From the NCBI GenBank assembly GCA_021201815.1, contig JAJQEC010000144.1, positions 828 through 64,827 on the forward strand: a stretch of DNA of 64,000 nucleotides, in the 5' to 3' direction. This DNA is from Candidatus Azobacteroides sp. Lineage in GTDB: Bacteria > Bacteroidota > Bacteroidia > Bacteroidales > WRGA01. A program made the translations under genes and the position numbers. This document shows, one piece after another, positions 1 to 64,000 of the stretch. The notes below the pieces were generated by a model that had not been told where the DNA came from, searched no databases, and saw only the letters and a list, made by a program, of their open reading frames with translations. The stretch's first letter is position 1. Each line of letters opens with the position of its first letter.

Positions 1-11
1 GTATATAAACT

Positions 12-1730
12 ATGAAAAAGCTTTTATTGTTTTTCCTATCAATTATGATGGGGGTTGCTCTTGTGGCTCAAAATCGTCTGTATGTAAAACAAAATGGAGG
101 AAATGATGCAAATGACGGTACTTCCTGGGAAAATGCGTTAGCCACTCCCGATCAGGCATTTATGATGGCCGCCGATATGCCATCTCTGGAAGAAATCTGG
201 GTTGCACAAGATAAATATGTTCCCCAATATATTGCCGGCAATGGAGAGATTGAACGTGACCGTGCTTTTGTTCTGCCAGCCAATGTAAAGGTATATGGTG
301 GATTCTTCGGGACAGAAAACAAACTTAGTGAACGCATCCCACAAATTGGAGATAAAGGAAGTAACGGGCTTACTATCCTTAGTGGAGAAATTACTCCAGG
401 TGATACTGTGTTTCATGTGGTAATCGGGGCAACCAGAAATGGGGACTTTATCCATCTGGACGGCTTTACTATTGAAGGTGCAAGGAGACACGTACTTTCT
501 CCCGCTCCTATGTCTTTTTATGTAAATGGTCAGGTGGTTTACCGTGACAGGAGCAGTGCTATTTATTGCATAACCTATGAAAATGACCAGGCCGGTGATA
601 TTACATTGGCAAATAATACGGTAGTTGGTAGTGAAGTTTTTACTATTGCCAGTAGTACTTCCAGCGGAAAAGGCGGTACAACAACTTTCAGCAATAATTA
701 CATAGCCAATACCATTTTAAGTGCGTATGCAGGTGTAGAGCTGTTTACAAGTGGGGCAGGAGAAGGTGGAACTATTCTGTTTAATGAAAATAAAATAGAA
801 GATTGTTCGATAAATGCTTCTGTTCTTATGATGGCTATCCAGAATGGCCGTGCCGGGAAAATTTCCTTTACTACCAATACTATTAACAGAAGCAGTATTT
901 ATGCAGAATCTGCTGTCTCCGGTTTTAGTACGGCAGTATACGGAGGAAACGTAGAAATCATTAATAATGGAATCATTCATTGTGACACGAAAATTATTAC
1001 CGGCCATATTGCCGCCATGGTACCCAGTCAGGTAGATGGCGGGGAAATAACCGTGATCAACAATACCTTTATCTGTAATGATGGGCAAGCACTATCCTTA
1101 CAGGCTTTCGCCGAAGGTTCGAATTCAATCGGTAATATTATAGTTGCCAATACACTTATCTGGGGAAACAGTGGAAATAATATCAAGTATGTGGATTCCG
1201 CAAAACAAAGCCTCACTTTCTATAACTGTTTAGTGGAAGGAAAAACTGCGGAGAATCTGAATAGTTTTGTTGCTGGTTATTCTGGTATGGATAATGTAGA
1301 CGCAACCGGCTGGTTAGAAAGTGATATATTCGCTTCTCCTTCGCCTGCTTTCGGATATTACAGGCTTAAAGCAGGTAGTCCTGCCATAGATGCCGGTAAC
1401 GATAAATTTGTTCCTGACTATATCACTAGAGATGCTGGTTACGAGGCTCGTATTCTGGGAGAATCGGTAGATATCGGTGCGTATGAATATTTTGCTTATA
1501 ACCTGAGAGAAACTTCAGGGTTAGGAGAAATCAGTACCGGAAATGCGATTATTGAAGTAAATGATAACGTATTATTGGTTACGGTTCCTGAACTTTCACA
1601 GGTAAGTATTTACACGGTGGCCGGATTGCAGGTGGCTAATGTAAAGGTGGAAAATACCTATAGCCTGCCGTTGCCAGCAGGAGTTTATATTATTTCGATC
1701 AATGGTAAAACATGTAAAATCACGATCTGA
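12..1730 (+). CDS. Secreted beta-helix protein with T9SS sorting domain
   Basis: A hydrophobic signal peptide covers about residues 1-20. The segment GNDANDGTSWENA (about 29-41) is a common opening of Bacteroidetes surface beta-helix proteins. The middle (about 120-430) is rich in short N-N-T/I and G-x-I/V turns as expected of parallel beta-helix coils, and SPAIDAG...VDIGAYE (about 455-490) is the usual closing motif of this group. The last ~60 residues, ending in AGVYIISINGKTCKITI, resemble a type IX secretion C-terminal sorting domain, so the protein is probably exported to the cell surface. No lyase or hydrolase catalytic residues are recognised, so an enzyme function is not claimed. The ATG lies 11 bases into the window, so its promoter is out of view. 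A terminator follows at 1777-1809. Confidence 0.8.
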   Translation: MKKLLLFFLSIMMGVALVAQNRLYVKQNGGNDANDGTSWENALATPDQAFMMAADMPSLEEIWVAQDKYVPQYIAGNGEIERDRAFVLPANVKVYGGFFGTENKLSERIPQIGDKGSNGLTILSGEITPGDTVFHVVIGATRNGDFIHLDGFTIEGARRHVLSPAPMSFYVNGQVVYRDRSSAIYCITYENDQAGDITLANNTVVGSEVFTIASSTSSGKGGTTTFSNNYIANTILSAYAGVELFTSGAGEGGTILFNENKIEDCSINASVLMMAIQNGRAGKISFTTNTINRSSIYAESAVSGFSTAVYGGNVEIINNGIIHCDTKIITGHIAAMVPSQVDGGEITVINNTFICNDGQALSLQAFAEGSNSIGNIIVANTLIWGNSGNNIKYVDSAKQSLTFYNCLVEGKTAENLNSFVAGYSGMDNVDATGWLESDIFASPSPAFGYYRLKAGSPAIDAGNDKFVPDYITRDAGYEARILGESVDIGAYEYFAYNLRETSGLGEISTGNAIIEVNDNVLLVTVPELSQVSIYTVAGLQVANVKVENTYSLPLPAGVYIISINGKTCKITI

Positions 1731-1776
1731 TAAGATCGTAAAAGGCGGAATCGATGCTGCCTGATAATTCTATCAT

Positions 1777-1809
1777 AACGGGAGTTCAGTTTTAAACCGA
1801 ACTCCCGTT
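1777..1809 (+). terminator. Rho-independent terminator after the beta-helix gene
   Basis: An 11-bp perfect stem (AACGGGAGTTC at 1777-1787, GAACTCCCGTT at 1799-1809) with an 11-nt loop is followed by TTTG. It separates the first gene from the regulator at 2013. Confidence 0.8.
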
Positions 1810-1979
1810 TTGTTGTATAATGGAATCTGAGTTATCACCTAAATTTTTTATTGTAAAAAAAGAAATTGTTTTCCTGATAAAAAAACAGAAACCTGGCAAT
1901 GGGAAAGAAAATATTTTACTTCTGGTTTATTAAAAGAAGGAATAAAAGCTTTCAAAGGAATAAAATCCAAAATTTCTTT

Positions 1980-1987
1980 TAACTTTG
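1980..1987 (+). promoter_or_regulatory. Bacteroidetes -7 promoter box for the kelch regulator
   Basis: TAACTTTG matches the Bacteroidetes primary-sigma -7 consensus TAnnTTTG. It sits 26 bp before the ATG at 2013, giving a short leader. No clear -33 TTTG and no TTAA repeat array is seen upstream, unlike the three regulon promoters. Confidence 0.5.
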
Positions 1988-2012
1988 CCTTTACTTTTAC
2001 GAGGTTATTCAC

Positions 2013-4553
2013 ATGCTACGCAAATTCATTGTTTTTGTTTTTATTATAAGCACCTGTATTCTTAAAGGAAATAATCTGTATTATGGATTAACTTTTCTTT
2101 CTCATACCGTGAATCAGGATTTAAGGACTTCCCTGTTGTTGACCGACGAGGAGAAGTTGAGCTTCCCTTATGGATTCTCCCTGGAGTTTGATTTACGCAT
2201 GCAGGTAGAAGAGTTGGCCTATGGGTACATTTTCCGGATCATTACCGGAGATGAGCAAAGCCTGGATCTGGTAAGCAATGTAAATACCGGAAATTTGAAT
2301 TTTGTACTGGCCGGCATCGGAAGCGCTTTTTCAAATGTAGAATTTACCCTTGGGAAAGAAGAACGGCTGGATTGGATTAAGGTTAAACTAAAAGTCAATA
2401 AAGAAAATATAGAATGTACCATTAATAATGTTTCAAAAGAGATTCCTCATTCTCTTAACAACCTTCATGACGTACAAATCTTTTTCGGAAAAAATAAACA
2501 TCCTGTTTTCTATACGTCCGATGTACCTCCGGTGACAATCCGGGATGTGATCATGCGCAACCCGAAAGAAGAAATAATAAGAAACTGGCCTATGAACAGG
2601 CACAATAGGAATGAAGTATATGATGACGTAAAAAACAACGTCGCCCTTGTAGAAAATGGAGTATGGGAAATGGATAAACATGTACGCTGGGAAAAACAAT
2701 TTTCTCTTTCACTGATGGAGAAGAATGCCCAGATTGCTTATGATTCCTCCCAGGCAAGGGTTTTTATTGCTATCACAGATTCTGTTTTTATATATCATAT
2801 TAAAGAGAAAGAACTCGAAAAAAATCGGGTCATATCCGGAAGACCTTTCCGGAGTGGAGGAAGTCACATGGTGTATGATAACAAAAAACACCGGCTTATT
2901 TCTTATAGCCTTGTATATACGGACTTTAATACTTATGATTTTGAAAAAAGAGAATGGACTTCGGAGGAAATTGAAGAAGGATTACCGCCTATTCAGCATC
3001 ATAACCGGTATGTGCATCAGTCTTCGAATCAACTCATCTTGTTCGGTGGGTATGGAAATCATACCTACAATGCCGAATTAATAAAACATAATCTTGATAG
3101 CGGAAGATGGGAACGGGTAAATTTAGCCTCCTGCATTCCTCCCCGGTATTTAAGTGCAATGGGGTATGCCGGAGACGATAAATTATATATTCTGGGTGGA
3201 TTCGGAAGTACTTCCGGACGTCAGGAAGAGTCCCCAAAGAACCTGTATGATGTATATGAACTCGATTTCACGGATTATTCCTGCCGGCAGTTAACTTCCT
3301 TCTCCACACCCAAAGAGCCGATTGTATTCGGGAATAGCATGGTAATCGAGAAAAACGAAAATAAAATATATACATTGGCATATAATAACGACCGTTTCCA
3401 TTCTCCTTTGTATTTATTATCCCTGGATCTTACGTCTTCCGAAACAGAGATTCTGGGAGATTCCATCCCATATAATTTCCTGGATACGGAATCCTTTTGC
3501 GACTTGTTTCTGGATAAGGAAAGTTCCATGTTATATGCGGTGGTTTTACAGCGAAAAGAAGAGGCTGAAATATATGACCTGGAAATTTACTCACTTGCTT
3601 ATCCTCCCTTAAAAATTTCAGATGTGATGCAGACACCTCCCGGTAAGAGCTCCAATAAAACATGGATTGGAGTAGGAATCTTCGCTCTTTTGTTTTTATC
3701 ATTTATTTATTTCTTTTTTAAGAGAAAGAGACATTCTAAAGTAACCTGGATTGATACAAAAGAAACAGACACAAGAAAAGAAAAGAAAATAGACGTTAGT
3801 TCCATTGAGTTAAAAAAGCAACATTCCACCATTCGTCTTCTGGGTGGCTTTCAGGTGTTTGACCGGAATGGGAATGATATTACAGAACGTTTTACACCCA
3901 TCCTCAAACATATCTTTTTATTTATTCTGCTCAATTCTATCAAAGAAGGGAAAAAAATCACTTCCGATAAGCTGGATGAAACCTTCTGGGAAGGAATGGA
4001 TAAGGCCAGTGCGGCAAATAACCGCAGTGTGAATATCCGGAAGATCAGGGTGTTGCTGGAGAAAGTAAATGAAGATATTGTCCTTTCCAATAAAAACTCC
4101 TACTGGTCTTTATCATTGGGAAAAGATGTTTTTTGTGATTATTATGAAGCGATGATTCTGTTCAAAAAGATTCAGGAAGACAGGGCTATTAATAGGGAAG
4201 CGCTGGAAATGATCATGGAACTGGCTTCCGGTGGAATCCTGCTTCCTAATGTAAACCTGGAATGGGCGGATGCATTCAAAACGGAATACAACGAATTCCT
4301 GTCAGATGTATTGACAAAAGCTGTCCGGATACCGGAGTTTAATAAGGATTTGAAATTATTACTGCGAATCGCCAACCTTCTTTTATTATATGATAACCTG
4401 GATGAAGATGCCGTTCGGTTAAAGTGCAGGGTATTATTTGACCTGGGACAGAAAGGAGTATCCAAACAATGCTTTGATAAATATGTACAGGATCATGTAA
4501 AATTACTGAATGCCAAACCTAATTTTACCTATAAGGAGATGTTCGGTAAATAA
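2013..4553 (+). CDS. Membrane-spanning kelch-repeat sensor with cytoplasmic winged-helix (SARP/OmpR-like) regulator domain
   Basis: Probably a one-protein signal transducer. Signal peptide about residues 1-20; a LamG/concanavalin-like beta domain about 25-190; kelch/galactose-oxidase-type repeats about 230-530 (YVHQSSNQLILFGGYGNHTY and KLYILGGFG are typical blades); one transmembrane helix about 550-570 (WIGVGIFALLFLSFIYFFF) followed by basic residues (KRKRHSK), which places the C-terminus inside the cell. From about 605 (STIRLLGGFQVFD) to 700 there is a winged-helix DNA-binding domain like that of SARP/OmpR proteins, then an all-helical tail to 846 resembling a BTAD domain. Similar kelch/winged-helix proteins occur next to glycan loci in Bacteroides. 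It is the only transcription regulator in this window. The ligand is unknown. Its link to the TTAA-repeat promoters at 9321, 44900 and 57500 is inference. Confidence 0.8.
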   Translation: MLRKFIVFVFIISTCILKGNNLYYGLTFLSHTVNQDLRTSLLLTDEEKLSFPYGFSLEFDLRMQVEELAYGYIFRIITGDEQSLDLVSNVNTGNLNFVLAGIGSAFSNVEFTLGKEERLDWIKVKLKVNKENIECTINNVSKEIPHSLNNLHDVQIFFGKNKHPVFYTSDVPPVTIRDVIMRNPKEEIIRNWPMNRHNRNEVYDDVKNNVALVENGVWEMDKHVRWEKQFSLSLMEKNAQIAYDSSQARVFIAITDSVFIYHIKEKELEKNRVISGRPFRSGGSHMVYDNKKHRLISYSLVYTDFNTYDFEKREWTSEEIEEGLPPIQHHNRYVHQSSNQLILFGGYGNHTYNAELIKHNLDSGRWERVNLASCIPPRYLSAMGYAGDDKLYILGGFGSTSGRQEESPKNLYDVYELDFTDYSCRQLTSFSTPKEPIVFGNSMVIEKNENKIYTLAYNNDRFHSPLYLLSLDLTSSETEILGDSIPYNFLDTESFCDLFLDKESSMLYAVVLQRKEEAEIYDLEIYSLAYPPLKISDVMQTPPGKSSNKTWIGVGIFALLFLSFIYFFFKRKRHSKVTWIDTKETDTRKEKKIDVSSIELKKQHSTIRLLGGFQVFDRNGNDITERFTPILKHIFLFILLNSIKEGKKITSDKLDETFWEGMDKASAANNRSVNIRKIRVLLEKVNEDIVLSNKNSYWSLSLGKDVFCDYYEAMILFKKIQEDRAINREALEMIMELASGGILLPNVNLEWADAFKTEYNEFLSDVLTKAVRIPEFNKDLKLLLRIANLLLLYDNLDEDAVRLKCRVLFDLGQKGVSKQCFDKYVQDHVKLLNAKPNFTYKEMFGK

Positions 4554-4619
4554 TATAATATTCGGCTAAGAAGAACAGGTTTCTACTTCTCCGGCAACTT
4601 AACTGATTTTATCCCGCCT

Positions 4620-4985
4620 CTTCCCTTCGCAGAACTACTCTCTATACACAACTTTGTATGTTGTTGAAAAATGATAGATGTATGGAGCTGTTGAGCATAG
4701 CGTCCCGCTATGCTCCGGCTAAAAGCAGGCCTCCGGCCGGCAGATAGCCACAGCAAATGAAAATGCGGGTATAAGAATGAACCCATAAAACAGCCTTTTT
4801 CTTATGACAAGCGCAAAGACACAAGGGACGGAAGTTCTTCTTTATGGTTTTATGGTGGAAGAAGCAGGAAAAGAAACTGGTTTTTTTCAGCCCTGCGGCA
4901 AGTAATCACGGCTCTGCTGCCCGGAAGTATGATACCGGGTTTTGAATAAAAAGAGGTGTATAGAGAGTAGTTTAAAAAAGGGAAG
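4620..4985. repeat. MITE-like element with inverted terminal repeats, no ORF
   Basis: A 17-bp perfect inverted repeat (AACTACTCTCTATACAC at 4633-4649; its complement at 4956-4972) extends outward through a 5-base mismatch block to a further 8 matching bases (CTTCCCTT), giving roughly 30-bp ends and a 366-bp unit. Inside lies a perfect 10-bp hairpin with loop TCC (GAGCATAGCG at 4693-4702, CGCTATGCTC at 4706-4715) and a GGCC-TCC-GGCC hairpin. No credible coding sequence and no clear target-site duplication are seen. It fills most of the gap between the regulator and 5194. Confidence 0.5.
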
Positions 4986-5016
4986 TACCTTTTTGTTCCA
5001 AAAGGGGGAAGAGTTG
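4976..5016 (+). repeat. Partial copy of the CTTCCC/CCTTTT double-hairpin repeat
   Basis: GGGAAGTACC followed by a T-rich/A-rich stem and GGGGGAAGAGTTGG resembles the second half of the double-hairpin family seen complete at 33922, 34050 and 53791. The first hairpin is lost here, where the unit abuts the right end of the element at 4620-4985. Confidence 0.4.
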
Positions 5017-5160
5017 GATACAAATTAATAACCAAAGAGGAAGAAGTGAACACAAACTAATAATCCTATAAATAAAAAGAAAACAAACCTACCCTCTGAA
5101 AAAATAACCTTCTCCACCTAAAAAAATACACCATTCCATTGTGAAATGTACTAAAATGAG

Positions 5161-5168
5161 TATATTTG
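5161..5168 (+). promoter_or_regulatory. Promoter -7 box upstream of a small ORF
   Basis: TATATTTG matches TAnnTTTG, and TTGTG lies about 20 bp further upstream (5139-5143) as a plausible -33 element. The ATG at 5194 follows 25 bp downstream, which is the main support that the small ORF is transcribed. Confidence 0.5.
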
Positions 5169-5193
5169 CATAACAACCGGAAAAATAAAAAGA

Positions 5194-5490
5194 ATGGACT
5201 CATTGTATTTTTTACTTCTTATATATAGCATACTTCTGTTCTGGCTGCTGGCCTTTGTATGTATTTCTTTTTATAAAGGAGTAAACAGAGGAAATTCATC
5301 GCATCCTTTCTTTTCCGGAACAGAAAAATATAGCCCAGCCCTTAACGAAATAAAAATTACATCCTTTCTTGTTAAAAAGAAAAAGAATCTGTTTCAATCA
5401 GGTTCCATCAAACTTATTCGTCCGGTACCTTCTTTTCGTCAGCTTTTTCCCGGCCGGAATATTTCTTTTCGTCCCTCTTTTATTTCATAA
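5194..5490 (+). CDS. Small hypothetical membrane protein (98 aa)
   Basis: Not recognised. The N-terminus is one long hydrophobic helix (about residues 4-28, SLYFLLLIYSILLFWLLAFV), followed by a basic, Lys/Arg-rich tail with no visible fold. A good promoter box lies 25 bp before the ATG, but there is no obvious homologous domain, so it may be an expressed small membrane peptide or a chance ORF in a repeat-rich gap. Confidence 0.35.
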   Translation: MDSLYFLLLIYSILLFWLLAFVCISFYKGVNRGNSSHPFFSGTEKYSPALNEIKITSFLVKKKKNLFQSGSIKLIRPVPSFRQLFPGRNISFRPSFIS

Positions 5491-5572
5491 ATAACCTGAT
5501 AGGTACTTATTCTTCTGCTTTCTTTGCATTATCTTCCGGAAATTTTTTCTTTTTTCGCATAAAATATAAAAA

Positions 5573-5675
5573 ATGATGCTGCATCGGCTTCCGGATGACG
5601 CTACGTCATTTTCCGGACGACGCTACGTCGTTTAAAAAATGACGTAGCGTCGTCAAAAAAACGATGTAGCGTCAT
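5573..5675. repeat. Array of five hairpin units at exact 22-bp period (array 1)
   Basis: Five 15-bp units with 6-bp arms and a 3-nt centre start at 5573, 5595, 5617, 5639 and 5661, each exactly 22 bp after the last. Examples are ATGACG-CTA-CGTCAT at 5595-5609 and ACGACG-CTA-CGTCGT at 5617-5631. Units 3 and 4 also form a 14-bp perfect inverted repeat with each other (5616-5629 and 5641-5654), and units 2 and 5 pair with one mismatch, so larger nested hairpins are possible. A degenerate sixth unit may sit at 5683-5697. The rest of the 5491-6159 gap shows only AT-rich sequence and the hairpin at 6011. Function unknown. Confidence 0.85.
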
Positions 5676-6010
5676 CCGAAATCTCACTAAACGTTGTTAA
5701 AAATATGCCATAGATGGTTATTTTTGTGATGAAAAGCATGTATAACGCCTTTATTGCTTTTGATTTTGCTTTTCCGGAGAGAAAAAATTGCTTCCCTTGT
5801 GAAAATAATATTTATGAAAAGGCTTTTTGTATTCCTTATTGCTAAATAAAAATTTAATATTTCCCCTTGTGGATGATATATATAGTATAGTAGTTAGTAA
5901 CCTGTGATATAACATATTTTTTCTGGAAAACCCGTCTCTTTTTATCTGCCAGCTTTGCTGTTTTTACCAAAGCCACCTTGCTGGAGTTGGATTTAACCGG
6001 TTATAAAGAA

Positions 6011-6043
6011 CCCCTTCCCTTTTGCTCTAACAAAGGGAAGGGG
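6011..6043. terminator. Strong hairpin, probable terminator of the minus-strand gene
   Basis: A perfect 12-bp stem (CCCCTTCCCTTT at 6011-6022, AAAGGGAAGGGG at 6032-6043) with a 9-nt loop lies 117 bp beyond the stop of the minus-strand gene at 6160. Its sequence resembles the CTTCCC-type repeat family. Termination in either direction is inference. Confidence 0.5.
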
Positions 6044-6159
6044 GTAGGGGGTAGATATAGAATAACAAAATATGTTGTTACAAAACAGGGTAAAGCTGAC
6101 CCACTGCAATAGATACGGAAAGAAACCGACTTCCCATGTTTAATTGCATAACACCGGTT

Positions 6160-8661
6160 TTATTGACAAACTACCTTTTTAACATTCAGATTGCCGTTTA
6201 ATTCATATTTAATAAAGTAAACGTCGGCAGGATAACCGGAAGTATTCCAGCTGAATTCGTAATTACCTGGCGACAATAAGCTGTTATGGATGATACCGGT
6301 TACTTCCCGGGCATTGGCATCCCAGACCGTCAGGTTAATGTTGCAGGAGATGTCCAGATCAAAACCAATTTTCACTTCATTATTTTTACTACTGAAAGAA
6401 GCCGTAAAAGGATCTTCGTTACTATATTTGATTTCTTCTTGTAAACCTGTATATTCCATGGGGGCTCTTAAACCATAATTTTCACCGGCCAGTTCTTTTA
6501 GCAGTTGCTTAATAAATAATATCCCATTGCTATAATCACTTCTGACGATATACGCTCCCTCTTCATTGTACTGGTTTTCGAGGGTATAGTCCCGAATAGC
6601 TTCGGCAATACGAGTATTATAAGTATTGTTCGTAAAGAAAACATCACACATAAATTTAAAGTTGGCTTCCTTATCTTCCATATATTTCTCTATAACCAGC
6701 GGCCAAACCCGGTCACCGCAGCTTCTGGCATAGCTCACGAGATCGGCATACGAATTTTTTCCTGCCTCGTCACTGTTGTAAGCTTCCCGATTGTACAGGG
6801 CATTTTTCATAAGCGTCCTGCTGGCTGTATGTTTATCATTGAAGATCGTTTTTTCGGATAAGGTAAGTTTTGCTTTCAGGGATTCAAGCATGCTTACTTC
6901 TTCTTCCGTAAATTGTGGGTTCTCCAGTACCGAATAACCTTCCGCCAACGATTCATCCATGGACATAATGGCAGCTGACCGCTGTACAGCCGCCCGTTTA
7001 TAATGGTGTATGATTCCTCCACGACCGGAATTTTGTCTTTGGTGAAACTGTCTGAAACCTGACTCTAATTTACTTTCCCACCATGGACCGTGTTCATTTC
7101 CGTCGTTAGCGGTATTGCATATTGAAGCATGTCCTGAGCTGGTCCATATATCAATGGCAGCACTTGGGCTATTTAGGTTCAGACCCATTCGTTCGTAAGT
7201 CACCGCTCCATTATATCTTAATAAAGTTACTTCATTACCACTGCTATTTGTGGTATAATTTCCAAAAAATCCATCATCTGTCTTATATTGTGTCAAAGGA
7301 TTATCCGGAGCGCCATAAGGTCCGGAATAGGCATGTGTTACTACTCCTCCAGCCCACGAAAAACAGTTATAATTAACCGTACCGGCACTACTATGGGTAA
7401 TATATATATAATCTCTATAATTAGAACCTGTGCCGCCCCGTCTTAAATTAGCATACAGGTCACCGGTTCCTGTTGTACCCGTATTCCATGTGCTGACATA
7501 TACCGCTTTAGGGATATCTGTGGTTGCAGAATTGTAAACGGCATTAATAACAGGAAAATTATCTAAAATATTATAACAGCAATTAAATCCTATAATTTTA
7601 GTCGGAGCGGTCGCATCATTTTCAATGGTTATAAATGGTTCTTCAGTAGCATTTATCATAAAAGTTGAATAAGGATCTTTTGCTATAACAGTATTTGTTA
7701 CCAATACCCTTGAACAGGTTACCGGTAAATTGTTATAGGTTGTACCGCTGCTACCTCCCTGACTAATATAAAGGTCTACGTTTCCTGTTACTCCCGATGT
7801 CTTTGAATGGATTTTTACAAAATACATTCCCGGATACTGAATATCCGCATTGATTTCGGCATAATCACTGCCATCGGAAGCTTTTGCCCAAGAATAATTT
7901 CCGGGATTATTAAAACTATCACTAAAAAGACTAAGAACATGTGGAATGCTACCTTGGGACTTTTTTGAATAAATCTTTACACTACACGGAATGGGAAAAT
8001 AACACCGTACGTAAGCAGTGTAAGGATACGTCATATTTCTAACAAAGCTATAATCATATACTACGTTTTGAGGAGTATTGATAGCTGCCCGTGTTTCTTT
8101 TTCCTGAAAAATCTTTTCGTTTTCCACCTGCATGTCCGCCAGGCTCTGTTTATATGCCTCATCGGAGATCCTTGCTTTTTCTTTCACCATAGAAAGGCGT
8201 ATAAACTCTATATTCGGAATGACTGGCGCGTGGCCTCTGAAAGAAATAATATTGATTCCCTGCTGCAGGGCAATCGTTTCTTTTCCGCCTATCCGTTTTT
8301 TCCTGGCTTCCATAGCCTGCCAGTTTCCTTCCCTTGTTTCTGCGTTTATCCCGGATTCCTCTCCGTTCACCAGGATATCATAAGTCAAATAAGTCCCGTT
8401 ATATTTTTGTCCGCCCATGATCCATGCCGACAAATAATAATTACCGGACCGCGGCGCGTCGACCTCGAAAACCGCATACGCATACGTTTCGTTCCCATCA
8501 AAGGTGAGGTCTTTAATCACGACATCTCCCCCGATGTCTTTATTCTTTTCATAAAAGGCTCTCTGAGGAGAAAATGTTTCTTCTGCAGTTTCCTGCGCAT
8601 ACCCTGCAACTGCAACCATAAAAAAAACGGAGGACAAGAAAACAAAATTTTTTAGTTTCAT
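6160..8661 (-). CDS. Secreted multidomain protein with Cys/His peptidase-like core (DUF7689-like) and T9SS sorting domain
   Basis: Signal peptide about 1-22. Residues ~25-160 form a beta domain (carbohydrate-binding-like, NYYLSAWIMGGQ). Two pre-peptidase-like beta segments follow to ~400. The core has YNCFSWAGGVV with Cys433, then AIDIWTSSGHAS with His511 and GPWWESKL at about 526; a Cys in N-C-x-x-W and a later H-A plus W-E/x-S-K is the pattern of DUF7689, an NlpC/P60-like family. Peptidase activity is therefore a reasoned guess. Residues ~765-833 form a T9SS-type sorting domain ending NGNLNVKKVVCQ. A paralogue is at 36504-39026 with the same architecture. It is the only long gene on the minus strand and stands alone, with terminator-like hairpin 6011-6043 downstream. 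Confidence 0.8.
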   Translation of the reverse strand: MKLKNFVFLSSVFFMVAVAGYAQETAEETFSPQRAFYEKNKDIGGDVVIKDLTFDGNETYAYAVFEVDAPRSGNYYLSAWIMGGQKYNGTYLTYDILVNGEESGINAETREGNWQAMEARKKRIGGKETIALQQGINIISFRGHAPVIPNIEFIRLSMVKEKARISDEAYKQSLADMQVENEKIFQEKETRAAINTPQNVVYDYSFVRNMTYPYTAYVRCYFPIPCSVKIYSKKSQGSIPHVLSLFSDSFNNPGNYSWAKASDGSDYAEINADIQYPGMYFVKIHSKTSGVTGNVDLYISQGGSSGTTYNNLPVTCSRVLVTNTVIAKDPYSTFMINATEEPFITIENDATAPTKIIGFNCCYNILDNFPVINAVYNSATTDIPKAVYVSTWNTGTTGTGDLYANLRRGGTGSNYRDYIYITHSSAGTVNYNCFSWAGGVVTHAYSGPYGAPDNPLTQYKTDDGFFGNYTTNSSGNEVTLLRYNGAVTYERMGLNLNSPSAAIDIWTSSGHASICNTANDGNEHGPWWESKLESGFRQFHQRQNSGRGGIIHHYKRAAVQRSAAIMSMDESLAEGYSVLENPQFTEEEVSMLESLKAKLTLSEKTIFNDKHTASRTLMKNALYNREAYNSDEAGKNSYADLVSYARSCGDRVWPLVIEKYMEDKEANFKFMCDVFFTNNTYNTRIAEAIRDYTLENQYNEEGAYIVRSDYSNGILFIKQLLKELAGENYGLRAPMEYTGLQEEIKYSNEDPFTASFSSKNNEVKIGFDLDISCNINLTVWDANAREVTGIIHNSLLSPGNYEFSWNTSGYPADVYFIKYELNGNLNVKKVVCQ

Positions 8662-8919
8662 AAGTTAGAACTATTAAGATTAATAAAAAATGAATAAAAA
8701 TATATGTGGAAAAAATTTGTTTCTTGTATGATAAACGCTTAAAATGCAGCTGTTGGAGAATTTGTGTTTAAAGAATATATACACAAATATTAAAAATATT
8801 ACGTCAAATATATACAATATAATTTAAATGCCTTCACTTTATCGGCAATTTTTTTAACTATTGAAGATAAAATTACCTTTTATTTATTAGAAAATACTTA
8901 ATTGCTGTGTTATTTAATT

Positions 8920-8968
8920 GCCGTGTGCTAAGACAGTACGGCTAGTGATGTGCCACCCCTACGAGGCT
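8920..8968 (+). repeat. Two-hairpin module, degenerate copy A
   Basis: GCCGTG...ACGGC forms the first hairpin (8920-8942), and GCCACC...GAGGC a decayed second hairpin. It is the most diverged of the copies also found at 9113 (minus), 41789, 43588 and 43781 (minus). Confidence 0.45.
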
Positions 8969-9022
8969 ATGAAGCATTGATGTGGGGGCATTAATCTTTT
9001 CAATCAGGGTGACAACCTGGAT

Positions 9023-9086
9023 AATATGCCAATGTGATAATGTGCCAATATGCCAATATGCTAATGTGCTAATGTGTGAATATACT
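9023..9086. repeat. 8-bp tandem repeat, eight copies
   Basis: Eight consecutive octamers fit AATRTGNN (AATATGCC, AATGTGAT, AATGTGCC, AATATGCC, AATATGCT, AATGTGCT, AATGTGTG, AATATACT). It lies about 270 bp before the TTAA promoter of the SusCD operon. Copy number may vary between strains. Confidence 0.85.
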
Positions 9087-9112
9087 CCTATATATATGGT
9101 TATCCCACCAAT

Positions 9113-9190
9113 AAGCCACGTAGTGGCGCCATATCATTAGCCGTGCTGCCTCAGCCCACGGTCCTCTTGTGCTGCCTCAGCTCATGGCCC
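9113..9190 (-). repeat. Two-hairpin module, copy B (minus) plus a half copy
   Basis: Hairpin GCCAC-GTA-GTGGC at 9115-9127 and hairpin GCCGTG...CACGGT at 9140-9162 are separated by a 12-nt linker (9128-9139), the same length as in copies C, D and E. A second, decayed first hairpin (GTGCTGCCTCAGCTCATGG) follows at 9169-9187. Confidence 0.7.
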
Positions 9191-9320
9191 TCTCATCCCC
9201 CCTTTCTCCTTTATTTTTTTCATTAAACCTTTGTTAAGGTAAGTTTCCTTTATTTCAGTTGTAAATTAAATTCCCTATAAACCAGTATATTATATTTTTT
9301 TTTAAGATAAATTAAGGTGA

Positions 9321-9365
9321 TTAATGTCGGGTTAATGTTCTGTTAAGGACGTGCTTTTACATTTG
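9321..9365 (+). promoter_or_regulatory. SusCD operon promoter with three TTAA half-sites at 11-bp spacing
   Basis: TTAA occurs at 9321, 9332 and 9343, exactly 11 bp apart and each preceded by a purine. TACATTTG (9358-9365), a -7 box, starts 15 bp after the last TTAA. The same spacing is seen at 44900-44944 and 57500-57544. It lies 127 bp before the SusC start at 9492. If each site is a 7-mer, 8 bp separate the last one from the promoter box, as reported for SARP activators. Further TTAA at 9302 and 9312 may be weaker sites. Confidence 0.7.
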
Positions 9366-9491
9366 CATCCATGAAGAATCAAAACAGGTTGAACTTAAAA
9401 AAATGATACACTATGGCGATGAATGATTCCTGATAAAAAAGAACAAGATTTAATGTCAGTATGTATGTAAATAATCTTAAATCTAACATGT

Positions 9492-12400
9492 ATGATAAAA
9501 CAAAAACTCAGAACAAAAAAACATGCGTTTGATAAGAATTGCATAAGCTTTTGTTTGCTGATGCTGGGGATTTTTCTAACACCTTACTACACTGTCAGCA
9601 AAGCAAATCCCAATACTACCCAGGAAGCAAAACAAGGCAGGTCAATAAGCGGAAAGGTACAGGACCCGGATGGAGAACCATTGATCGGGGTTTCTGTCAT
9701 GGTACCAAAAACCTCTGTCGGTACAATGACAGATCTGGACGGTGGATTTACGTTGTCTTTACCTGCTAATGCCACAGAACTTCAGTTTTCCTATCTGGGC
9801 TATCAGACACAGGTAATTAACATCAAAGGAAAAGATTTTGCAGGGATAATTATGCAACCGGACAGCTATTCGATCGGAGAAGAAGTAGTTGTCGTCGGAT
9901 ACGGTACCCAGAAAAAAGAAACCGTAACAGGGTCAGTGGCCACTATCAATACGCAGGATCTGTTGCAATCTCCTCAGGCGAACATTAGTAATGCACTGGC
10001 CAGAAGAATGCCGGGACTATTAGCCGCACAGCGAAGCGGATTGCCGGGATATGACCAGTCAACGATCCGTATCCGCGGGATCGGGTCTTTCGCTGAAAAT
10101 CCGGATAAAAACCCGGACGGATCGGACTATAAAGGAAAAGATCCGCAGGATCCTTTGATTATGGTGGATGGAATTGAAACAGATAATTTCAATAATATTG
10201 ACCCTTCGGAAATCGAATCCCTGACCATTCTTAAAGATGCTTCTGCGACAGCCGTATACGGAGTACGGGGTGCGAACGGGGTAATCCTTATTACCACCCG
10301 GCGCGGTGCATTGGGAAAACCAAAAGTAAGCTTATCTACGAATGTCGCGGTTACCAACTTCCCTTTTATGCGGAAAAGCATGAATTCTTATGAGTATGCG
10401 ACACATTATGAAATGGCAAAACAATTTGATTCATATGTAACCGGTAGCTATACCCGTAAATATTCGGAAGAAGATATCCAGAAATATAAAGACAGGTCGG
10501 ACCCTATTTTCTATCCGGATATGGACTGGTTTGATTACATGCTGAAAGATTACGGATTCCAGTCCCAGACAAACTTCAACGTGAGTGGGGGTACGGACCG
10601 GGTAAAATATTTTATTTCCCTGGGTTATTTTACTCAGGAAGGGATGTTCAATACCTCGCATTATGATCCCGGATACGATTATCAGGCAAGGTACAAACGA
10701 TATAACATGAGGTCCAACTTTGATATCAACCTCACCAAAAATTTAACAGCCAGCTTTGATATTTCCACCCAAATCGGTGATTTCAGGAATCCCAACTGGT
10801 CTATCGGAGGGTTAATGGCTTCTCTAACCACGACCATTCCGATGGCTTCTCCGGGAGTGATTGATAATAAAATCATTACTATCCCTACCGGAAGTCCGCC
10901 TATTATTCCTTTCAGTAAAGGATGGAACAGGGAATACCAGAATGACCTGAACGGTACGGTACGGCTGAATTATAAAATGGATTACCTGCTGAAAGGACTT
11001 TCCCTCAGGGGAGCGGTATCGTATAAAAATTACAATGCCGATACAAAGAATTACAATATAAACAGTGTGGTTATGTATAGTCCGCAACGGTTAAGCAATG
11101 GTGAAATACGACTGATAAAAGCCGGAGATCCTTCAGCCATGCAGTTTAGCTGGGGAATTGAAAAGTATACCCGTGTATATACCGAAGTAGGAGCGGATTA
11201 TGCCCAATCCTTCGGAAACCACAACGTAACCGGACTGATCCTGTATAACCAGATGAAATATTATGACCCGAACCTGCAATACCTGGTGCCAAGCGGCGTA
11301 CAAGGGTTGGTAGGACGTGTCACCTATAATTATAAAAGCCGTTACCTGGCTGAATTCAATATAGGATATAACGGTACCGAAAACTTTGCCAAAGGAAAAC
11401 GTTTCGGAACATTCCCGGCTTACTCATTGGGCTGGATTGCCTCGGAAGAACCGTTTTTCCCGCAAAACAATTACCTGACTTTCCTGAAGATCCGGGGATC
11501 TTACGGAGAAGTGGGAAATGATAAGATCGGTAACCACCGCTTCCTGTACCGGGCTACTTCGTATGAATATGAAGATAATGCATACTTCTTCGGTTTGCAG
11601 ACAGACCATCAGGGCTACATGGGTTCTGTGGAAGGAAAAATGGGAAATCCGCTCCTGACCTGGGAGAAGGCCAAGAAGAAAAATATCGGAGCGGATATCA
11701 AATTCTGGGGAGACCGGATCGGACTGACATTTGACTATTTCCGGGAAGATCGGAATGATATTCTCTGGGACAGGGGAACCGTTCCGGCTATTATCGGTGC
11801 GGAAATGCCTGCTTACAACCTCGGGAAAATGAAAAACAGTGGCTGGGACGGAGAAATCTCCTATTATGACAGGGCCGGGAATGTCGATTATTTCATTAAG
11901 GCAAACTATACTTATGCGCATAATGTGATTAAATATATGGACGAAGTGCCGAGAAATTATCCCTATCTGCAACGGACCGGACACCGGTATGGACAGTTCT
12001 TCGGTTATGTGGCGGAAGGATTATTTAATAGCTGGGAGGAAGTAAACGATCCGAATCGGCCGGATTATACGGCATTAGGAACAAATAAGATTCAACCCGG
12101 AGACATTCGCTATGTCGATATCAACGGCGACGGAAAAATAGACCAGGATGACCAGGTACCTATCGGCTACTCTAATTTCCCCGAAGTCATGTTCGGTGTT
12201 TCCCTGGGAGTATCATGGAAAGGCTTTGATATTTCCGTTCTATTCCAGGGTGCGGATAAAGTATCTACGATGCCTTCCCGGAGTATCCGGCAGGGATTCT
12301 GGCAGGAGACGGGAGCCAATAAGGAATTGCTGGAAAGCTGGACCCCGGAACGGTATGAACAAGGGTTACCGATTCGCTTTCCACGTCTGGCTGCAGACTA

Positions 12401-12668
12401 CGGAGGCCATAACTATGCATGGTCTACTTACTGGCTGGAAAATGCCCGGTATGTACGGTTGAAAAATGCCGAAATCGGTTATACATTCCGGCAGGATTTC
12501 TTGAAAAGAGCAGGCATCGGCTCTGTCAGGCTGTATGTAAACGGAAGCAACCTGATTACCTGGTGTAATCTGTACAAAGGGGAAGACCCTGAATTTCCTA
12601 CCGGAGGAAACGATGATCCGTATCCGTTAACCCGTGTTTTCAATATCGGATTGAATGTCTCTTTCTGA
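9492..12668 (+). CDS. SusC-like TonB-dependent outer-membrane glycan transporter
   Basis: Imports oligosaccharides across the outer membrane with the SusD partner encoded 90 bp downstream. A signal segment covers about residues 1-40. A carboxypeptidase-regulatory-like beta domain follows at about 50-125 (ISGKVQDPDGEPLIGVSV). EEVVVVGYGTQKKE at about 129-142 is the SusC signature before the plug domain (about 145-270; LTILKDASATAVYGVRGANG), and the beta-barrel runs to a C-terminal aromatic residue (NIGLNVSF). Length 1058 aa is normal. No N-terminal STN signalling domain is present, so it is not an anti-sigma-linked transducer, which fits control by a separate activator at the TTAA promoter. First gene of the putative operon 9492-20330. 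Confidence 0.97.
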   Translation: MIKQKLRTKKHAFDKNCISFCLLMLGIFLTPYYTVSKANPNTTQEAKQGRSISGKVQDPDGEPLIGVSVMVPKTSVGTMTDLDGGFTLSLPANATELQFSYLGYQTQVINIKGKDFAGIIMQPDSYSIGEEVVVVGYGTQKKETVTGSVATINTQDLLQSPQANISNALARRMPGLLAAQRSGLPGYDQSTIRIRGIGSFAENPDKNPDGSDYKGKDPQDPLIMVDGIETDNFNNIDPSEIESLTILKDASATAVYGVRGANGVILITTRRGALGKPKVSLSTNVAVTNFPFMRKSMNSYEYATHYEMAKQFDSYVTGSYTRKYSEEDIQKYKDRSDPIFYPDMDWFDYMLKDYGFQSQTNFNVSGGTDRVKYFISLGYFTQEGMFNTSHYDPGYDYQARYKRYNMRSNFDINLTKNLTASFDISTQIGDFRNPNWSIGGLMASLTTTIPMASPGVIDNKIITIPTGSPPIIPFSKGWNREYQNDLNGTVRLNYKMDYLLKGLSLRGAVSYKNYNADTKNYNINSVVMYSPQRLSNGEIRLIKAGDPSAMQFSWGIEKYTRVYTEVGADYAQSFGNHNVTGLILYNQMKYYDPNLQYLVPSGVQGLVGRVTYNYKSRYLAEFNIGYNGTENFAKGKRFGTFPAYSLGWIASEEPFFPQNNYLTFLKIRGSYGEVGNDKIGNHRFLYRATSYEYEDNAYFFGLQTDHQGYMGSVEGKMGNPLLTWEKAKKKNIGADIKFWGDRIGLTFDYFREDRNDILWDRGTVPAIIGAEMPAYNLGKMKNSGWDGEISYYDRAGNVDYFIKANYTYAHNVIKYMDEVPRNYPYLQRTGHRYGQFFGYVAEGLFNSWEEVNDPNRPDYTALGTNKIQPGDIRYVDINGDGKIDQDDQVPIGYSNFPEVMFGVSLGVSWKGFDISVLFQGADKVSTMPSRSIRQGFWQETGANKELLESWTPERYEQGLPIRFPRLAADYGGHNYAWSTYWLENARYVRLKNAEIGYTFRQDFLKRAGIGSVRLYVNGSNLITWCNLYKGEDPEFPTGGNDDPYPLTRVFNIGLNVSF

Positions 12669-12758
12669 GAAATGGAGAAATATCACGGAAGTTGCAAGAT
12701 GTGTCAAAATAAAAAGAACCAAAGGTTTCTTGAATGTTAAAAAATAAATTACGTATCT

Positions 12759-14639
12759 ATGAAAAATACCATATTATTCATTACCACCCTGATAAGCAGT
12801 GTCCTTATTTCCGGTTTGTTCTATTCATGCGAAGACATGATGGGCGATTTCCTGGAAAAACCACCGGGGGTAGATGTTTCGGAAGATACCATATTTTCCA
12901 GCGCCGATCAGGCGAGGACTTTTCTCTATAGCATTTATGAATTCGGGATTCATTCCAATCTTTCGTATGCCGGTTCCTGGGAAGCCCGGGGACGGGAAGG
13001 ATATGCCAATCCCGAAGCAACCATGATGGACGGCGCTTCCGATGAAGCGGAATGTGTTACAGACTGGTATTTCCCACAATTCTGGAACCAGGGAACGATC
13101 AACGCGAACCGGGGGCAGAGTGATCTGGACGGACGGTTTAACTATCGTTTCAAAGCCATCCGCATGGTAACCATCCTGCTGGATCGGATTGATGATGTTC
13201 CGGATATGTCAGAGGCAGAAAAGAAACAATTGAAAGCCGAGGTAAAAGTAATCCGGGCAATGAATTACCTGGAAATGTTCAAACGATATGGCGGAGTCCT
13301 TCTGATCCGGCAACGGCTGAGTGTGGACGATGACCTTATGATCCCCCGCAGCAACATCGAGGAGTTGGTGGATTTTATTGTACAGGATTGCGATGAAGCG
13401 ATCCCGGATCTTCCGGTCTTCTATACCGGAGCAACTTCTAACCTGAAAGGACGGGTACACAAAGGCGTGGCACATGCCATCAAATCAAAAACCCTGTTGT
13501 ATGCAGCCAGCCCCTTATTTAATACGGGTACCCCTTATTTAAGCCTGGGAGAAAATAACCACATGATCTGTTATGGAGATTATAAAAAAGAACGATGGGA
13601 ACGGGCGGCGGAAGCTGCGAAGGATGCCCTGGTATGGTCGGAAGGGTCCGGTTGTCGGTTGATTACCGATCAGGGAGTGGATAATAATTACCAGTATACC
13701 TGGGATACCTATGATAATGATGAAATTATCCTTGCCGAAAAATCCCAGGTGGGTACCGGCCGCTGGATATGGCCATGGGGAGAATTTTCCCGGTACGCGC
13801 CCCCTAATAAGGGATACGGAGGGACCAGCCCGACATTTAACTTCGTGAAAAAATACGAAAAGAAAGACGGAACCTTACAAACATGGACTCCGGTAGGAGT
13901 GGAAGGAAATGACCTGCAGGAGAAAATGGCGGAGCTGGATAACCGTTTCAAGCAAACTGTTCTTTACAACATGGGAAAATGGAATGCCAATATTCCTGTG
14001 GCCCCGCTTTATGAGGAAGCAATTCCGGAGGTAGAACAAAGTGGACTTAGTATCGGTGGTACTCCCACTCCGCTTGAAGGTGCTATCTCAAGATGTTACG
14101 GAGGATTCTGGTTGCATAAAAACTGTCCGTATGTACTGGACAATATCACATGGTCTTTTGTTCCTAATTCCACTATTTTCCAGTTAAACGAAATTTACCT
14201 GAATTATGCCGAAGCCGTACTGGAAGCTTATGGTAGTCTGGATGCCAAGTACCCGGGATTTTCTTTATCCGGACGGGATGCGATCAATATTATCCGGGAA
14301 CGTTCCGGGCAGCCAAAGGTCTTAAGTGGTTCCGGCGCGCATGCTACGGAAAGAGACCTGGTAAGGAACGAACGGGATATCGAACTTGCGTTTTCCAATC
14401 ACCGCTTCTGGGATATCCGTCGCTGGATGATTGCGGAGGAGGAAGGAGTTATGAAGGGAAAAATGCTGGGGTTAAAAATTAATCTGATCGATCCCGATGC
14501 GGAACCACAAATAGACCGGGGATTTAAATATATCCCTTATGTATTTGAAGACCGGGTATTTTTCCGGAAGATGTACCTGCATCCTTTCCAGACAGATGAA
14601 GTAAACAAAGGATACCTGGTTCAGAATCCCGGTTATTGA
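12759..14639 (+). CDS. SusD/RagB-like glycan-binding surface lipoprotein
   Basis: Partner of the SusC protein upstream; it binds glycan at the cell surface and caps the transporter. Lipoprotein signal with Cys24 (FYSC). The TPR-like region contains KVIRAMNYLEMFKRYGGV, and the C-terminal half carries IYLNYAEAVLEAYG and the family motif VRNERDIELAFSNHRFWDIR. Length 626 aa is at the upper end of the usual range. Specificity cannot be read from sequence. Confidence 0.96.
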   Translation: MKNTILFITTLISSVLISGLFYSCEDMMGDFLEKPPGVDVSEDTIFSSADQARTFLYSIYEFGIHSNLSYAGSWEARGREGYANPEATMMDGASDEAECVTDWYFPQFWNQGTINANRGQSDLDGRFNYRFKAIRMVTILLDRIDDVPDMSEAEKKQLKAEVKVIRAMNYLEMFKRYGGVLLIRQRLSVDDDLMIPRSNIEELVDFIVQDCDEAIPDLPVFYTGATSNLKGRVHKGVAHAIKSKTLLYAASPLFNTGTPYLSLGENNHMICYGDYKKERWERAAEAAKDALVWSEGSGCRLITDQGVDNNYQYTWDTYDNDEIILAEKSQVGTGRWIWPWGEFSRYAPPNKGYGGTSPTFNFVKKYEKKDGTLQTWTPVGVEGNDLQEKMAELDNRFKQTVLYNMGKWNANIPVAPLYEEAIPEVEQSGLSIGGTPTPLEGAISRCYGGFWLHKNCPYVLDNITWSFVPNSTIFQLNEIYLNYAEAVLEAYGSLDAKYPGFSLSGRDAINIIRERSGQPKVLSGSGAHATERDLVRNERDIELAFSNHRFWDIRRWMIAEEEGVMKGKMLGLKINLIDPDAEPQIDRGFKYIPYVFEDRVFFRKMYLHPFQTDEVNKGYLVQNPGY

Positions 14640-14828
14640 TGCCGGAATACAGGTCGCCTTTTATCAGGTGAACTCTTTATAAAATCCGGTTCATGGCAAC
14701 AATGAGTTGTCCCGGTCACAGGTAATAAAGTGAATATATGAAATGAAGCATGCATCTTCCTGTTACTATGAGAAAATCAACATGCGGAGTTTCATACGAC
14801 CGATTTAATAAAAATAAAAAAATGACGT

Positions 14829-17627
14829 ATGAAATATAACATAAAAAATATATTGTCGGTTATCATGGCAGGCATGAGTTTTTGTGCAGTCTCCCAGGCG
14901 CAGGAAGAAGTAACCGGAATCCCGAATCCGGAAGATACTTCTGTTGAGGTTGCATACGGAACTCAACCGGAATGGCAGGTAACCGGAGCTATTTCTTCTG
15001 TGAAAGGAGATGAATTATCCAACTCCTTTACCTCTAATGTGGCGAATACGCTGTACGGACGTTTGCCGGGACTTATTATGCAGCAGGGACACGGGGAGCC
15101 CGGAGCAGACCAGCCTACTATGTTGTCCCGTGGAAAAGCCACATTTACAGGAAACAGCGATATGCTGGTCATTATAGACGGGTTGCCTTCTTCCATCACG
15201 TTCTTTCAACAATTAACCCCTCAGGAAATCGAAACGGTTTCTTTGTTAAAAGATGCTTCCGCCAGGGCTATTTATGGAAACAGGGCTGCAAACGGAGTAT
15301 TGATGGTAACAACCAAACGGGGCGTAGTCGCTCCGCTGGAACTGAACTTCAGCATCCAGTATGGAATTCAGCAGGCACCCCGCTTGCCGGATTTCCTGGG
15401 TTCTTATGATTATGCCAGGCTTTATAACGAAGCATTGCAAAACGACGGGGAAGCGCCCCGTTACTCTCAGGAGGCGCTGGACGCTTACCGCACGGGAAGC
15501 AATCCGCAGCAATATCCGAATGTCAACTGGTATAGACAGGTATTAAGAGATGTGGCCCCTATGGCAAACTATAATTTCAATACGAAGGGTGGTTCCGAAG
15601 ATGTGCGGTATTTTGTTCTTTTCAACGTATTGGATAATCGTGGTCTTTACAAAAGAACCGAAAAAGAAACGGAGTTTACAAAGAACCAGTCTTATATCCG
15701 GTATAACTTCCGGACAAATATAGACATTCAGTTGTCCAAACGCCTCAGTATGGTTGCCAATCTGGGAGGAACAGTGGAAGACAAGACCAATCCCGGCGTG
15801 GATGAAACAGCGGAAAATGTGTTAAGAAACGCAGCGGCTATTCCACCGAATGCTTTCCCTGCCTCTGTGAATGGAAGTCCGGGAGGAAGCGCCATGTATT
15901 CCAATCCCTGGGCAGATATTTCACGAAGGGGATATGTTTCTTACAACGGACGGGCCGCACAGGCTTCGGCAAGGCTTATCGGAGACCTGGGAATGATTAC
16001 ACCGGGATTAAGTATTTCCGGAGTAGTCGGATTTAACTCTTATTTTAAATCATTTTCTAAAAAGAGCCGTGAGTATGCCCGGTATGGCATGGACGGAACC
16101 AAGTATGGAGAAAATACTTCGTACTCGGGAAATGAGAGAGATGCTTACCAGTGGCGGAATTATGTCCTGCAGGGTTTCCTGAATTACGAAAGGACATTCG
16201 GAGTACATGGAGTAGATGCGATGTTAATGGCAAATTACGACGACTATTCACAGACCAACAACTATAATGATTCCAGCAGGAGCAGTGTGCTGCCTTATAA
16301 AAGTGCCGGCATGGGCGGACGGGTTACCTATGCTTTTGATAAGAGATATATTGCCGAATTCTCCTTCGGATACACCGGAGACGATAACCTGCTGCGCGGA
16401 AAACGGTTCGGCTTTTTCCCGGCTGCTTCTCTCGGATGGGTACTTTCCAATGAGTCATTTCTAAAAAACAACAGCATTGTAGATTTCCTGAAATTAAGAG
16501 GTTCCTACGGATTAACCGGAAACTCTGATACAGGAGGAAGCAGGTTCCCATACAACCAGTATTACAATTGGGCCGGTTATAATCTCGGTACTTCTAATAT
16601 GGGAGTTGACGGATTGGTACAGGGAACGTTGGCTAATCCGGATGCTACTTGGGAAAAAGACAAGATGTGGAATATCGGAGTCGATGCAACCCTTATCCGG
16701 AACTTATCTTTCAGTTTTGATTATTTTCATCAGAAACGATACGATATCCTTGCTTATCCCGCAGGTACAGTACCGGACTTTTTCGGAGGATCCGTACCTT
16801 ATATGAATGTCGGTGAGGTAGAAAATAAAGGATTTGAAGCAGTAGTGCGTTACGATGGCAAATCGAAAGAAGTAGAGTGGTTTGTAGAAGCAAGCGGATG
16901 GTTTGCCCGGAATAAAATCCTGTATAGTGCTGAAGAGCCCCGGTTATATGATTATCTGTATCGTATCGGTAACCGGATCAATCAGCCGTTCGGGCTGGTG
17001 GCAATCGGATTTTTTCAGGATGAAGAGGATATTGCGAATTCTCCTGTCCAGACGTTTGCTGATGTGCAACCGGGAGATATCAAATACAAGGATATGAATA
17101 ATGACGGAGTCATTGATGACAACGACCAGTGTCCGATCGGATACAATAACTATCCGGAATTAACTATGGGATTTCATGCGGGTGTTACCTATAAAGGATT
17201 TGATCTTGACCTGTTTTTCCAGGGTGCCGTAAACCGTTCCGTATACTGGGACGGGAAGTATTATCAGGCCTTTCAGGATAACGGTTCTGCTTCTTCCGTC
17301 GCATTGGGAAGATGGACAAAGGAAACCGCTGCTTCCGCTACTTATCCACGGCTTTCCGCCAGTGATAACCAGAATAATTACGCGTATTCCTCTTTCTGGA
17401 TGAAGAACGGAAATTTCCTGAAATTAAGAAGTCTGGAGTTGGGATATACCTTGCCGAAAGAGCTGACTCAGAAAATATCTATTCAGAAGGCCCGTGTATT
17501 CTTTAACGGAACCAACCTGTTCTCAATCGATAATATGGAAGGCATGATGGATCCCGAATCCATTTCCGGAGGCATCGGTTATCCGGTGATGCGGACTTTC
17601 AGCCTGGGACTGCATATTCAACTTTAA
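14829..17627 (+). CDS. Second SusC-like TonB-dependent transporter, lacking the N-terminal regulatory domain
   Basis: Second outer-membrane glycan transporter of the operon. Signal peptide about 1-24 (ends SQAQ). Unlike the first SusC there is no carboxypeptidase-regulatory-like domain: VEVAYGTQPEWQVTG starts at about residue 39 and leads directly into the plug (LLKDASARAIYGNRAANG, about 141-158). The beta-barrel ends with FSLGLHIQL. At 932 aa it is about 125 residues shorter than its neighbour, mostly at the N-terminus. The gap from the preceding SusD is 189 bp without a clear terminator, so co-transcription is likely. SusD partner starts 27 bp downstream. Confidence 0.95.
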   Translation: MKYNIKNILSVIMAGMSFCAVSQAQEEVTGIPNPEDTSVEVAYGTQPEWQVTGAISSVKGDELSNSFTSNVANTLYGRLPGLIMQQGHGEPGADQPTMLSRGKATFTGNSDMLVIIDGLPSSITFFQQLTPQEIETVSLLKDASARAIYGNRAANGVLMVTTKRGVVAPLELNFSIQYGIQQAPRLPDFLGSYDYARLYNEALQNDGEAPRYSQEALDAYRTGSNPQQYPNVNWYRQVLRDVAPMANYNFNTKGGSEDVRYFVLFNVLDNRGLYKRTEKETEFTKNQSYIRYNFRTNIDIQLSKRLSMVANLGGTVEDKTNPGVDETAENVLRNAAAIPPNAFPASVNGSPGGSAMYSNPWADISRRGYVSYNGRAAQASARLIGDLGMITPGLSISGVVGFNSYFKSFSKKSREYARYGMDGTKYGENTSYSGNERDAYQWRNYVLQGFLNYERTFGVHGVDAMLMANYDDYSQTNNYNDSSRSSVLPYKSAGMGGRVTYAFDKRYIAEFSFGYTGDDNLLRGKRFGFFPAASLGWVLSNESFLKNNSIVDFLKLRGSYGLTGNSDTGGSRFPYNQYYNWAGYNLGTSNMGVDGLVQGTLANPDATWEKDKMWNIGVDATLIRNLSFSFDYFHQKRYDILAYPAGTVPDFFGGSVPYMNVGEVENKGFEAVVRYDGKSKEVEWFVEASGWFARNKILYSAEEPRLYDYLYRIGNRINQPFGLVAIGFFQDEEDIANSPVQTFADVQPGDIKYKDMNNDGVIDDNDQCPIGYNNYPELTMGFHAGVTYKGFDLDLFFQGAVNRSVYWDGKYYQAFQDNGSASSVALGRWTKETAASATYPRLSASDNQNNYAYSSFWMKNGNFLKLRSLELGYTLPKELTQKISIQKARVFFNGTNLFSIDNMEGMMDPESISGGIGYPVMRTFSLGLHIQL

Positions 17628-17654
17628 TCCTGTAACCACAAAAATAGTACAGTA

Positions 17655-19421
17655 ATGAAAAAGATAATATATATACTACTGATTACCGGAATAGGTGTAT
17701 TCTCTTCCTGTGATGATGAACTGGATCCGGAAACCGGCCTGCCCGGTGCACAGCCGGAAGATGAAGTAATCTATAATTATAACAATACCCAGCAGATCTT
17801 GAACGGGTTATATACCTATCTTCCTAACGGGCTTTTTTACATCGGGGGTGAAGCGATGCTTGCCGGTGCTTCCGATGAAGCTGAATTTACGATAGAAACA
17901 AATGACATCCAGAAGTTCAATACCGGGGCATGGAATGCGATTAACAATCCGGATCCGGCATGGAAAAATAATTTTGCCGGAATTTATGCTGTCAACCTCT
18001 TTTTACAAAAAGCCGATAGTGTAGACCTTGATTACCTGAAAGATGATCCGAGCTCTTCTTCCCAAGAAGCATATGAACAGTATATGGAGAATATCAACCG
18101 CTGGAAATATGAAGCACGTGGCCTGAGGGCGTTCTTTTATTCGGAATTGGTGAAACGGTACGGGGGAGTTCCTATCATTACGGAACCACTGGGTTTAACA
18201 AGCGATTTTGCGGAAATAAAACGCAATACACTGGCGGAATGTGTTCAGTTTATTGCGGACGAATGTGATTCTGTTGCGAATGTGCTGCCGGTTAAATATG
18301 GAGAAGACGGAGACCTCGGAAGAATAACCAAAGGTACGGCTTTAGCGATCAAAAGCCGGATTCTGTTATATGCAGCCAGTGATCTTTTCAATGATCCGAC
18401 CTGGTCACAGGGATATGCGTATCCGGAATATATTTCCATGACTGATAATAAATCCCGGCAGGAACGCTGGGTGGAAGCTGCCGAGGCTGCGGATGCCGTA
18501 CTCGGGTTGGGAGTTTACAATTTTAATCCGGATAGTTTGGGTGGACTCGGAGGGCTTTTCAGGACATACTTAAGCCCGGAAATTATACTGGCAAGAAGAG
18601 GGGGAGTCAGCAATGATTTTGAAAGAATCAATTATCCTATCGGCTATGATGGTGGAAGAAGCGGTCTAACGCCTCTTGGAAATCTGGTGGATGCGTTTGA
18701 AAGACTACAGGGTACAAATGCTGTGCCTTTTGACTGGAATAACCCGGAACACGCTGCTGATCCGTATGCTAGCAGGGATCCGCGTCTGGCAGCCTATGTA
18801 CTTACCAATAATGTCCTGTTTAACGGTGGACGTAGTGAAACAGAGGAAGGTCCCAGACCTGTGGAAATATGGGAAGGCGGACTGGATGGAAAAGGGGTAC
18901 CACGAGCTACCAGAACCGGCTATTATCTTCATAAATATATTGACCCGAACCTGGATCTGCTGAAAAATCAGTCAAGTGTTCATACATGGATTATTATCCG
19001 TTATTCGGAAATTATGCTGAATTATGCGGAAGCAGTCAATGAAGCATACGGGGCCAACGGGAAACTGCCCGGTGCCGATATGACACCCCGCCAGATACTG
19101 GTAGAAATAAGAACTCGGGTACCGATGCCTACTGCGCGTTCTACAAGTCAGGACGAGCTCCGGGAAATGATCCGGCACGAACGGCAGGTGGAATTGGCTT
19201 TTGAAGATCACCGGTTATGGGATGTGCGCAGGTGGATGATTGCTCCGGAAACACTGGGAGTCCCTGCAAGAGGGGTGGAAATTAAAAAACTCGGGGAAGA
19301 TGAATTCGCTTATCACCCGGTTGAGGTGGAGTCAAGGGTGTGGCATGATAAAATGTATTTTTATCCGATTCCTCAAAAAGAAATCCAGATTACCCAATGG
19401 CCGCAGAATCCTCTCTGGTAA
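17655..19421 (+). CDS. Second SusD/RagB-like glycan-binding lipoprotein
   Basis: Partner of the SusC encoded 27 bp upstream. Lipobox FSSC with Cys19, then an acidic stretch (DDELDPE) typical of surface-exported Bacteroidetes lipoproteins. Motifs ARGLRAFFYSELVKRYGGVP, IMLNYAEAVNEAYG and IRHERQVELAFEDHRLWDVR match the family. Length 588 aa is normal. Confidence 0.96.
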   Translation: MKKIIYILLITGIGVFSSCDDELDPETGLPGAQPEDEVIYNYNNTQQILNGLYTYLPNGLFYIGGEAMLAGASDEAEFTIETNDIQKFNTGAWNAINNPDPAWKNNFAGIYAVNLFLQKADSVDLDYLKDDPSSSSQEAYEQYMENINRWKYEARGLRAFFYSELVKRYGGVPIITEPLGLTSDFAEIKRNTLAECVQFIADECDSVANVLPVKYGEDGDLGRITKGTALAIKSRILLYAASDLFNDPTWSQGYAYPEYISMTDNKSRQERWVEAAEAADAVLGLGVYNFNPDSLGGLGGLFRTYLSPEIILARRGGVSNDFERINYPIGYDGGRSGLTPLGNLVDAFERLQGTNAVPFDWNNPEHAADPYASRDPRLAAYVLTNNVLFNGGRSETEEGPRPVEIWEGGLDGKGVPRATRTGYYLHKYIDPNLDLLKNQSSVHTWIIIRYSEIMLNYAEAVNEAYGANGKLPGADMTPRQILVEIRTRVPMPTARSTSQDELREMIRHERQVELAFEDHRLWDVRRWMIAPETLGVPARGVEIKKLGEDEFAYHPVEVESRVWHDKMYFYPIPQKEIQITQWPQNPLW

Positions 19422-19496
19422 ACCATGTATTCTTCACGGAGTGCAGGCGGAAATAACAGATGCAGATAAGTTTAATACTAATAAAATAATCTATTT

Positions 19497-20330
19497 ATGA
19501 AAATGTACATAAAAAATACGATAAGAATAAGCCTTGCCTTTCTTTTTCTTGCGGCTATGCTGACTAGCTGTGACTATGAAGAAATAGCTCCGGCGGATTA
19601 TCCGGAAAGCCTGATTTATTTACCGTTGGCTGCTTATGAGGGCGGTATTTATACCATCGATCAGTTTAATGAATCAGGACTGACCACTCCTACGGAAGGA
19701 GGTACATACGCCTATATTCTTGATAAAGAGAAAAACCAGTTTGAAATTCCATTATCGGTTTACCGCTCCGGATTGAATCCGGGAGGAGCGGCTTCTATTA
19801 CTATTTCTGTCAATAATGATACGTTAAGGCAGTTAATAGCGGAAGGAATGGTGACGGACGTAGAACCCCTGCCTTCCGGGAAGTATGAGCTGGTATCTTC
19901 TGTGCAGTTGGGTTCCGGTGAGAGGCTGGCTCCTTTTTCTCTGGTGGTAGACCTGGATTTCCTTTACGGGCAGGCACCTCAGCGATATGCAATGGCTATA
20001 AGCATTGCCAGCCCGGAACAAAAAGAAAATCCGGAATTGAGTACTGTAGTCGTAATCATTGATACAAAAATATTTGTTCCGGCAATTGAATTTGCTACTT
20101 ATGTAGATTCCCAAGATTATAAGAGAATTACTTTTTTCAATACATCCGAATATGTGGTTGCTTATGAATGGGATTTCGGAGATGGAACTACTTCCCGGGA
20201 AGAAAGTCCTGTTCATACTTACAATGCGGATGGAGTGTACGAGGTAACCTTAAAAACTATCGGCTTATATGGGAATGTAGTCACTTCTAACACTACCTTA
20301 ACCATTTCTGAGCCTGTAAAAAAGGATTGA
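19497..20330 (+). CDS. Surface lipoprotein with DUF1735-like and PKD domains
   Basis: Likely a SusE/F-position glycan-binding lipoprotein. Lipobox LTSC with Cys25. Residues about 30-190 look like a DUF1735-type (BT_3987-like) beta domain (YLPLAAYEGGIY, LPSGKYELVSSVQLG). About 195-275 is a PKD domain with the hallmark WDFGDGTTSREESPVHTY. It follows the second SusD by 75 bp in the same direction. An alternative start two codons downstream (ATG at 19503) is possible. Ligand not predictable. Confidence 0.85.
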   Translation: MKMYIKNTIRISLAFLFLAAMLTSCDYEEIAPADYPESLIYLPLAAYEGGIYTIDQFNESGLTTPTEGGTYAYILDKEKNQFEIPLSVYRSGLNPGGAASITISVNNDTLRQLIAEGMVTDVEPLPSGKYELVSSVQLGSGERLAPFSLVVDLDFLYGQAPQRYAMAISIASPEQKENPELSTVVVIIDTKIFVPAIEFATYVDSQDYKRITFFNTSEYVVAYEWDFGDGTTSREESPVHTYNADGVYEVTLKTIGLYGNVVTSNTTLTISEPVKKD

Positions 20331-20339
20331 ACTATTTAA

Positions 20340-20357
20340 TTTATTCTCCCAAATAAA
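20340..20357. repeat. Left copy of 18-bp inverted repeat flanking the receptor-L-like gene
   Basis: TTTATTCTCCCAAATAAA here is the exact reverse complement of 21686-21703. The two copies bracket the single gene 20391-21653. Confidence 0.75.
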
Positions 20358-20390
20358 TTTAGTTATTATAAACAATTTAAAATTAATATC

Positions 20391-21653
20391 ATGAAAAGAG
20401 TTAATTACATTATTGGAATACTCCTCCTGTCAGGAGCATCCTGTGTGAATATATTCGCGCAGCAAAGCTATGTACTGAACGGGCTGGCCGAACTACAGGC
20501 TTTCAACGACGGTGCTACTTCACCAACTGAAAAGGAGGTGGTACAGGATCTGACCATCAGAGGGGAAGACATTACACAAACTGCTTTTAATGCGGTTACA
20601 GACCGGGTAAAAGAAGTGCTGGGCACATTAACCCTGGAAAATCTTACTTATGGGGACGGATTAGAAGGGAGTGAAAGTGTGATGAATTTTTACAGGGGCG
20701 ATGAAGAAACAGGGGAATATGACCTGCCTATTAAAGGAGGACTGGTAATAAGGAACTGCCCTCATTTGAAATGGCCGGATGGTGGATTATTACAATTTGT
20801 GGATGTACCGGGAGATTTTATCCTGGAAAAAACACAATTGCCTACTCCCTGGGGAGAAGGCTGGGAAGGCAATTCTTTTAAAAACCTGAGAACAGTAGGC
20901 GGAGATCTTATTTTAAGAAATTTTGACCGTATTAGTGGTAGTAGTTTCCCCAATCTGGCTTCTGTCGGCGGTACCTTTGAACTCAGTTACCCGCGTAGCC
21001 CTTGGAGCTGGGATATTAATGACTGCCCGATTACAAGAATCGGCGGAGACCTAATTATCAACGGAATGCCGGATCCGGCTTCTCTCCCATGGCCGGATGA
21101 GGTGGAGGAATGGCTGTTTGAAAACCTTCAGGGGTTCAAAAACCTGCGTCATATCGGTGGAAATGTCCGTATTATCAATTGCCCGCGTATGGCCATCTCC
21201 GGTGGCTGGGAAGGCAGATATGACTACTGCTGGATCAGATACCTGATTGATGAAGGATATATCGATTATGCAAATTATGATGTGGTACTGGGATATGAAG
21301 ATGAGCCGGTGGATCTGGCAATCGTAGGTGGTTGTTTTGACGGAGTGACAGAAGAAGATCCTCCTTATCCGCTTCCTGAGAAAAATACAAAGGGAATCCA
21401 TAACGCCGGAGAAGGAAATTCATTGAGTATTTATCCTAATCCGATCGTTGGAAATACAGTAATAGTGCAGATTAACAATCTGATACAAAAAGTAGAAGTA
21501 ATAGACCTGACCGGAAAATGTATTCTTGCTGCAGCAGATGTGAACAGTGTAGAGACCACGCTGGATGTCTCTGCGTTAGGAAAAGGATATTATATTCTCC
21601 GGGTGACTACAGGAAAAGGAAATATAGAAACAGCTAAAATCATAAAGTTGTAA
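20391..21653 (+). CDS. Secreted receptor-L/leucine-rich-like protein with T9SS sorting domain
   Basis: Signal peptide about 1-24 (ends IFAQ). The body (about 90-300) shows repeated segments of the type GGDLILRN-x-F-P-NLASVGGTF, a pattern like receptor-L/leucine-rich beta-helix domains, which usually mediate binding. Residues ~345-420 (SIYPNPIVGN ... KGYYILRVTTG ... AKIIKL) form a clear T9SS type A sorting domain, so the protein is exported to the surface. It follows the PKD lipoprotein by 60 bp and could be the last gene of the SusCD operon; hairpin 21734-21771 follows. Confidence 0.8.
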   Translation: MKRVNYIIGILLLSGASCVNIFAQQSYVLNGLAELQAFNDGATSPTEKEVVQDLTIRGEDITQTAFNAVTDRVKEVLGTLTLENLTYGDGLEGSESVMNFYRGDEETGEYDLPIKGGLVIRNCPHLKWPDGGLLQFVDVPGDFILEKTQLPTPWGEGWEGNSFKNLRTVGGDLILRNFDRISGSSFPNLASVGGTFELSYPRSPWSWDINDCPITRIGGDLIINGMPDPASLPWPDEVEEWLFENLQGFKNLRHIGGNVRIINCPRMAISGGWEGRYDYCWIRYLIDEGYIDYANYDVVLGYEDEPVDLAIVGGCFDGVTEEDPPYPLPEKNTKGIHNAGEGNSLSIYPNPIVGNTVIVQINNLIQKVEVIDLTGKCILAAADVNSVETTLDVSALGKGYYILRVTTGKGNIETAKIIKL

Positions 21654-21685
21654 GTTAAACGGATTTATTTGTGTTACTTTTTAAT

Positions 21686-21703
21686 TTTATTTGGGAGAAT
21701 AAA
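21686..21703. repeat. Right copy of 18-bp inverted repeat
   Basis: TTTATTTGGGAGAATAAA is the perfect inverse of 20340-20357, 1.3 kb upstream. It lies just after the stop of the receptor-L-like gene. Confidence 0.75.
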
Positions 21704-21733
21704 ATAAAAAAGTGTTCAGGTAAATCAGCAGGC

Positions 21734-21771
21734 AAAATTCATCTGTATTCTTTGTAATGCAGATGAATTTT
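21734..21771 (+). terminator. Terminator-like hairpin
   Basis: A 12-bp perfect stem (AAAATTCATCTG at 21734-21745, CAGATGAATTTT at 21760-21771) with a 14-nt loop ends in T residues. It probably ends the SusCD operon. Confidence 0.7.
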
Positions 21772-21906
21772 AAATCTTGCTTACAAAGGTCCGTTATTGT
21801 TCTCTTCTATCTGAAAAGATGAATCTATTAAAAAAGGAGAAGGTTTTCCTGTAAAAAACCAAGAATGATTACATGTTTCTTTGAAACACGAAAAACACAC
21901 ATAAGA

Positions 21907-23565
21907 ATGAAACTATTAAGACACTATATAACCCATATTTTTATTTTATTTCTTGCCGTTGCTTCCGGACTTTCCGCCCAGAACGAAAAGGAGACCGTGA
22001 CGGCAGTCCCCGCAAATGATTTCTTAAAAACCATCGGAGTAAATACTTCTATTAATCACCGTGGTGAATACATTAATAAAACACTGGAAGTAATCCAATA
22101 TATCGGTGCCCGTTACATACGTGCAGGAGGTCCGGATGCCAATACCCGGCTGGTACATTACCGGTGGCTGTACGAACTGGCAGATGTACGTTTCAGTTGT
22201 ATTCTCAATACCGATGGGGATATTCAGGCAACTCTTGACGGGGCAAAAGAAATCCTGACGCTCGGTGAGGATGCGTTAGTCGGACTGGAAGGATGTAATG
22301 AGCCGAATAACTGGGGAATAATGTATCAGGGAGAAATTGGTGGCGGAAGCTATAACGGAAGTGCAGGAAACCATTCCTGGAAACCTCTTGCCCGTTATCA
22401 CCGGGATTTCTATAAAGCCGTAAAAGAAGATCCGGTGTTAAAGAACTATCCGGTTTGGACTGCTTCGGATGTAGGTGCTGCATGGGAAAATGTAGGCATG
22501 CATTTTCTGACAATTCCCGAAGGGGCGGAAGGGGTAGACCCTGAATTCCCTGCGGGTACGACATACGCGGATGTTGCCTGTATACATAATTATTTTGCAG
22601 GAATTACTCCCCGGACAAATAACCAGACCTGGCTGGCAGCAAGCCCGACCGGAACATGGGGAAATACATTGAAATCAAACTTCGGGGAAACATGGAATAA
22701 AAAGTACAAAGGATATTCCGATGAAGAACTGGAAACGTTGCGGCGAGTTACAACCGAAACAGGAACTACCATTGACAATTATAATGTCACAGAAGAATAT
22801 CAGGCACTTACTTATTTGTCCTGTTACCTGGCTCAGTTTGTAAGAGGCTTCGAATATACAGCCATGTATATTTTAAGAGACCGTTCGGACGAAGGCGGAA
22901 ACCAGACATTCGGTTTTTATAAAACAGATTATACACCAAGGCGTTCTGCACATTATCTGCATAATATGACTACTATTCTGAAAGATAGAGTTTCCATTGA
23001 AAATCCGGGAACGCTTACTTATTCTCTTTCAAACCGGCCCGAAACCCTTCATGAGTTATTGTTACAGAAAAATGACGGAACCATGATGCTGGTCATCTGG
23101 GGAGAGAAGTTCGCCCGGAATGCCGTAGCGGATGAGGTAACAGTAGAATTTGATCAGGCTTTCGAGAAAATAAATGTGTATAATCCGGCACAGTATACGG
23201 ATGCTGACCCCGAAATCGGTACCCGCCCTGTTGCAACGTATGAAAATGTAAGTTCTATTGACCTGGCAGTATTGAATCATCCTTTTATCATAGAAATTGA
23301 TCCGAAACCAACCGGGCTGAACGATGTGAAAGAATCACAGGCTATCGTATTCCCGACCTTGGTGGAAGATATGCTATATGTTCGTGGACAGGATGAAATT
23401 TCAAAGGTTGAGGTAGTAGACCTGACAGGAAAAACCGCTTATACCTCCGGTGAAAATACAAATGTGCTGGAAATTGATTTGTCCGGCTTACCCGGTGGGT
23501 CTTATCTCCTGAAACTGACAATGGCGAACCGGAAAACGGAAGTCCATAAAATAATTAAGCTGTAA
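21907..23565 (+). CDS. Secreted clan-A-like glycosidase (paralogue 1) with T9SS sorting domain
   Basis: Start chosen at ATG 21907 (552 aa), where a proper signal peptide begins (residues 1-25, ends LSAQ); an upstream in-frame ATG at 21865 adds only a polar leader. The catalytic part (about 30-460) looks like a TIM barrel of glycoside hydrolase clan A: GLEGCNEPNNWG puts Glu132 in the N-E-P context of an acid/base residue, and VTTETGTT puts Glu284 where the nucleophile would be. The exact GH family is not recognised (GH5/GH39-like). Residues ~480-552 form a T9SS sorting domain (SYLLKLTM...VHKIIKL). Paralogues lie at 26755 and 39141. Substrate unknown. Confidence 0.75.
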   Translation: MKLLRHYITHIFILFLAVASGLSAQNEKETVTAVPANDFLKTIGVNTSINHRGEYINKTLEVIQYIGARYIRAGGPDANTRLVHYRWLYELADVRFSCILNTDGDIQATLDGAKEILTLGEDALVGLEGCNEPNNWGIMYQGEIGGGSYNGSAGNHSWKPLARYHRDFYKAVKEDPVLKNYPVWTASDVGAAWENVGMHFLTIPEGAEGVDPEFPAGTTYADVACIHNYFAGITPRTNNQTWLAASPTGTWGNTLKSNFGETWNKKYKGYSDEELETLRRVTTETGTTIDNYNVTEEYQALTYLSCYLAQFVRGFEYTAMYILRDRSDEGGNQTFGFYKTDYTPRRSAHYLHNMTTILKDRVSIENPGTLTYSLSNRPETLHELLLQKNDGTMMLVIWGEKFARNAVADEVTVEFDQAFEKINVYNPAQYTDADPEIGTRPVATYENVSSIDLAVLNHPFIIEIDPKPTGLNDVKESQAIVFPTLVEDMLYVRGQDEISKVEVVDLTGKTAYTSGENTNVLEIDLSGLPGGSYLLKLTMANRKTEVHKIIKL

Positions 23566-23628
23566 CTTTCTTTACAAGAGCAGAAGAAAGATAATTCTGC
23601 TTAGGAAAGTCGTTCCTGCTAAAGCCTG

Positions 23629-23670
23629 TTTTTATCTGCCTTTCTTCTCAGTAAGAAAGGCAGATAAAAA
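23629..23670 (+). terminator. Strong Rho-independent-type hairpin
   Basis: A perfect 17-bp stem (TTTTTATCTGCCTTTCT at 23629-23645, complement at 23654-23670) with an 8-nt loop. Its A- and T-rich ends allow termination in both directions. Confidence 0.8.
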
Positions 23671-23729
23671 TAACTATCCGGTTAGTTTATTATAGAAATA
23701 ACCAATCAATTAACCTTTAAGAAAGCACC

Positions 23730-25151
23730 ATGAGAAAAATTTACTTTATTTTATTCAGCCTGATTCTGGGAAGCGGTTTGTTTGCTGCCATTCCCGAAGC
23801 CGGACAACAATATTATATTAAAAATACGGAAGCCGGTTTATATCTGAAAGCGACAGATGCCGGTATCACAGTTGATTATTTACTGGCAGGAAGCGAAGAA
23901 TTTCAGTTTGAATTTACTGCTTCCGGAGAAGAAGGTTATTATATATTATCTACCCATAATGGAAGTCGTTATTTTGTCCGGGACCAGAATGATAACTGGA
24001 TATGTTATATTTCGGACCAGATCGGAGAAGGGGAATCTTCTTTGATTAAACTAACGGAAGCAGAAAATAATACGTTTATAATTTCCTTCAAACAAAATGA
24101 GCCTCAGGGGCTGGGACTTGACAGCAGAGAACCGGGTAGTACGGTATATACCGATAAACAGGACGGAAATGCTCCCTGGTGGATTCTGGAAGAAGTGCCG
24201 GATGTAATTGAACTGAAAGTTCTTTCGTTCACTCCGGAAGATCAGGCTGTAGAAGTTTCACACACGGATGCGCTGAAAATTGCTTTTAATAATCTCATTA
24301 CATTAGGAAACGGAGCATTAGTAACCATACAGGATGCTGATAATAACTCGGTCGGTGGTATTGTTTGTGAAATTTTAGAAACCGGAAATGTGCTGTCTAT
24401 TGCTCACGACCAGTTCGATGCAGAAACTACTTATACGGTAACGGTTCCGGTAGGAACAATAAAGGAATACCAGGAAGAAATTAAATGGTCATTTACCACA
24501 GACCAGATGGCGGTAACTCCCGAACCCGGAAAAGTCTATAAAATAAAACTGGAAGATACGGACACGTACTTTACGGTTCATGAAGGAGATCCTGAAAGTG
24601 ATCATTTATGGCGGAATAATACGGATAATGGACAGGACAATCAGAAATTCGTATTTGAATGGAAGGAAGGAACGACGGATAAATATGCGCTGCGTGTTCT
24701 TTCCGGAGGATACCTGGGTTATAACGAAGGAGGCGCTCCTACTACCACAACCCAGCCGGCATATTATTTCTCCTATGAGATTCTGGGTGGATATATTCTT
24801 CTCATTACCTGGAATGAAATTGATGAAATGCTTGGATATGTCGGACCTTACGGAAAAGGAGAAGATAACTGGATTCACGGAAACAAACCATTGGGAGATA
24901 GTTTCCAACGATGGAAATTGATAGATACCGGAATTGTTACGGATCTTCCTCGTCCCCAAGAAAGCGGAAATATAACTCTTTCGGTTTCCGGAAAAGAGGT
25001 TTGCCTGCAGGGAGTAGAGGAAGAAACAATTGAAATCCATACCATAGAAGGAAAATTTGTAACCCGTACACAAAACACGTGTTTCACTCTTCCACAGGGA
25101 TTTTATATTCTGAAAGCAGGACCGGAGACATTTAAAGCGATAATAAAATAA
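23730..25151 (+). CDS. Secreted lectin/Ig-like protein with sorting domain
   Basis: Signal peptide about 1-19 (ends GLFAA). Residues ~22-155 and ~265-395 look like beta-trefoil/ricin-like binding segments (YYIKNTEAGLYLKA and VYKIKLEDTDTYFTV start each half). In between, about 160-258, lies an SbsA/Big_5-type Ig-like domain (FTPEDQAVEVSHTDALKIAF ... IKWSFTTD). The last ~65 residues (LPQGFYILKAGPETFKAIIK) resemble a T9SS sorting domain. No catalytic motif is recognised; a carbohydrate-binding surface role is likely. The same Ig-like and tail combination recurs at 62270. Confidence 0.75.
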   Translation: MRKIYFILFSLILGSGLFAAIPEAGQQYYIKNTEAGLYLKATDAGITVDYLLAGSEEFQFEFTASGEEGYYILSTHNGSRYFVRDQNDNWICYISDQIGEGESSLIKLTEAENNTFIISFKQNEPQGLGLDSREPGSTVYTDKQDGNAPWWILEEVPDVIELKVLSFTPEDQAVEVSHTDALKIAFNNLITLGNGALVTIQDADNNSVGGIVCEILETGNVLSIAHDQFDAETTYTVTVPVGTIKEYQEEIKWSFTTDQMAVTPEPGKVYKIKLEDTDTYFTVHEGDPESDHLWRNNTDNGQDNQKFVFEWKEGTTDKYALRVLSGGYLGYNEGGAPTTTTQPAYYFSYEILGGYILLITWNEIDEMLGYVGPYGKGEDNWIHGNKPLGDSFQRWKLIDTGIVTDLPRPQESGNITLSVSGKEVCLQGVEEETIEIHTIEGKFVTRTQNTCFTLPQGFYILKAGPETFKAIIK

Positions 25152-25268
25152 GTGAATAATCAGTTGAACAATTAGCGGATGCTTTTACTGGCGGTAATCT
25201 GTTCCGGAAAGCCGTCAGTATTTTATTTCATACCTGCATTTGTTCCTTTAAACAAAAACAAAATAAAA

Positions 25269-26558
25269 ATGAATTTAAATAAGAGTAGTATTATTTCTCT
25301 GGTAATCGGAATTTTATTCCCTTTTTTTCAATTGAGTGCAGAGGAATTTCCATTCAGTTTTTCCCAGATTATTCAAAAGATAAAAGTAAACGGGAATGAA
25401 ATAGCCGATATTGGAACAATGAAGAAAATGTTTGATCAGGAGGAAGCTACAAGTTATGAATTTTCAGAGTTAACAGATGGGAAGGTGTCTATCGAAGTAG
25501 AATTAGAGTATCCCATTATCCTTACTGTATATGCATTGGCTGCTCCCGGATTGGAGCAGGAAGATTTCGAATCATGGAAAGTCGAATATTCGTTGGACGG
25601 AATATCGGACTGGAAAGAAATCGAACAAGCGAAAAGCCTATGGGATGCGACTGTCTCTACCTATGGATCTCTCGTTGCATTCCGTACGGATGCGAGCGGA
25701 GATGCTAATTTTGATGAAGGAGAAAAAAGAGCTACGAAGTTTTACCGTTTAACGGCCACGGGAACAGAAAGCGTCTTTATCAGTGAGTGGCAGTTACATG
25801 GTGTACCTTTTGTCATAGACAGGTACAACGCTTTTCTCCCGGATATTATCTCGGCAGATGATGACCGGTTTTTGTCCGGGGAAGACAAAGCCTGGGGACT
25901 TGAAAATATATACGACGGTCAATTAGGAACGAAGCTGGAAGCAGACTGGACACAACCGGATAACGATAAGTTGACTATTGAATACACGGTAGGAAACGGG
26001 GGGACAGAAAAAGCTGCATCTTTTCTTTTAACCACCTGGTGGGATAAAAGGGGAAGACATCCGCAGGGACTGACCCTTTCGGGATATAATGGAACAGAAT
26101 ATGTGGAATTATATACCGTTGATTCCGGAGTAACGGGAAGTGCCCAACGGACTCTTTTTCCCAGCGTGGATGGCAATACGGCTACTACCCTGGTATTCGA
26201 TATTCCGGAAGCATTACAGGACGAATATTTTAAATATAAGTTAGAAATAAGAAGTGGCTGGGAACAACTGGAATTTATGCAATGGAAATTATATCCTACT
26301 GCTGCTCCTGTTTATCCGGACCCGGAAGGTCCCGGTACCGGCATGGAAAATATTCAGGAGGAAACTTTCCGGGTATATGGAGAAAAAGGAAACATAACCG
26401 TTGTTGCGGATCAGGCCGCTTCGTTTTCCATCTATAATACCCTGGGAGAAAAGATGGTTGCCGGAAATATAAATACGGGAACTTCTGTCATACCGGTTTC
26501 TCCGGGAATATACATTGTTTTATTGAATAATACCTGTACGAAAGTAATGGTAAAGTAA
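25269..26558 (+). CDS. Secreted discoidin-like protein with sorting domain
   Basis: Start set at ATG 25269 (429 aa), which begins a normal signal peptide (SIISLVIGILFPFFQLSAE); the longer frame from 25179 has no such signal. About residues 40-180 and 195-350 resemble F5/8 type C (discoidin) folds (SWKVEYSLDGISDWKEIEQA). The C-terminus (SPGIYIVLLNNTCTKVMVK) resembles a T9SS sorting domain. Probably a carbohydrate-binding surface protein; function otherwise unknown. The 117-bp gap to the gene before it contains no terminator. Confidence 0.65.
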   Translation: MNLNKSSIISLVIGILFPFFQLSAEEFPFSFSQIIQKIKVNGNEIADIGTMKKMFDQEEATSYEFSELTDGKVSIEVELEYPIILTVYALAAPGLEQEDFESWKVEYSLDGISDWKEIEQAKSLWDATVSTYGSLVAFRTDASGDANFDEGEKRATKFYRLTATGTESVFISEWQLHGVPFVIDRYNAFLPDIISADDDRFLSGEDKAWGLENIYDGQLGTKLEADWTQPDNDKLTIEYTVGNGGTEKAASFLLTTWWDKRGRHPQGLTLSGYNGTEYVELYTVDSGVTGSAQRTLFPSVDGNTATTLVFDIPEALQDEYFKYKLEIRSGWEQLEFMQWKLYPTAAPVYPDPEGPGTGMENIQEETFRVYGEKGNITVVADQAASFSIYNTLGEKMVAGNINTGTSVIPVSPGIYIVLLNNTCTKVMVK

Positions 26559-26566
26559 ATACATAA

Positions 26567-26652
26567 AAAATCATCCGCTTACCGGTGAAAAACACAACAC
26601 TTATTCCCCGATATCTATCAATACTATATGCCAGGCAAAAGCGGATGATTTT
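26567..26652 (+). terminator. Long-loop hairpin after the discoidin-like gene
   Basis: A 14-bp perfect stem (AAAATCATCCGCTT at 26567-26580 with AAGCGGATGATTTT at 26639-26652) encloses 58 nt. It is placed like the other intergenic hairpins of this cluster. Confidence 0.55.
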
Positions 26653-26754
26653 AATTTGAAAAACATATCCTGAATGGCTGATGATATTCGTTTTTGCCGG
26701 ATGTAGTTTCTCTTATATCTTCAGGATAAGAAACAGCAAAAAACCTTTTATCTT

Positions 26755-28395
26755 ATGAAAAGAATAAAGATCCTGTTTTTTTCTATATTATTTTCCGGGT
26801 GCTGCTTTTTCTTACAGGCACAGGAAATGGAGACTTTTACCGCTGTCAGTGCCAATGAGTTTCTGAACAGTATCGGTGCAAATAGTGCGATTTACCGGAG
26901 AGGAGAACATGTCGATACGACTATTGCTTCCTGCAGGTATCTTGGGATGCGGTGGATCCGTACCGATGAAAGCGGTTTGGGAAATAACGGGGAAGTCCTT
27001 CCTGAAATTAAAAAGTTATATGAAGAAGCAGGTGTAAAAGTAAGTGTGAGTTTGGGAAGCGGTGGGACTAATATCGATGCGGTAGTAAAAGGGGCGAAAA
27101 AAATAGCTGAATATGGAGGGCTGATTGCCATTGAAGGATGTAACGAACCGAATAACTGGGGAGTGACCTATCAGGGAGAATTCGGAGGCCGGGATCAGTC
27201 GTGGGCGCCTGTCGCGAGATTGCATCGGGATCTTTACCGTGCCGTAAGAGAAGCGAATGAATTAAAGGATTATCCGGTGTGGGCTACCACAGAAACCGGA
27301 GCACAGACCGACAATGCCGGAATGCAGTACCTGACAGTTCCGGAAGATGATAGCGCTGTCTTGCAAGAGTTCCGGGGAGTTACTTTTGCCGATTATGCCA
27401 ATTGCCATAATTATTTTACCCATCCTTCCTGGGCCCCTCTTCAGAATAATCAGACCTGGTTAGCAGCGGACCCTACCAGTAAAGCGAAAGGGGATCATTT
27501 ATACGGCAACTACGGAGTTACATGGGCAAAAAAATACAACGGATATACCGAAGAAGAACTTTTAACTATTCCCAAAGTAACCACAGAAACCGGAGTGACC
27601 CTGGATGAAACAGTAACCGAAGAAATGCAGGCCCTTATGTATTTATCTTTATACCTGGCCCAGTATAAACAGGGATGGAAATATACAGCCATGTATCTCA
27701 TGAGGGACCGTACGGATGAAGGAGGAAATCAGACGTTCGGATTTTATCGTCCGGAATGGGACAACAATTCACAACGCTATCGTTCGGTTCCCCGCCTTTC
27801 GGCCCATTATATGCATAACTTTACCTCCATTCTGGAAGACCGGCAGGATGTTGCTTCCCCGGCACAGGTAACGTATGCCATCAGTCCTTCCCGGCCGGAA
27901 ACCGTGCACGAATTATTATTACAAAAATCAGACGGAAAGCTTTATCTTATTATCTGGAGTGAAAAATACCGGGGTGGATCGGACGAAATAGAACTTGTCT
28001 TTGATAGACCTTTAAATGAAGTCCTCATATATAACCCGACATTGGGGAAAGAGGTAATTGAAACGAAAAGAAATATTTCTTCTTTACCATTAACCATGAC
28101 CAATCATCCTTTTATTCTGGTTTTTGATCCTCCGACCACAGGATACAAAGAACTTAATCATAATGAATACTCCATATATCCCCGCATGGTGGCAGATATT
28201 CTTCATATATCCGGACCGGAGAAACTCCGGTCGGTAGAAGTTTCCTACCTAAGCGGTCATTCGGCAATGAAAATAGAGGAAGTAAATTCTCCGGAGTTGG
28301 CTTTGAATATCCATTCTTTATCCAAGGGGAATTATATACTGACATTAGTTTCCGAAAATAATAAGACAGAAAATCATAAAATACAGAAACTTTAG
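26755..28395 (+). CDS. Secreted clan-A-like glycosidase (paralogue 2) with T9SS sorting domain
   Basis: Same family as 21907 and 39141. Signal peptide about 1-22 (ends LQAQ). AIEGCNEPNNWG places Glu131 as the candidate acid/base, and KVTTETGVT places Glu278 as the candidate nucleophile. Other conserved blocks are the Y-Q-G-E segment, CHNYF/TWLA and YTAMYLMRDRTDEGGNQTFG. Residues ~470-546 form a sorting domain ending NHKIQKL. Length 546 aa. Flanked by hairpins on both sides, so it may be its own transcript. Substrate unknown. Confidence 0.75.
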   Translation: MKRIKILFFSILFSGCCFFLQAQEMETFTAVSANEFLNSIGANSAIYRRGEHVDTTIASCRYLGMRWIRTDESGLGNNGEVLPEIKKLYEEAGVKVSVSLGSGGTNIDAVVKGAKKIAEYGGLIAIEGCNEPNNWGVTYQGEFGGRDQSWAPVARLHRDLYRAVREANELKDYPVWATTETGAQTDNAGMQYLTVPEDDSAVLQEFRGVTFADYANCHNYFTHPSWAPLQNNQTWLAADPTSKAKGDHLYGNYGVTWAKKYNGYTEEELLTIPKVTTETGVTLDETVTEEMQALMYLSLYLAQYKQGWKYTAMYLMRDRTDEGGNQTFGFYRPEWDNNSQRYRSVPRLSAHYMHNFTSILEDRQDVASPAQVTYAISPSRPETVHELLLQKSDGKLYLIIWSEKYRGGSDEIELVFDRPLNEVLIYNPTLGKEVIETKRNISSLPLTMTNHPFILVFDPPTTGYKELNHNEYSIYPRMVADILHISGPEKLRSVEVSYLSGHSAMKIEEVNSPELALNIHSLSKGNYILTLVSENNKTENHKIQKL

Positions 28396-32478
<4,083 letters not shown>

Positions 32479-32539
32479 TAAAAAGGTAAATGCATGTGGA
32501 AAATCGAATTGACTAACACAATCAATAAATAAAAACACC

Positions 32540-33886
32540 ATGACTAACACAAAAAAATACAGGAAAGGCCTGCTGGCCTGTTGGATAATGAATTTCCTTT
32601 TTCTTACCGGAGCCATTGCTCAGAATGATGAATATCAATATGTCGATTTCAATCATGGGCAATACGATAAGGAAAGTGAATGGATTCAGGCGATCAGTAT
32701 TATAGAACCTGCCTGTCGTTCGGATATACAGGGAAATGTAACCATTCGTTTCAAAGCGGAAAATATGCAGACAGTAAATGCATATTGCTGGCAGCAACCG
32801 ACTACTGACCATCCTGACCGTTGGGGACACCGGGTAAACCTTACTCCAGGTGGAATCCGGCCGGGACAGGATGGCACGGGAACGTTTATTTTTCCTGCCG
32901 ATGAGTTTCCCGCGGGTCCTGTAAATATCCGGATATTTGCTTCCAATGAGTCTACCGGAAAAAAAGACCTTTTTGAACTTCAATTATACAATAAAGGAGG
33001 CGTAAAATGGAATCAGGGAATTCCGGCACAGGATCCCCCTGCGGCGAAAGGCCTGCAATTGGTATTCTCAGATGATTTTAACGGGCCGTTATCGATTTCC
33101 AATGACGGAAGGAATGCCCGGTATTGTGCACATAAACCTCTGGACGGAGATTTCAGCGGATGGCAGTTCGCGGATGTGGACGGGCCGGATAATCCTTTTG
33201 AGCAGCGGGATACGTATTTGCGGATCAAAGCCCGGAAAGAACCCAGAACCAAAGGTAGCTCCGGTATTATAGCCTCTGTAAATATGGATGGGGAAGGATG
33301 TTGGGTAAAAGCACCCTGTTATTTGGAATGTCGCTTTACAGCTCAATCCGCTCCGGGAACATGGCCGGCTTTCTGGACATTAAATGCATTCGATGGTACC
33401 GCAGGGGATGAACTGGATATTATTGAAGCGTATGGAGGAATGGGAAAAGGAAATCCTAATTTTGATAATGGATATTGCATTGTCAGCCATTTCTGGGGAC
33501 AGAAAAATCCGGACGGAACCCCAAAGAGAGATTATGATACCCGTGTACCCATGACTACCCTGGGTGGAAAATCAAACTGGTCGGAAACTTTTCATACGTA
33601 TGCAGTATATGTAGGAATAGAAGAAACGATCTATTATTTTGATGACATGGAAGTATTGCGTCATCCGACAAATGATAAATCTCGTGACAAACCGATTTTC
33701 TTCCTTGTCAATTATGCCATCGGAGGAATAAGCGGCTGGCCGATCGATCTGGAACGATATGGTAATGGAACGGACATGTATGTAGACTATATACGTGCCT
33801 ACGCACAGGAACCGCTGGATTACAAAGTGCCACAGGAGGCTATCAAAGCACATCACGAGAGAAGGAAAAAAGAAGCGCAGAACTAA
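32540..33886 (+). CDS. Secreted GH16 family glycosidase
   Basis: Endo-acting beta-glucanase/galactanase-type enzyme. Signal peptide about 1-28 (ends AIAQ). Residues ~35-150 form an N-terminal Ig-like domain (ESEWIQAISIIEPACRSD). The GH16 jelly-roll is about 172-425, with the catalytic signature ELDIIEAYG: Glu291 nucleophile, Asp293, Glu296 acid/base. Neighbouring elements (PGTWPAFWTLN, IDLERYGNGTDMYVDYIRAY) agree. Family 16 covers laminarin, lichenan, agar, carrageenan and others; the substrate cannot be chosen from sequence alone. 61 bp from the GH2 gene, so probably co-transcribed. Confidence 0.92.
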   Translation: MTNTKKYRKGLLACWIMNFLFLTGAIAQNDEYQYVDFNHGQYDKESEWIQAISIIEPACRSDIQGNVTIRFKAENMQTVNAYCWQQPTTDHPDRWGHRVNLTPGGIRPGQDGTGTFIFPADEFPAGPVNIRIFASNESTGKKDLFELQLYNKGGVKWNQGIPAQDPPAAKGLQLVFSDDFNGPLSISNDGRNARYCAHKPLDGDFSGWQFADVDGPDNPFEQRDTYLRIKARKEPRTKGSSGIIASVNMDGEGCWVKAPCYLECRFTAQSAPGTWPAFWTLNAFDGTAGDELDIIEAYGGMGKGNPNFDNGYCIVSHFWGQKNPDGTPKRDYDTRVPMTTLGGKSNWSETFHTYAVYVGIEETIYYFDDMEVLRHPTNDKSRDKPIFFLVNYAIGGISGWPIDLERYGNGTDMYVDYIRAYAQEPLDYKVPQEAIKAHHERRKKEAQN

Positions 33887-33921
33887 AAGCGGAAAATAAA
33901 GCAGATGAGCTACCCACCACT

Positions 33922-33975
33922 CTCCCCTCGAAGAAGGGGAGTCCCTTTTGGCTTCGCCAAAAGGGGTGGGGTTTC
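33922..33975 (+). repeat. Double-hairpin repeat, complete copy
   Basis: Hairpin 1 is CTCCCC / GGGGAG (33922-33927, 33936-33941). Hairpin 2 is a 10-bp perfect stem CCCTTTTGGC / GCCAAAAGGG (33943-33952, 33956-33965) with loop TTC, followed by GGTGGGGTT. The same architecture with different, compensated stems occurs at 34050-34108 (opposite orientation) and 53791-53847. It may also end the GH2-GH16 transcript. Confidence 0.75.
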
Positions 33976-34049
33976 TTCAAGCCCAGTCGGGTAACCGGAC
34001 AAAAATAAGAAGAGCTTCTTGGTAATGATCTGAATTATTTATCTGTGGG

Positions 34050-34108
34050 TTAACCCTTCCCCTTTTGACAGGGTCAAAAGGTACTTCCCTTCAGGGAAGG
34101 GAAGAGTT
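34050..34108 (-). repeat. Double-hairpin repeat, inverted copy
   Basis: Stems CCTTTTGAC / GTCAAAAGG (34061-34069, 34073-34081) and CTTCCCTTC / GAAGGGAAG (34084-34092, 34096-34104), each with a 3-nt loop AGG. Read on the minus strand it matches the copy at 53791 in order and spacing. Confidence 0.75.
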
Positions 34109-34168
34109 GGGGGTGCCAGAAAAGCATTTATTTGATATAAACTTCAGTACAGAAATATAGAACCACGT

Positions 34169-36169
34169 ATGAAAAACCGGAATATTTATTTGTATATATT
34201 ATCTTTTATTTTTTCCCTGCACTTGTCAGCACAAGAGCAACTGACAAATATTCCGACTTTTTACATTACTACGGATGATGGAGGAGCAGTAACCAGCAAG
34301 GACGAATATAAAAAAGGATATTTGTCCGTAAAAAGTACAGATCCTTCCGAAGAATTGAATATTGTTACGGAAATAAGGAAAAGAGGAAATTCCACATTCG
34401 GGATGCCCAAACCTCCTTTCCGAATCAAACTCGATAAAAAAACTCATTTACTTAATTTACCGGCAAGAGCCAAAAGCTGGGTGTTATTAGCAAATTATGC
34501 GGACAAAACACTCATCAGAAATGCCCTGGCATGTAAAATAAGTGAAGAATTAAGCGGGCTGGAGTTTGATCCTGCTGCCCGTTTTGTGGATGTCGTATTA
34601 AACGGAGAATACCTGGGGAACTATATGCTCACGGATCAGATGGAAGTAAATGAAGGGCGGGTTCCGGTAGAAGAACACTCTACAAATAATATAACCGGGG
34701 GATATTTGATAGAGGTAGATGGCTTTGCCGGTTCGGAACCTCTCTGGTTCTCGACAACAAGAGGAGTTCCGGTAACGATAAAGTACCCGAAATACGATGA
34801 GATCAATGAGGAACAAAAGAATTACATCATAACCTTTACCAAGCAGTTTGAAACCTTATTATTCGCTTCCTATTTCACTGACCCGGAAAGGGGCTATCGT
34901 TCCATGGTAGATGAGAATTCACTGATAGACTGGTATATTGCCTGTGAACTTACCGGAAACTCAGATGCTTTCTGGAGTATTTATATCTATAAATACAAAG
35001 ACCAGGACAAATTTTTCTTCGGCCCTTTATGGGATTTTGATATTGCATTTAATAATGACCAGCGCTTGGGAAATGCGACACGGAAGCTGATGCGGGATGC
35101 GGCACACGATCCGAAGACATGGATTAGGCAATTGTGGCAGGATGACTGGTTTAAAGAAAGTGTCCATAAAAGATGGCTGGAATTGATTTTCGGTAGAAAT
35201 ATGCAAAAAATATTGCAGGATTATATTCATGCTACCGCAGAGGAAATACATGATTCCCAGAAACTGAATTTTGAAAAATGGCCTGTATTAAACACACGCG
35301 TATATAACGAGGTATACTTATTTCCTACGTATGAGCAGGGGATCGACTATCTTTACAGTTATATAGGAGACCGGATCGAATTTCTGACGGAAAGTTTTTC
35401 CGGCTCGCTGAATGCTCCTCATCCGGAATTTATTCCTGAAGAAAATACCACTTATTACATTGCAAATCTGAAAACAAGAAACCGGATTACCGTACCGGAG
35501 AATATTCCGTCGGAATATATGGAGTTAGAACTCTGGAATCCGCTGGAGGAAGAAGAAAAACAGGAATGGTCTTTTATTCCGGTAGAAGACGATATTTATC
35601 GGATCCTGCATCACACCTCAGGATTGGCTCTTACCGGAAACGGTAGAAATAATCAGCTCATTCTTGCAGCACCTGATCCGGTTGATAAACAACAACAATG
35701 GAAAATAACCCCTGTGAAAAATCGTGTATTCGGGATTGTAAATGAGCATTCGGGTTATTCGGTCAATAATAGCGGAGAAAATATTGAAAATGGCACTCCT
35801 GTCATTGAGTATGATTCCCGGATTACACAAAGTTTCAACCAGCAATGGGTAATTACGGCCGCTACCCTTACAACCGGAACGCATATAAAACCGGCACCAG
35901 TTGCTCAACATCTCATTGTGTATCCCAATCCGGCCACGGACATTGTCAATATACGCTTTCCCGGTTTATCTGAAAAGAATCTGATTACCGGCGAAATATT
36001 CAGCATCGATGGCAAATGTGTGTCCCGTTTCTCGAACACAGTAAGCGCACACCAGGAAGAAATTACGATTCCTCTTTATTCATTAGCCCTTCACTCCGGT
36101 GTTTATTTATTGAAAGTAAAAATTAATGACAAAGTATTTACCGAAAAACTAATTATTCAGGCTAATTAA
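34169..36169 (+). CDS. CotH-kinase-family secreted protein with ricin-like domain and T9SS sorting domain
   Basis: Signal peptide about 1-21 (ends HLSAQ). Residues ~25-400 are a CotH-type (spore coat H) atypical kinase domain: RKRGNSTFGMPKPPFRIKL, SWVLLANYADKTLIRNALA, YLGNYMLTDQMEV, GGYLIEVDG and GPLWDFDIAFNND are all present. Known CotH proteins phosphorylate secreted proteins; the target here is unknown. A ricin-type beta-trefoil follows (about 425-565; HTSGLALTGNG, QQQWKITPV), then a T9SS type A sorting domain (LIVYPNPATDIVNI ... VYLLKVKINDKV). Length 666 aa. A TTTATTTG box at 34137-34144, 25 bp before the ATG, may be its promoter. Confidence 0.85.
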   Translation: MKNRNIYLYILSFIFSLHLSAQEQLTNIPTFYITTDDGGAVTSKDEYKKGYLSVKSTDPSEELNIVTEIRKRGNSTFGMPKPPFRIKLDKKTHLLNLPARAKSWVLLANYADKTLIRNALACKISEELSGLEFDPAARFVDVVLNGEYLGNYMLTDQMEVNEGRVPVEEHSTNNITGGYLIEVDGFAGSEPLWFSTTRGVPVTIKYPKYDEINEEQKNYIITFTKQFETLLFASYFTDPERGYRSMVDENSLIDWYIACELTGNSDAFWSIYIYKYKDQDKFFFGPLWDFDIAFNNDQRLGNATRKLMRDAAHDPKTWIRQLWQDDWFKESVHKRWLELIFGRNMQKILQDYIHATAEEIHDSQKLNFEKWPVLNTRVYNEVYLFPTYEQGIDYLYSYIGDRIEFLTESFSGSLNAPHPEFIPEENTTYYIANLKTRNRITVPENIPSEYMELELWNPLEEEEKQEWSFIPVEDDIYRILHHTSGLALTGNGRNNQLILAAPDPVDKQQQWKITPVKNRVFGIVNEHSGYSVNNSGENIENGTPVIEYDSRITQSFNQQWVITAATLTTGTHIKPAPVAQHLIVYPNPATDIVNIRFPGLSEKNLITGEIFSIDGKCVSRFSNTVSAHQEEITIPLYSLALHSGVYLLKVKINDKVFTEKLIIQAN

Positions 36170-36503
36170 AAATAACAAATACAAAGATGAATAACAATAC
36201 GGCCCGCAAGCAAGGGAATTGTTACTATACAGGACAACTGCTTTCTTACTTACCGGATGAAAGGTAAGCTTTATGGTTGTTGTCATAAGTCAAAATAACA
36301 GGACCATAATGAAACCATACATCCATTTCTCCTGTATCCTCTTTCCATTTTTATAGAAGAAAATAGGAGAAAACTGAAAACCATAATTAACATGACCTTT
36401 AAAAACTCAGGAAAAATAGAATAGAAATAAAAAACAGATAAGCAGACAGAAAATGGTTCTTTACGGAACGATTAAATAACTTAAAACCTTAAATTAATTG
36501 ATT
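36170..36503. other. Intergenic region, nothing firm seen
   Basis: About 330 bp between the CotH-like gene and the next gene. Only a weak 6-bp hairpin (CTTACC / GGTAAG, 36249-36268) is visible, with no clear promoter box or repeat copy. Confidence 0.5.
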
Positions 36504-39026
36504 ATGAAAAATTTAGTTGTTATTTCTTTGTTGGTTGCATTGTTTGCAACGCTAGGGATGTCAAATGACATTGTAGAAAAAAATCTTTTTCAAGAGCACA
36601 AAGGACTGGGAGGGGAGATAGAAATCTTTAGTTCCAGGTTACACTCCGAAGGAGAAGATAATTACCTCACATTTGAAATAGAAGCTCCTGCAACCGGTGA
36701 ATATTATGCATCTTCCTGGATGCTCGGAGGACAGGATGCTACCGGAAAGTTTACCTCATACGACCTGTTGATAAACAATCTTCCTGTCTCCTTAAAAGCA
36801 CAAGCCACCAAAAGTACATGGCATAACGGGGTGTTCACGCATGAAGGCGGAAAACCCGGAACCATCCGGTTGAACAAAGGCCGGAATACCATCTCTTTTA
36901 TAGGGAAGTCTCCGGAAGTGCCTCAGATAGAATATATCCGCTTAGCTTCTGCAAAGGAGAAAGCAATGATTTCCGAGACACCGTATAATGATTTTCTTTT
37001 CCGGATAACCGAAAGAAAAGAAACAGAAGAACTACCGGAATTAAGAGATGTCTGTTATGACAGCAAATATCCCCGCAATCCGCAGAACTATTCTTATGGC
37101 TTTTCTTATAAACTGAATATGGAATATCAATACACGACCCTTATTGTGACCGATTTGAAAGTCGGAGCAAATACCATATCCACTTCTTGTCCGGGAGCGA
37201 AAGTTCCACACGTAGTTTCCGTCTATTATTCTGGTGGCGGGTCTGATAATGCCACGACACAACAGCATGCTTGGGGAATGAAATCCAATAGTTCCTATAC
37301 CACTAATTTATCTTTTACGGCTACCAAAGGGCTGCCCGGCCGTTATTATGTAAAAGTCAGAGCCGACCAACCCGGACAGACGGGGGAGGTTACGCTGGTT
37401 ATTAATGGAAAAACCTATACCAATATGCCGGTGACCTGTTCTAAGCTTGATATGACAACAGAAGGAACGGCAGGAAAAAATAATATTACCTTTTTATGCG
37501 AGGGAACAGAACAACCTCATCTGGTAGTCGAAGACAGAACGAACCCGAATATCATATACGGGTATAATAATACCTATAATTTCACAAAGATAGCAAATGG
37601 TACCGGCCATCATTGCGCACTTTTTGAACCGGCAGGAGGCTGGAATAAAACGGTATATGTAAGTAAATGGTACACCACCGGAGCCACTGTAGCCAAAGGG
37701 GACCTGTATGCAAATTGCCAGTCCTATAACGGGTCAAAAGGTTATCAGAACTGGAAATCCTTACCGTATGTCTCAGGAATTCTGGCAACTCCTCCTGACG
37801 ATAGTTACAATTGTTTTTCCTGGGTCGGCGGAGTGGTAGATACATGGTGGAATCCGGATACCTACTGGGTTGGGGATCCTTATATAAAGGACGCCACAAA
37901 TGCATTAAATGCACTGGACAGATACCTGGGGAATTCTCCGGTGCCGCGCTATTCGGGAGCTCCTTCTTATTGCCGTGGAGCGGGTGCGGTGATTGATATC
38001 TGGGGAATTATGATGCCTGCTCCATCCAGTCCGGGGTTGTTACATGCAGCTATAAAACGCGGAGCTGACCAGCGGCCACACGGATTTGACTGGGAGAGTA
38101 AGATGGGAGCCGGAGAGCGGTTTTTCCATTACCGGGACGGAATCATAGATAATAACAACCGGGAGATCATTTATAGTTACGGGAAATGTTCCGGTCTCAA
38201 GGCTGCTGCTACGGAAGAGACAGGTACCGACGATCTGACCCTTTACGAATCACTGGAACAAAACCTGTCCGTGCTGGAATACCAGCAATTCACGGATGCA
38301 GACCAGGAAATACTCCAAAGCCTGCTCTCGGAAATTCCTTATTCGGATATGCTGGAGTTCGAGAAAAGATATGGAGCCTGGAAAAATACCTGGGAACGGT
38401 TTATACACTCCAGTAGCGTGAATGTGTATAGAGAGAGTGAAGAGTATGAAGAATTTATTTCTTTCTGCAAAGAAAAAGGAAAGCAAATATGGCCACTCCT
38501 GTTTGTAAAATATCCGGAAAAACCCTTTGTAAACCATGTTCCACTGATAGACCTCACATTGATTGGCAAGGAAAGAAGCCAGGCAATATCCGATTCTATT
38601 CTGCAGTATAACCTGCAAAATCTTTATAATGATGAAGGTAGCTATATCGTACGAGATATGCAGTCAAATGAAATGAGATACATCCGGCAGTTGTTACACG
38701 ATGCTTATCAGGAATCCGGTGGCTCATTAAAAAATACTATGCGTACGGAGAAAGTAGCCTATAGTAACAGCTATCCATTTTCTATTTTATACAAACAGGG
38801 GCAGCATAATGTAGAAATCGGCTTTTCTTTTGAGCAGGATGCCATGATCGGTTTATCTGTTTGTGATATCAGTGGTTCGGAAATAGTACAGTTAATAAAT
38901 AAAAAAAGATATGCTGCCGGAGAGCATATATACGACTTTGATACATCCGGGCTATCATCCGGAACGTATTTTGTGAAATATGTAGTAAACGGAATCCTGA
39001 ATGTAAAAAAAGTCCTGATTCCGTAA
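36504..39026 (+). CDS. Secreted multidomain protein with Cys/His peptidase-like core and T9SS sorting domain (paralogue of the minus-strand gene at 6160)
   Basis: ATG 36504 is used (840 aa) rather than the TTG two codons upstream, because the signal peptide starts there (residues 1-20). Architecture matches 6160-8661: N-terminal binding-like beta domain (YYASSWMLGGQD), pre-peptidase-like beta segments, then DDSYNCFSWVGGVVDTW with Cys437, GLLHAAIKRG with His514 and FDWESKMGAGERFFHYRDG at about 528-546. This is the C...H-A...W-x-S-K pattern of DUF7689, an NlpC/P60-like fold. The C-terminal ~70 residues (SSGTYFVKYVVNGILNVKKVL) are a T9SS sorting domain. Enzymatic activity is inferred, not shown. 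Confidence 0.8.
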   Translation: MKNLVVISLLVALFATLGMSNDIVEKNLFQEHKGLGGEIEIFSSRLHSEGEDNYLTFEIEAPATGEYYASSWMLGGQDATGKFTSYDLLINNLPVSLKAQATKSTWHNGVFTHEGGKPGTIRLNKGRNTISFIGKSPEVPQIEYIRLASAKEKAMISETPYNDFLFRITERKETEELPELRDVCYDSKYPRNPQNYSYGFSYKLNMEYQYTTLIVTDLKVGANTISTSCPGAKVPHVVSVYYSGGGSDNATTQQHAWGMKSNSSYTTNLSFTATKGLPGRYYVKVRADQPGQTGEVTLVINGKTYTNMPVTCSKLDMTTEGTAGKNNITFLCEGTEQPHLVVEDRTNPNIIYGYNNTYNFTKIANGTGHHCALFEPAGGWNKTVYVSKWYTTGATVAKGDLYANCQSYNGSKGYQNWKSLPYVSGILATPPDDSYNCFSWVGGVVDTWWNPDTYWVGDPYIKDATNALNALDRYLGNSPVPRYSGAPSYCRGAGAVIDIWGIMMPAPSSPGLLHAAIKRGADQRPHGFDWESKMGAGERFFHYRDGIIDNNNREIIYSYGKCSGLKAAATEETGTDDLTLYESLEQNLSVLEYQQFTDADQEILQSLLSEIPYSDMLEFEKRYGAWKNTWERFIHSSSVNVYRESEEYEEFISFCKEKGKQIWPLLFVKYPEKPFVNHVPLIDLTLIGKERSQAISDSILQYNLQNLYNDEGSYIVRDMQSNEMRYIRQLLHDAYQESGGSLKNTMRTEKVAYSNSYPFSILYKQGQHNVEIGFSFEQDAMIGLSVCDISGSEIVQLINKKRYAAGEHIYDFDTSGLSSGTYFVKYVVNGILNVKKVLIP

Positions 39027-39140
39027 GTATATCATGTATTCCCGTCAGGAACGTAGAAACTCAGTATGCTCTGTTTTTCCCTGTGGATTCATAAACCGCA
39101 TACGTAGAATTGATATATAATACGATTAAATTTAATAACC

Positions 39141-40493
39141 ATGAAACAAAAAAAACTAAAAAGCCTTATTGCGGCTTGTATTTGTACTGTTTTTTTATCC
39201 GGATGTTCCTCAGGCACAACACAAACTTCTATGGATCAGGTGCAGGCAGTAAGTGCCGATGAATTCCTGAGTAGTATGGGAGCCTGTTCCTCCGTTTCAC
39301 GAAGAGGAGAAAAACTGGATGAAACAATTGAAAATATGAAATATACCGGTTTGCGCTGGTTGAGAGTCGGTTACGAAGACAATGCGCCGGTAGAAGATTT
39401 CATCCGTCTGAATAAGGAGACAGGTACCCTGCTCAGCTATGGTCTTTTAAGCGGGCATGCGGATGTCGATCGCCTGGTACGGGAAGCAAAGCAATTGGCA
39501 GAAGCAGGCGCCTTATTGGCACTTGAAGGGTCTAATGAACCCAATAACTGGACGATCACTTATCAGGGTGAAGAAGGAGGAGGCAAACTTTCTTGGATGG
39601 CAGTGGCAAAATTACACCGGGATATGTACGAAGCAGTGAAAAGCGATCCCGTATTGAAGGATTATCCGGTATGGGCTACCTGTGAAAACGGAGCACAGAC
39701 CGATAATGTCGGGTTGCAGTTCCTGACGATACCGGAAGATGCCAATACCCTGATGCCTGCCGGAACTACTTATGCGGATTATGCCAATTGCCATAATTAT
39801 ATAAGCCACCCTTCCTGGCCCGGACTGCATGATAACCAGACCTGGCTCAGCTCTTCTCCCGGACCGGATTGTCCGGTAGACGGCTTATACAGTAATTACG
39901 GACTTACCTGGCTGAAACAGTTTCCCGGCTACACTCCGGAAGAACTGGAAACATTGCCTCGTGTAACTACGGAAACAGGATACGGTATCAATGAAAAAGA
40001 GGGAGTAACGGAAGAGATACAGGCACGTTTATATCTGAACCTGTATCTTTCCCAATTCAAACGGGGTTGGAAATATACCGCTATGTATTTCCTCAAAGGG
40101 CGGGCGAATGAACCGGAACATGAATCTTATGCTTTTTATACATTAGATAATAAACCCAAGCAGGCAGCTCATTATCTGCATAACTTTACTTCTGTTCTGG
40201 CAGACCAAAAGGCAAATAACAACCCGGGCAAACTCGCCTATTATATTCCCGAACAACCCGAAACTACGCATGACCTTCTGGTACAGAAAAGTGACGGCTC
40301 CTTCTTCCTGGTATTATGGGGAGAACGTTTTGCCGGAGGCAAAGATAATATCCTTGTGAAACTGGATAAAAAATATAAAAAGATACAAGTGTATGATCCG
40401 ACACAGGGAACAGCACCGATAGAAGAACTAAAGGATAAAAATGAAGTCTCCCTTACCCTTACCAATCATCCTGTAATTTTAAAATTAGAATAG
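39141..40493 (+). CDS. Clan-A-like glycosidase lipoprotein (paralogue 3)
   Basis: Third member of the family at 21907 and 26755, but a lipoprotein: lipobox LSGC with Cys22, and no sorting domain, so it is anchored differently. LALEGSNEPNNW gives candidate acid/base Glu133, and RVTTETGYG gives candidate nucleophile Glu278. Other shared blocks are CHNYISHPSWPGLHDNQTWL and KYTAMYFLKGR. Length 450 aa is the bare catalytic module. Followed by hairpin 40519-40569. Confidence 0.78.
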   Translation: MKQKKLKSLIAACICTVFLSGCSSGTTQTSMDQVQAVSADEFLSSMGACSSVSRRGEKLDETIENMKYTGLRWLRVGYEDNAPVEDFIRLNKETGTLLSYGLLSGHADVDRLVREAKQLAEAGALLALEGSNEPNNWTITYQGEEGGGKLSWMAVAKLHRDMYEAVKSDPVLKDYPVWATCENGAQTDNVGLQFLTIPEDANTLMPAGTTYADYANCHNYISHPSWPGLHDNQTWLSSSPGPDCPVDGLYSNYGLTWLKQFPGYTPEELETLPRVTTETGYGINEKEGVTEEIQARLYLNLYLSQFKRGWKYTAMYFLKGRANEPEHESYAFYTLDNKPKQAAHYLHNFTSVLADQKANNNPGKLAYYIPEQPETTHDLLVQKSDGSFFLVLWGERFAGGKDNILVKLDKKYKKIQVYDPTQGTAPIEELKDKNEVSLTLTNHPVILKLE

Positions 40494-40518
40494 AAAGGGA
40501 ACTTTTTTAAGAAAGAAC

Positions 40519-40569
40519 ATGCAATAGGGAATTTAATATTCCATAAGTAGTATGAATTTCCTATTGCAT
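40519..40569 (+). terminator. Terminator-like hairpin overlapping a promoter region
   Basis: A 15-bp stem with one mismatch (40519-40533 with 40555-40569), loop 21 nt, followed by TTTTATCTTT. A smaller competing hairpin GGAAT/ATTCC sits inside. Confidence 0.6.
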
Positions 40570-40571
40570 TT

Positions 40572-40579
40572 TATCTTTG
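40572..40579 (+). promoter_or_regulatory. -7 box for the phosphotriesterase-family gene
   Basis: TATCTTTG matches TAnnTTTG and lies 61 bp before the ATG at 40641. No good -33 element and no TTAA array is visible. Confidence 0.4.
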
Positions 40580-40640
40580 TGCATAGATTTCCGAAAAGTT
40601 CGTACCATTTCTTTAATTTGATATAAATCTGACCGAATAT

Positions 40641-41660
40641 ATGATGAAATATCTGACGGCAACTCTTTCCCTTTTTGTATGTTTATTTGTACATACCTGT
40701 TTATTTTCACAACAACATGGTTTTATGATGACAGTGAAAGGTCCTGTTCCTATTGAAAAGATGGGTATTTCTCTAATCCATGAGCATATGTTGCTTGCCG
40801 GTTTTGCAGAAGATGATTCCCTGCGGGAAATCCCGTCGTGGGACAGAGAAAAAGTAAAAGACAAATTATTACTCTACCTGGAAGAACTAAAAGAACCGGA
40901 GGTAACGACCATTGTCGAATGTACACCTGCCTTTATCGGAAGGGATCCGGTATTGCTCCGGATGCTTTCGGAAGAAACCGGCATCCAATTTATTACCAAT
41001 ACCGGTTATTACGGAGCAAATAATAATGGTTCTTTGCCGGCACATGCATTGACAGAAACAGCGGAGCAATTGGCGGAAAGGTGGATAAAGGAATGGGAGA
41101 ACGGCATCGGAAACACAGGCATCCGGCCAGGATTTATAAAAACAGCGGTAGACGGTGGACACTTATCGGAAGTCCATCAGAAATTAATCCGGGCTGCTGC
41201 AAAAACACACCTGGCTTCCGGTCTCGTTATTGCCTCTCATACCGGTCCTGCCATACCTGCTTTTGAACAAATAAGGATTTTACAGGAAGAAGGAGTTTCC
41301 CCGGAAGCATTTATATGGGTGCATGCCCAGGCAGAAAAAGATCCGGAAATTCATGCTAAAGCCGCCCGTATGGGTGCGTGGGTAAGCCTCGATGGGATAA
41401 GTGAAGATAATATCCTAGAATATGTAGCCATGCTCACAGCGATGAAAGAACGGAACTTATTGCACAAAGTCCTTATTTCTCATGATGCCGGTTGGTATAC
41501 CGCAGAAGAAAAAGACGGGGGAGAAATAAGAGGCTTTACGGCTATTTTTGATAAGCTGCTTCCCCGCCTGAAAGAAAACGGATTTAGCGGAGAAGATATC
41601 TCCCGACTTTTAGTCCTTAATCCGGCGAAAGCATTTGAGGTTGCCATACGAAAAAAGTAA
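40641..41660 (+). CDS. Secreted phosphotriesterase-family metal hydrolase
   Basis: Amidohydrolase-superfamily protein with all metal ligands of the phosphotriesterase group: His47 and His49 in LIHEHM, Lys167 in GFIKTAVDGG (the carboxylated lysine position), His200 in ASHTG, His228 in WVHAQ and Asp282 in SHDAG. The signal peptide (about 1-24) makes it periplasmic, which is unusual for the family. Relatives act on lactones, phosphoesters or sugar lactones; the natural substrate here is unknown. A start one codon later (40644) is equally possible. Length 339 aa is normal. Confidence 0.88.
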   Translation: MMKYLTATLSLFVCLFVHTCLFSQQHGFMMTVKGPVPIEKMGISLIHEHMLLAGFAEDDSLREIPSWDREKVKDKLLLYLEELKEPEVTTIVECTPAFIGRDPVLLRMLSEETGIQFITNTGYYGANNNGSLPAHALTETAEQLAERWIKEWENGIGNTGIRPGFIKTAVDGGHLSEVHQKLIRAAAKTHLASGLVIASHTGPAIPAFEQIRILQEEGVSPEAFIWVHAQAEKDPEIHAKAARMGAWVSLDGISEDNILEYVAMLTAMKERNLLHKVLISHDAGWYTAEEKDGGEIRGFTAIFDKLLPRLKENGFSGEDISRLLVLNPAKAFEVAIRKK

Positions 41661-42045
41661 CAATCTATTTTTTTGTTAACTATCTTCAGATATCTTTCTG
41701 AATGGTCATCTTCCCGTTGAATTATATGTATTTATTTACATAACGGAACTTTTATGTTCGGTGTTTCTTCAGCGCCGTGTTGCTTTTTGCCGTGTGCTGA
41801 GGCCTCACGGCTAATGATATGTCGCCACTCCGTGGCTTGTCGGTGAGATGTCCATATACTCTTATATTAGCTCCGCTGAACATGTTGGACGACATTAAGA
41901 GAAACCCTTCCGTGTACTCTCACCACCAAAGGCACCCCCAGACCAGCAATACCAAGCCCATGAGCTGCGTAGCTTTGTGTCGTGAGCTGAGGCCAATGCC
42001 GTTAACTTAAGACTGATCTCCTTCTGTCAGATCGTTTTGTGTAAC
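41661..42045. other. Intergenic repeat region, first part
   Basis: No gene is supported. It contains the two-hairpin module copy C (41789-41836) and a decayed relative around 41960-42000 (GAGCTGCGTAGCT, GTCGTGAGCTGAGGC). Confidence 0.55.
41789..41836 (+). repeat. Two-hairpin module, copy C
   Basis: Hairpin 1 GCCGTG / CACGGC (41789-41794, 41806-41811), a 12-nt linker, then hairpin 2 GCCAC-TCC-GTGGC (41824-41836). Linker length is identical in copies B, D and E. Confidence 0.75.
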
Positions 42046-42057
42046 GGATGCCCTTTC

Positions 42058-42140
42058 TGACTGCAGCGCAGTCACAGCTTCGTAGCCATGGGTGTGAACC
42101 CATGGTCCAAAGGAGGCCACATGCACCACCGCACTGCAGC
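42058..42140. repeat. Palindrome cluster (REP-like)
   Basis: TGACTGC-AGC-GCAGTCA (42058-42074) and CCATGGGT-GTGA-ACCCATGG (42086-42105) are perfect hairpins; ACTGCAGCGCAGT follows near 42131. The motif GGGTTCACACCC (minus strand here) recurs at 42545-42556 next to the same GGCTAC(C/G)AAGCTGT sequence, so these are units of one repeat type. Confidence 0.6.
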
Positions 42141-42245
42141 GCAGTACCGGATCATCCATGTATAACAACCGAGAAAGCCAGTTTTTTTCTGGCACTCCTC
42201 CTAGCGTGCTGGCCTGGTGGAGCACTCCCATCACCTCAGGTTCAC

Positions 42246-42547
42246 ACCCAGTCATGTTCGGAAGATTTGAAATATGATATGCACAACTGATTATTCATCT
42301 GGCGAAACACCGGATAAATAGACGTTCAAATGAGGAAAGGCTTTTTATTGTTCAACCCGCTCCGGGGTTGCGGCAGGGTAAGGACTTGCCGATCTCCCGG
42401 TCGCTATGCTTCACCGGGAGTTATGAATATTCAACCCTGCGGGTTTACGGGGGATACTTTCCTGATAGAATCTCTCCTATTACCCAGTAGAAATCCTTCT
42501 TTTTTCCCTTCTATCCGGTTTTTCAAATCTTCCGAACATGACTGGGT
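42246..42547. repeat. MITE-like element with 27-bp perfect inverted ends
   Basis: 42246-42272 and 42521-42547 are exact reverse complements over 27 bp. With 26-bp ends (42247-42272, 42521-42546), both sides are bordered by TTCACA (42241-42246 and 42547-42552), which could be a 6-bp target duplication, although TTCACA is also part of the local repeat motif. Inside are hairpins CAACCC/GGGTTG (42353-42370) and CTCCCGGT/ACCGGGAG (42394-42420). No coding sequence is supported in or next to it up to 42830. Confidence 0.55.
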
Positions 42548-42830
42548 TCACACCCGGGGCTACCAAGCTGTAACCACCCTGTGGTCAAGAGGGTAGATGA
42601 TTCCTTCGATACAGTGGCTCTCTACCGAAATTTTTCCCTTGAGTTGACGACATTGGGGTGCGGCCTCCTCAATCTCCGGGTATCACAAAAAATATCCATG
42701 AAATATTTTCGTAAATGAAAAATAATAAAAAAATAAACATTCAGTTTATACATATCATTATCTTTACACGCTAAATAGAATAATATAATTTCTGTTCCTA
42801 CATTTACTATTACCATTAAAAAGGAAATAT

Positions 42831-43538
42831 ATGAAAAGAAAAATCACCCTTTTATCTCTTTTACTCATTACTTTTTCCGGCTGGGCACAGCAGGTTACTA
42901 TTCTGGAACAACGGGAAATTCCGGAACCGGAAGAACAAGAGGAATTCTATTATATCCCCGGGGAATTTGCCCCTGTTGCGGAGGCATGGATCGGGAAATT
43001 GCAGAGTACCTGTACCCATACCAAAAATGCTACTCTGGAAGATATATTCCTGAGCCTCTGGGAAACGGCGAATTTATTAGGTGCCAATGCTTTTTTCATT
43101 GAAGAATATACCCATGCACAGGGCAATACCTCTGTTACCATAGCGATATTTTATCTGGAAGAGGAAGAAGTTGAGGAAATGTATGAATTTTATCCGACCA
43201 ATACCATTTATATTTTCGGAGAACTTAAAGCCGATGCTAAGAAGAAAGGTGTCAAGGTAAACAAAGAAAAAGTAGAAATCGAACCCCTGAAATATTACGC
43301 CTATCAGCAACCGCTGAATGAAAAGGCAACCGTAAGCGTAGGAGGAATGTTCGGTACTAAATATATCCGGAAAGGTGAGGAGGGACAACCTTCTGTTTTT
43401 CTGACATTAGGGGGATTTTCAGCTGCACCTGCCGTAGGAGGCGGTGGAAGTATCGGTGTGAATTTCAGTACCGGTAGCATTTTCCCGTTTTCAGACAATT
43501 TCGGAATGTTTTTAATAGAAATCCTTGAAGAAGAGTGA
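42831..43538 (+). CDS. Small secreted protein of unknown function
   Basis: Signal peptide about 1-20 (ends SGWAQ), then a very acidic first stretch (QREIPEPEEQEEFYYIPG). The middle has LWETANLLGANAFFIEEY and a hydrophobic, Gly-rich C-terminus (VGGGGSIGVNFSTGSIFPF) that could be beta strands. No family recognised. A weak promoter-like box (TATCTTTA at 42759-42766) lies upstream. It is isolated between two repeat-rich gaps, and its 235-aa frame with a clean signal peptide supports a real gene. Confidence 0.7.
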   Translation: MKRKITLLSLLLITFSGWAQQVTILEQREIPEPEEQEEFYYIPGEFAPVAEAWIGKLQSTCTHTKNATLEDIFLSLWETANLLGANAFFIEEYTHAQGNTSVTIAIFYLEEEEVEEMYEFYPTNTIYIFGELKADAKKKGVKVNKEKVEIEPLKYYAYQQPLNEKATVSVGGMFGTKYIRKGEEGQPSVFLTLGGFSAAPAVGGGGSIGVNFSTGSIFPFSDNFGMFLIEILEEE

Positions 43539-43587
43539 GAATCCCTTCCTGTACTTTCTCAGCCAGAGGCAATCCCGAACCATTACT

Positions 43588-43635
43588 ACCGTGGGTTGAG
43601 GTCTCACGGCTAATAACATATCGCCACTCCGTGGC
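43588..43635 (+). repeat. Two-hairpin module, copy D
   Basis: Hairpin 1 ACCGTG / CACGG(C) (43588-43610), 12-nt linker, hairpin 2 GCCAC-TCC-GTGGC (43623-43635). Confidence 0.75.
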
Positions 43636-43780
43636 TTCTTTGTGAGCTGGCTATCCACTCTTACATTGGCAACGTTGAAGTTTGTTTAACAACATTGTAA
43701 GAATGCCTTCCTGCACTCTCATAGCCAAAGATAATCCGGAACCAGCAATCCCATCCCAATGACAAAATACCAGCCTTCGA

Positions 43781-43828
43781 GCCGCGTAGCGGCGTCATAT
43801 AACTAGCCGTGCTGCCTCAGCTCACGGT
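43781..43828 (-). repeat. Two-hairpin module, copy E (minus), with compensated stem
   Basis: Hairpin 2 is GCCGC-GTA-GCGGC (43781-43793), where the other copies have GCCAC/GTGGC, so an A-T pair is replaced by G-C. Hairpin 1 is GCCGTG / CACGGT (43806-43828). The linker is again 12 nt. Confidence 0.75.
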
Positions 43829-43988
43829 CTTATTTTTCATTTATGAAAAATAATAAATTTATATAATAGTCCATAAATATTTATTTTGTATAGCACTTCT
43901 TTGTTAAATATTAATTTAATAAAAAGGCATATTTTTACCTTATCCGACCTGTTTTTATATAAAAAATGATCCTTTTTTACAAACTGTC

Positions 43989-44139
43989 CAACTATCCCGT
44001 AATAGTTATTCAACTAATACGGGATAGTTGTCCAACTAATATGACATAAATGTCCAACTAATACGGGATAGTTGGGCATTTTTAACCGAAAAAACGGCCT
44101 TTTTGCCGTATTAGTTGACCCACTTTAGTACTAAAGTGG
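43989..44139. repeat. Array of hairpin units at 22-bp period (array 2)
   Basis: Units start at 43989, 44011, 44033 and 44055, exactly 22 bp apart; units 2 and 4 are identical (CAACTAATACGGGATAGTTG, arms CAACTA/TAGTTG), unit 1 is in inverse orientation and unit 3 is decayed. After one degenerate period, a half-unit begins at about 44098, and a different perfect 20-bp palindrome (CCACTTTAGTACTAAAGTGG, 44120-44139) starts 22 bp later. ACGGC-CTTTTT-GCCGT (about 44093-44109) makes a further hairpin. Same period as array 1 at 5573 but unrelated unit sequence. Confidence 0.85.
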
Positions 44140-44899
44140 AACGTTTTTAGTAAAAAAATAGGAGTTTTTTACCTGGTTTTATCCCTGTTTTCCCTGAAAA
44201 GGCCGGGAAATAGCAGGCGATGGTACAGAAAGAAGGAATAATGCACGGTTCCCCTTACTGTGGAAAGAGGAAGAAGAACCACAATAATTTCCTTTCCCTA
44301 TGCGTAGGAAGGTTACAGAAAGGAACGGAAAAAGATTGGAGGCAGAAAGAATATCGTGTTTTTCTTCTTTTGTATTTTTAGTCGTTAAATAAAAGTTTAA
44401 TGGATAGATGTGATATACAGGCACACTTCTTCTTTCTGTAAAAATCAGCAGAAGCGTTGAAAATATATATCTGAAAAATAAAGATTCCATATCTTATTCC
44501 CTGTTTTGGGGCTTTTATTTATTTGCAGATACAAATATACAATCAAAAAAGGTAAAATGCAAATATTTGCTGTATTATTTTCAAGTTAAATAAACGTTAG
44601 AAGAAACGGATGAAATTTATTTCTCCCTCCATCCATTCTCTTTCATTAAAAAAATAAGTATTGTACGGTAAATAAAAATCCTTTTCATGGTGCAAAAATA
44701 ATTCCCGGAATATCATTTCAAGGCAAAAAGAAAAAGGTAAAAACTAAAACCTGCTACCGATTTTAGCTCTTCCCTCTTACTTTTTACCTTCTCTTCTCTT
44801 AATTTTTCCCTTAATTGGTGTCGGCTAGAGGTACTCCCTGAAAAAATATTCTTTTGAAAAACAGCACTATATTATCTATTCCGGAAAAAAAATAATCCA
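44140..44899. other. AT-rich intergenic region before the GH92 promoter
   Basis: No gene is supported; a 103-aa minus frame at 44179-44490 shows no recognisable features. An imperfect 14-bp inverted repeat (AAGGTAAAAACTAA at 44734-44747, complement with one mismatch at 44777-44790) is related to the hairpins at 49431 and 51025. Confidence 0.5.
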
Positions 44900-44944
44900 T
44901 TAATGTTTAATTAAGGTTGTGTTAACCCCTCGCTTGTATATTTG
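44900..44944 (+). promoter_or_regulatory. GH92 promoter with three TTAA half-sites at 11-bp spacing
   Basis: TTAA at 44900, 44911 and 44922 (11 bp apart, each preceded by a purine), then TATATTTG at 44937-44944, 15 bp after the start of the last TTAA. Identical geometry to 9321-9365 and 57500-57544. About 95 bp before the GH92 start. Confidence 0.7.
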
Positions 44945-45038
44945 TTGCGAAGATATAAATACATGAAAAATAATCCTCTGCTTTTTACAAAATAAGTAGT
45001 GTATAAAGCAGGCAATTATGAATAAACAAAACATAACT

Positions 45039-47222
45039 ATGAAAAGCACACTTTTATATTTACTCTCCGTCCTGTTCCTTTTTTCTGCCTGTCAGAAAGA
45101 AGAAAAACAAGACCGCTTACTGGATTACGTAGACCCGTTTGTCGGAACGGCTTATACCGGGCATACTTTTCCCGGAGCTACTTACCCGTTCGGACTGATG
45201 CAGCCAGGTCCGCAGACCGGTAATTTCGAATGGAAATACTGTGCCGGATATAAATACGAAGACCCTCTTATCTGGGGCTTTACCCAGAACCGGCTTAATG
45301 GTACCGGGATTCCGGACCTGGGGGATTTGTTAGTTATCCCGTTTTCAGGAGACGGAGGACAAGAGCTGAAAAGTACTTTCTCTAAAGAAACAGAAAAAGC
45401 ATCTCCCGGCTATTATACGGTTGAATTGATAGATAATGCCGTGAAAGTAGAACTTACTGCTACTCCCCATGTTGCCATGCATCGATACCGGTTTATGAAA
45501 GAAAACCCGGCTGTCTGCATTGATTTTCAGAACGGACAGGTAAGTACGGAACAGGATTATGAGAACCGTGTCCTTTTTGCGGAAGTAAATATTGAAGACG
45601 AACAGACCATTACCGGTCACCATAAGGTAAGGGCATGGACAGACCGGCAATTATTTTATGTAATAAAATTTGAAAAACCTTTTATTGCCCAGGAGACCAT
45701 ACAGACTACTCTGCAGGGGAAAGCTCCACGGAAAATATTCCGGTTTAATGAAAAAGAAAAAGAGGTTCAAATAAAAGTTGCCTTTTCTACGGTCAGTATA
45801 GAAGGAGCAAAGAAGAACCTGGAAGCAGAATCCGTACATTGGGATTTCGACCGGGTAAGGGAAGATGCGGAAAATACCTGGGAACAATACCTTTCCCGTG
45901 TTTCCATCAAAGGTTCGGAAGAACAGAAAAAGAATTTTTATACTTCGTTGTATCATTTGTTGATTCAGCCTAATAATATCGCCGATGTAGATGGAAATTA
46001 CAGGGGAGCAGACGACATGGTAGCCAATTCTCCTTTCGGCAAGTATTATTCTACCTTTTCCCTCTGGGATACCTATCGGGCTGCACATCCCATGTATACC
46101 ATTCTAGCTCCGGAAATGGTGCCGGAACTGATCAACACAATGATTATCCATGCCGAAACCTATGGATATCTCCCGATCTGGGCATTGTGGGGAAAAGAAA
46201 CCTATTGTATGATCGGAAACCATGGGGTGCCGGCAGTTGTGGAAGCATGCCTGAAAAATTTTCCGGGTATCGACCAGGAAAGAGCATACAGCATGGTAAA
46301 ACAATCTCTCACCGGAAATCATCGCAAATATGACTGGCAGATGTATGACCAGTACGGGTATTTCCCTTTTGATCTGGTAAAGGAAGAATCTGTTTCCCGC
46401 ACCTTGGAATGTGCCTATGATGACTATTGCGCTGCGCTGCTGGCAAGGAAACTCGGAAAAGAAGAAGACTATGAGTTCTTCTTAAAACGCTCCGGATATT
46501 ACAAAAACCTGTTTGACCCGGATACGAAACTGGCGAGAGGAAAAGATTCCAAAGGCAACTGGCGGAATCCTTTTGACCGGTACCACTTATCTCATGCCGG
46601 TACTGCCGGGGGAGATTATACGGAAGGAAATGCATGGCAGTATACATGGCATGTACAACAGGATGTGGATGGACTGGTGGAATTGATGGGTGGAAAAGAA
46701 GCATTCGCCACCAAATTAGATTCTTTGTTTGTACTGGAGAAAGAAGTGGAACAAACCGGTTTTGTCGGAGATGTGACCGGGCTGATCGGACAGTACGCAC
46801 AGGGAAATGAACCCAGTCATCATGTCATTTACCTCTATACGCTTGTCGGAAAGAACTGGCGTACCGCAGAGCTTGTAAGAGAGATATTTGATAAGTTTTA
46901 TCTTCCGAAGCCCGATGGCTTGTGTGGAAATGATGACTGCGGACAAATGTCTGCCTGGTATATGTTCAGTGCCATGGGATTTTATCCGGTCAATACCGTA
47001 AACAAGCAATATGTGATCGGAGCTCCCCAGATACCCGAAATAAAAATCAGCCTGCCGGGGAATAAAACATTTACCGTAATTGCACACAATCTTTCCGAAC
47101 AGAATAAATACGTGAAAACAATAACATATAATGGCGTTGAGATTAATGATTTTATTATTACGTACGATCAGATCATGGCAGGGGGAGTTTTAGAATTTGA
47201 GATGATGGATACGCCCTTATAA
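45039..47222 (+). CDS. GH92 exo-alpha-mannosidase lipoprotein
   Basis: Calcium-dependent alpha-mannosidase of family 92. ATG 45039 (727 aa) is preferred to 45018 because it gives a compact lipoprotein signal (FSAC, Cys18). DYVDPFVGTAYTGHTFPGAT is the standard family opening and PFGLMQPGPQTG follows. QGNEPSHH (Glu591, candidate general acid) and GNDDCGQMSAWYMFSAMGFYPV (about 630-651, carrying the acidic base residues and Ca site) are complete, so an active classical GH92 is expected. First gene behind the TTAA promoter at 44900. Confidence 0.95.
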   Translation: MKSTLLYLLSVLFLFSACQKEEKQDRLLDYVDPFVGTAYTGHTFPGATYPFGLMQPGPQTGNFEWKYCAGYKYEDPLIWGFTQNRLNGTGIPDLGDLLVIPFSGDGGQELKSTFSKETEKASPGYYTVELIDNAVKVELTATPHVAMHRYRFMKENPAVCIDFQNGQVSTEQDYENRVLFAEVNIEDEQTITGHHKVRAWTDRQLFYVIKFEKPFIAQETIQTTLQGKAPRKIFRFNEKEKEVQIKVAFSTVSIEGAKKNLEAESVHWDFDRVREDAENTWEQYLSRVSIKGSEEQKKNFYTSLYHLLIQPNNIADVDGNYRGADDMVANSPFGKYYSTFSLWDTYRAAHPMYTILAPEMVPELINTMIIHAETYGYLPIWALWGKETYCMIGNHGVPAVVEACLKNFPGIDQERAYSMVKQSLTGNHRKYDWQMYDQYGYFPFDLVKEESVSRTLECAYDDYCAALLARKLGKEEDYEFFLKRSGYYKNLFDPDTKLARGKDSKGNWRNPFDRYHLSHAGTAGGDYTEGNAWQYTWHVQQDVDGLVELMGGKEAFATKLDSLFVLEKEVEQTGFVGDVTGLIGQYAQGNEPSHHVIYLYTLVGKNWRTAELVREIFDKFYLPKPDGLCGNDDCGQMSAWYMFSAMGFYPVNTVNKQYVIGAPQIPEIKISLPGNKTFTVIAHNLSEQNKYVKTITYNGVEINDFIITYDQIMAGGVLEFEMMDTPL

Positions 47223-47480
47223 ATTCTCTCTCCATGTAATTTGCGAAGTGATCCGGAGAGCCTCGGTACAGAAAGAATATCACAGTTTTTGCGAGAGTAT
47301 TCGTGTAAGTATTCAGGTTATGGTTTTAGTGGACTGATTCTTTTTGTACTACAGGCTTTTCGGATAGCCTCGTGAAGATTTATAAAATGCCATGGAAAAT
47401 TATATCCGTTTATTAGAAAAGGAATGACATAGGATATATAATGATCTCTCTTTTTATATTAAAACCAAAGCCCTTGAATA

Positions 47481-48557
47481 ATGGTACCATTAAAACACAT
47501 CTACACTATAAGAAAGGCAGCCATCCTTTTTTTATCGGTATCTTTTTCTTTTATAGCTTGTAGTAAAAAAGGAACCGCAGTTGAAACAGAAAATACATCG
47601 GCTCCTGTCTCCGTCATATTTGATACGGATATAGGAAATGACATTGATGACGCCCTTGCCCTCGATATGATTTATAAATACATAGATAGGGATAAGTTCC
47701 GGTTATTAGGAATTATGACCAATAAAGACAACTATTATTCCCCGGAATATATTGATGTGATGAATGAATGGTATGGCTATCCCCACATCCCGATCGGAAT
47801 ATGGAAGAAAGGGGAGCTTCTGCACAGAAACGACACCAATTATACAACACATGCCTGTATTCGGGAAGAAAACGGACAGTATGTATTCCGGAGAACAATG
47901 AAAAATTATGATCTTCTTCCGAATGCGGCTCTTCTTTACCGGAAACTGTTAGCGCAGCAGCCGGATAGCTCTGTCACCATTATTTCCGTCGGATTTTCCA
48001 CCAATCTTGCCCGTTTGCTGGAAATACCTGCCGATGAATATTCTCCTTTGAACGGTACGGAACTGGTAAAATCCAAAGTAAAGCTGTTATCTGTCATGGC
48101 CGGAAGTTTCAGCAAGGAAGATTACGTCGAATTCAATGTATATATGGATCCGCCGGCAGCCCGGGCAATGTTTGCCGGATGGCCAGGCGAGATTGTTGTT
48201 TCTCCTTTTGAATTGGGAGAAAGGATTCTTTATCCCGGGGAAAGCATCGAAAATGATTTTACATGGACTAAATGGCATCCGCTCGTAGAAGCATACAAAG
48301 CGTTCGGACAAATGCCGTATGACCGGCCTACCTGGGACCTTACTTCCGTATTATATGTGGCGGAGCCGGACAGTAACTTTTTCCATCTTTCCGGAAAAGG
48401 GCAAATCCGTGTGGATGAAAAAGGTTGTACCCATTTTACCCCACAGGAAGACGGAAAACACCGGTACCTGATCACAACTCCGGAACAGGAACAGCGGATC
48501 CGGGATTATTTTGTATCCCTTATCCCGGAGAAACCATTGCATTTCGGAAAACAATGA
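47481..48557 (+). CDS. Nucleoside-hydrolase-family lipoprotein
   Basis: Inosine/uridine-preferring nucleoside hydrolase fold. VIFDTDIGNDIDDALAL at about 45-61 contains the Ca-binding D-x-D...D-x-D-D motif (Asp48, 50, 54, 56, 57). Lipoprotein signal with Cys27 (FIAC) puts it in the periplasm or on the surface rather than the cytosol, where classic enzymes act. In glycan loci such exported homologues may hydrolyse other N- or O-ribosides; substrate unknown. Length 358 aa is slightly above the usual ~310. The 258-bp gap before it holds no clear promoter. Confidence 0.88.
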   Translation: MVPLKHIYTIRKAAILFLSVSFSFIACSKKGTAVETENTSAPVSVIFDTDIGNDIDDALALDMIYKYIDRDKFRLLGIMTNKDNYYSPEYIDVMNEWYGYPHIPIGIWKKGELLHRNDTNYTTHACIREENGQYVFRRTMKNYDLLPNAALLYRKLLAQQPDSSVTIISVGFSTNLARLLEIPADEYSPLNGTELVKSKVKLLSVMAGSFSKEDYVEFNVYMDPPAARAMFAGWPGEIVVSPFELGERILYPGESIENDFTWTKWHPLVEAYKAFGQMPYDRPTWDLTSVLYVAEPDSNFFHLSGKGQIRVDEKGCTHFTPQEDGKHRYLITTPEQEQRIRDYFVSLIPEKPLHFGKQ

Positions 48558-48637
48558 GAACAAAAGAATATTTTTTACTATAGGAGTAGTTATAGAAAAG
48601 CTGAATATCCTTACTAAATACCATCACACTCTATATT

Positions 48638-49441
48638 ATGAAAAATCTATTATCGGGTTTTCTTATCCTTTGTCTTTTTGTCTCCTGCCATCAGCAGAGA
48701 AGTAATGCATATACCGAAGAGGAAGAATGGATACCGCTCTTTAACGGCAGGGATTTATCTGGCTGGACAGTTAAAATAAAAGGATATCCGGCCGGTGAAA
48801 ATGCAAAAAACACATTTCGTGTAGAAGATGGTATTCTGAAAGTTTCTTATGAAGAATACGGAGACATATTTAACAACAGCTTCGGTCATATTTTTACTGA
48901 TCAGCCATACTCCGATTATAAATTAAAGGTGGAGTATCGTTTTGTGGGGGAACAGTTGTCCGATGCCCCGGAATGGGCATACCGGAATAGCGGAATTATG
49001 TTTCACGCACAATCTCCCGGTTCCATGGCATTAAATCAGGATTTCCCCATTTCCATAGAGGCACAGTTGCTGGGTGGCGACGGATTACAGGATCGTCCCA
49101 ACGGAAATGTGTGCACACCCGGTACGGAAATATATATTCAGGGAAACCCTTATCCGGAACATTGCTATTCCTCTTCATCCCGGACGTATCATGGAGATGA
49201 CTGGGTAACCTTCGAAATGGTTGTTTTCAGTGACAGCATCGTACACCATATCATGGAAGGAGATACGATACTGACTTATACCCGGCTTTCTCTTACCCCG
49301 GATAATCCGGAATTGCCGGAAGGAATGGTCGCTGGTCCGCTGAAACAAGGATACATTGTCCTTCAGTCCGAAGGACACCCTGTAGAATTTCGAAAAGTCG
49401 AGTTAGTAAATTTCGAAAATAAAGGAAAAGGTAAAAAGTAA
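48638..49441 (+). CDS. DUF1080 lipoprotein (3-keto-glycoside hydrolase-like), copy 1
   Basis: Concanavalin-like DUF1080 domain (IPLFNGRDLSGWTV at about 31-44, RNSGIMFHAQSPGS, FPISIEAQLLGG). Members of this family hydrolyse 3-keto-glycosides made by Gfo/Idh/MocA-type oxidases. Lipobox FVSC with Cys17, so periplasmic or surface. Length 267 aa. A 13-bp hairpin overlaps its stop codon (49431-49481). Second copy at 57715. Confidence 0.85.
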   Translation: MKNLLSGFLILCLFVSCHQQRSNAYTEEEEWIPLFNGRDLSGWTVKIKGYPAGENAKNTFRVEDGILKVSYEEYGDIFNNSFGHIFTDQPYSDYKLKVEYRFVGEQLSDAPEWAYRNSGIMFHAQSPGSMALNQDFPISIEAQLLGGDGLQDRPNGNVCTPGTEIYIQGNPYPEHCYSSSSRTYHGDDWVTFEMVVFSDSIVHHIMEGDTILTYTRLSLTPDNPELPEGMVAGPLKQGYIVLQSEGHPVEFRKVELVNFENKGKGKK

Positions 49442-49481
49442 AACGGAAATTATTTCTCTCCTTTTACCTTTTACTTTTTAC
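49431..49481 (+). terminator. A/T-type intergenic hairpin
   Basis: GTAAAAAGTAAAA (49431-49443, overlapping the stop codon) pairs perfectly with 49469-49481. Related inverted repeats occur at 44734-44790 and 51025-51095. Confidence 0.5.
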
Positions 49482-49507
49482 TTTATCACATATAATTATT
49501 ACTATAG

Positions 49508-51016
49508 ATGAAAATAATAATAACCATTATCCGGATGGCCATCGGCTGGCATTTCCTGTATGAAGGGATTGTTAAATGTGTATCGGCAGACTGGTCTTCA
49601 GAAGGTTTCCTGACCGGTACCATCGGGTTTACCTCCGGGTTTTATCATTGGCTTGCCGCATCTCCCGAAAGGCTGCAGGTGGTTGATGTGATGAATGTCT
49701 ACGGACTTATGCTGATAGGCATCGTTCTTTTTCTGGGAATAGTTACCCGCTGGGCTTCCCTAGGGGGATTTCTGCTTCTTGTTTTATATTATTTTGCTTA
49801 TCCGCCTTTCGGCATTTCCTTGCTCGGACCACATGACGGAAGTGTATTTATTGTAAATAAAATCTTTATAGAAGCAGCTATTCTGGCTTGCCTGTTTTTT
49901 ATAAAAGAAAAAGGATATGGGATCGATAATCTCATTGCTTACCTGAAAATCGAAAAAGAGTTTCCTTCACGGGAAAATGAAAAGCAGGAAACTGACAGAA
50001 CCCGGCGGGAGGCAATAAAAAACTTAGCTTCTTTACCCATATTAGGCGCCTTGAGCTGGAGTGCTTTAAAAACAAATGAAAAGTACAACATAGATGCTAC
50101 TACCGGAGCTACCATTCAGATTAACAGGATGTACTTAAGTGAATTGAAAGGCTCCCTTCCGAAAGGTAAAATCGAAAACCATGAACTCAGTCGTCTGGTA
50201 ATGGGCGGTAATCTGATAGGAGGGTGGGCACATGCAAGGGATTTGTTATATGCCGAAAGCCTTTTCAAAGCATATAATACGGAAAAGAAAATATTTGAAA
50301 CGCTGATGCTTTGCGAACAGGCCGGGATTAATTGCATTAATATCGGTTATCCGACCATGTCCATGATGGTCAAATATAGAAAAGTGACGGGAAGTAAAAT
50401 AAAGCTTATTACCCAGGTTGGTATTGACGAAGAAAATAAGCAGGATATTTATGATAACGTTACTCGGGCAATTGATAACGGAGCGGATATCCTTCAGTTG
50501 CAAGGGGCTTGGTGTGACTTCCTGGTCCGGGACAACCGGCTGGATATCGTAGCCGGTATGATGGACCGGATAAAAAGTCAGGGATATACGGCGGGATTAG
50601 CTTCCCATACGATAGATTCTTTAATTATTTGTGAGGAAAACGGCATTATCCCGGATTATTATATGAAAACCATGCACCATGACAATTACTGGTCCGCACA
50701 TCCCCGTGAAAACCGGAGACCATTTGAAGTAGACGGAGTCCGCTATGTCGAACACGATAGGTTCCATGATAATTGTTTTTGCCTTTTCCCGGACCGGACA
50801 GTGGAATTTGTAAACCGGTGTAAGGTGCCTGTGATGGGTTTTAAAGTCCTGGCTGCCGGAGCAATTCCTCCGGAAGACGGATTCAGATGGGCCTTTGAGA
50901 ACGGTGCTGATTTTATTTGTGTCGGTATGTTTGATTTTCAGGTAGTAAATGATGTAAATATTTGTATTGATACCCTAAACCAATTGAAAAACAGAGAACG
51001 TGAATGGTACGGATAA
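49508..51016 (+). CDS. DoxX-like membrane domain fused to an exported TIM-barrel domain
   Basis: Residues ~5-135 are a DoxX/DoxD-like four-helix membrane region (GWHFLYEGIVK, LMLIGIVLFLGIVTRWASLGGFLLLVLYYFAYPPFG, KIFIEAAILACLFFI). Then TRREAIKNLASLPILGAL (about 165-182) looks like a twin-arginine signal placed inside the protein, and residues ~225-500 form a TIM-barrel-like domain (LSRLVMGGNLIGGW, GADILQLQGAWCDF, PVMGFKVLAAGAIPPEDGF, GADFICVGMFDFQV) reminiscent of aldo/keto-reductase-like or lyase barrels. No cofactor motif could be assigned. The order suggests a periplasmic barrel tethered to a quinone- or thiosulfate-oxidase-like membrane unit. 67 bp after DUF1080. Confidence 0.75.
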   Translation: MKIIITIIRMAIGWHFLYEGIVKCVSADWSSEGFLTGTIGFTSGFYHWLAASPERLQVVDVMNVYGLMLIGIVLFLGIVTRWASLGGFLLLVLYYFAYPPFGISLLGPHDGSVFIVNKIFIEAAILACLFFIKEKGYGIDNLIAYLKIEKEFPSRENEKQETDRTRREAIKNLASLPILGALSWSALKTNEKYNIDATTGATIQINRMYLSELKGSLPKGKIENHELSRLVMGGNLIGGWAHARDLLYAESLFKAYNTEKKIFETLMLCEQAGINCINIGYPTMSMMVKYRKVTGSKIKLITQVGIDEENKQDIYDNVTRAIDNGADILQLQGAWCDFLVRDNRLDIVAGMMDRIKSQGYTAGLASHTIDSLIICEENGIIPDYYMKTMHHDNYWSAHPRENRRPFEVDGVRYVEHDRFHDNCFCLFPDRTVEFVNRCKVPVMGFKVLAAGAIPPEDGFRWAFENGADFICVGMFDFQVVNDVNICIDTLNQLKNREREWYG

Positions 51017-51024
51017 GGAGGTAA

Positions 51025-51095
51025 AAAGTAAAAGGTAAAAAATAAAAAATAAAAGCAATCTCACCTAAGCCTCACTCTTTTTTACCTTTTACTTT
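51025..51095 (+). terminator. 18-bp perfect A/T-rich hairpin
   Basis: 51025-51042 (AAAGTAAAAGGTAAAAAA) is exactly complementary to 51078-51095, with a 35-nt loop, between the DoxX fusion and the next GH92. Terminator or processing site. Confidence 0.5.
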
Positions 51096-51125
51096 CTGCC
51101 TTTAATCTTTAACTTTATTATTATA

Positions 51126-53402
51126 ATGATGTGTCGTGAAACTATTAAACTGCGTATAATCATTCTTTTAATGGTTATTACATGTATTTCCTGTGAGAAG
51201 AAAACAGCGCCGGAGAGGAAAACACCGGTTGATTATGTGAACCCTTATATCGGGAATATCAGCCATCTGCTGGTACCTGCTTATCCTATGGTGCACCTGC
51301 CGAACAGTATGTTGAGAATTCAGCCGTTGAGAGATGATTTTACCGGAAATAAACTCCGGGGATTACCTGTATTCCTTACAGGACACCGTACGTATCAGGC
51401 ATTTACATTTAGTCCTTTTCAGGGAGATATAACTTCGGTAAACAATGTGATTCATTATGAATACGACCATGAAATAATAAAGCCCTATCAATATAATGTT
51501 TATCTCACAAATGTCGAAGCGGAAGTTCGTTTTGCTCCTTCCCACCAGTCCGGGATCTATGAAATAGATTTCCATGGAACCGATTCTCCTTCCCTTATGG
51601 TAAGTACGACAGATGGCTGGCTGACAGCCCATGATAATGTCGTGTCCGGATGGCAGTATATCGGTGGAAAAAAGACAAAGGCTTATCTTTATATGGAAAC
51701 TCAGTTACAGCCTGTTTCTGTTACTCCTGTTCCGACCGGTAATCCATCATCACAGGTAACTGACGGGACACAACCAATGGCTGTGAAACTGGCATTTGAT
51801 CCTCAGCAAAGAAAGCTCAATATCCGTTATGGAGTCTCACTTATCAGCGAGGAACAGGCAAAGAAAAACCTATACCGGGAAATACCGGATTACGATCTGG
51901 ATGCCCTTGCCGGTAAAGGCCGGGATATCTGGAATGAAGCATTAGGTAAAATCCATGTGGAAGGACAGGAAAAAGATAAAGTTATTTTTTATACTTCTCT
52001 ATACCGGTATTATGAACGAATGATTTGTATTTCCGAAGACGGAAAGTATTACAGCGGTTTTGACGGGAACGTCCATGAAGATGACGGTATTCCTTTCTAT
52101 AATGACGACTGGCTCTGGGATACTTTCCTTGCCGCTCATCCTTTGCGGGTTATCCTGGAACCGGAGAAAGAAAACCACATGCTGCAATCTTTTGTCCGGA
52201 TGGCAGAACAAATGGAAAACTTCTGGTTACCTACTTTTCCGGAAGTCGTTGGGGATACAAGAAGAATGTTCGCGAATCATGGAATCCTTTCTATACTGGA
52301 TGGATATGAAAAAGGGTTACGGGGATTTGATCTGGAGAAAGCTTATCTGGCCGGAAAAACTTCCTTGACAGAACGAACTCTGGCGCCATGGTCAGATAAA
52401 AAGGCCGGACAACTGGAGCAGTTTTATAAAGAAAACGGGTATTTTCCTGCCCTTGCACCGGGAGAAAAAGAAACTGTCCCGGAAGTGGATGCGTGGGAAA
52501 GAAGACAGCCTGTCGCAGTTTCCCTGGGTACGGCATATGATGAATGGGGATTGGCACACCTGGCAAGGCATCTCGGAAAACAAGACGAATATGAATATTT
52601 CCTAAACAGGAGTTTCAATTACAGAAAGCTATTCCATCCGGAAACCAGGTTCTTCCATCCTAAAGATGCAAGGGGCAATTTTATCGAATCTTTTGACTAT
52701 CGCTTTTCCGGAGGATTGGGTGGACGGGATGCGTATGATGAAAATAACGGATGGGTATACCGCTGGAATGTCCAGCACAATATTTCCGACCTGATAGAGA
52801 TGATGGGTGGAAAGGAAGCTTTTGTGGATTCGCTGGAGAGCATGTATGATACGCCTCTTGGGAAAGATAAATATGTATTTTATTCCATATATCCTGACCA
52901 TACCGGAAATGTCGGGCAATTTTCCATGGCAAATGAACCCGCCCTGCATATTCCTTATCTGTACAATTATGCCGGACAACCCTGGCGAACCCAAAAACGC
53001 GTCCGTACCTTACTGGAACAGTGGTTCCGGGATGATGTGATGGGATTACCCGGTGATGAGGACGGAGGCGGATTAACTTCTTTTGTTGTTTTTTCTTCCT
53101 TAGGCTTTTATCCGGTAACCCCCGGTTTGCCTATGTATGTAATCGGTAGTCCCGTATTTGAAAAAGCCCTTGTTCAATTACCGGATAACAAAACGTTTGA
53201 AGTTATTTGTCATAATTATTCTCCCACGAATAAATACATTCAGTCAGCAAAATTCAATGGAAAAGAATGGAATAAATCCTGGTTTCCTCATGCCGAACTG
53301 ATAAAAGGCGGAACACTGGAACTGACCATGGGGAAATATCCTAATAAAGAGTGGGCGTCTTCCCCGGAAAGTGTACTGCCGTCCTTTAAGATGGGAGAGT
53401 GA
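51126..53402 (+). CDS. Divergent GH92-family lipoprotein, copy 2
   Basis: Family 92 fold, but of a different subgroup from 45039: opening TPVDYVNPYIGNISHLLVPA, then MANEPALHIPYLYNYAGQPWRTQKRVRTLL (retaining the N-E-P acid) and PGDEDGGGLTSFVVFSSLGFYPVTPG. The usual D-C-G-Q-M-S-A-W-Y signature is replaced by D-G-G-G-L-T-S-F-V, so linkage or substrate preference probably differs. Lipobox CISC. 758 aa. Close paralogue at 59814. An upstream ATG two codons in may be the alternative start. Confidence 0.88.
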   Translation: MMCRETIKLRIIILLMVITCISCEKKTAPERKTPVDYVNPYIGNISHLLVPAYPMVHLPNSMLRIQPLRDDFTGNKLRGLPVFLTGHRTYQAFTFSPFQGDITSVNNVIHYEYDHEIIKPYQYNVYLTNVEAEVRFAPSHQSGIYEIDFHGTDSPSLMVSTTDGWLTAHDNVVSGWQYIGGKKTKAYLYMETQLQPVSVTPVPTGNPSSQVTDGTQPMAVKLAFDPQQRKLNIRYGVSLISEEQAKKNLYREIPDYDLDALAGKGRDIWNEALGKIHVEGQEKDKVIFYTSLYRYYERMICISEDGKYYSGFDGNVHEDDGIPFYNDDWLWDTFLAAHPLRVILEPEKENHMLQSFVRMAEQMENFWLPTFPEVVGDTRRMFANHGILSILDGYEKGLRGFDLEKAYLAGKTSLTERTLAPWSDKKAGQLEQFYKENGYFPALAPGEKETVPEVDAWERRQPVAVSLGTAYDEWGLAHLARHLGKQDEYEYFLNRSFNYRKLFHPETRFFHPKDARGNFIESFDYRFSGGLGGRDAYDENNGWVYRWNVQHNISDLIEMMGGKEAFVDSLESMYDTPLGKDKYVFYSIYPDHTGNVGQFSMANEPALHIPYLYNYAGQPWRTQKRVRTLLEQWFRDDVMGLPGDEDGGGLTSFVVFSSLGFYPVTPGLPMYVIGSPVFEKALVQLPDNKTFEVICHNYSPTNKYIQSAKFNGKEWNKSWFPHAELIKGGTLELTMGKYPNKEWASSPESVLPSFKMGE

Positions 53403-53790
53403 AAATATAACTGATGGATGCAGGAATATATTTCAGGTTGTTTTTAACCTGCCTTGTCTAAGCGGATTACAAACCCGCTTAGACAGACCTTAATTACCCG
53501 TTGTTGAATTTTAAATTTCAAAAAGTTACGGCAGGGTTGAAATCTTCCGATGTCCGCAAGGATTTGTAATCCGAGCCGTTCGGCCACCTGATAGAATAAT
53601 GTAATAGAGAATACATGGATAATGTTTAATCTAAGAAGAAAGTAAACTAAAAGAATGTACTTACAAATTGAAAACGGAGGTTATAAATCCCCTGAGATGA
53701 GTCTTTTTCTATATTTCGGGGCGGATTTAGCTAATGCTGCACACTGTTTGACTCTGTGGTGAGTATTTTCACTATAAATGAGATGCGCAC
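53403..53790. other. Intergenic region with palindromic repeats
   Basis: No gene seen. A perfect 10-bp hairpin (GTCTAAGCGG at 53456-53465, CCGCTTAGAC at 53475-53484) and a GGATT-TGT-AATCC hairpin near 53560-53572 are REP-like. Confidence 0.5.
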
Positions 53791-53847
53791 AACTCTTCCC
53801 TTCCTGGAAGGGAAGTCCCTTTTTGCTTGCAAAAAGGGGTAGGGTTA
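53791..53847 (+). repeat. Double-hairpin repeat, complete copy
   Basis: CTTCCCTTC / GAAGGGAAG (53795-53803, 53807-53815) and CCCTTTTTGC / GCAAAAAGGG (53817-53826, 53829-53838), then GGTAGGGTT. Same layout as 33922 and 34050 with different but paired stem bases. Confidence 0.75.
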
Positions 53848-53983
53848 ACCCAAGTTTATAAACTTGGCAAATAGAATGTAGAACATATAGAAAGATTAGT
53901 TTATCTCCACAAATCAGAAACAACAAACTCGTTAGCAAAATCAATATCTATATAACAATAACACCTGTATAATACACACCACC

Positions 53984-56149
53984 ATGAAAAAAGCAGTGAT
54001 CCTTTTACCCTTTCTCTTCTTCCTGATAACCACTATATCCTCTCAAGCCTACATCCGTATTTCTACAGAAAAGATAGACCTTATATTAAAAGTGTCTTCC
54101 AATAACAGGGTGTATCAATCCTACCTGGGAAGCCGGCTGCAACATCCGGAAGAATTGCAAACCCTCACCCGTGCTACGGACAGGGATGTCTGGGAAGCAT
54201 ACCCTGTCTCAGGAGGAGAAGACTTCTTTGAGCCTGCATTTGCCATTCGCCACCATGATGGAAATATGACCTCCTTCCTGTATTATGTCTCTCATGAAGT
54301 CCGGCAGACGGAACCCGGTGTTGCGGAAACCATTATTGACCTGGCTGATAACCGGTATCCGGTGAATGTCCGGTTGCATTATGTCAGCTACGCAAAAGAA
54401 AATATCATTAAAACATGGAGTGAAATTACACACCAGGAAAAGAAGCCTGTTACCATAAGCCAGTATGCTTCCGGCATGTTATACTTCCAGGCAAACCGTT
54501 ATTACCTGACGGAATTCAGTGGAAACTGGGCGCAGGAAGCTCAGATGAGTACACAAGAACTGCTGTTCGGAAAAAAGGTTATTGATTCTAAGCTGGGTAC
54601 CCGCGCGGCTATCCAAGCAAACCCCTATTTCCAGATAGGCCTGGACCAACCGGCCTCCCTGAACCAAGGAAAAGTATTGATGGGAACACTGGGCTGGACC
54701 GGTAATTTCCGGTTTACCTTTGAAGTGGATAATAAAAGGAACCTCCGGGTGATTTCCGGCATTAATCCCTACGCTTCCGATTACCTCCTGAAACCGGGAG
54801 AAGTCTTTACAACCCCGGAATTTATCTTTACCCTCAGTGAAACCGGAACAGGGGAAGCTACCCGCAACTTCCATGCATGGGCACGCAACTACCAGATCAA
54901 AGACGGAAAAGGAGACCGCCTGACATTACTCAACAACTGGGAAGCTACCTTTTTTGACTTTGATGAAAATAAACTGGAAAACCTGATGCAGGAAGCTGCA
55001 CAACTGGGCGTAGATATGTTCCTGCTGGATGATGGCTGGTTCGGAAACAAATATCCCCGCGTAGATGACCGCGCCGGCCTCAGCGACTGGGAAGTAATGA
55101 AAAGTAAATTGCCGGGAGGCGTGCCTTACCTGGTAAAGACAGCAAAAGAGAAAGGGGTAAAGTTTGGTATCTGGATTGAGCCGGAAATGGTAAATCCGCA
55201 AAGCGAACTCTTTGAGAAGCACCCGGACTGGGCCATCCGCCTGCCCGGCCGGGAAACTTACTACGAACGTAGCCAGCTGGCCCTGGATATGAGCAACCCC
55301 GAAGTGCAGGACTTTGTCTTTGGGGTGGTAGACAACCTGATGAAAGAAAACCCGGACCTTGCCTACTTTAAATGGGATTGCAACAGCCCCATCACCAATA
55401 TTTATTCCCCTTACCTGAAAGAAAAGCAAAATCACCTTTATATCGAACATACCCGGGGGGTATATAATGTATTTAAACGGATAAAAGAGAATTACCCACA
55501 TCTCCCTATGATGCTCTGCTCCAGTGGGGGAGGGCGGTGTGACTTTGAAGCCCTGAAATATTTCACTGAGTTCTGGTGCAGCGATAATACGGACCCGGTA
55601 GCCCGCCTGTATATCCAATGGGGTTTCTCGCAGTTTATCCCGGTAAAAGCTATGGCTGCCCATGTGACGGAACAAAACCACACGGCCAGCATTAAGTTCC
55701 GGACGGATGTAGCCATGATGTGTAAATTCGGATTCGATATCGACCTCAATAAACTCACCGGGGAAGAAAGGGAGTTCTGCCGCATGGCCGTGAATAATTA
55801 TCACCGACTGAAAAAAACTATCCTGGATGGGGAGATGTATCATCTGGTATCTCCTTATGAAGGCGATCATACTTCAGTTATGTTTACAACACCCGGAAAA
55901 GAAAAGGCGGTCCTGTATGCCTATGATATTTTCCCGAAAAGGGAAGACAGTGTATTGCCTGTCAAACTACAGGGACTGGATCCGGCTAAAAAATACAAGG
56001 TGGAAGAGATCAACCTGATGCCCGGTGTTTCCTCCAACCTGAAAGCAAACAACCGGATCTTTTCCGGAGATTACCTGATGAAGATAGGGCTGGAAGTATT
56101 TACCACACAGCGTATGCATAGCCGGATTATTGAAATTACAGCCTTATAG
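53984..56149 (+). CDS. GH36 alpha-galactosidase, secreted
   Basis: Removes terminal alpha-galactose. Signal peptide about 1-21 (ends ISSQA). Beta-sandwich N-domain to about 310, TIM barrel from LLNNWEATFFDFDENKL, with FLLDDGWFG, IEPEMVNP, nucleophile Asp465 in FKWDCNSP, substrate loop CSSGGGRCDFEALKY, and acid/base Asp534 in WCSDNTDP. The spacing of 69 residues between the two aspartates fits the family. C-terminal beta domain to 721. Full length and intact. Confidence 0.95.
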   Translation: MKKAVILLPFLFFLITTISSQAYIRISTEKIDLILKVSSNNRVYQSYLGSRLQHPEELQTLTRATDRDVWEAYPVSGGEDFFEPAFAIRHHDGNMTSFLYYVSHEVRQTEPGVAETIIDLADNRYPVNVRLHYVSYAKENIIKTWSEITHQEKKPVTISQYASGMLYFQANRYYLTEFSGNWAQEAQMSTQELLFGKKVIDSKLGTRAAIQANPYFQIGLDQPASLNQGKVLMGTLGWTGNFRFTFEVDNKRNLRVISGINPYASDYLLKPGEVFTTPEFIFTLSETGTGEATRNFHAWARNYQIKDGKGDRLTLLNNWEATFFDFDENKLENLMQEAAQLGVDMFLLDDGWFGNKYPRVDDRAGLSDWEVMKSKLPGGVPYLVKTAKEKGVKFGIWIEPEMVNPQSELFEKHPDWAIRLPGRETYYERSQLALDMSNPEVQDFVFGVVDNLMKENPDLAYFKWDCNSPITNIYSPYLKEKQNHLYIEHTRGVYNVFKRIKENYPHLPMMLCSSGGGRCDFEALKYFTEFWCSDNTDPVARLYIQWGFSQFIPVKAMAAHVTEQNHTASIKFRTDVAMMCKFGFDIDLNKLTGEEREFCRMAVNNYHRLKKTILDGEMYHLVSPYEGDHTSVMFTTPGKEKAVLYAYDIFPKREDSVLPVKLQGLDPAKKYKVEEINLMPGVSSNLKANNRIFSGDYLMKIGLEVFTTQRMHSRIIEITAL

Positions 56150-56179
56150 CTTTTTTATTTATTTCCTGATCCGTGCAGA

Positions 56180-56669
56180 TTGGGAAAACCCTTAGCTTTA
56201 AAGCAGATACCCTGCACAAACAAGCGCTGGATGTATACCGTAAATACCTATTTCTTCCGATACTTATTGGGTTGCAGGAAGGATGAGGAACGGGAGAATT
56301 CAGGTAGCGAACGATCCGGGTTTCCGCGATTCGTTAACTATGTATGTAAATACGGTGCATCTTACCCAGTCCATTGACTTTATACCGGATACCCTTTCGC
56401 GCGAATACGTAGGAGTTACTTGCTACTTGGTTTCTCAGGGTTATCCCGGAGGAGTAGGTGCTTCTAAAGTGTATGCTGTCGTACCGGTTTTTATACTTGT
56501 TGTAAGAAAGATCGGAAAGAAAATCTGTCTGCTTCCTGTATTAAAAAGTAATTCATTAAAAAGAATATACTCTGATATGATAATGAATTTAAACCTATTT
56601 GAGCTTTTAGTAATAATAGGAGGTATTGCGGTTATTATCTTTGTTCTAAAATATATATTAAATAAATAA
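56180..56669 (+). pseudogene. Possible decayed coding remnant, unidentified
   Basis: Two overlapping frames (56180-56377 and 56283-56669) read through the same stretch without a signal peptide or recognised domain. The second ends in a single hydrophobic helix (LFELLVIIGGIAVIIFVLKYIL) that could alternatively be a separate ~30-aa membrane peptide from ATG 56577. Frame changes and lack of a ribosome-site context suggest decay. Could be no gene at all. Confidence 0.25.
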
Positions 56670-56690
56670 AGAAAGAAAAAGTAAAAGTAC

Positions 56691-56723
56691 AGGATACTTA
56701 GTTTACTGATAATTAAGTATCCT
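56691..56723 (+). terminator. 10-bp hairpin before the broken beta-propeller gene
   Basis: AGGATACTTA (56691-56700) pairs perfectly with TAAGTATCCT (56714-56723), loop 13 nt. Confidence 0.45.
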
Positions 56724-56739
56724 CTAACCATAAATTAAG

Positions 56740-57467
56740 ATGAGAAATAGATTCCTTTTCTTTTGTATAGGTCTTTTCTTTTTTTCTTTTTTTGCTTGTA
56801 ACCCTGAAAAAAAAGAGAAAATATTCCGGGGAATGTCCTTTCCGGTATGGTTACCACCATTGATTTGTCTCCCGAAAAAAACAAAAAAATAATCCTTTCG
56901 GAAATTATACAAACAATAGATGTCATTCCCCTTAAAATTTCGGACCAGTTACTTATTGGAGGTATTTCCAAAATAGCAGTCGATGAAAATTGTTTTTTCA
57001 TTTTAAATGAATATGATAAGTTGGTGTATGTATTTGATAAAGAAGGCCGGTTCCTGAATAAAATAGGTGCACGTGGAAATGGGCCCGGAGAAGTGCAATT
57101 TTCTCAATGTTTTGCTATGGACAAGCTTCGGAAAGAAGTGTGGTTGGCAGATAATCACCTGTTTCTGAAGAAATATGATTACAACGGAAATTTCAGGGAA
57201 CAGGAAAGATTCTCCTTATTTTATAAAGATTTCCATATCGGTTCAACCGGAGAAAAGTATTTTCATGCTTCAAAGATGACGAACTTCAAACCCAACGGAG
57301 ACCCTGGTTGTTGGAATCTTTTTGTGTCGGATCTTTCGGACCAGTTGGTTACTTATTTCCGCCGGTCTTATGTAGGAATTTTAAAAAAAGATATCCTATA
57401 CTATCAACCCCAGACTCTTCTATCCATCTGTCCCTTCTCTTTTTTTCTAAAGGTTTCAAAGCGTTAA
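56740..57467 (+). pseudogene. Frameshifted and truncated 6-bladed beta-propeller lipoprotein
   Basis: ATG 56740 starts a good lipoprotein signal (SFFACNPEK), but that frame stops after 50 codons. The continuation is in the -1 frame: from about 56811 it reads KRENIPGNVLSGMVTTIDLS and on into ISDQLLIGGISKIAVDENCF and KIGARGNGPGEVQFSQ, typical first blades of the 6-bladed beta-propeller family. The break falls at a run of eight A (56807-56814). The protein also ends early at about 230 residues where family members reach ~370-400. Two lesions argue for a pseudogene rather than programmed frameshifting, although an A-run slippage or a sequencing error cannot be excluded for the first. Confidence 0.75.
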
Positions 57468-57499
57468 AAAAGATTTATTTTTTCATAATATTTCTCCTG

Positions 57500-57544
57500 T
57501 TAAGGAGCAGTTAAGACAGGGTTAATAGAAGGACCGTTTATTTG
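57500..57544 (+). promoter_or_regulatory. Promoter with three TTAA half-sites at 11-bp spacing before DUF1080-oxidoreductase-GH92
   Basis: TTAA at 57500, 57511 and 57522, each preceded by G. TTTATTTG (57537-57544) starts 15 bp after the last TTAA; its second base departs from TAnnTTTG. Same geometry as 9321 and 44900. About 170 bp before the ATG at 57715. Confidence 0.65.
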
Positions 57545-57714
57545 TATTGCTTTTTCGAAGCCCTTTGCATAGAAATACAGAAGAATAAGAATTGCCCGTC
57601 GGGACAAATCTATTCCGGCAGGTAAAAATACAAAAGACACTTATTTCTTATAAAGCTTATGAAAAAGAATTCCTGTTTTTTGTTGAAGAATATAATTACC
57701 ATAAATTCTATATC

Positions 57715-58443
57715 ATGAAAAAAAAAACCTTACTTATTCTGTTCTCATTCTCCTTTCTTTGTCTCCGGGCACAAACTGATCCGAAACAAACAGAGTGGTA
57801 TTATCCGGAACCCTTAAAGGTCTCGCCGGGAAATGTGCCGGGTGCTCCCCCTTCTGATGCCATTATCCTGTTTGACGGAAAAGACCTCTCTATGTGGGAA
57901 ACCAATCATAAAGAAGACGTAAAATGGAAAATTGTAAACGGAGCACTCACAGTTGTTCCGGGAACCGGTGAAATATTCACGAAAGAATATTTCGGAGATT
58001 GCCAGTTACACATTGAGTTTAAATCTCCGGCACCTGAGAAATACAACGGACAGGATAGGGGAAATAGTGGTATTTTCCTTCAAAGCCGTTATGAAATTCA
58101 GGTGTTAGACGGAGACAATAATCCTACCTATGTAAACGGAATGGTAGGGAGTGTCTATAAGCAGCAGGCACCTCTGGTAAATGCGTATACTAAAAACGGC
58201 GAATGGCAGGTTTATGATATCTATTTTAAAGCTCCCTGTTTCGGCACGGGAGGGAAACTGGAATCTCCCGCCATGGTTACGGTAGTACTCAATGGGATTG
58301 TTGTACAGAACAATTATATTCTAAAAGGAAATACGCCGTATATCGGTTTCCCGGAATATACTCCTCACGGACGTTTACCTCTTATGTTACAGGATCATGG
58401 AACGGAAGTTGCCTTCCGGAATATCTGGATACGGGAACTTTAA
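57715..58443 (+). CDS. DUF1080 secreted protein (3-keto-glycoside hydrolase-like), copy 2
   Basis: Start at ATG 57715 (242 aa) begins a signal peptide (ends LCLRAQ); the longer frame from 57592 has none. DUF1080 motifs: AIILFDGKDLSMWETN, WKIVNGALTVVPGTG, DRGNSGIFLQSRYEIQVLD, LMLQDHGTEVAFRNIWIREL. The family is known for hydrolysing 3-keto-disaccharides. It sits 11 bp before the Gfo/Idh/MocA oxidoreductase, so the two are almost certainly co-transcribed and functionally linked. Confidence 0.88.
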   Translation: MKKKTLLILFSFSFLCLRAQTDPKQTEWYYPEPLKVSPGNVPGAPPSDAIILFDGKDLSMWETNHKEDVKWKIVNGALTVVPGTGEIFTKEYFGDCQLHIEFKSPAPEKYNGQDRGNSGIFLQSRYEIQVLDGDNNPTYVNGMVGSVYKQQAPLVNAYTKNGEWQVYDIYFKAPCFGTGGKLESPAMVTVVLNGIVVQNNYILKGNTPYIGFPEYTPHGRLPLMLQDHGTEVAFRNIWIREL

Positions 58444-58454
58444 TAAAAAAGACA

Positions 58455-59750
58455 ATGGATAGAAGAAGTTTCTTAAAATCAGGATCCATGCTTGCTGCAA
58501 GCCTTATGGTTCCTTCTGCTCTTTCTGCTAAACCTTTCCATTCGGGTGCCAATGATACGATTCGGTTCGGATTGATCGGATGCAACAGCATGGGATTTGC
58601 AAATCTGGAGAATTTCCTGTCGGTAGGCAACTGCGTGTGTGTAGCGTTAAGTGATATCGACCAACAGGTCCTTGACAGGCGTGCAGCAGATGTGGAAGCA
58701 TTACAGAAAAAGAAACCGGATATTTATAAAGACTACCGGAAACTTCTGGAGCGTAAAGATATTGATGTCGTAATTATCGGTACCCCTGATCACTGGCATT
58801 GTCTCCAGTTTGTAGATGCCTGTGCGGCGGAAAAAGATGTATATGTAGAAAAACCCATTGCAAATAGTATTGCCGAATGTGAAGCTATGGTAGCAGCAGC
58901 GGCACGATATAACCGGGTGGTACAGGTTGGCCAGCAGCAACGAAGCGGCACGCTCTGGAAAGAAATGAAAACCTACCTTGATTCCGGGAAACTGGGAAAC
59001 ATCGGGCGCGTTCATGTGTGGGCAAACTTCAATTATGCAGTTCTTCCTCCTCCGGTGCCGGATACTGCTATTCCTCCGGGGGTAGATTATGAAATGTGGT
59101 TAGGACCGGCTCCTTTGCGGGACTTTAATCCTCAACGCTTCCATGGTTCCTGGCGGATGTTCTGGGATTATGGCGGTGGATTGGTAACAGACTGGGGTGT
59201 CCATCTGCTGGATATGGGATTGTGGGGAATGAATGTAAATACCCTGCCTGAAACGGTAAGTGCTGCCGGAGGAAATTTCTATTATCTCGAAGGAGCCCAG
59301 GAAACCCTGGATACCTTGTCTGTTAATTACCGTTTCCGGAATTTTATTATGACCTGGGAAAATAATGCCGGAGTGGAATCCGGTCCTTACGGGAAAAATT
59401 ACGGCTTACTTTTTAAAGGTACCAATGGTACATTGGTGGCTAACAGGGAGGGCTGGCAGGTATATCCCGAAGGAAATAAAATAGAAGAGCGGTCGGTTTC
59501 CCCTGATCATCAGGATGGAAAAAATCATGCTGCCGATTTTCTTCAATGTGTAAGAAACAGAAATAAAGAGACGGCCTGTACAATTGAAAACGGAAGTCTG
59601 TGTGCCTCTATGGCACAATTAGGAAATATCTCCGCACGGCTGGGGGGTGTTGCCCTGCATTATGATACTAAAAACAAAATATTCGGCGATGCATCGGCCG
59701 ATAATTTTCTGAAGCCACTCTATCGGTCTCCATGGAGATTCCCGGAATAA
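58455..59750 (+). CDS. Tat-exported Gfo/Idh/MocA-family oxidoreductase
   Basis: NAD(P)-dependent sugar/glycoside oxidoreductase. N-terminus DRRSFLKSG is a canonical twin-arginine signal (export of a folded, cofactor-loaded protein), followed by the Rossmann segment FGLIGCNSMG (about 38-47) and the family motif EKPIANSIAECEAM (Glu132, Lys133, Pro134), VVQVGQQQR and the C-terminal barrel (WDYGGGLVTDWGVHLLDMGLWG). With DUF1080 11 bp upstream it fits a periplasmic oxidise-then-hydrolyse route (3-keto-glycoside formation). The exact sugar is unknown. 431 aa, full length. Confidence 0.92.
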   Translation: MDRRSFLKSGSMLAASLMVPSALSAKPFHSGANDTIRFGLIGCNSMGFANLENFLSVGNCVCVALSDIDQQVLDRRAADVEALQKKKPDIYKDYRKLLERKDIDVVIIGTPDHWHCLQFVDACAAEKDVYVEKPIANSIAECEAMVAAAARYNRVVQVGQQQRSGTLWKEMKTYLDSGKLGNIGRVHVWANFNYAVLPPPVPDTAIPPGVDYEMWLGPAPLRDFNPQRFHGSWRMFWDYGGGLVTDWGVHLLDMGLWGMNVNTLPETVSAAGGNFYYLEGAQETLDTLSVNYRFRNFIMTWENNAGVESGPYGKNYGLLFKGTNGTLVANREGWQVYPEGNKIEERSVSPDHQDGKNHAADFLQCVRNRNKETACTIENGSLCASMAQLGNISARLGGVALHYDTKNKIFGDASADNFLKPLYRSPWRFPE

Positions 59751-59813
59751 TCCCGGATATGCTTCGATACCTATAAATACTTTATTGGATGTAGAATGCA
59801 CTGAAAATAGCAA

Positions 59814-62102
59814 ATGGTTAGTATAAAAAGAAAAGCTGTTAAAACGGACTTATTTTACCTCTTTATTTCCGTCTTTATTTTTATCTCTTTTTCCTGTAAC
59901 CGGGAAAAAACGGATTCTTCTAAGCGAACTCCGGTTGACTATGTAAATCCTTATATCGGAAATATCAGCCATTTGCTGGTACCCACCTATCCTATGACCC
60001 ATTTACCCAACAGCATGTTGCGGGTACAGCCTAACAGAATAGATTATACCTTTGATGTGGTAGACGGTTTGCCGATCCTTAAAACATCTCACCGGGGCGC
60101 AACAGCTTTCCGGCTGAACCCGGTCAATCGGTTGCAGGAAGATAGCCTGATAAAAAAGAAATACGTGTATGACAATGAGAAGATCACTCCTTATCATTAT
60201 TCCATGGACCTGATAGAAGAAGATATTGCAGTAGAATTTGCTCCTTCTCATCAGTCTGCTATTTATCAATTGACATTCGGACAGGGAAACGGAAACATCA
60301 TCCTGACTACAGCTAACGGCAGACTGGAATATACGGACAATGCCATCCGGGGATATCAGCAGTTTTCCGGGAATACGAAGGTATATCTGTATATGGAAAG
60401 TCAGGAGAAACCTTCAAAAATTGCCGTGCTGGACAATAATATTCCGGATTACACGGTTACCGCAGGGGAAGGGAAGAATACGGCTCTCCTCCTCTCTTTT
60501 GAGAAACCGGAAGTACGGATTCGGTATGGAATTTCTTATATCAGCATAGAGCAGGCAAAAAGTAATCTGCAACGGGAAATCGATACATACAATGTAGAAA
60601 CGATAAGCCGGCAGGGAAAAGAAAAGTGGAATGAAGTGCTTGGAAAAATTAGGGTAGAAGGAGTCTGTGAAACACAGAAAACAGTTTTCTATACTGCTCT
60701 TTACCGCACCTATGAACGAATGATTACTATTTCCGAAGATGGGAAATATTACAGTCCGTTTGATGGTCAGATGCATATGGACCATAACCGTTCTTTCTAT
60801 ACGGATGACTGGATATGGGATACGTATAGGGCTACTCATCCGCTCCGGACAATTATCGAACCGGAGATGGAACAGGATATGCTGAATTCTTTTATCCTTA
60901 TGGCTCAGCAGACAGAAACAAAATGGCTGCCGACTTTTCCGAGTGTTCATGGAGACAGCCATGGAATGAATGGAAATCATGGAGTGATTACTCTTTGGGA
61001 TGCCTGGCAGAAAGGCCTGAGAAATATGGACATGCAGGCTGCCTTTGAATCTTCGAAAAAGACTTTGCTGGAAAAATCTATTCTTCCGTACCGGGCTGTA
61101 CCACATACCGAACTGGACAAGATATATCTGGAGAAAGGATATTTCCCGGCACTTGAACCCGGCGAAAAAGAATCCCTGGATATCGTGCATCCTTATGAAA
61201 AACGCCAATCGGTAGCCATTACACTGGCAGCTTGTTATGATGACTGGTGCCTGGCACAGATGGCCAGGGAAATGGATGAAAAGGAAACAGCCGAATACTT
61301 TCTGAACCGGAGTTTTAATTACCGGAATATTTATAATGAACAAACCGGATTCTTCCATCCCCGAAACCGGAAAGGTGAATTTATTCAGCCGATGGATTAT
61401 GCTTTCTCCGGAGGAAAGGGCGGACGGGATTATTACGATGAAAATAACGGGTGGATATATCGCTGGGAAGTCCCACAAAATATAAAAGACCTTATTCGAC
61501 TGATGGGTGGAAAAGAGGCTTTTTCCGCAAACCTGGATGAAACATTCCGCAAACCGCTGGAAATATTCAAACCCGACTTTTTCGGAACGTTTCCTGACCA
61601 TACCGGTCTGGTCGGACAATATTCCATGGGAAATGAACCTTGTTTACATATTCCTTATCTGTATAATTACGTAGGTCAACCGTGGAAAACCCAGAAAAGA
61701 GTCCGGGAACTACTTTCCCAATGGTTTCGGAATGATCTGATGGGCATGCCCGGTGACGAGGACGGAAGAGGAATGTCTGCCTTTGTCGTCTTTTCTTCTC
61801 TGGGATTTTATCCGGTAACTCCCGGCTTGCCTATGTATGTGATCGGTAGTCCTGTTTTTGAATCTGCCACAATTGAGCTGCCGGAAGGGAAAACCTTTCA
61901 GGTAATCTGCCACAACTATTCTCCGGAAAACAAATATATCCGGTCGGCAACCCTGAATGGAAAAGAATGGAATAAATCCTGGTTCAGTCATCAGGATCTC
62001 ATGCAGGGTGGAAAACTGGAATTTGTCATGGGAAAATATCCGAACAAAATGTGGGCTTCTTCCGAGGAAGCTATACCTCCTTCTTTTGAATGGGAGCATT
62101 GA
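59814..62102 (+). CDS. Divergent GH92-family lipoprotein, copy 3
   Basis: Close paralogue of 51126-53402: opening TPVDYVNPYIGNISHLLVPT, NEPCLHIPYLYNYVGQPWKT, PGDEDGRGMSAFVVFSSLGFYPVTPG and the tail NGKEWNKSWF. As in copy 2 the D-C-G-Q signature of classical GH92 is altered (D-G-R-G). Lipoprotein signal ends SFSC. 762 aa. 63 bp after the oxidoreductase, so likely the third gene behind promoter 57500. Confidence 0.88.
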   Translation: MVSIKRKAVKTDLFYLFISVFIFISFSCNREKTDSSKRTPVDYVNPYIGNISHLLVPTYPMTHLPNSMLRVQPNRIDYTFDVVDGLPILKTSHRGATAFRLNPVNRLQEDSLIKKKYVYDNEKITPYHYSMDLIEEDIAVEFAPSHQSAIYQLTFGQGNGNIILTTANGRLEYTDNAIRGYQQFSGNTKVYLYMESQEKPSKIAVLDNNIPDYTVTAGEGKNTALLLSFEKPEVRIRYGISYISIEQAKSNLQREIDTYNVETISRQGKEKWNEVLGKIRVEGVCETQKTVFYTALYRTYERMITISEDGKYYSPFDGQMHMDHNRSFYTDDWIWDTYRATHPLRTIIEPEMEQDMLNSFILMAQQTETKWLPTFPSVHGDSHGMNGNHGVITLWDAWQKGLRNMDMQAAFESSKKTLLEKSILPYRAVPHTELDKIYLEKGYFPALEPGEKESLDIVHPYEKRQSVAITLAACYDDWCLAQMAREMDEKETAEYFLNRSFNYRNIYNEQTGFFHPRNRKGEFIQPMDYAFSGGKGGRDYYDENNGWIYRWEVPQNIKDLIRLMGGKEAFSANLDETFRKPLEIFKPDFFGTFPDHTGLVGQYSMGNEPCLHIPYLYNYVGQPWKTQKRVRELLSQWFRNDLMGMPGDEDGRGMSAFVVFSSLGFYPVTPGLPMYVIGSPVFESATIELPEGKTFQVICHNYSPENKYIRSATLNGKEWNKSWFSHQDLMQGGKLEFVMGKYPNKMWASSEEAIPPSFEWEH

Positions 62103-62269
62103 TAGCACGTTATTTTATGTCTGTCTAAAGGTGGAAATTAAAAACAAGTTTGTCTGACGTGAAATAATAACCTGAAAAACCGGACATATTTTATTTGTAC
62201 GGAATTTATAAAAAGTAGCCTGGTGACAAAAAGGCTCCTTGACCCTCTAACTAACTAAAATTTAATTTT

Positions 62270-63964
62270 ATGAAAAAGAAAATCTTTACAATGTTGATCG
62301 TCCTTCTGGCGATAGTAGGAAAAGGAATGGCAGCAGATCTGCCGATTACTCCGAGTACAGATACCGGTAATGGAGCAGTCTGGTATTATATCAAGTGGAA
62401 TTGCGGAGGTGATGGAATTAAATGTTTTGTTCCGAACGGCCTTAATGAGCCTCTGGGAATACATTGGGGAGATCCCGACCCATTCGATGACAGGCTGCTT
62501 TATTGTTTTGTTGGTGATGAAGCAAATGGATTCGAAATTTACAACAAAGCATATCTGGCAGGAAAAACAGTAGACGGAGTCACTTTTACAGAAGACCTGA
62601 AACTTCAGAATCTGGGAAAAATAGGAGAAGAAACCTGGACTTTTGCCGGATATTCTACTTCCGTTCCTGAAGGAGAATTAATTACAAAGTGGATTATCGG
62701 TGATACATGGGATGATAGTGCCAACGGTGAACGCATTATTCTGGCTCCGGACAGAGAATATGGCTGGTGGAAATCCGGCAGCAGCCAATGTGAACTCGGG
62801 CCAGTTTCCACATGGGAAGGTGCCTATGCGGCATCTTTTGAATGGGTGTCGGGCGGTACACCTCCTCCGCTTCCGGAAGTAACATTGCCTTTTACACCAA
62901 GTGAAAATACCGGTGATGGAGCAATCTGGTATTACATGTTCTGGGATACCCAATGGGGATCACGTCCGATGTATGCTAACCGGTTGGATAACGGAATATC
63001 CATCGAATGGGGCAATCCGAAGTATGATGAAGATCAATTCCTATTTTGTTTTATAGGAAATACCGAAGATGGTTTCGAAGTATATAACAAAGCTTTCCTG
63101 AATGGCAAAACCGTAGCTACAGATGATGACGGAGGAACCGTTACTCTTACCGAGGATCTTAAGATCCAGAATTACGGAGGAGAATGGAATCAAATCGGCT
63201 ATTCTTTAAATCCGCCTGCGGATGGAAATGAACGGGTAACCAGATGGTATGTGCATGTCGGACAGGACGGACAACTGGTCGAAGGAAAAGTTGTAGCCGG
63301 TAAAACTGCTCTGACTGCCAGTCGGGATGGTAACGAAGCCTGGTGGGTAGGATCCAATAGTATTCTTCAATGGGGAGGCAATACCACATGGAACGGTACA
63401 TTCAGCCTGCACTTCACACAAGCGGTTCCGCTTGAGGATTATTCCTACGAATTATCTCCGGCAGATGGGGCTACAGCGGTAGCAGTAGATGCTCCTGTGA
63501 CCATAAGCTTTAATAATAATATCGTTCTTGGAGAATACATGGTAGAAGAAAAGAATCTGATTTCTGTAAAAGCAGATAACCAGGAAGTAGATGCCATTCC
63601 TTCCGTAAAGGATAATGTATTTACACTGGCTTTTGCTCAGGCCCTCCTACCGGGAACAACTTATACGATCACGATTGAACCGGGTGCTATCATTCCTCTT
63701 GTTACCGGAGATGAAAATAAGATTACATGGACATTTACAACAGATGGCGTGAGAGGAATCGGTGATGCAGTAATTGCGGAAGAATCCGTTATTTCCGTAT
63801 CCGGAAAAGAAGTTACTATTCTGGCATCTCTCCCGGAACCGGTGGAAGTATATACTGCAACAGGAGCGTTGGCACTGAAAACAACAGGTACTCAATTCAC
63901 ACTTGAAAGTGGTTTTTATATTATAAAAGCCGGAACAGAATTGAAAAAAGTGATTATTAAATAA
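62270..63964 (+). CDS. Secreted tandem-repeat lectin-like/Ig-like protein with sorting domain
   Basis: Signal peptide about 1-21 (ends KGMAA). Two similar ~180-residue units follow (about 22-205 and 205-390): each starts with P-F/I-T-PS-x-NTG-G-A-WYY and contains LLYCFVGDEANGFEIYNKA-like and EDLKLQN-like blocks, as in beta-trefoil/lectin domains. An SbsA/Big_5 Ig-like domain (about 395-490; SPADGATAVAVDAPVTISF ... ITWTFTTDG) and a sorting-domain-like tail (SGFYIIKAGTELKKVIIK) complete it. Same Ig-tail combination as 23730. No catalytic motif. The start ATG is preceded by a TTTATTTG box (62190-62197), a possible promoter without TTAA repeats. Confidence 0.78.
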   Translation: MKKKIFTMLIVLLAIVGKGMAADLPITPSTDTGNGAVWYYIKWNCGGDGIKCFVPNGLNEPLGIHWGDPDPFDDRLLYCFVGDEANGFEIYNKAYLAGKTVDGVTFTEDLKLQNLGKIGEETWTFAGYSTSVPEGELITKWIIGDTWDDSANGERIILAPDREYGWWKSGSSQCELGPVSTWEGAYAASFEWVSGGTPPPLPEVTLPFTPSENTGDGAIWYYMFWDTQWGSRPMYANRLDNGISIEWGNPKYDEDQFLFCFIGNTEDGFEVYNKAFLNGKTVATDDDGGTVTLTEDLKIQNYGGEWNQIGYSLNPPADGNERVTRWYVHVGQDGQLVEGKVVAGKTALTASRDGNEAWWVGSNSILQWGGNTTWNGTFSLHFTQAVPLEDYSYELSPADGATAVAVDAPVTISFNNNIVLGEYMVEEKNLISVKADNQEVDAIPSVKDNVFTLAFAQALLPGTTYTITIEPGAIIPLVTGDENKITWTFTTDGVRGIGDAVIAEESVISVSGKEVTILASLPEPVEVYTATGALALKTTGTQFTLESGFYIIKAGTELKKVIIK

Positions 63965-64000
63965 TCATACGCTATTAAATGAAAGGGGGCATAAAGTAAA

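Follow-up and report, generated by a model that had tools for sequence, protein, structure and literature searches.

The window, a 64,000-nucleotide stretch of contig 117 in a draft genome of 4.2 Mb, carries two arrays of short palindromic units. Array 2 begins with a type A unit on the minus strand (CAACTATCCCGTAATAGTTA, 43989..44008; two mismatches to the type A unit), followed on the plus strand by an exact type A unit (CAACTAATACGGGATAGTTG, 44011..44030), a degenerate unit (CAACTAATATGACATAAATG, 44033..44052), and a further exact copy of CAACTAATACGGGATAGTTG (44055..44074), both exact copies being detected by a unit search. As the initial annotation had described, these units start exactly 22 bp apart at 43989, 44011, 44033, and 44055, and the degenerate form at 44033 was found by element alignment to be kept in most type A sister copies. 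The phase is picked up again by a half-unit at approximately 44099-44118 within a conserved scaffold (AAAAAACGGCCTTTTTGCCGTATTAGTTGA, 44089..44118, plus strand), and a perfect 20-bp palindrome, the type B unit CCACTTTAGTACTAAAGTGG, occupies 44120..44139. Array 1 consists of four GACGACGCTACGTCGTC units in 22-bp steps at 5594..5676. The array at 43989-44139 proved to be real by autocorrelation: tandem self-similarity was 48/66 at lag 22 and no more than 33 at any other lag; the corresponding values for array 1 were 50/66 and 29. When the whole window was scanned at lags 12-40 with a threshold of 42/66, arrays 1 and 2 passed at lag 22, and the other match was one unrelated lag-16 repeat near 9010. 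At 9022-9083, 8-bp units (TAATGTGC) form a short tandem repeat with period 8, 24, or 32. No match was obtained in an Rfam scan of the window.

Array 2 lies in a dispersed gene-less element of approximately 760 bp (approximately 43850..44590, minus strand), which comprises array, leader, and promoter, is homologous in nine loci, and has ends that are not sharply defined. Conservation within the element is highest around the motif TTTG-N20-TATATTTG (44532..44563, minus strand), which was recognised by eye and is directed at the array; from the general consensus, we take it to be a Bacteroidota-type promoter. A putative leader ORF of 103 amino acids, which begins with MESLFFKYIFSPLLLIFSEGK (44179..44490, minus strand) and had no Pfam match, occupies the place of the HU-HIG gene in the HU-bearing sister elements. 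In this leader ORF (approximately 100 amino acids, also at the sister loci L060-L069), the first 20 residues are conserved and the remainder is divergent in most gene-less elements. GH92-type glycosidase genes were observed at 45018-47222, 51126-53402, and 59814-62102, with at least nine relatives in the genome. No orthologue of the GH92 gene beside array 2 was found in two relatives from the genus that were compared for an empty site (best identity, 41%). A second dispersed intergenic repeat family with CCACTCCGTGG and GTGCTGCCTCAGCCCACGG palindromes was seen at 9116-9193, 41825-41835, 43565-43640, and 43785-43835 of the window, and also at the HU-HIG loci L071 and L072.

The genome was surveyed by pattern searches and family searches. 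The type A unit CAACTAATACGGGATAGTTG occurred at seven loci, array 2 being one of them, with 22 matches at up to two mismatches and one further match at three mismatches (reversed control, 1), and the unit steps in these loci were 22 and 44 bp. Four further loci (C58, C80, C96, and C142) had the type B palindrome as their main unit, and the array 1 unit was present at three other places. A scaffold, AAAAAACGGCCTTTTTGCCGTATTAGTTG, was found in nine loci including C96 and C151, and AAAAAACGGCCTTTTTGCCGTATTAGTTGA was likewise common to the arrays of these two loci, which have other palindromes: those of C96 are mostly type B, and those of C151 have a third sequence, CAACTACCTTAAGGTAGTTG. Homologous frames thus carry different palindromes with the period unchanged. 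The suggestion that unit sequences are locus-specific holds only in part, since type A occurs in seven loci and type B in four more, but the units do differ between HU-HIG genes. A unit common to dispersed copies is tied to an HU-HIG gene, not to a locus.

This link to HU-HIG genes (PF18291/TIGR01201), which the arrays adjoin, was absent from the initial annotation. HU-HIG proteins are small and histone-like and constitute a branch of the HU/IHF family in Bacteroidota. The genome has 21 PF18291 matches, and an array lies 3' of 11 short-class HU-HIG genes, most of them with their own unit, such as AATGACCGGTCGTT (C14), AAAAGCGGATGCGCTTTT (C131), AAAAAGCCCGGGCTTTTT (C26), and CACTTTAGTACTAAAGTG (C96). 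In C113, C96, and C151, the array is approximately 65-75 bp from the end of the HU-HIG gene, which matched PF18291 with E values of 1e-22 to 1e-24; nine other homologous loci keep the Bacteroidota-type promoter and the leader and have no HU gene. Every array-linked protein tested against Pfam scored above the PF18291 cut-off of 26.2 bits (62.8-104 bits in the window genome), indicating that they belong to the HU-HIG family. Against the NCBIfam model TIGR01201 (HU_rel; cut-off, 68.6 bits), the array-linked proteins tested gave hits of 83-93.5 bits for the main clade, above the cut-off, and of 55 and 57.9 bits, below it, for two proteins of the window genome. The arrays at L079, L082, L083, and L084 in the same genome were closer to lag 21 or weak by autocorrelation, and those of L079, L083, and L084 were recognised from their units. 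No 22-bp array was found 3' of the long-class HU-HIG genes L071-L075, where the sequence examined for L074 and L075 was shorter than 150 bp. The long-class proteins (L071-L075 and L086) have a C-terminal extension; their genes, several of them at contig ends, lack 22-bp arrays and may sit in other repeats.

On contig 8 (C8), a decayed HU-HIG gene is followed by an array of the same unit as array 1. Both arrays of the window are thus gene-less relatives of two HU-linked arrays. The gene-less copies in the window genome retain the promoter and leader of the gene, and they therefore look like deletion derivatives of an element that consisted of an HU gene plus an array. Dispersal differs among units: the C131/C12 unit had 58 matches in the window genome against 3 for the control, and the C14 unit is private to its own gene.

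Arrays of this kind were also present outside this genome. Four close homologues from other Bacteroidales families had 21-22-bp arrays 3' of the stop codon, with a different unit in each. A scan of genome contigs gave 80 named homologous loci in Bacteroidales and Flavobacteriales, including those of Breznakibacter, Mangrovibacterium, Marinifilum, Chryseobacterium, Riemerella, Myroides, Flavobacterium, and Empedobacter. Among these loci, which were chosen by protein similarity and hence are not independent, the 300 bp 3' of the HU-HIG gene reached at least 40/66 at some lag in 50 of the 73 testable loci and contained a lag-22 array of at least 40/66 in 47 of the 73; on the 5' side, the 300 bp flanking the gene reached this level in 2/79, at lags 14 and 24, and at lag 22 in 0/79. 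Of the dinucleotide shuffles, a fraction of 0.0007 reached 40/66 at any lag. In a large branch of HU-HIG genes, the array is located within approximately 100 bp of the stop codon and rarely upstream of the start. Strong lag-22 arrays were also observed downstream of more distant HU-HIG genes at L150, L155, and L160, and upstream at L159, L163, and L165. Four loci (L163, L165, L159, and L258) had lag-22 arrays upstream and not downstream, and three of these HU-HIG genes are of the MKYxx type. For many more distant HU-HIG genes, which adjoin prophage or amidase genes, no array was seen in the flanks scanned. Plasmid and phage HU-HIG matches have other neighbourhoods, and two annotated plasmid regions adjoin peptidoglycan hydrolases. 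The proposal of the initial annotation was supported. It had named two findings that would speak against it, namely an absence of further 22-bp arrays from the genome and a lack of enrichment at lag 22; 22-bp arrays proved numerous both here and in relatives, and enrichment at lag 22 far exceeded that at neighbouring lags.

Most units read AAAA-N10(palindromic)-TTTT-N4 (59 loci, 181 distinct units). Both tracts, A and T, are strong, and base composition is near uniform in the columns of the N4 spacer. The core varies between genes and the period remains constant, so that the combination of a constant period and diverged palindromes first noted at array 2 is the rule: 176 units from 52 loci contained 94 distinct cores. 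Dyad pairing was approximately 75% and persisted to the very centre (76% for pair 9:10 and 62% for pair 8:11), these figures being somewhat inflated because the units were selected for palindromy. The type A, B, and C units of the window lack the AAAA/TTTT frame seen in the main clade and belong to a side branch. Arrays with new units are present in unrelated families. In Breznakibacter xylanolyticus (G296), the two-unit pattern occurred 17 times against 1 in the reversed control, and the spacers were N4 in 14 of the 17 and N3 in 3, with no other length. Its gene-less arrays repeat composite units of the HU gene arrays of the same genome, L249 and L250 resembling the array of L121, and L251 and L252 that of L133. 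Dispersal is not universal, since the reversed-control count equalled or exceeded the pattern count in several of the 24 genomes. The genome of L245 (G318) had an unusually high load of dispersed arrays: each strand gave 109 matches to the two-unit pattern, and the reversed control gave 14.

The array-linked protein is predicted to have the HU fold with an extra N-terminal strand (AlphaFold model, pLDDT 92.5); the model contains the two helices and the beta-saddle of the HU/IHF fold, and its best solved structural match was BVU_2165 (4fmr, Z 10.1), with HU chains at Z of approximately 9. Core similarity followed protein identity (Mantel rho 0.28; 0/1000 permutations). After overall identity was removed, residues 4, 85, and 105, which sit on three different beta strands of the AlphaFold model, associated best with the core (max-T p of 0.0005, 0.001, and 0.012, respectively), and among close pairs the top residues were 105, 104, 29, and 85 (p of 0.005-0.05); phylogeny was controlled only in part in these tests. 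Residues 85 and 105, placed by HMM alignment, lie in the two strands that make up the saddle of HU. Neither of them stood out in a cruder residue test with distant pairs, and the co-variation of the core with these beta-strand residues is accordingly suggestive and not proof.

The arrays are associated with HU-HIG genes, they keep a fixed period with changing palindromes, and they have dispersed cognate copies. The explanation that we consider best, and probably correct, is that an HU-HIG protein binds each array, whose units would be its phased sites on the DNA, accompanied by dispersed satellite copies. Specific binding by the linked HU-HIG protein, which we infer from sequence comparison, would occur through a homodimer that reads the dyad sequence via its beta-saddle (positions 85 and 104/105). 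Because 22 bp corresponds to approximately two helical turns, the step would align consecutive dimers along the same face of the helix, where they could assemble cooperatively into a nucleoprotein array. An array beside its gene might serve autoregulation or insulation, and dispersed arrays might link or mark loci on the chromosome; the dispersed copies would have spread by some route of recombination or transposition. HU is the textbook non-specific bacterial analogue of histones. The classical binding mode of HU proteins shows little preference for sequence (PMC6907758), and this counts against the explanation, as do the weak or near-lag-21 arrays of the window genome, the lack of the AAAA/TTTT frame in the type A, B, and C units, and the many more distant HU-HIG genes with no array.

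It seems unlikely that the arrays are simply REP/MITE-like selfish repeats copied by a trans-acting enzyme, with HU-HIG as a passenger or helper of the element, although the resemblance of the dispersed gene-less copies to internal-deletion derivatives and the patchy distribution (27 of 295 Bacteroidales genomes matched at E<=1e-25) are in favour of it. A precedent also exists, since in the RAYT-REPIN and REP-BIME systems a palindrome-flanked gene coevolves with its palindromes, of which dispersed cognates are found (PMC2817692, PMC3116915), and the layout of the arrays resembles that of RAYT-REPIN. However, the gene in those systems encodes a Y1/HUH tyrosine transposase, whereas the gene that recurrently adjoins the arrays encodes the HU-fold DNA-binding protein HU-HIG; the GTAG/GTGG head of REPINs is absent from the array units listed, and the arrays have a fixed 22-bp tandem layout with no flanking inverted pair. 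Inspection by eye of the element alignment revealed no terminal inverted repeats at the element ends, and the element contains no transposase. Moreover, HU-HIG adjoins arrays repeatedly across two orders, transposition needs no strict 22-bp step, and the C14 unit stays with its own gene.

Somewhat less probable still is an action of the hairpins at the RNA level, in which the array would terminate transcription through several hairpins or form the 3' portion of an HU-bound non-coding RNA, like naRNA4 from REP325 in E. coli. Arrays often start within approximately 30 bp of the stop codon, the promoter directed at the array is kept in gene-less elements, and E. coli HU acts with REP-derived naRNA4 (PMC6907758). 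In nine loci of the window genome, however, a separate hairpin, mostly with a T-rich tail, follows the stop codon and precedes the array, so the array is not the terminator there, and its reading as an intrinsic terminator was rejected; at loci elsewhere, the array 3' of the gene can be the first hairpin. The centre pairs of the dyad could not be used by the loop of a single-unit RNA hairpin, and symmetry through the centre was therefore counted in favour of DNA binding. Core mismatches (81 G.T and 61 A.C) gave no clear sign of RNA wobble, adjacent orientable cores were direct in 54 cases and not in 21, and terminators do not require a 22-bp step. A functionless satellite, in which replication slippage homogenises a palindrome near the gene, would explain by concerted change why units within one array are more alike than those of different arrays, but it is very improbable, since slippage predicts varied periods whereas lag 22 outweighs all other lags from 12 to 40 at loci of two orders, the spacer is free in sequence and fixed in length, and the cores change yet stay palindromic.

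Phased binding sites for HU-HIG also have partial counterparts among known systems. The nearest functional precedent is HU with naRNA4/REP325 in E. coli, where an HU-family protein works with palindromic DNA or its RNA, and the nearest in Bacteroidales is the P. gingivalis HU protein PG0121, which prefers a 77-bp inverted repeat at the capsule locus (PMC3969353). Both of these involve REP clusters or single inverted repeats, with structure preferred over sequence, and paralogue-specific 22-bp arrays are not described for them. The tandem-repeat MITEs of Porphyromonas, cited earlier as a loose precedent, turned out to be a different thing: BrickBuilt elements of P. gingivalis are likewise tandem repeats of short units scattered through a Bacteroidales genome, but their 23-nt repeats are direct and share one consensus, and the elements have insertion-sequence terminal repeats (PMC4596501). 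Identity with BrickBuilt was rejected because the arrays have 22-bp palindromic units of other sequence and no terminal inverted repeat in the element alignment. CGTC-tagged REPs are small palindromes that occur without a dedicated transposase, Bacteroidetes included, but their stems of 8-9 bp carry a CGTC tag at the end, they form mostly head-to-head dimers, and they are rarely clustered, and neither 22-bp arrays nor an HU link is described for them (PMC3733652). Linked DNA arrays are absent from the descriptions of the HU-HIG family (PF18291; TIGR01201) that were found. A search of the open-access literature yielded no description of HU-HIG-linked arrays, which is weak evidence of novelty.

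These results suggest a family of histone-like proteins, each reading its private DNA landing strip. It is possible, although we hold this broader view only tentatively, that they represent an undescribed class of system, in which sequence-specific HU proteins of Bacteroidota each have a private phased array and dispersed satellites, specificities switch jointly with the 22-bp geometry kept, and parallel, orthogonal nucleoprotein networks operate in one chromosome. If so, sequence-specific and paralogue-private chromatin sites would be common in Bacteroidota, the expansion of HU-HIG genes would be offered a function, and the dozens of protein-core pairs would provide a natural specificity series for how the HU fold reads sequence.
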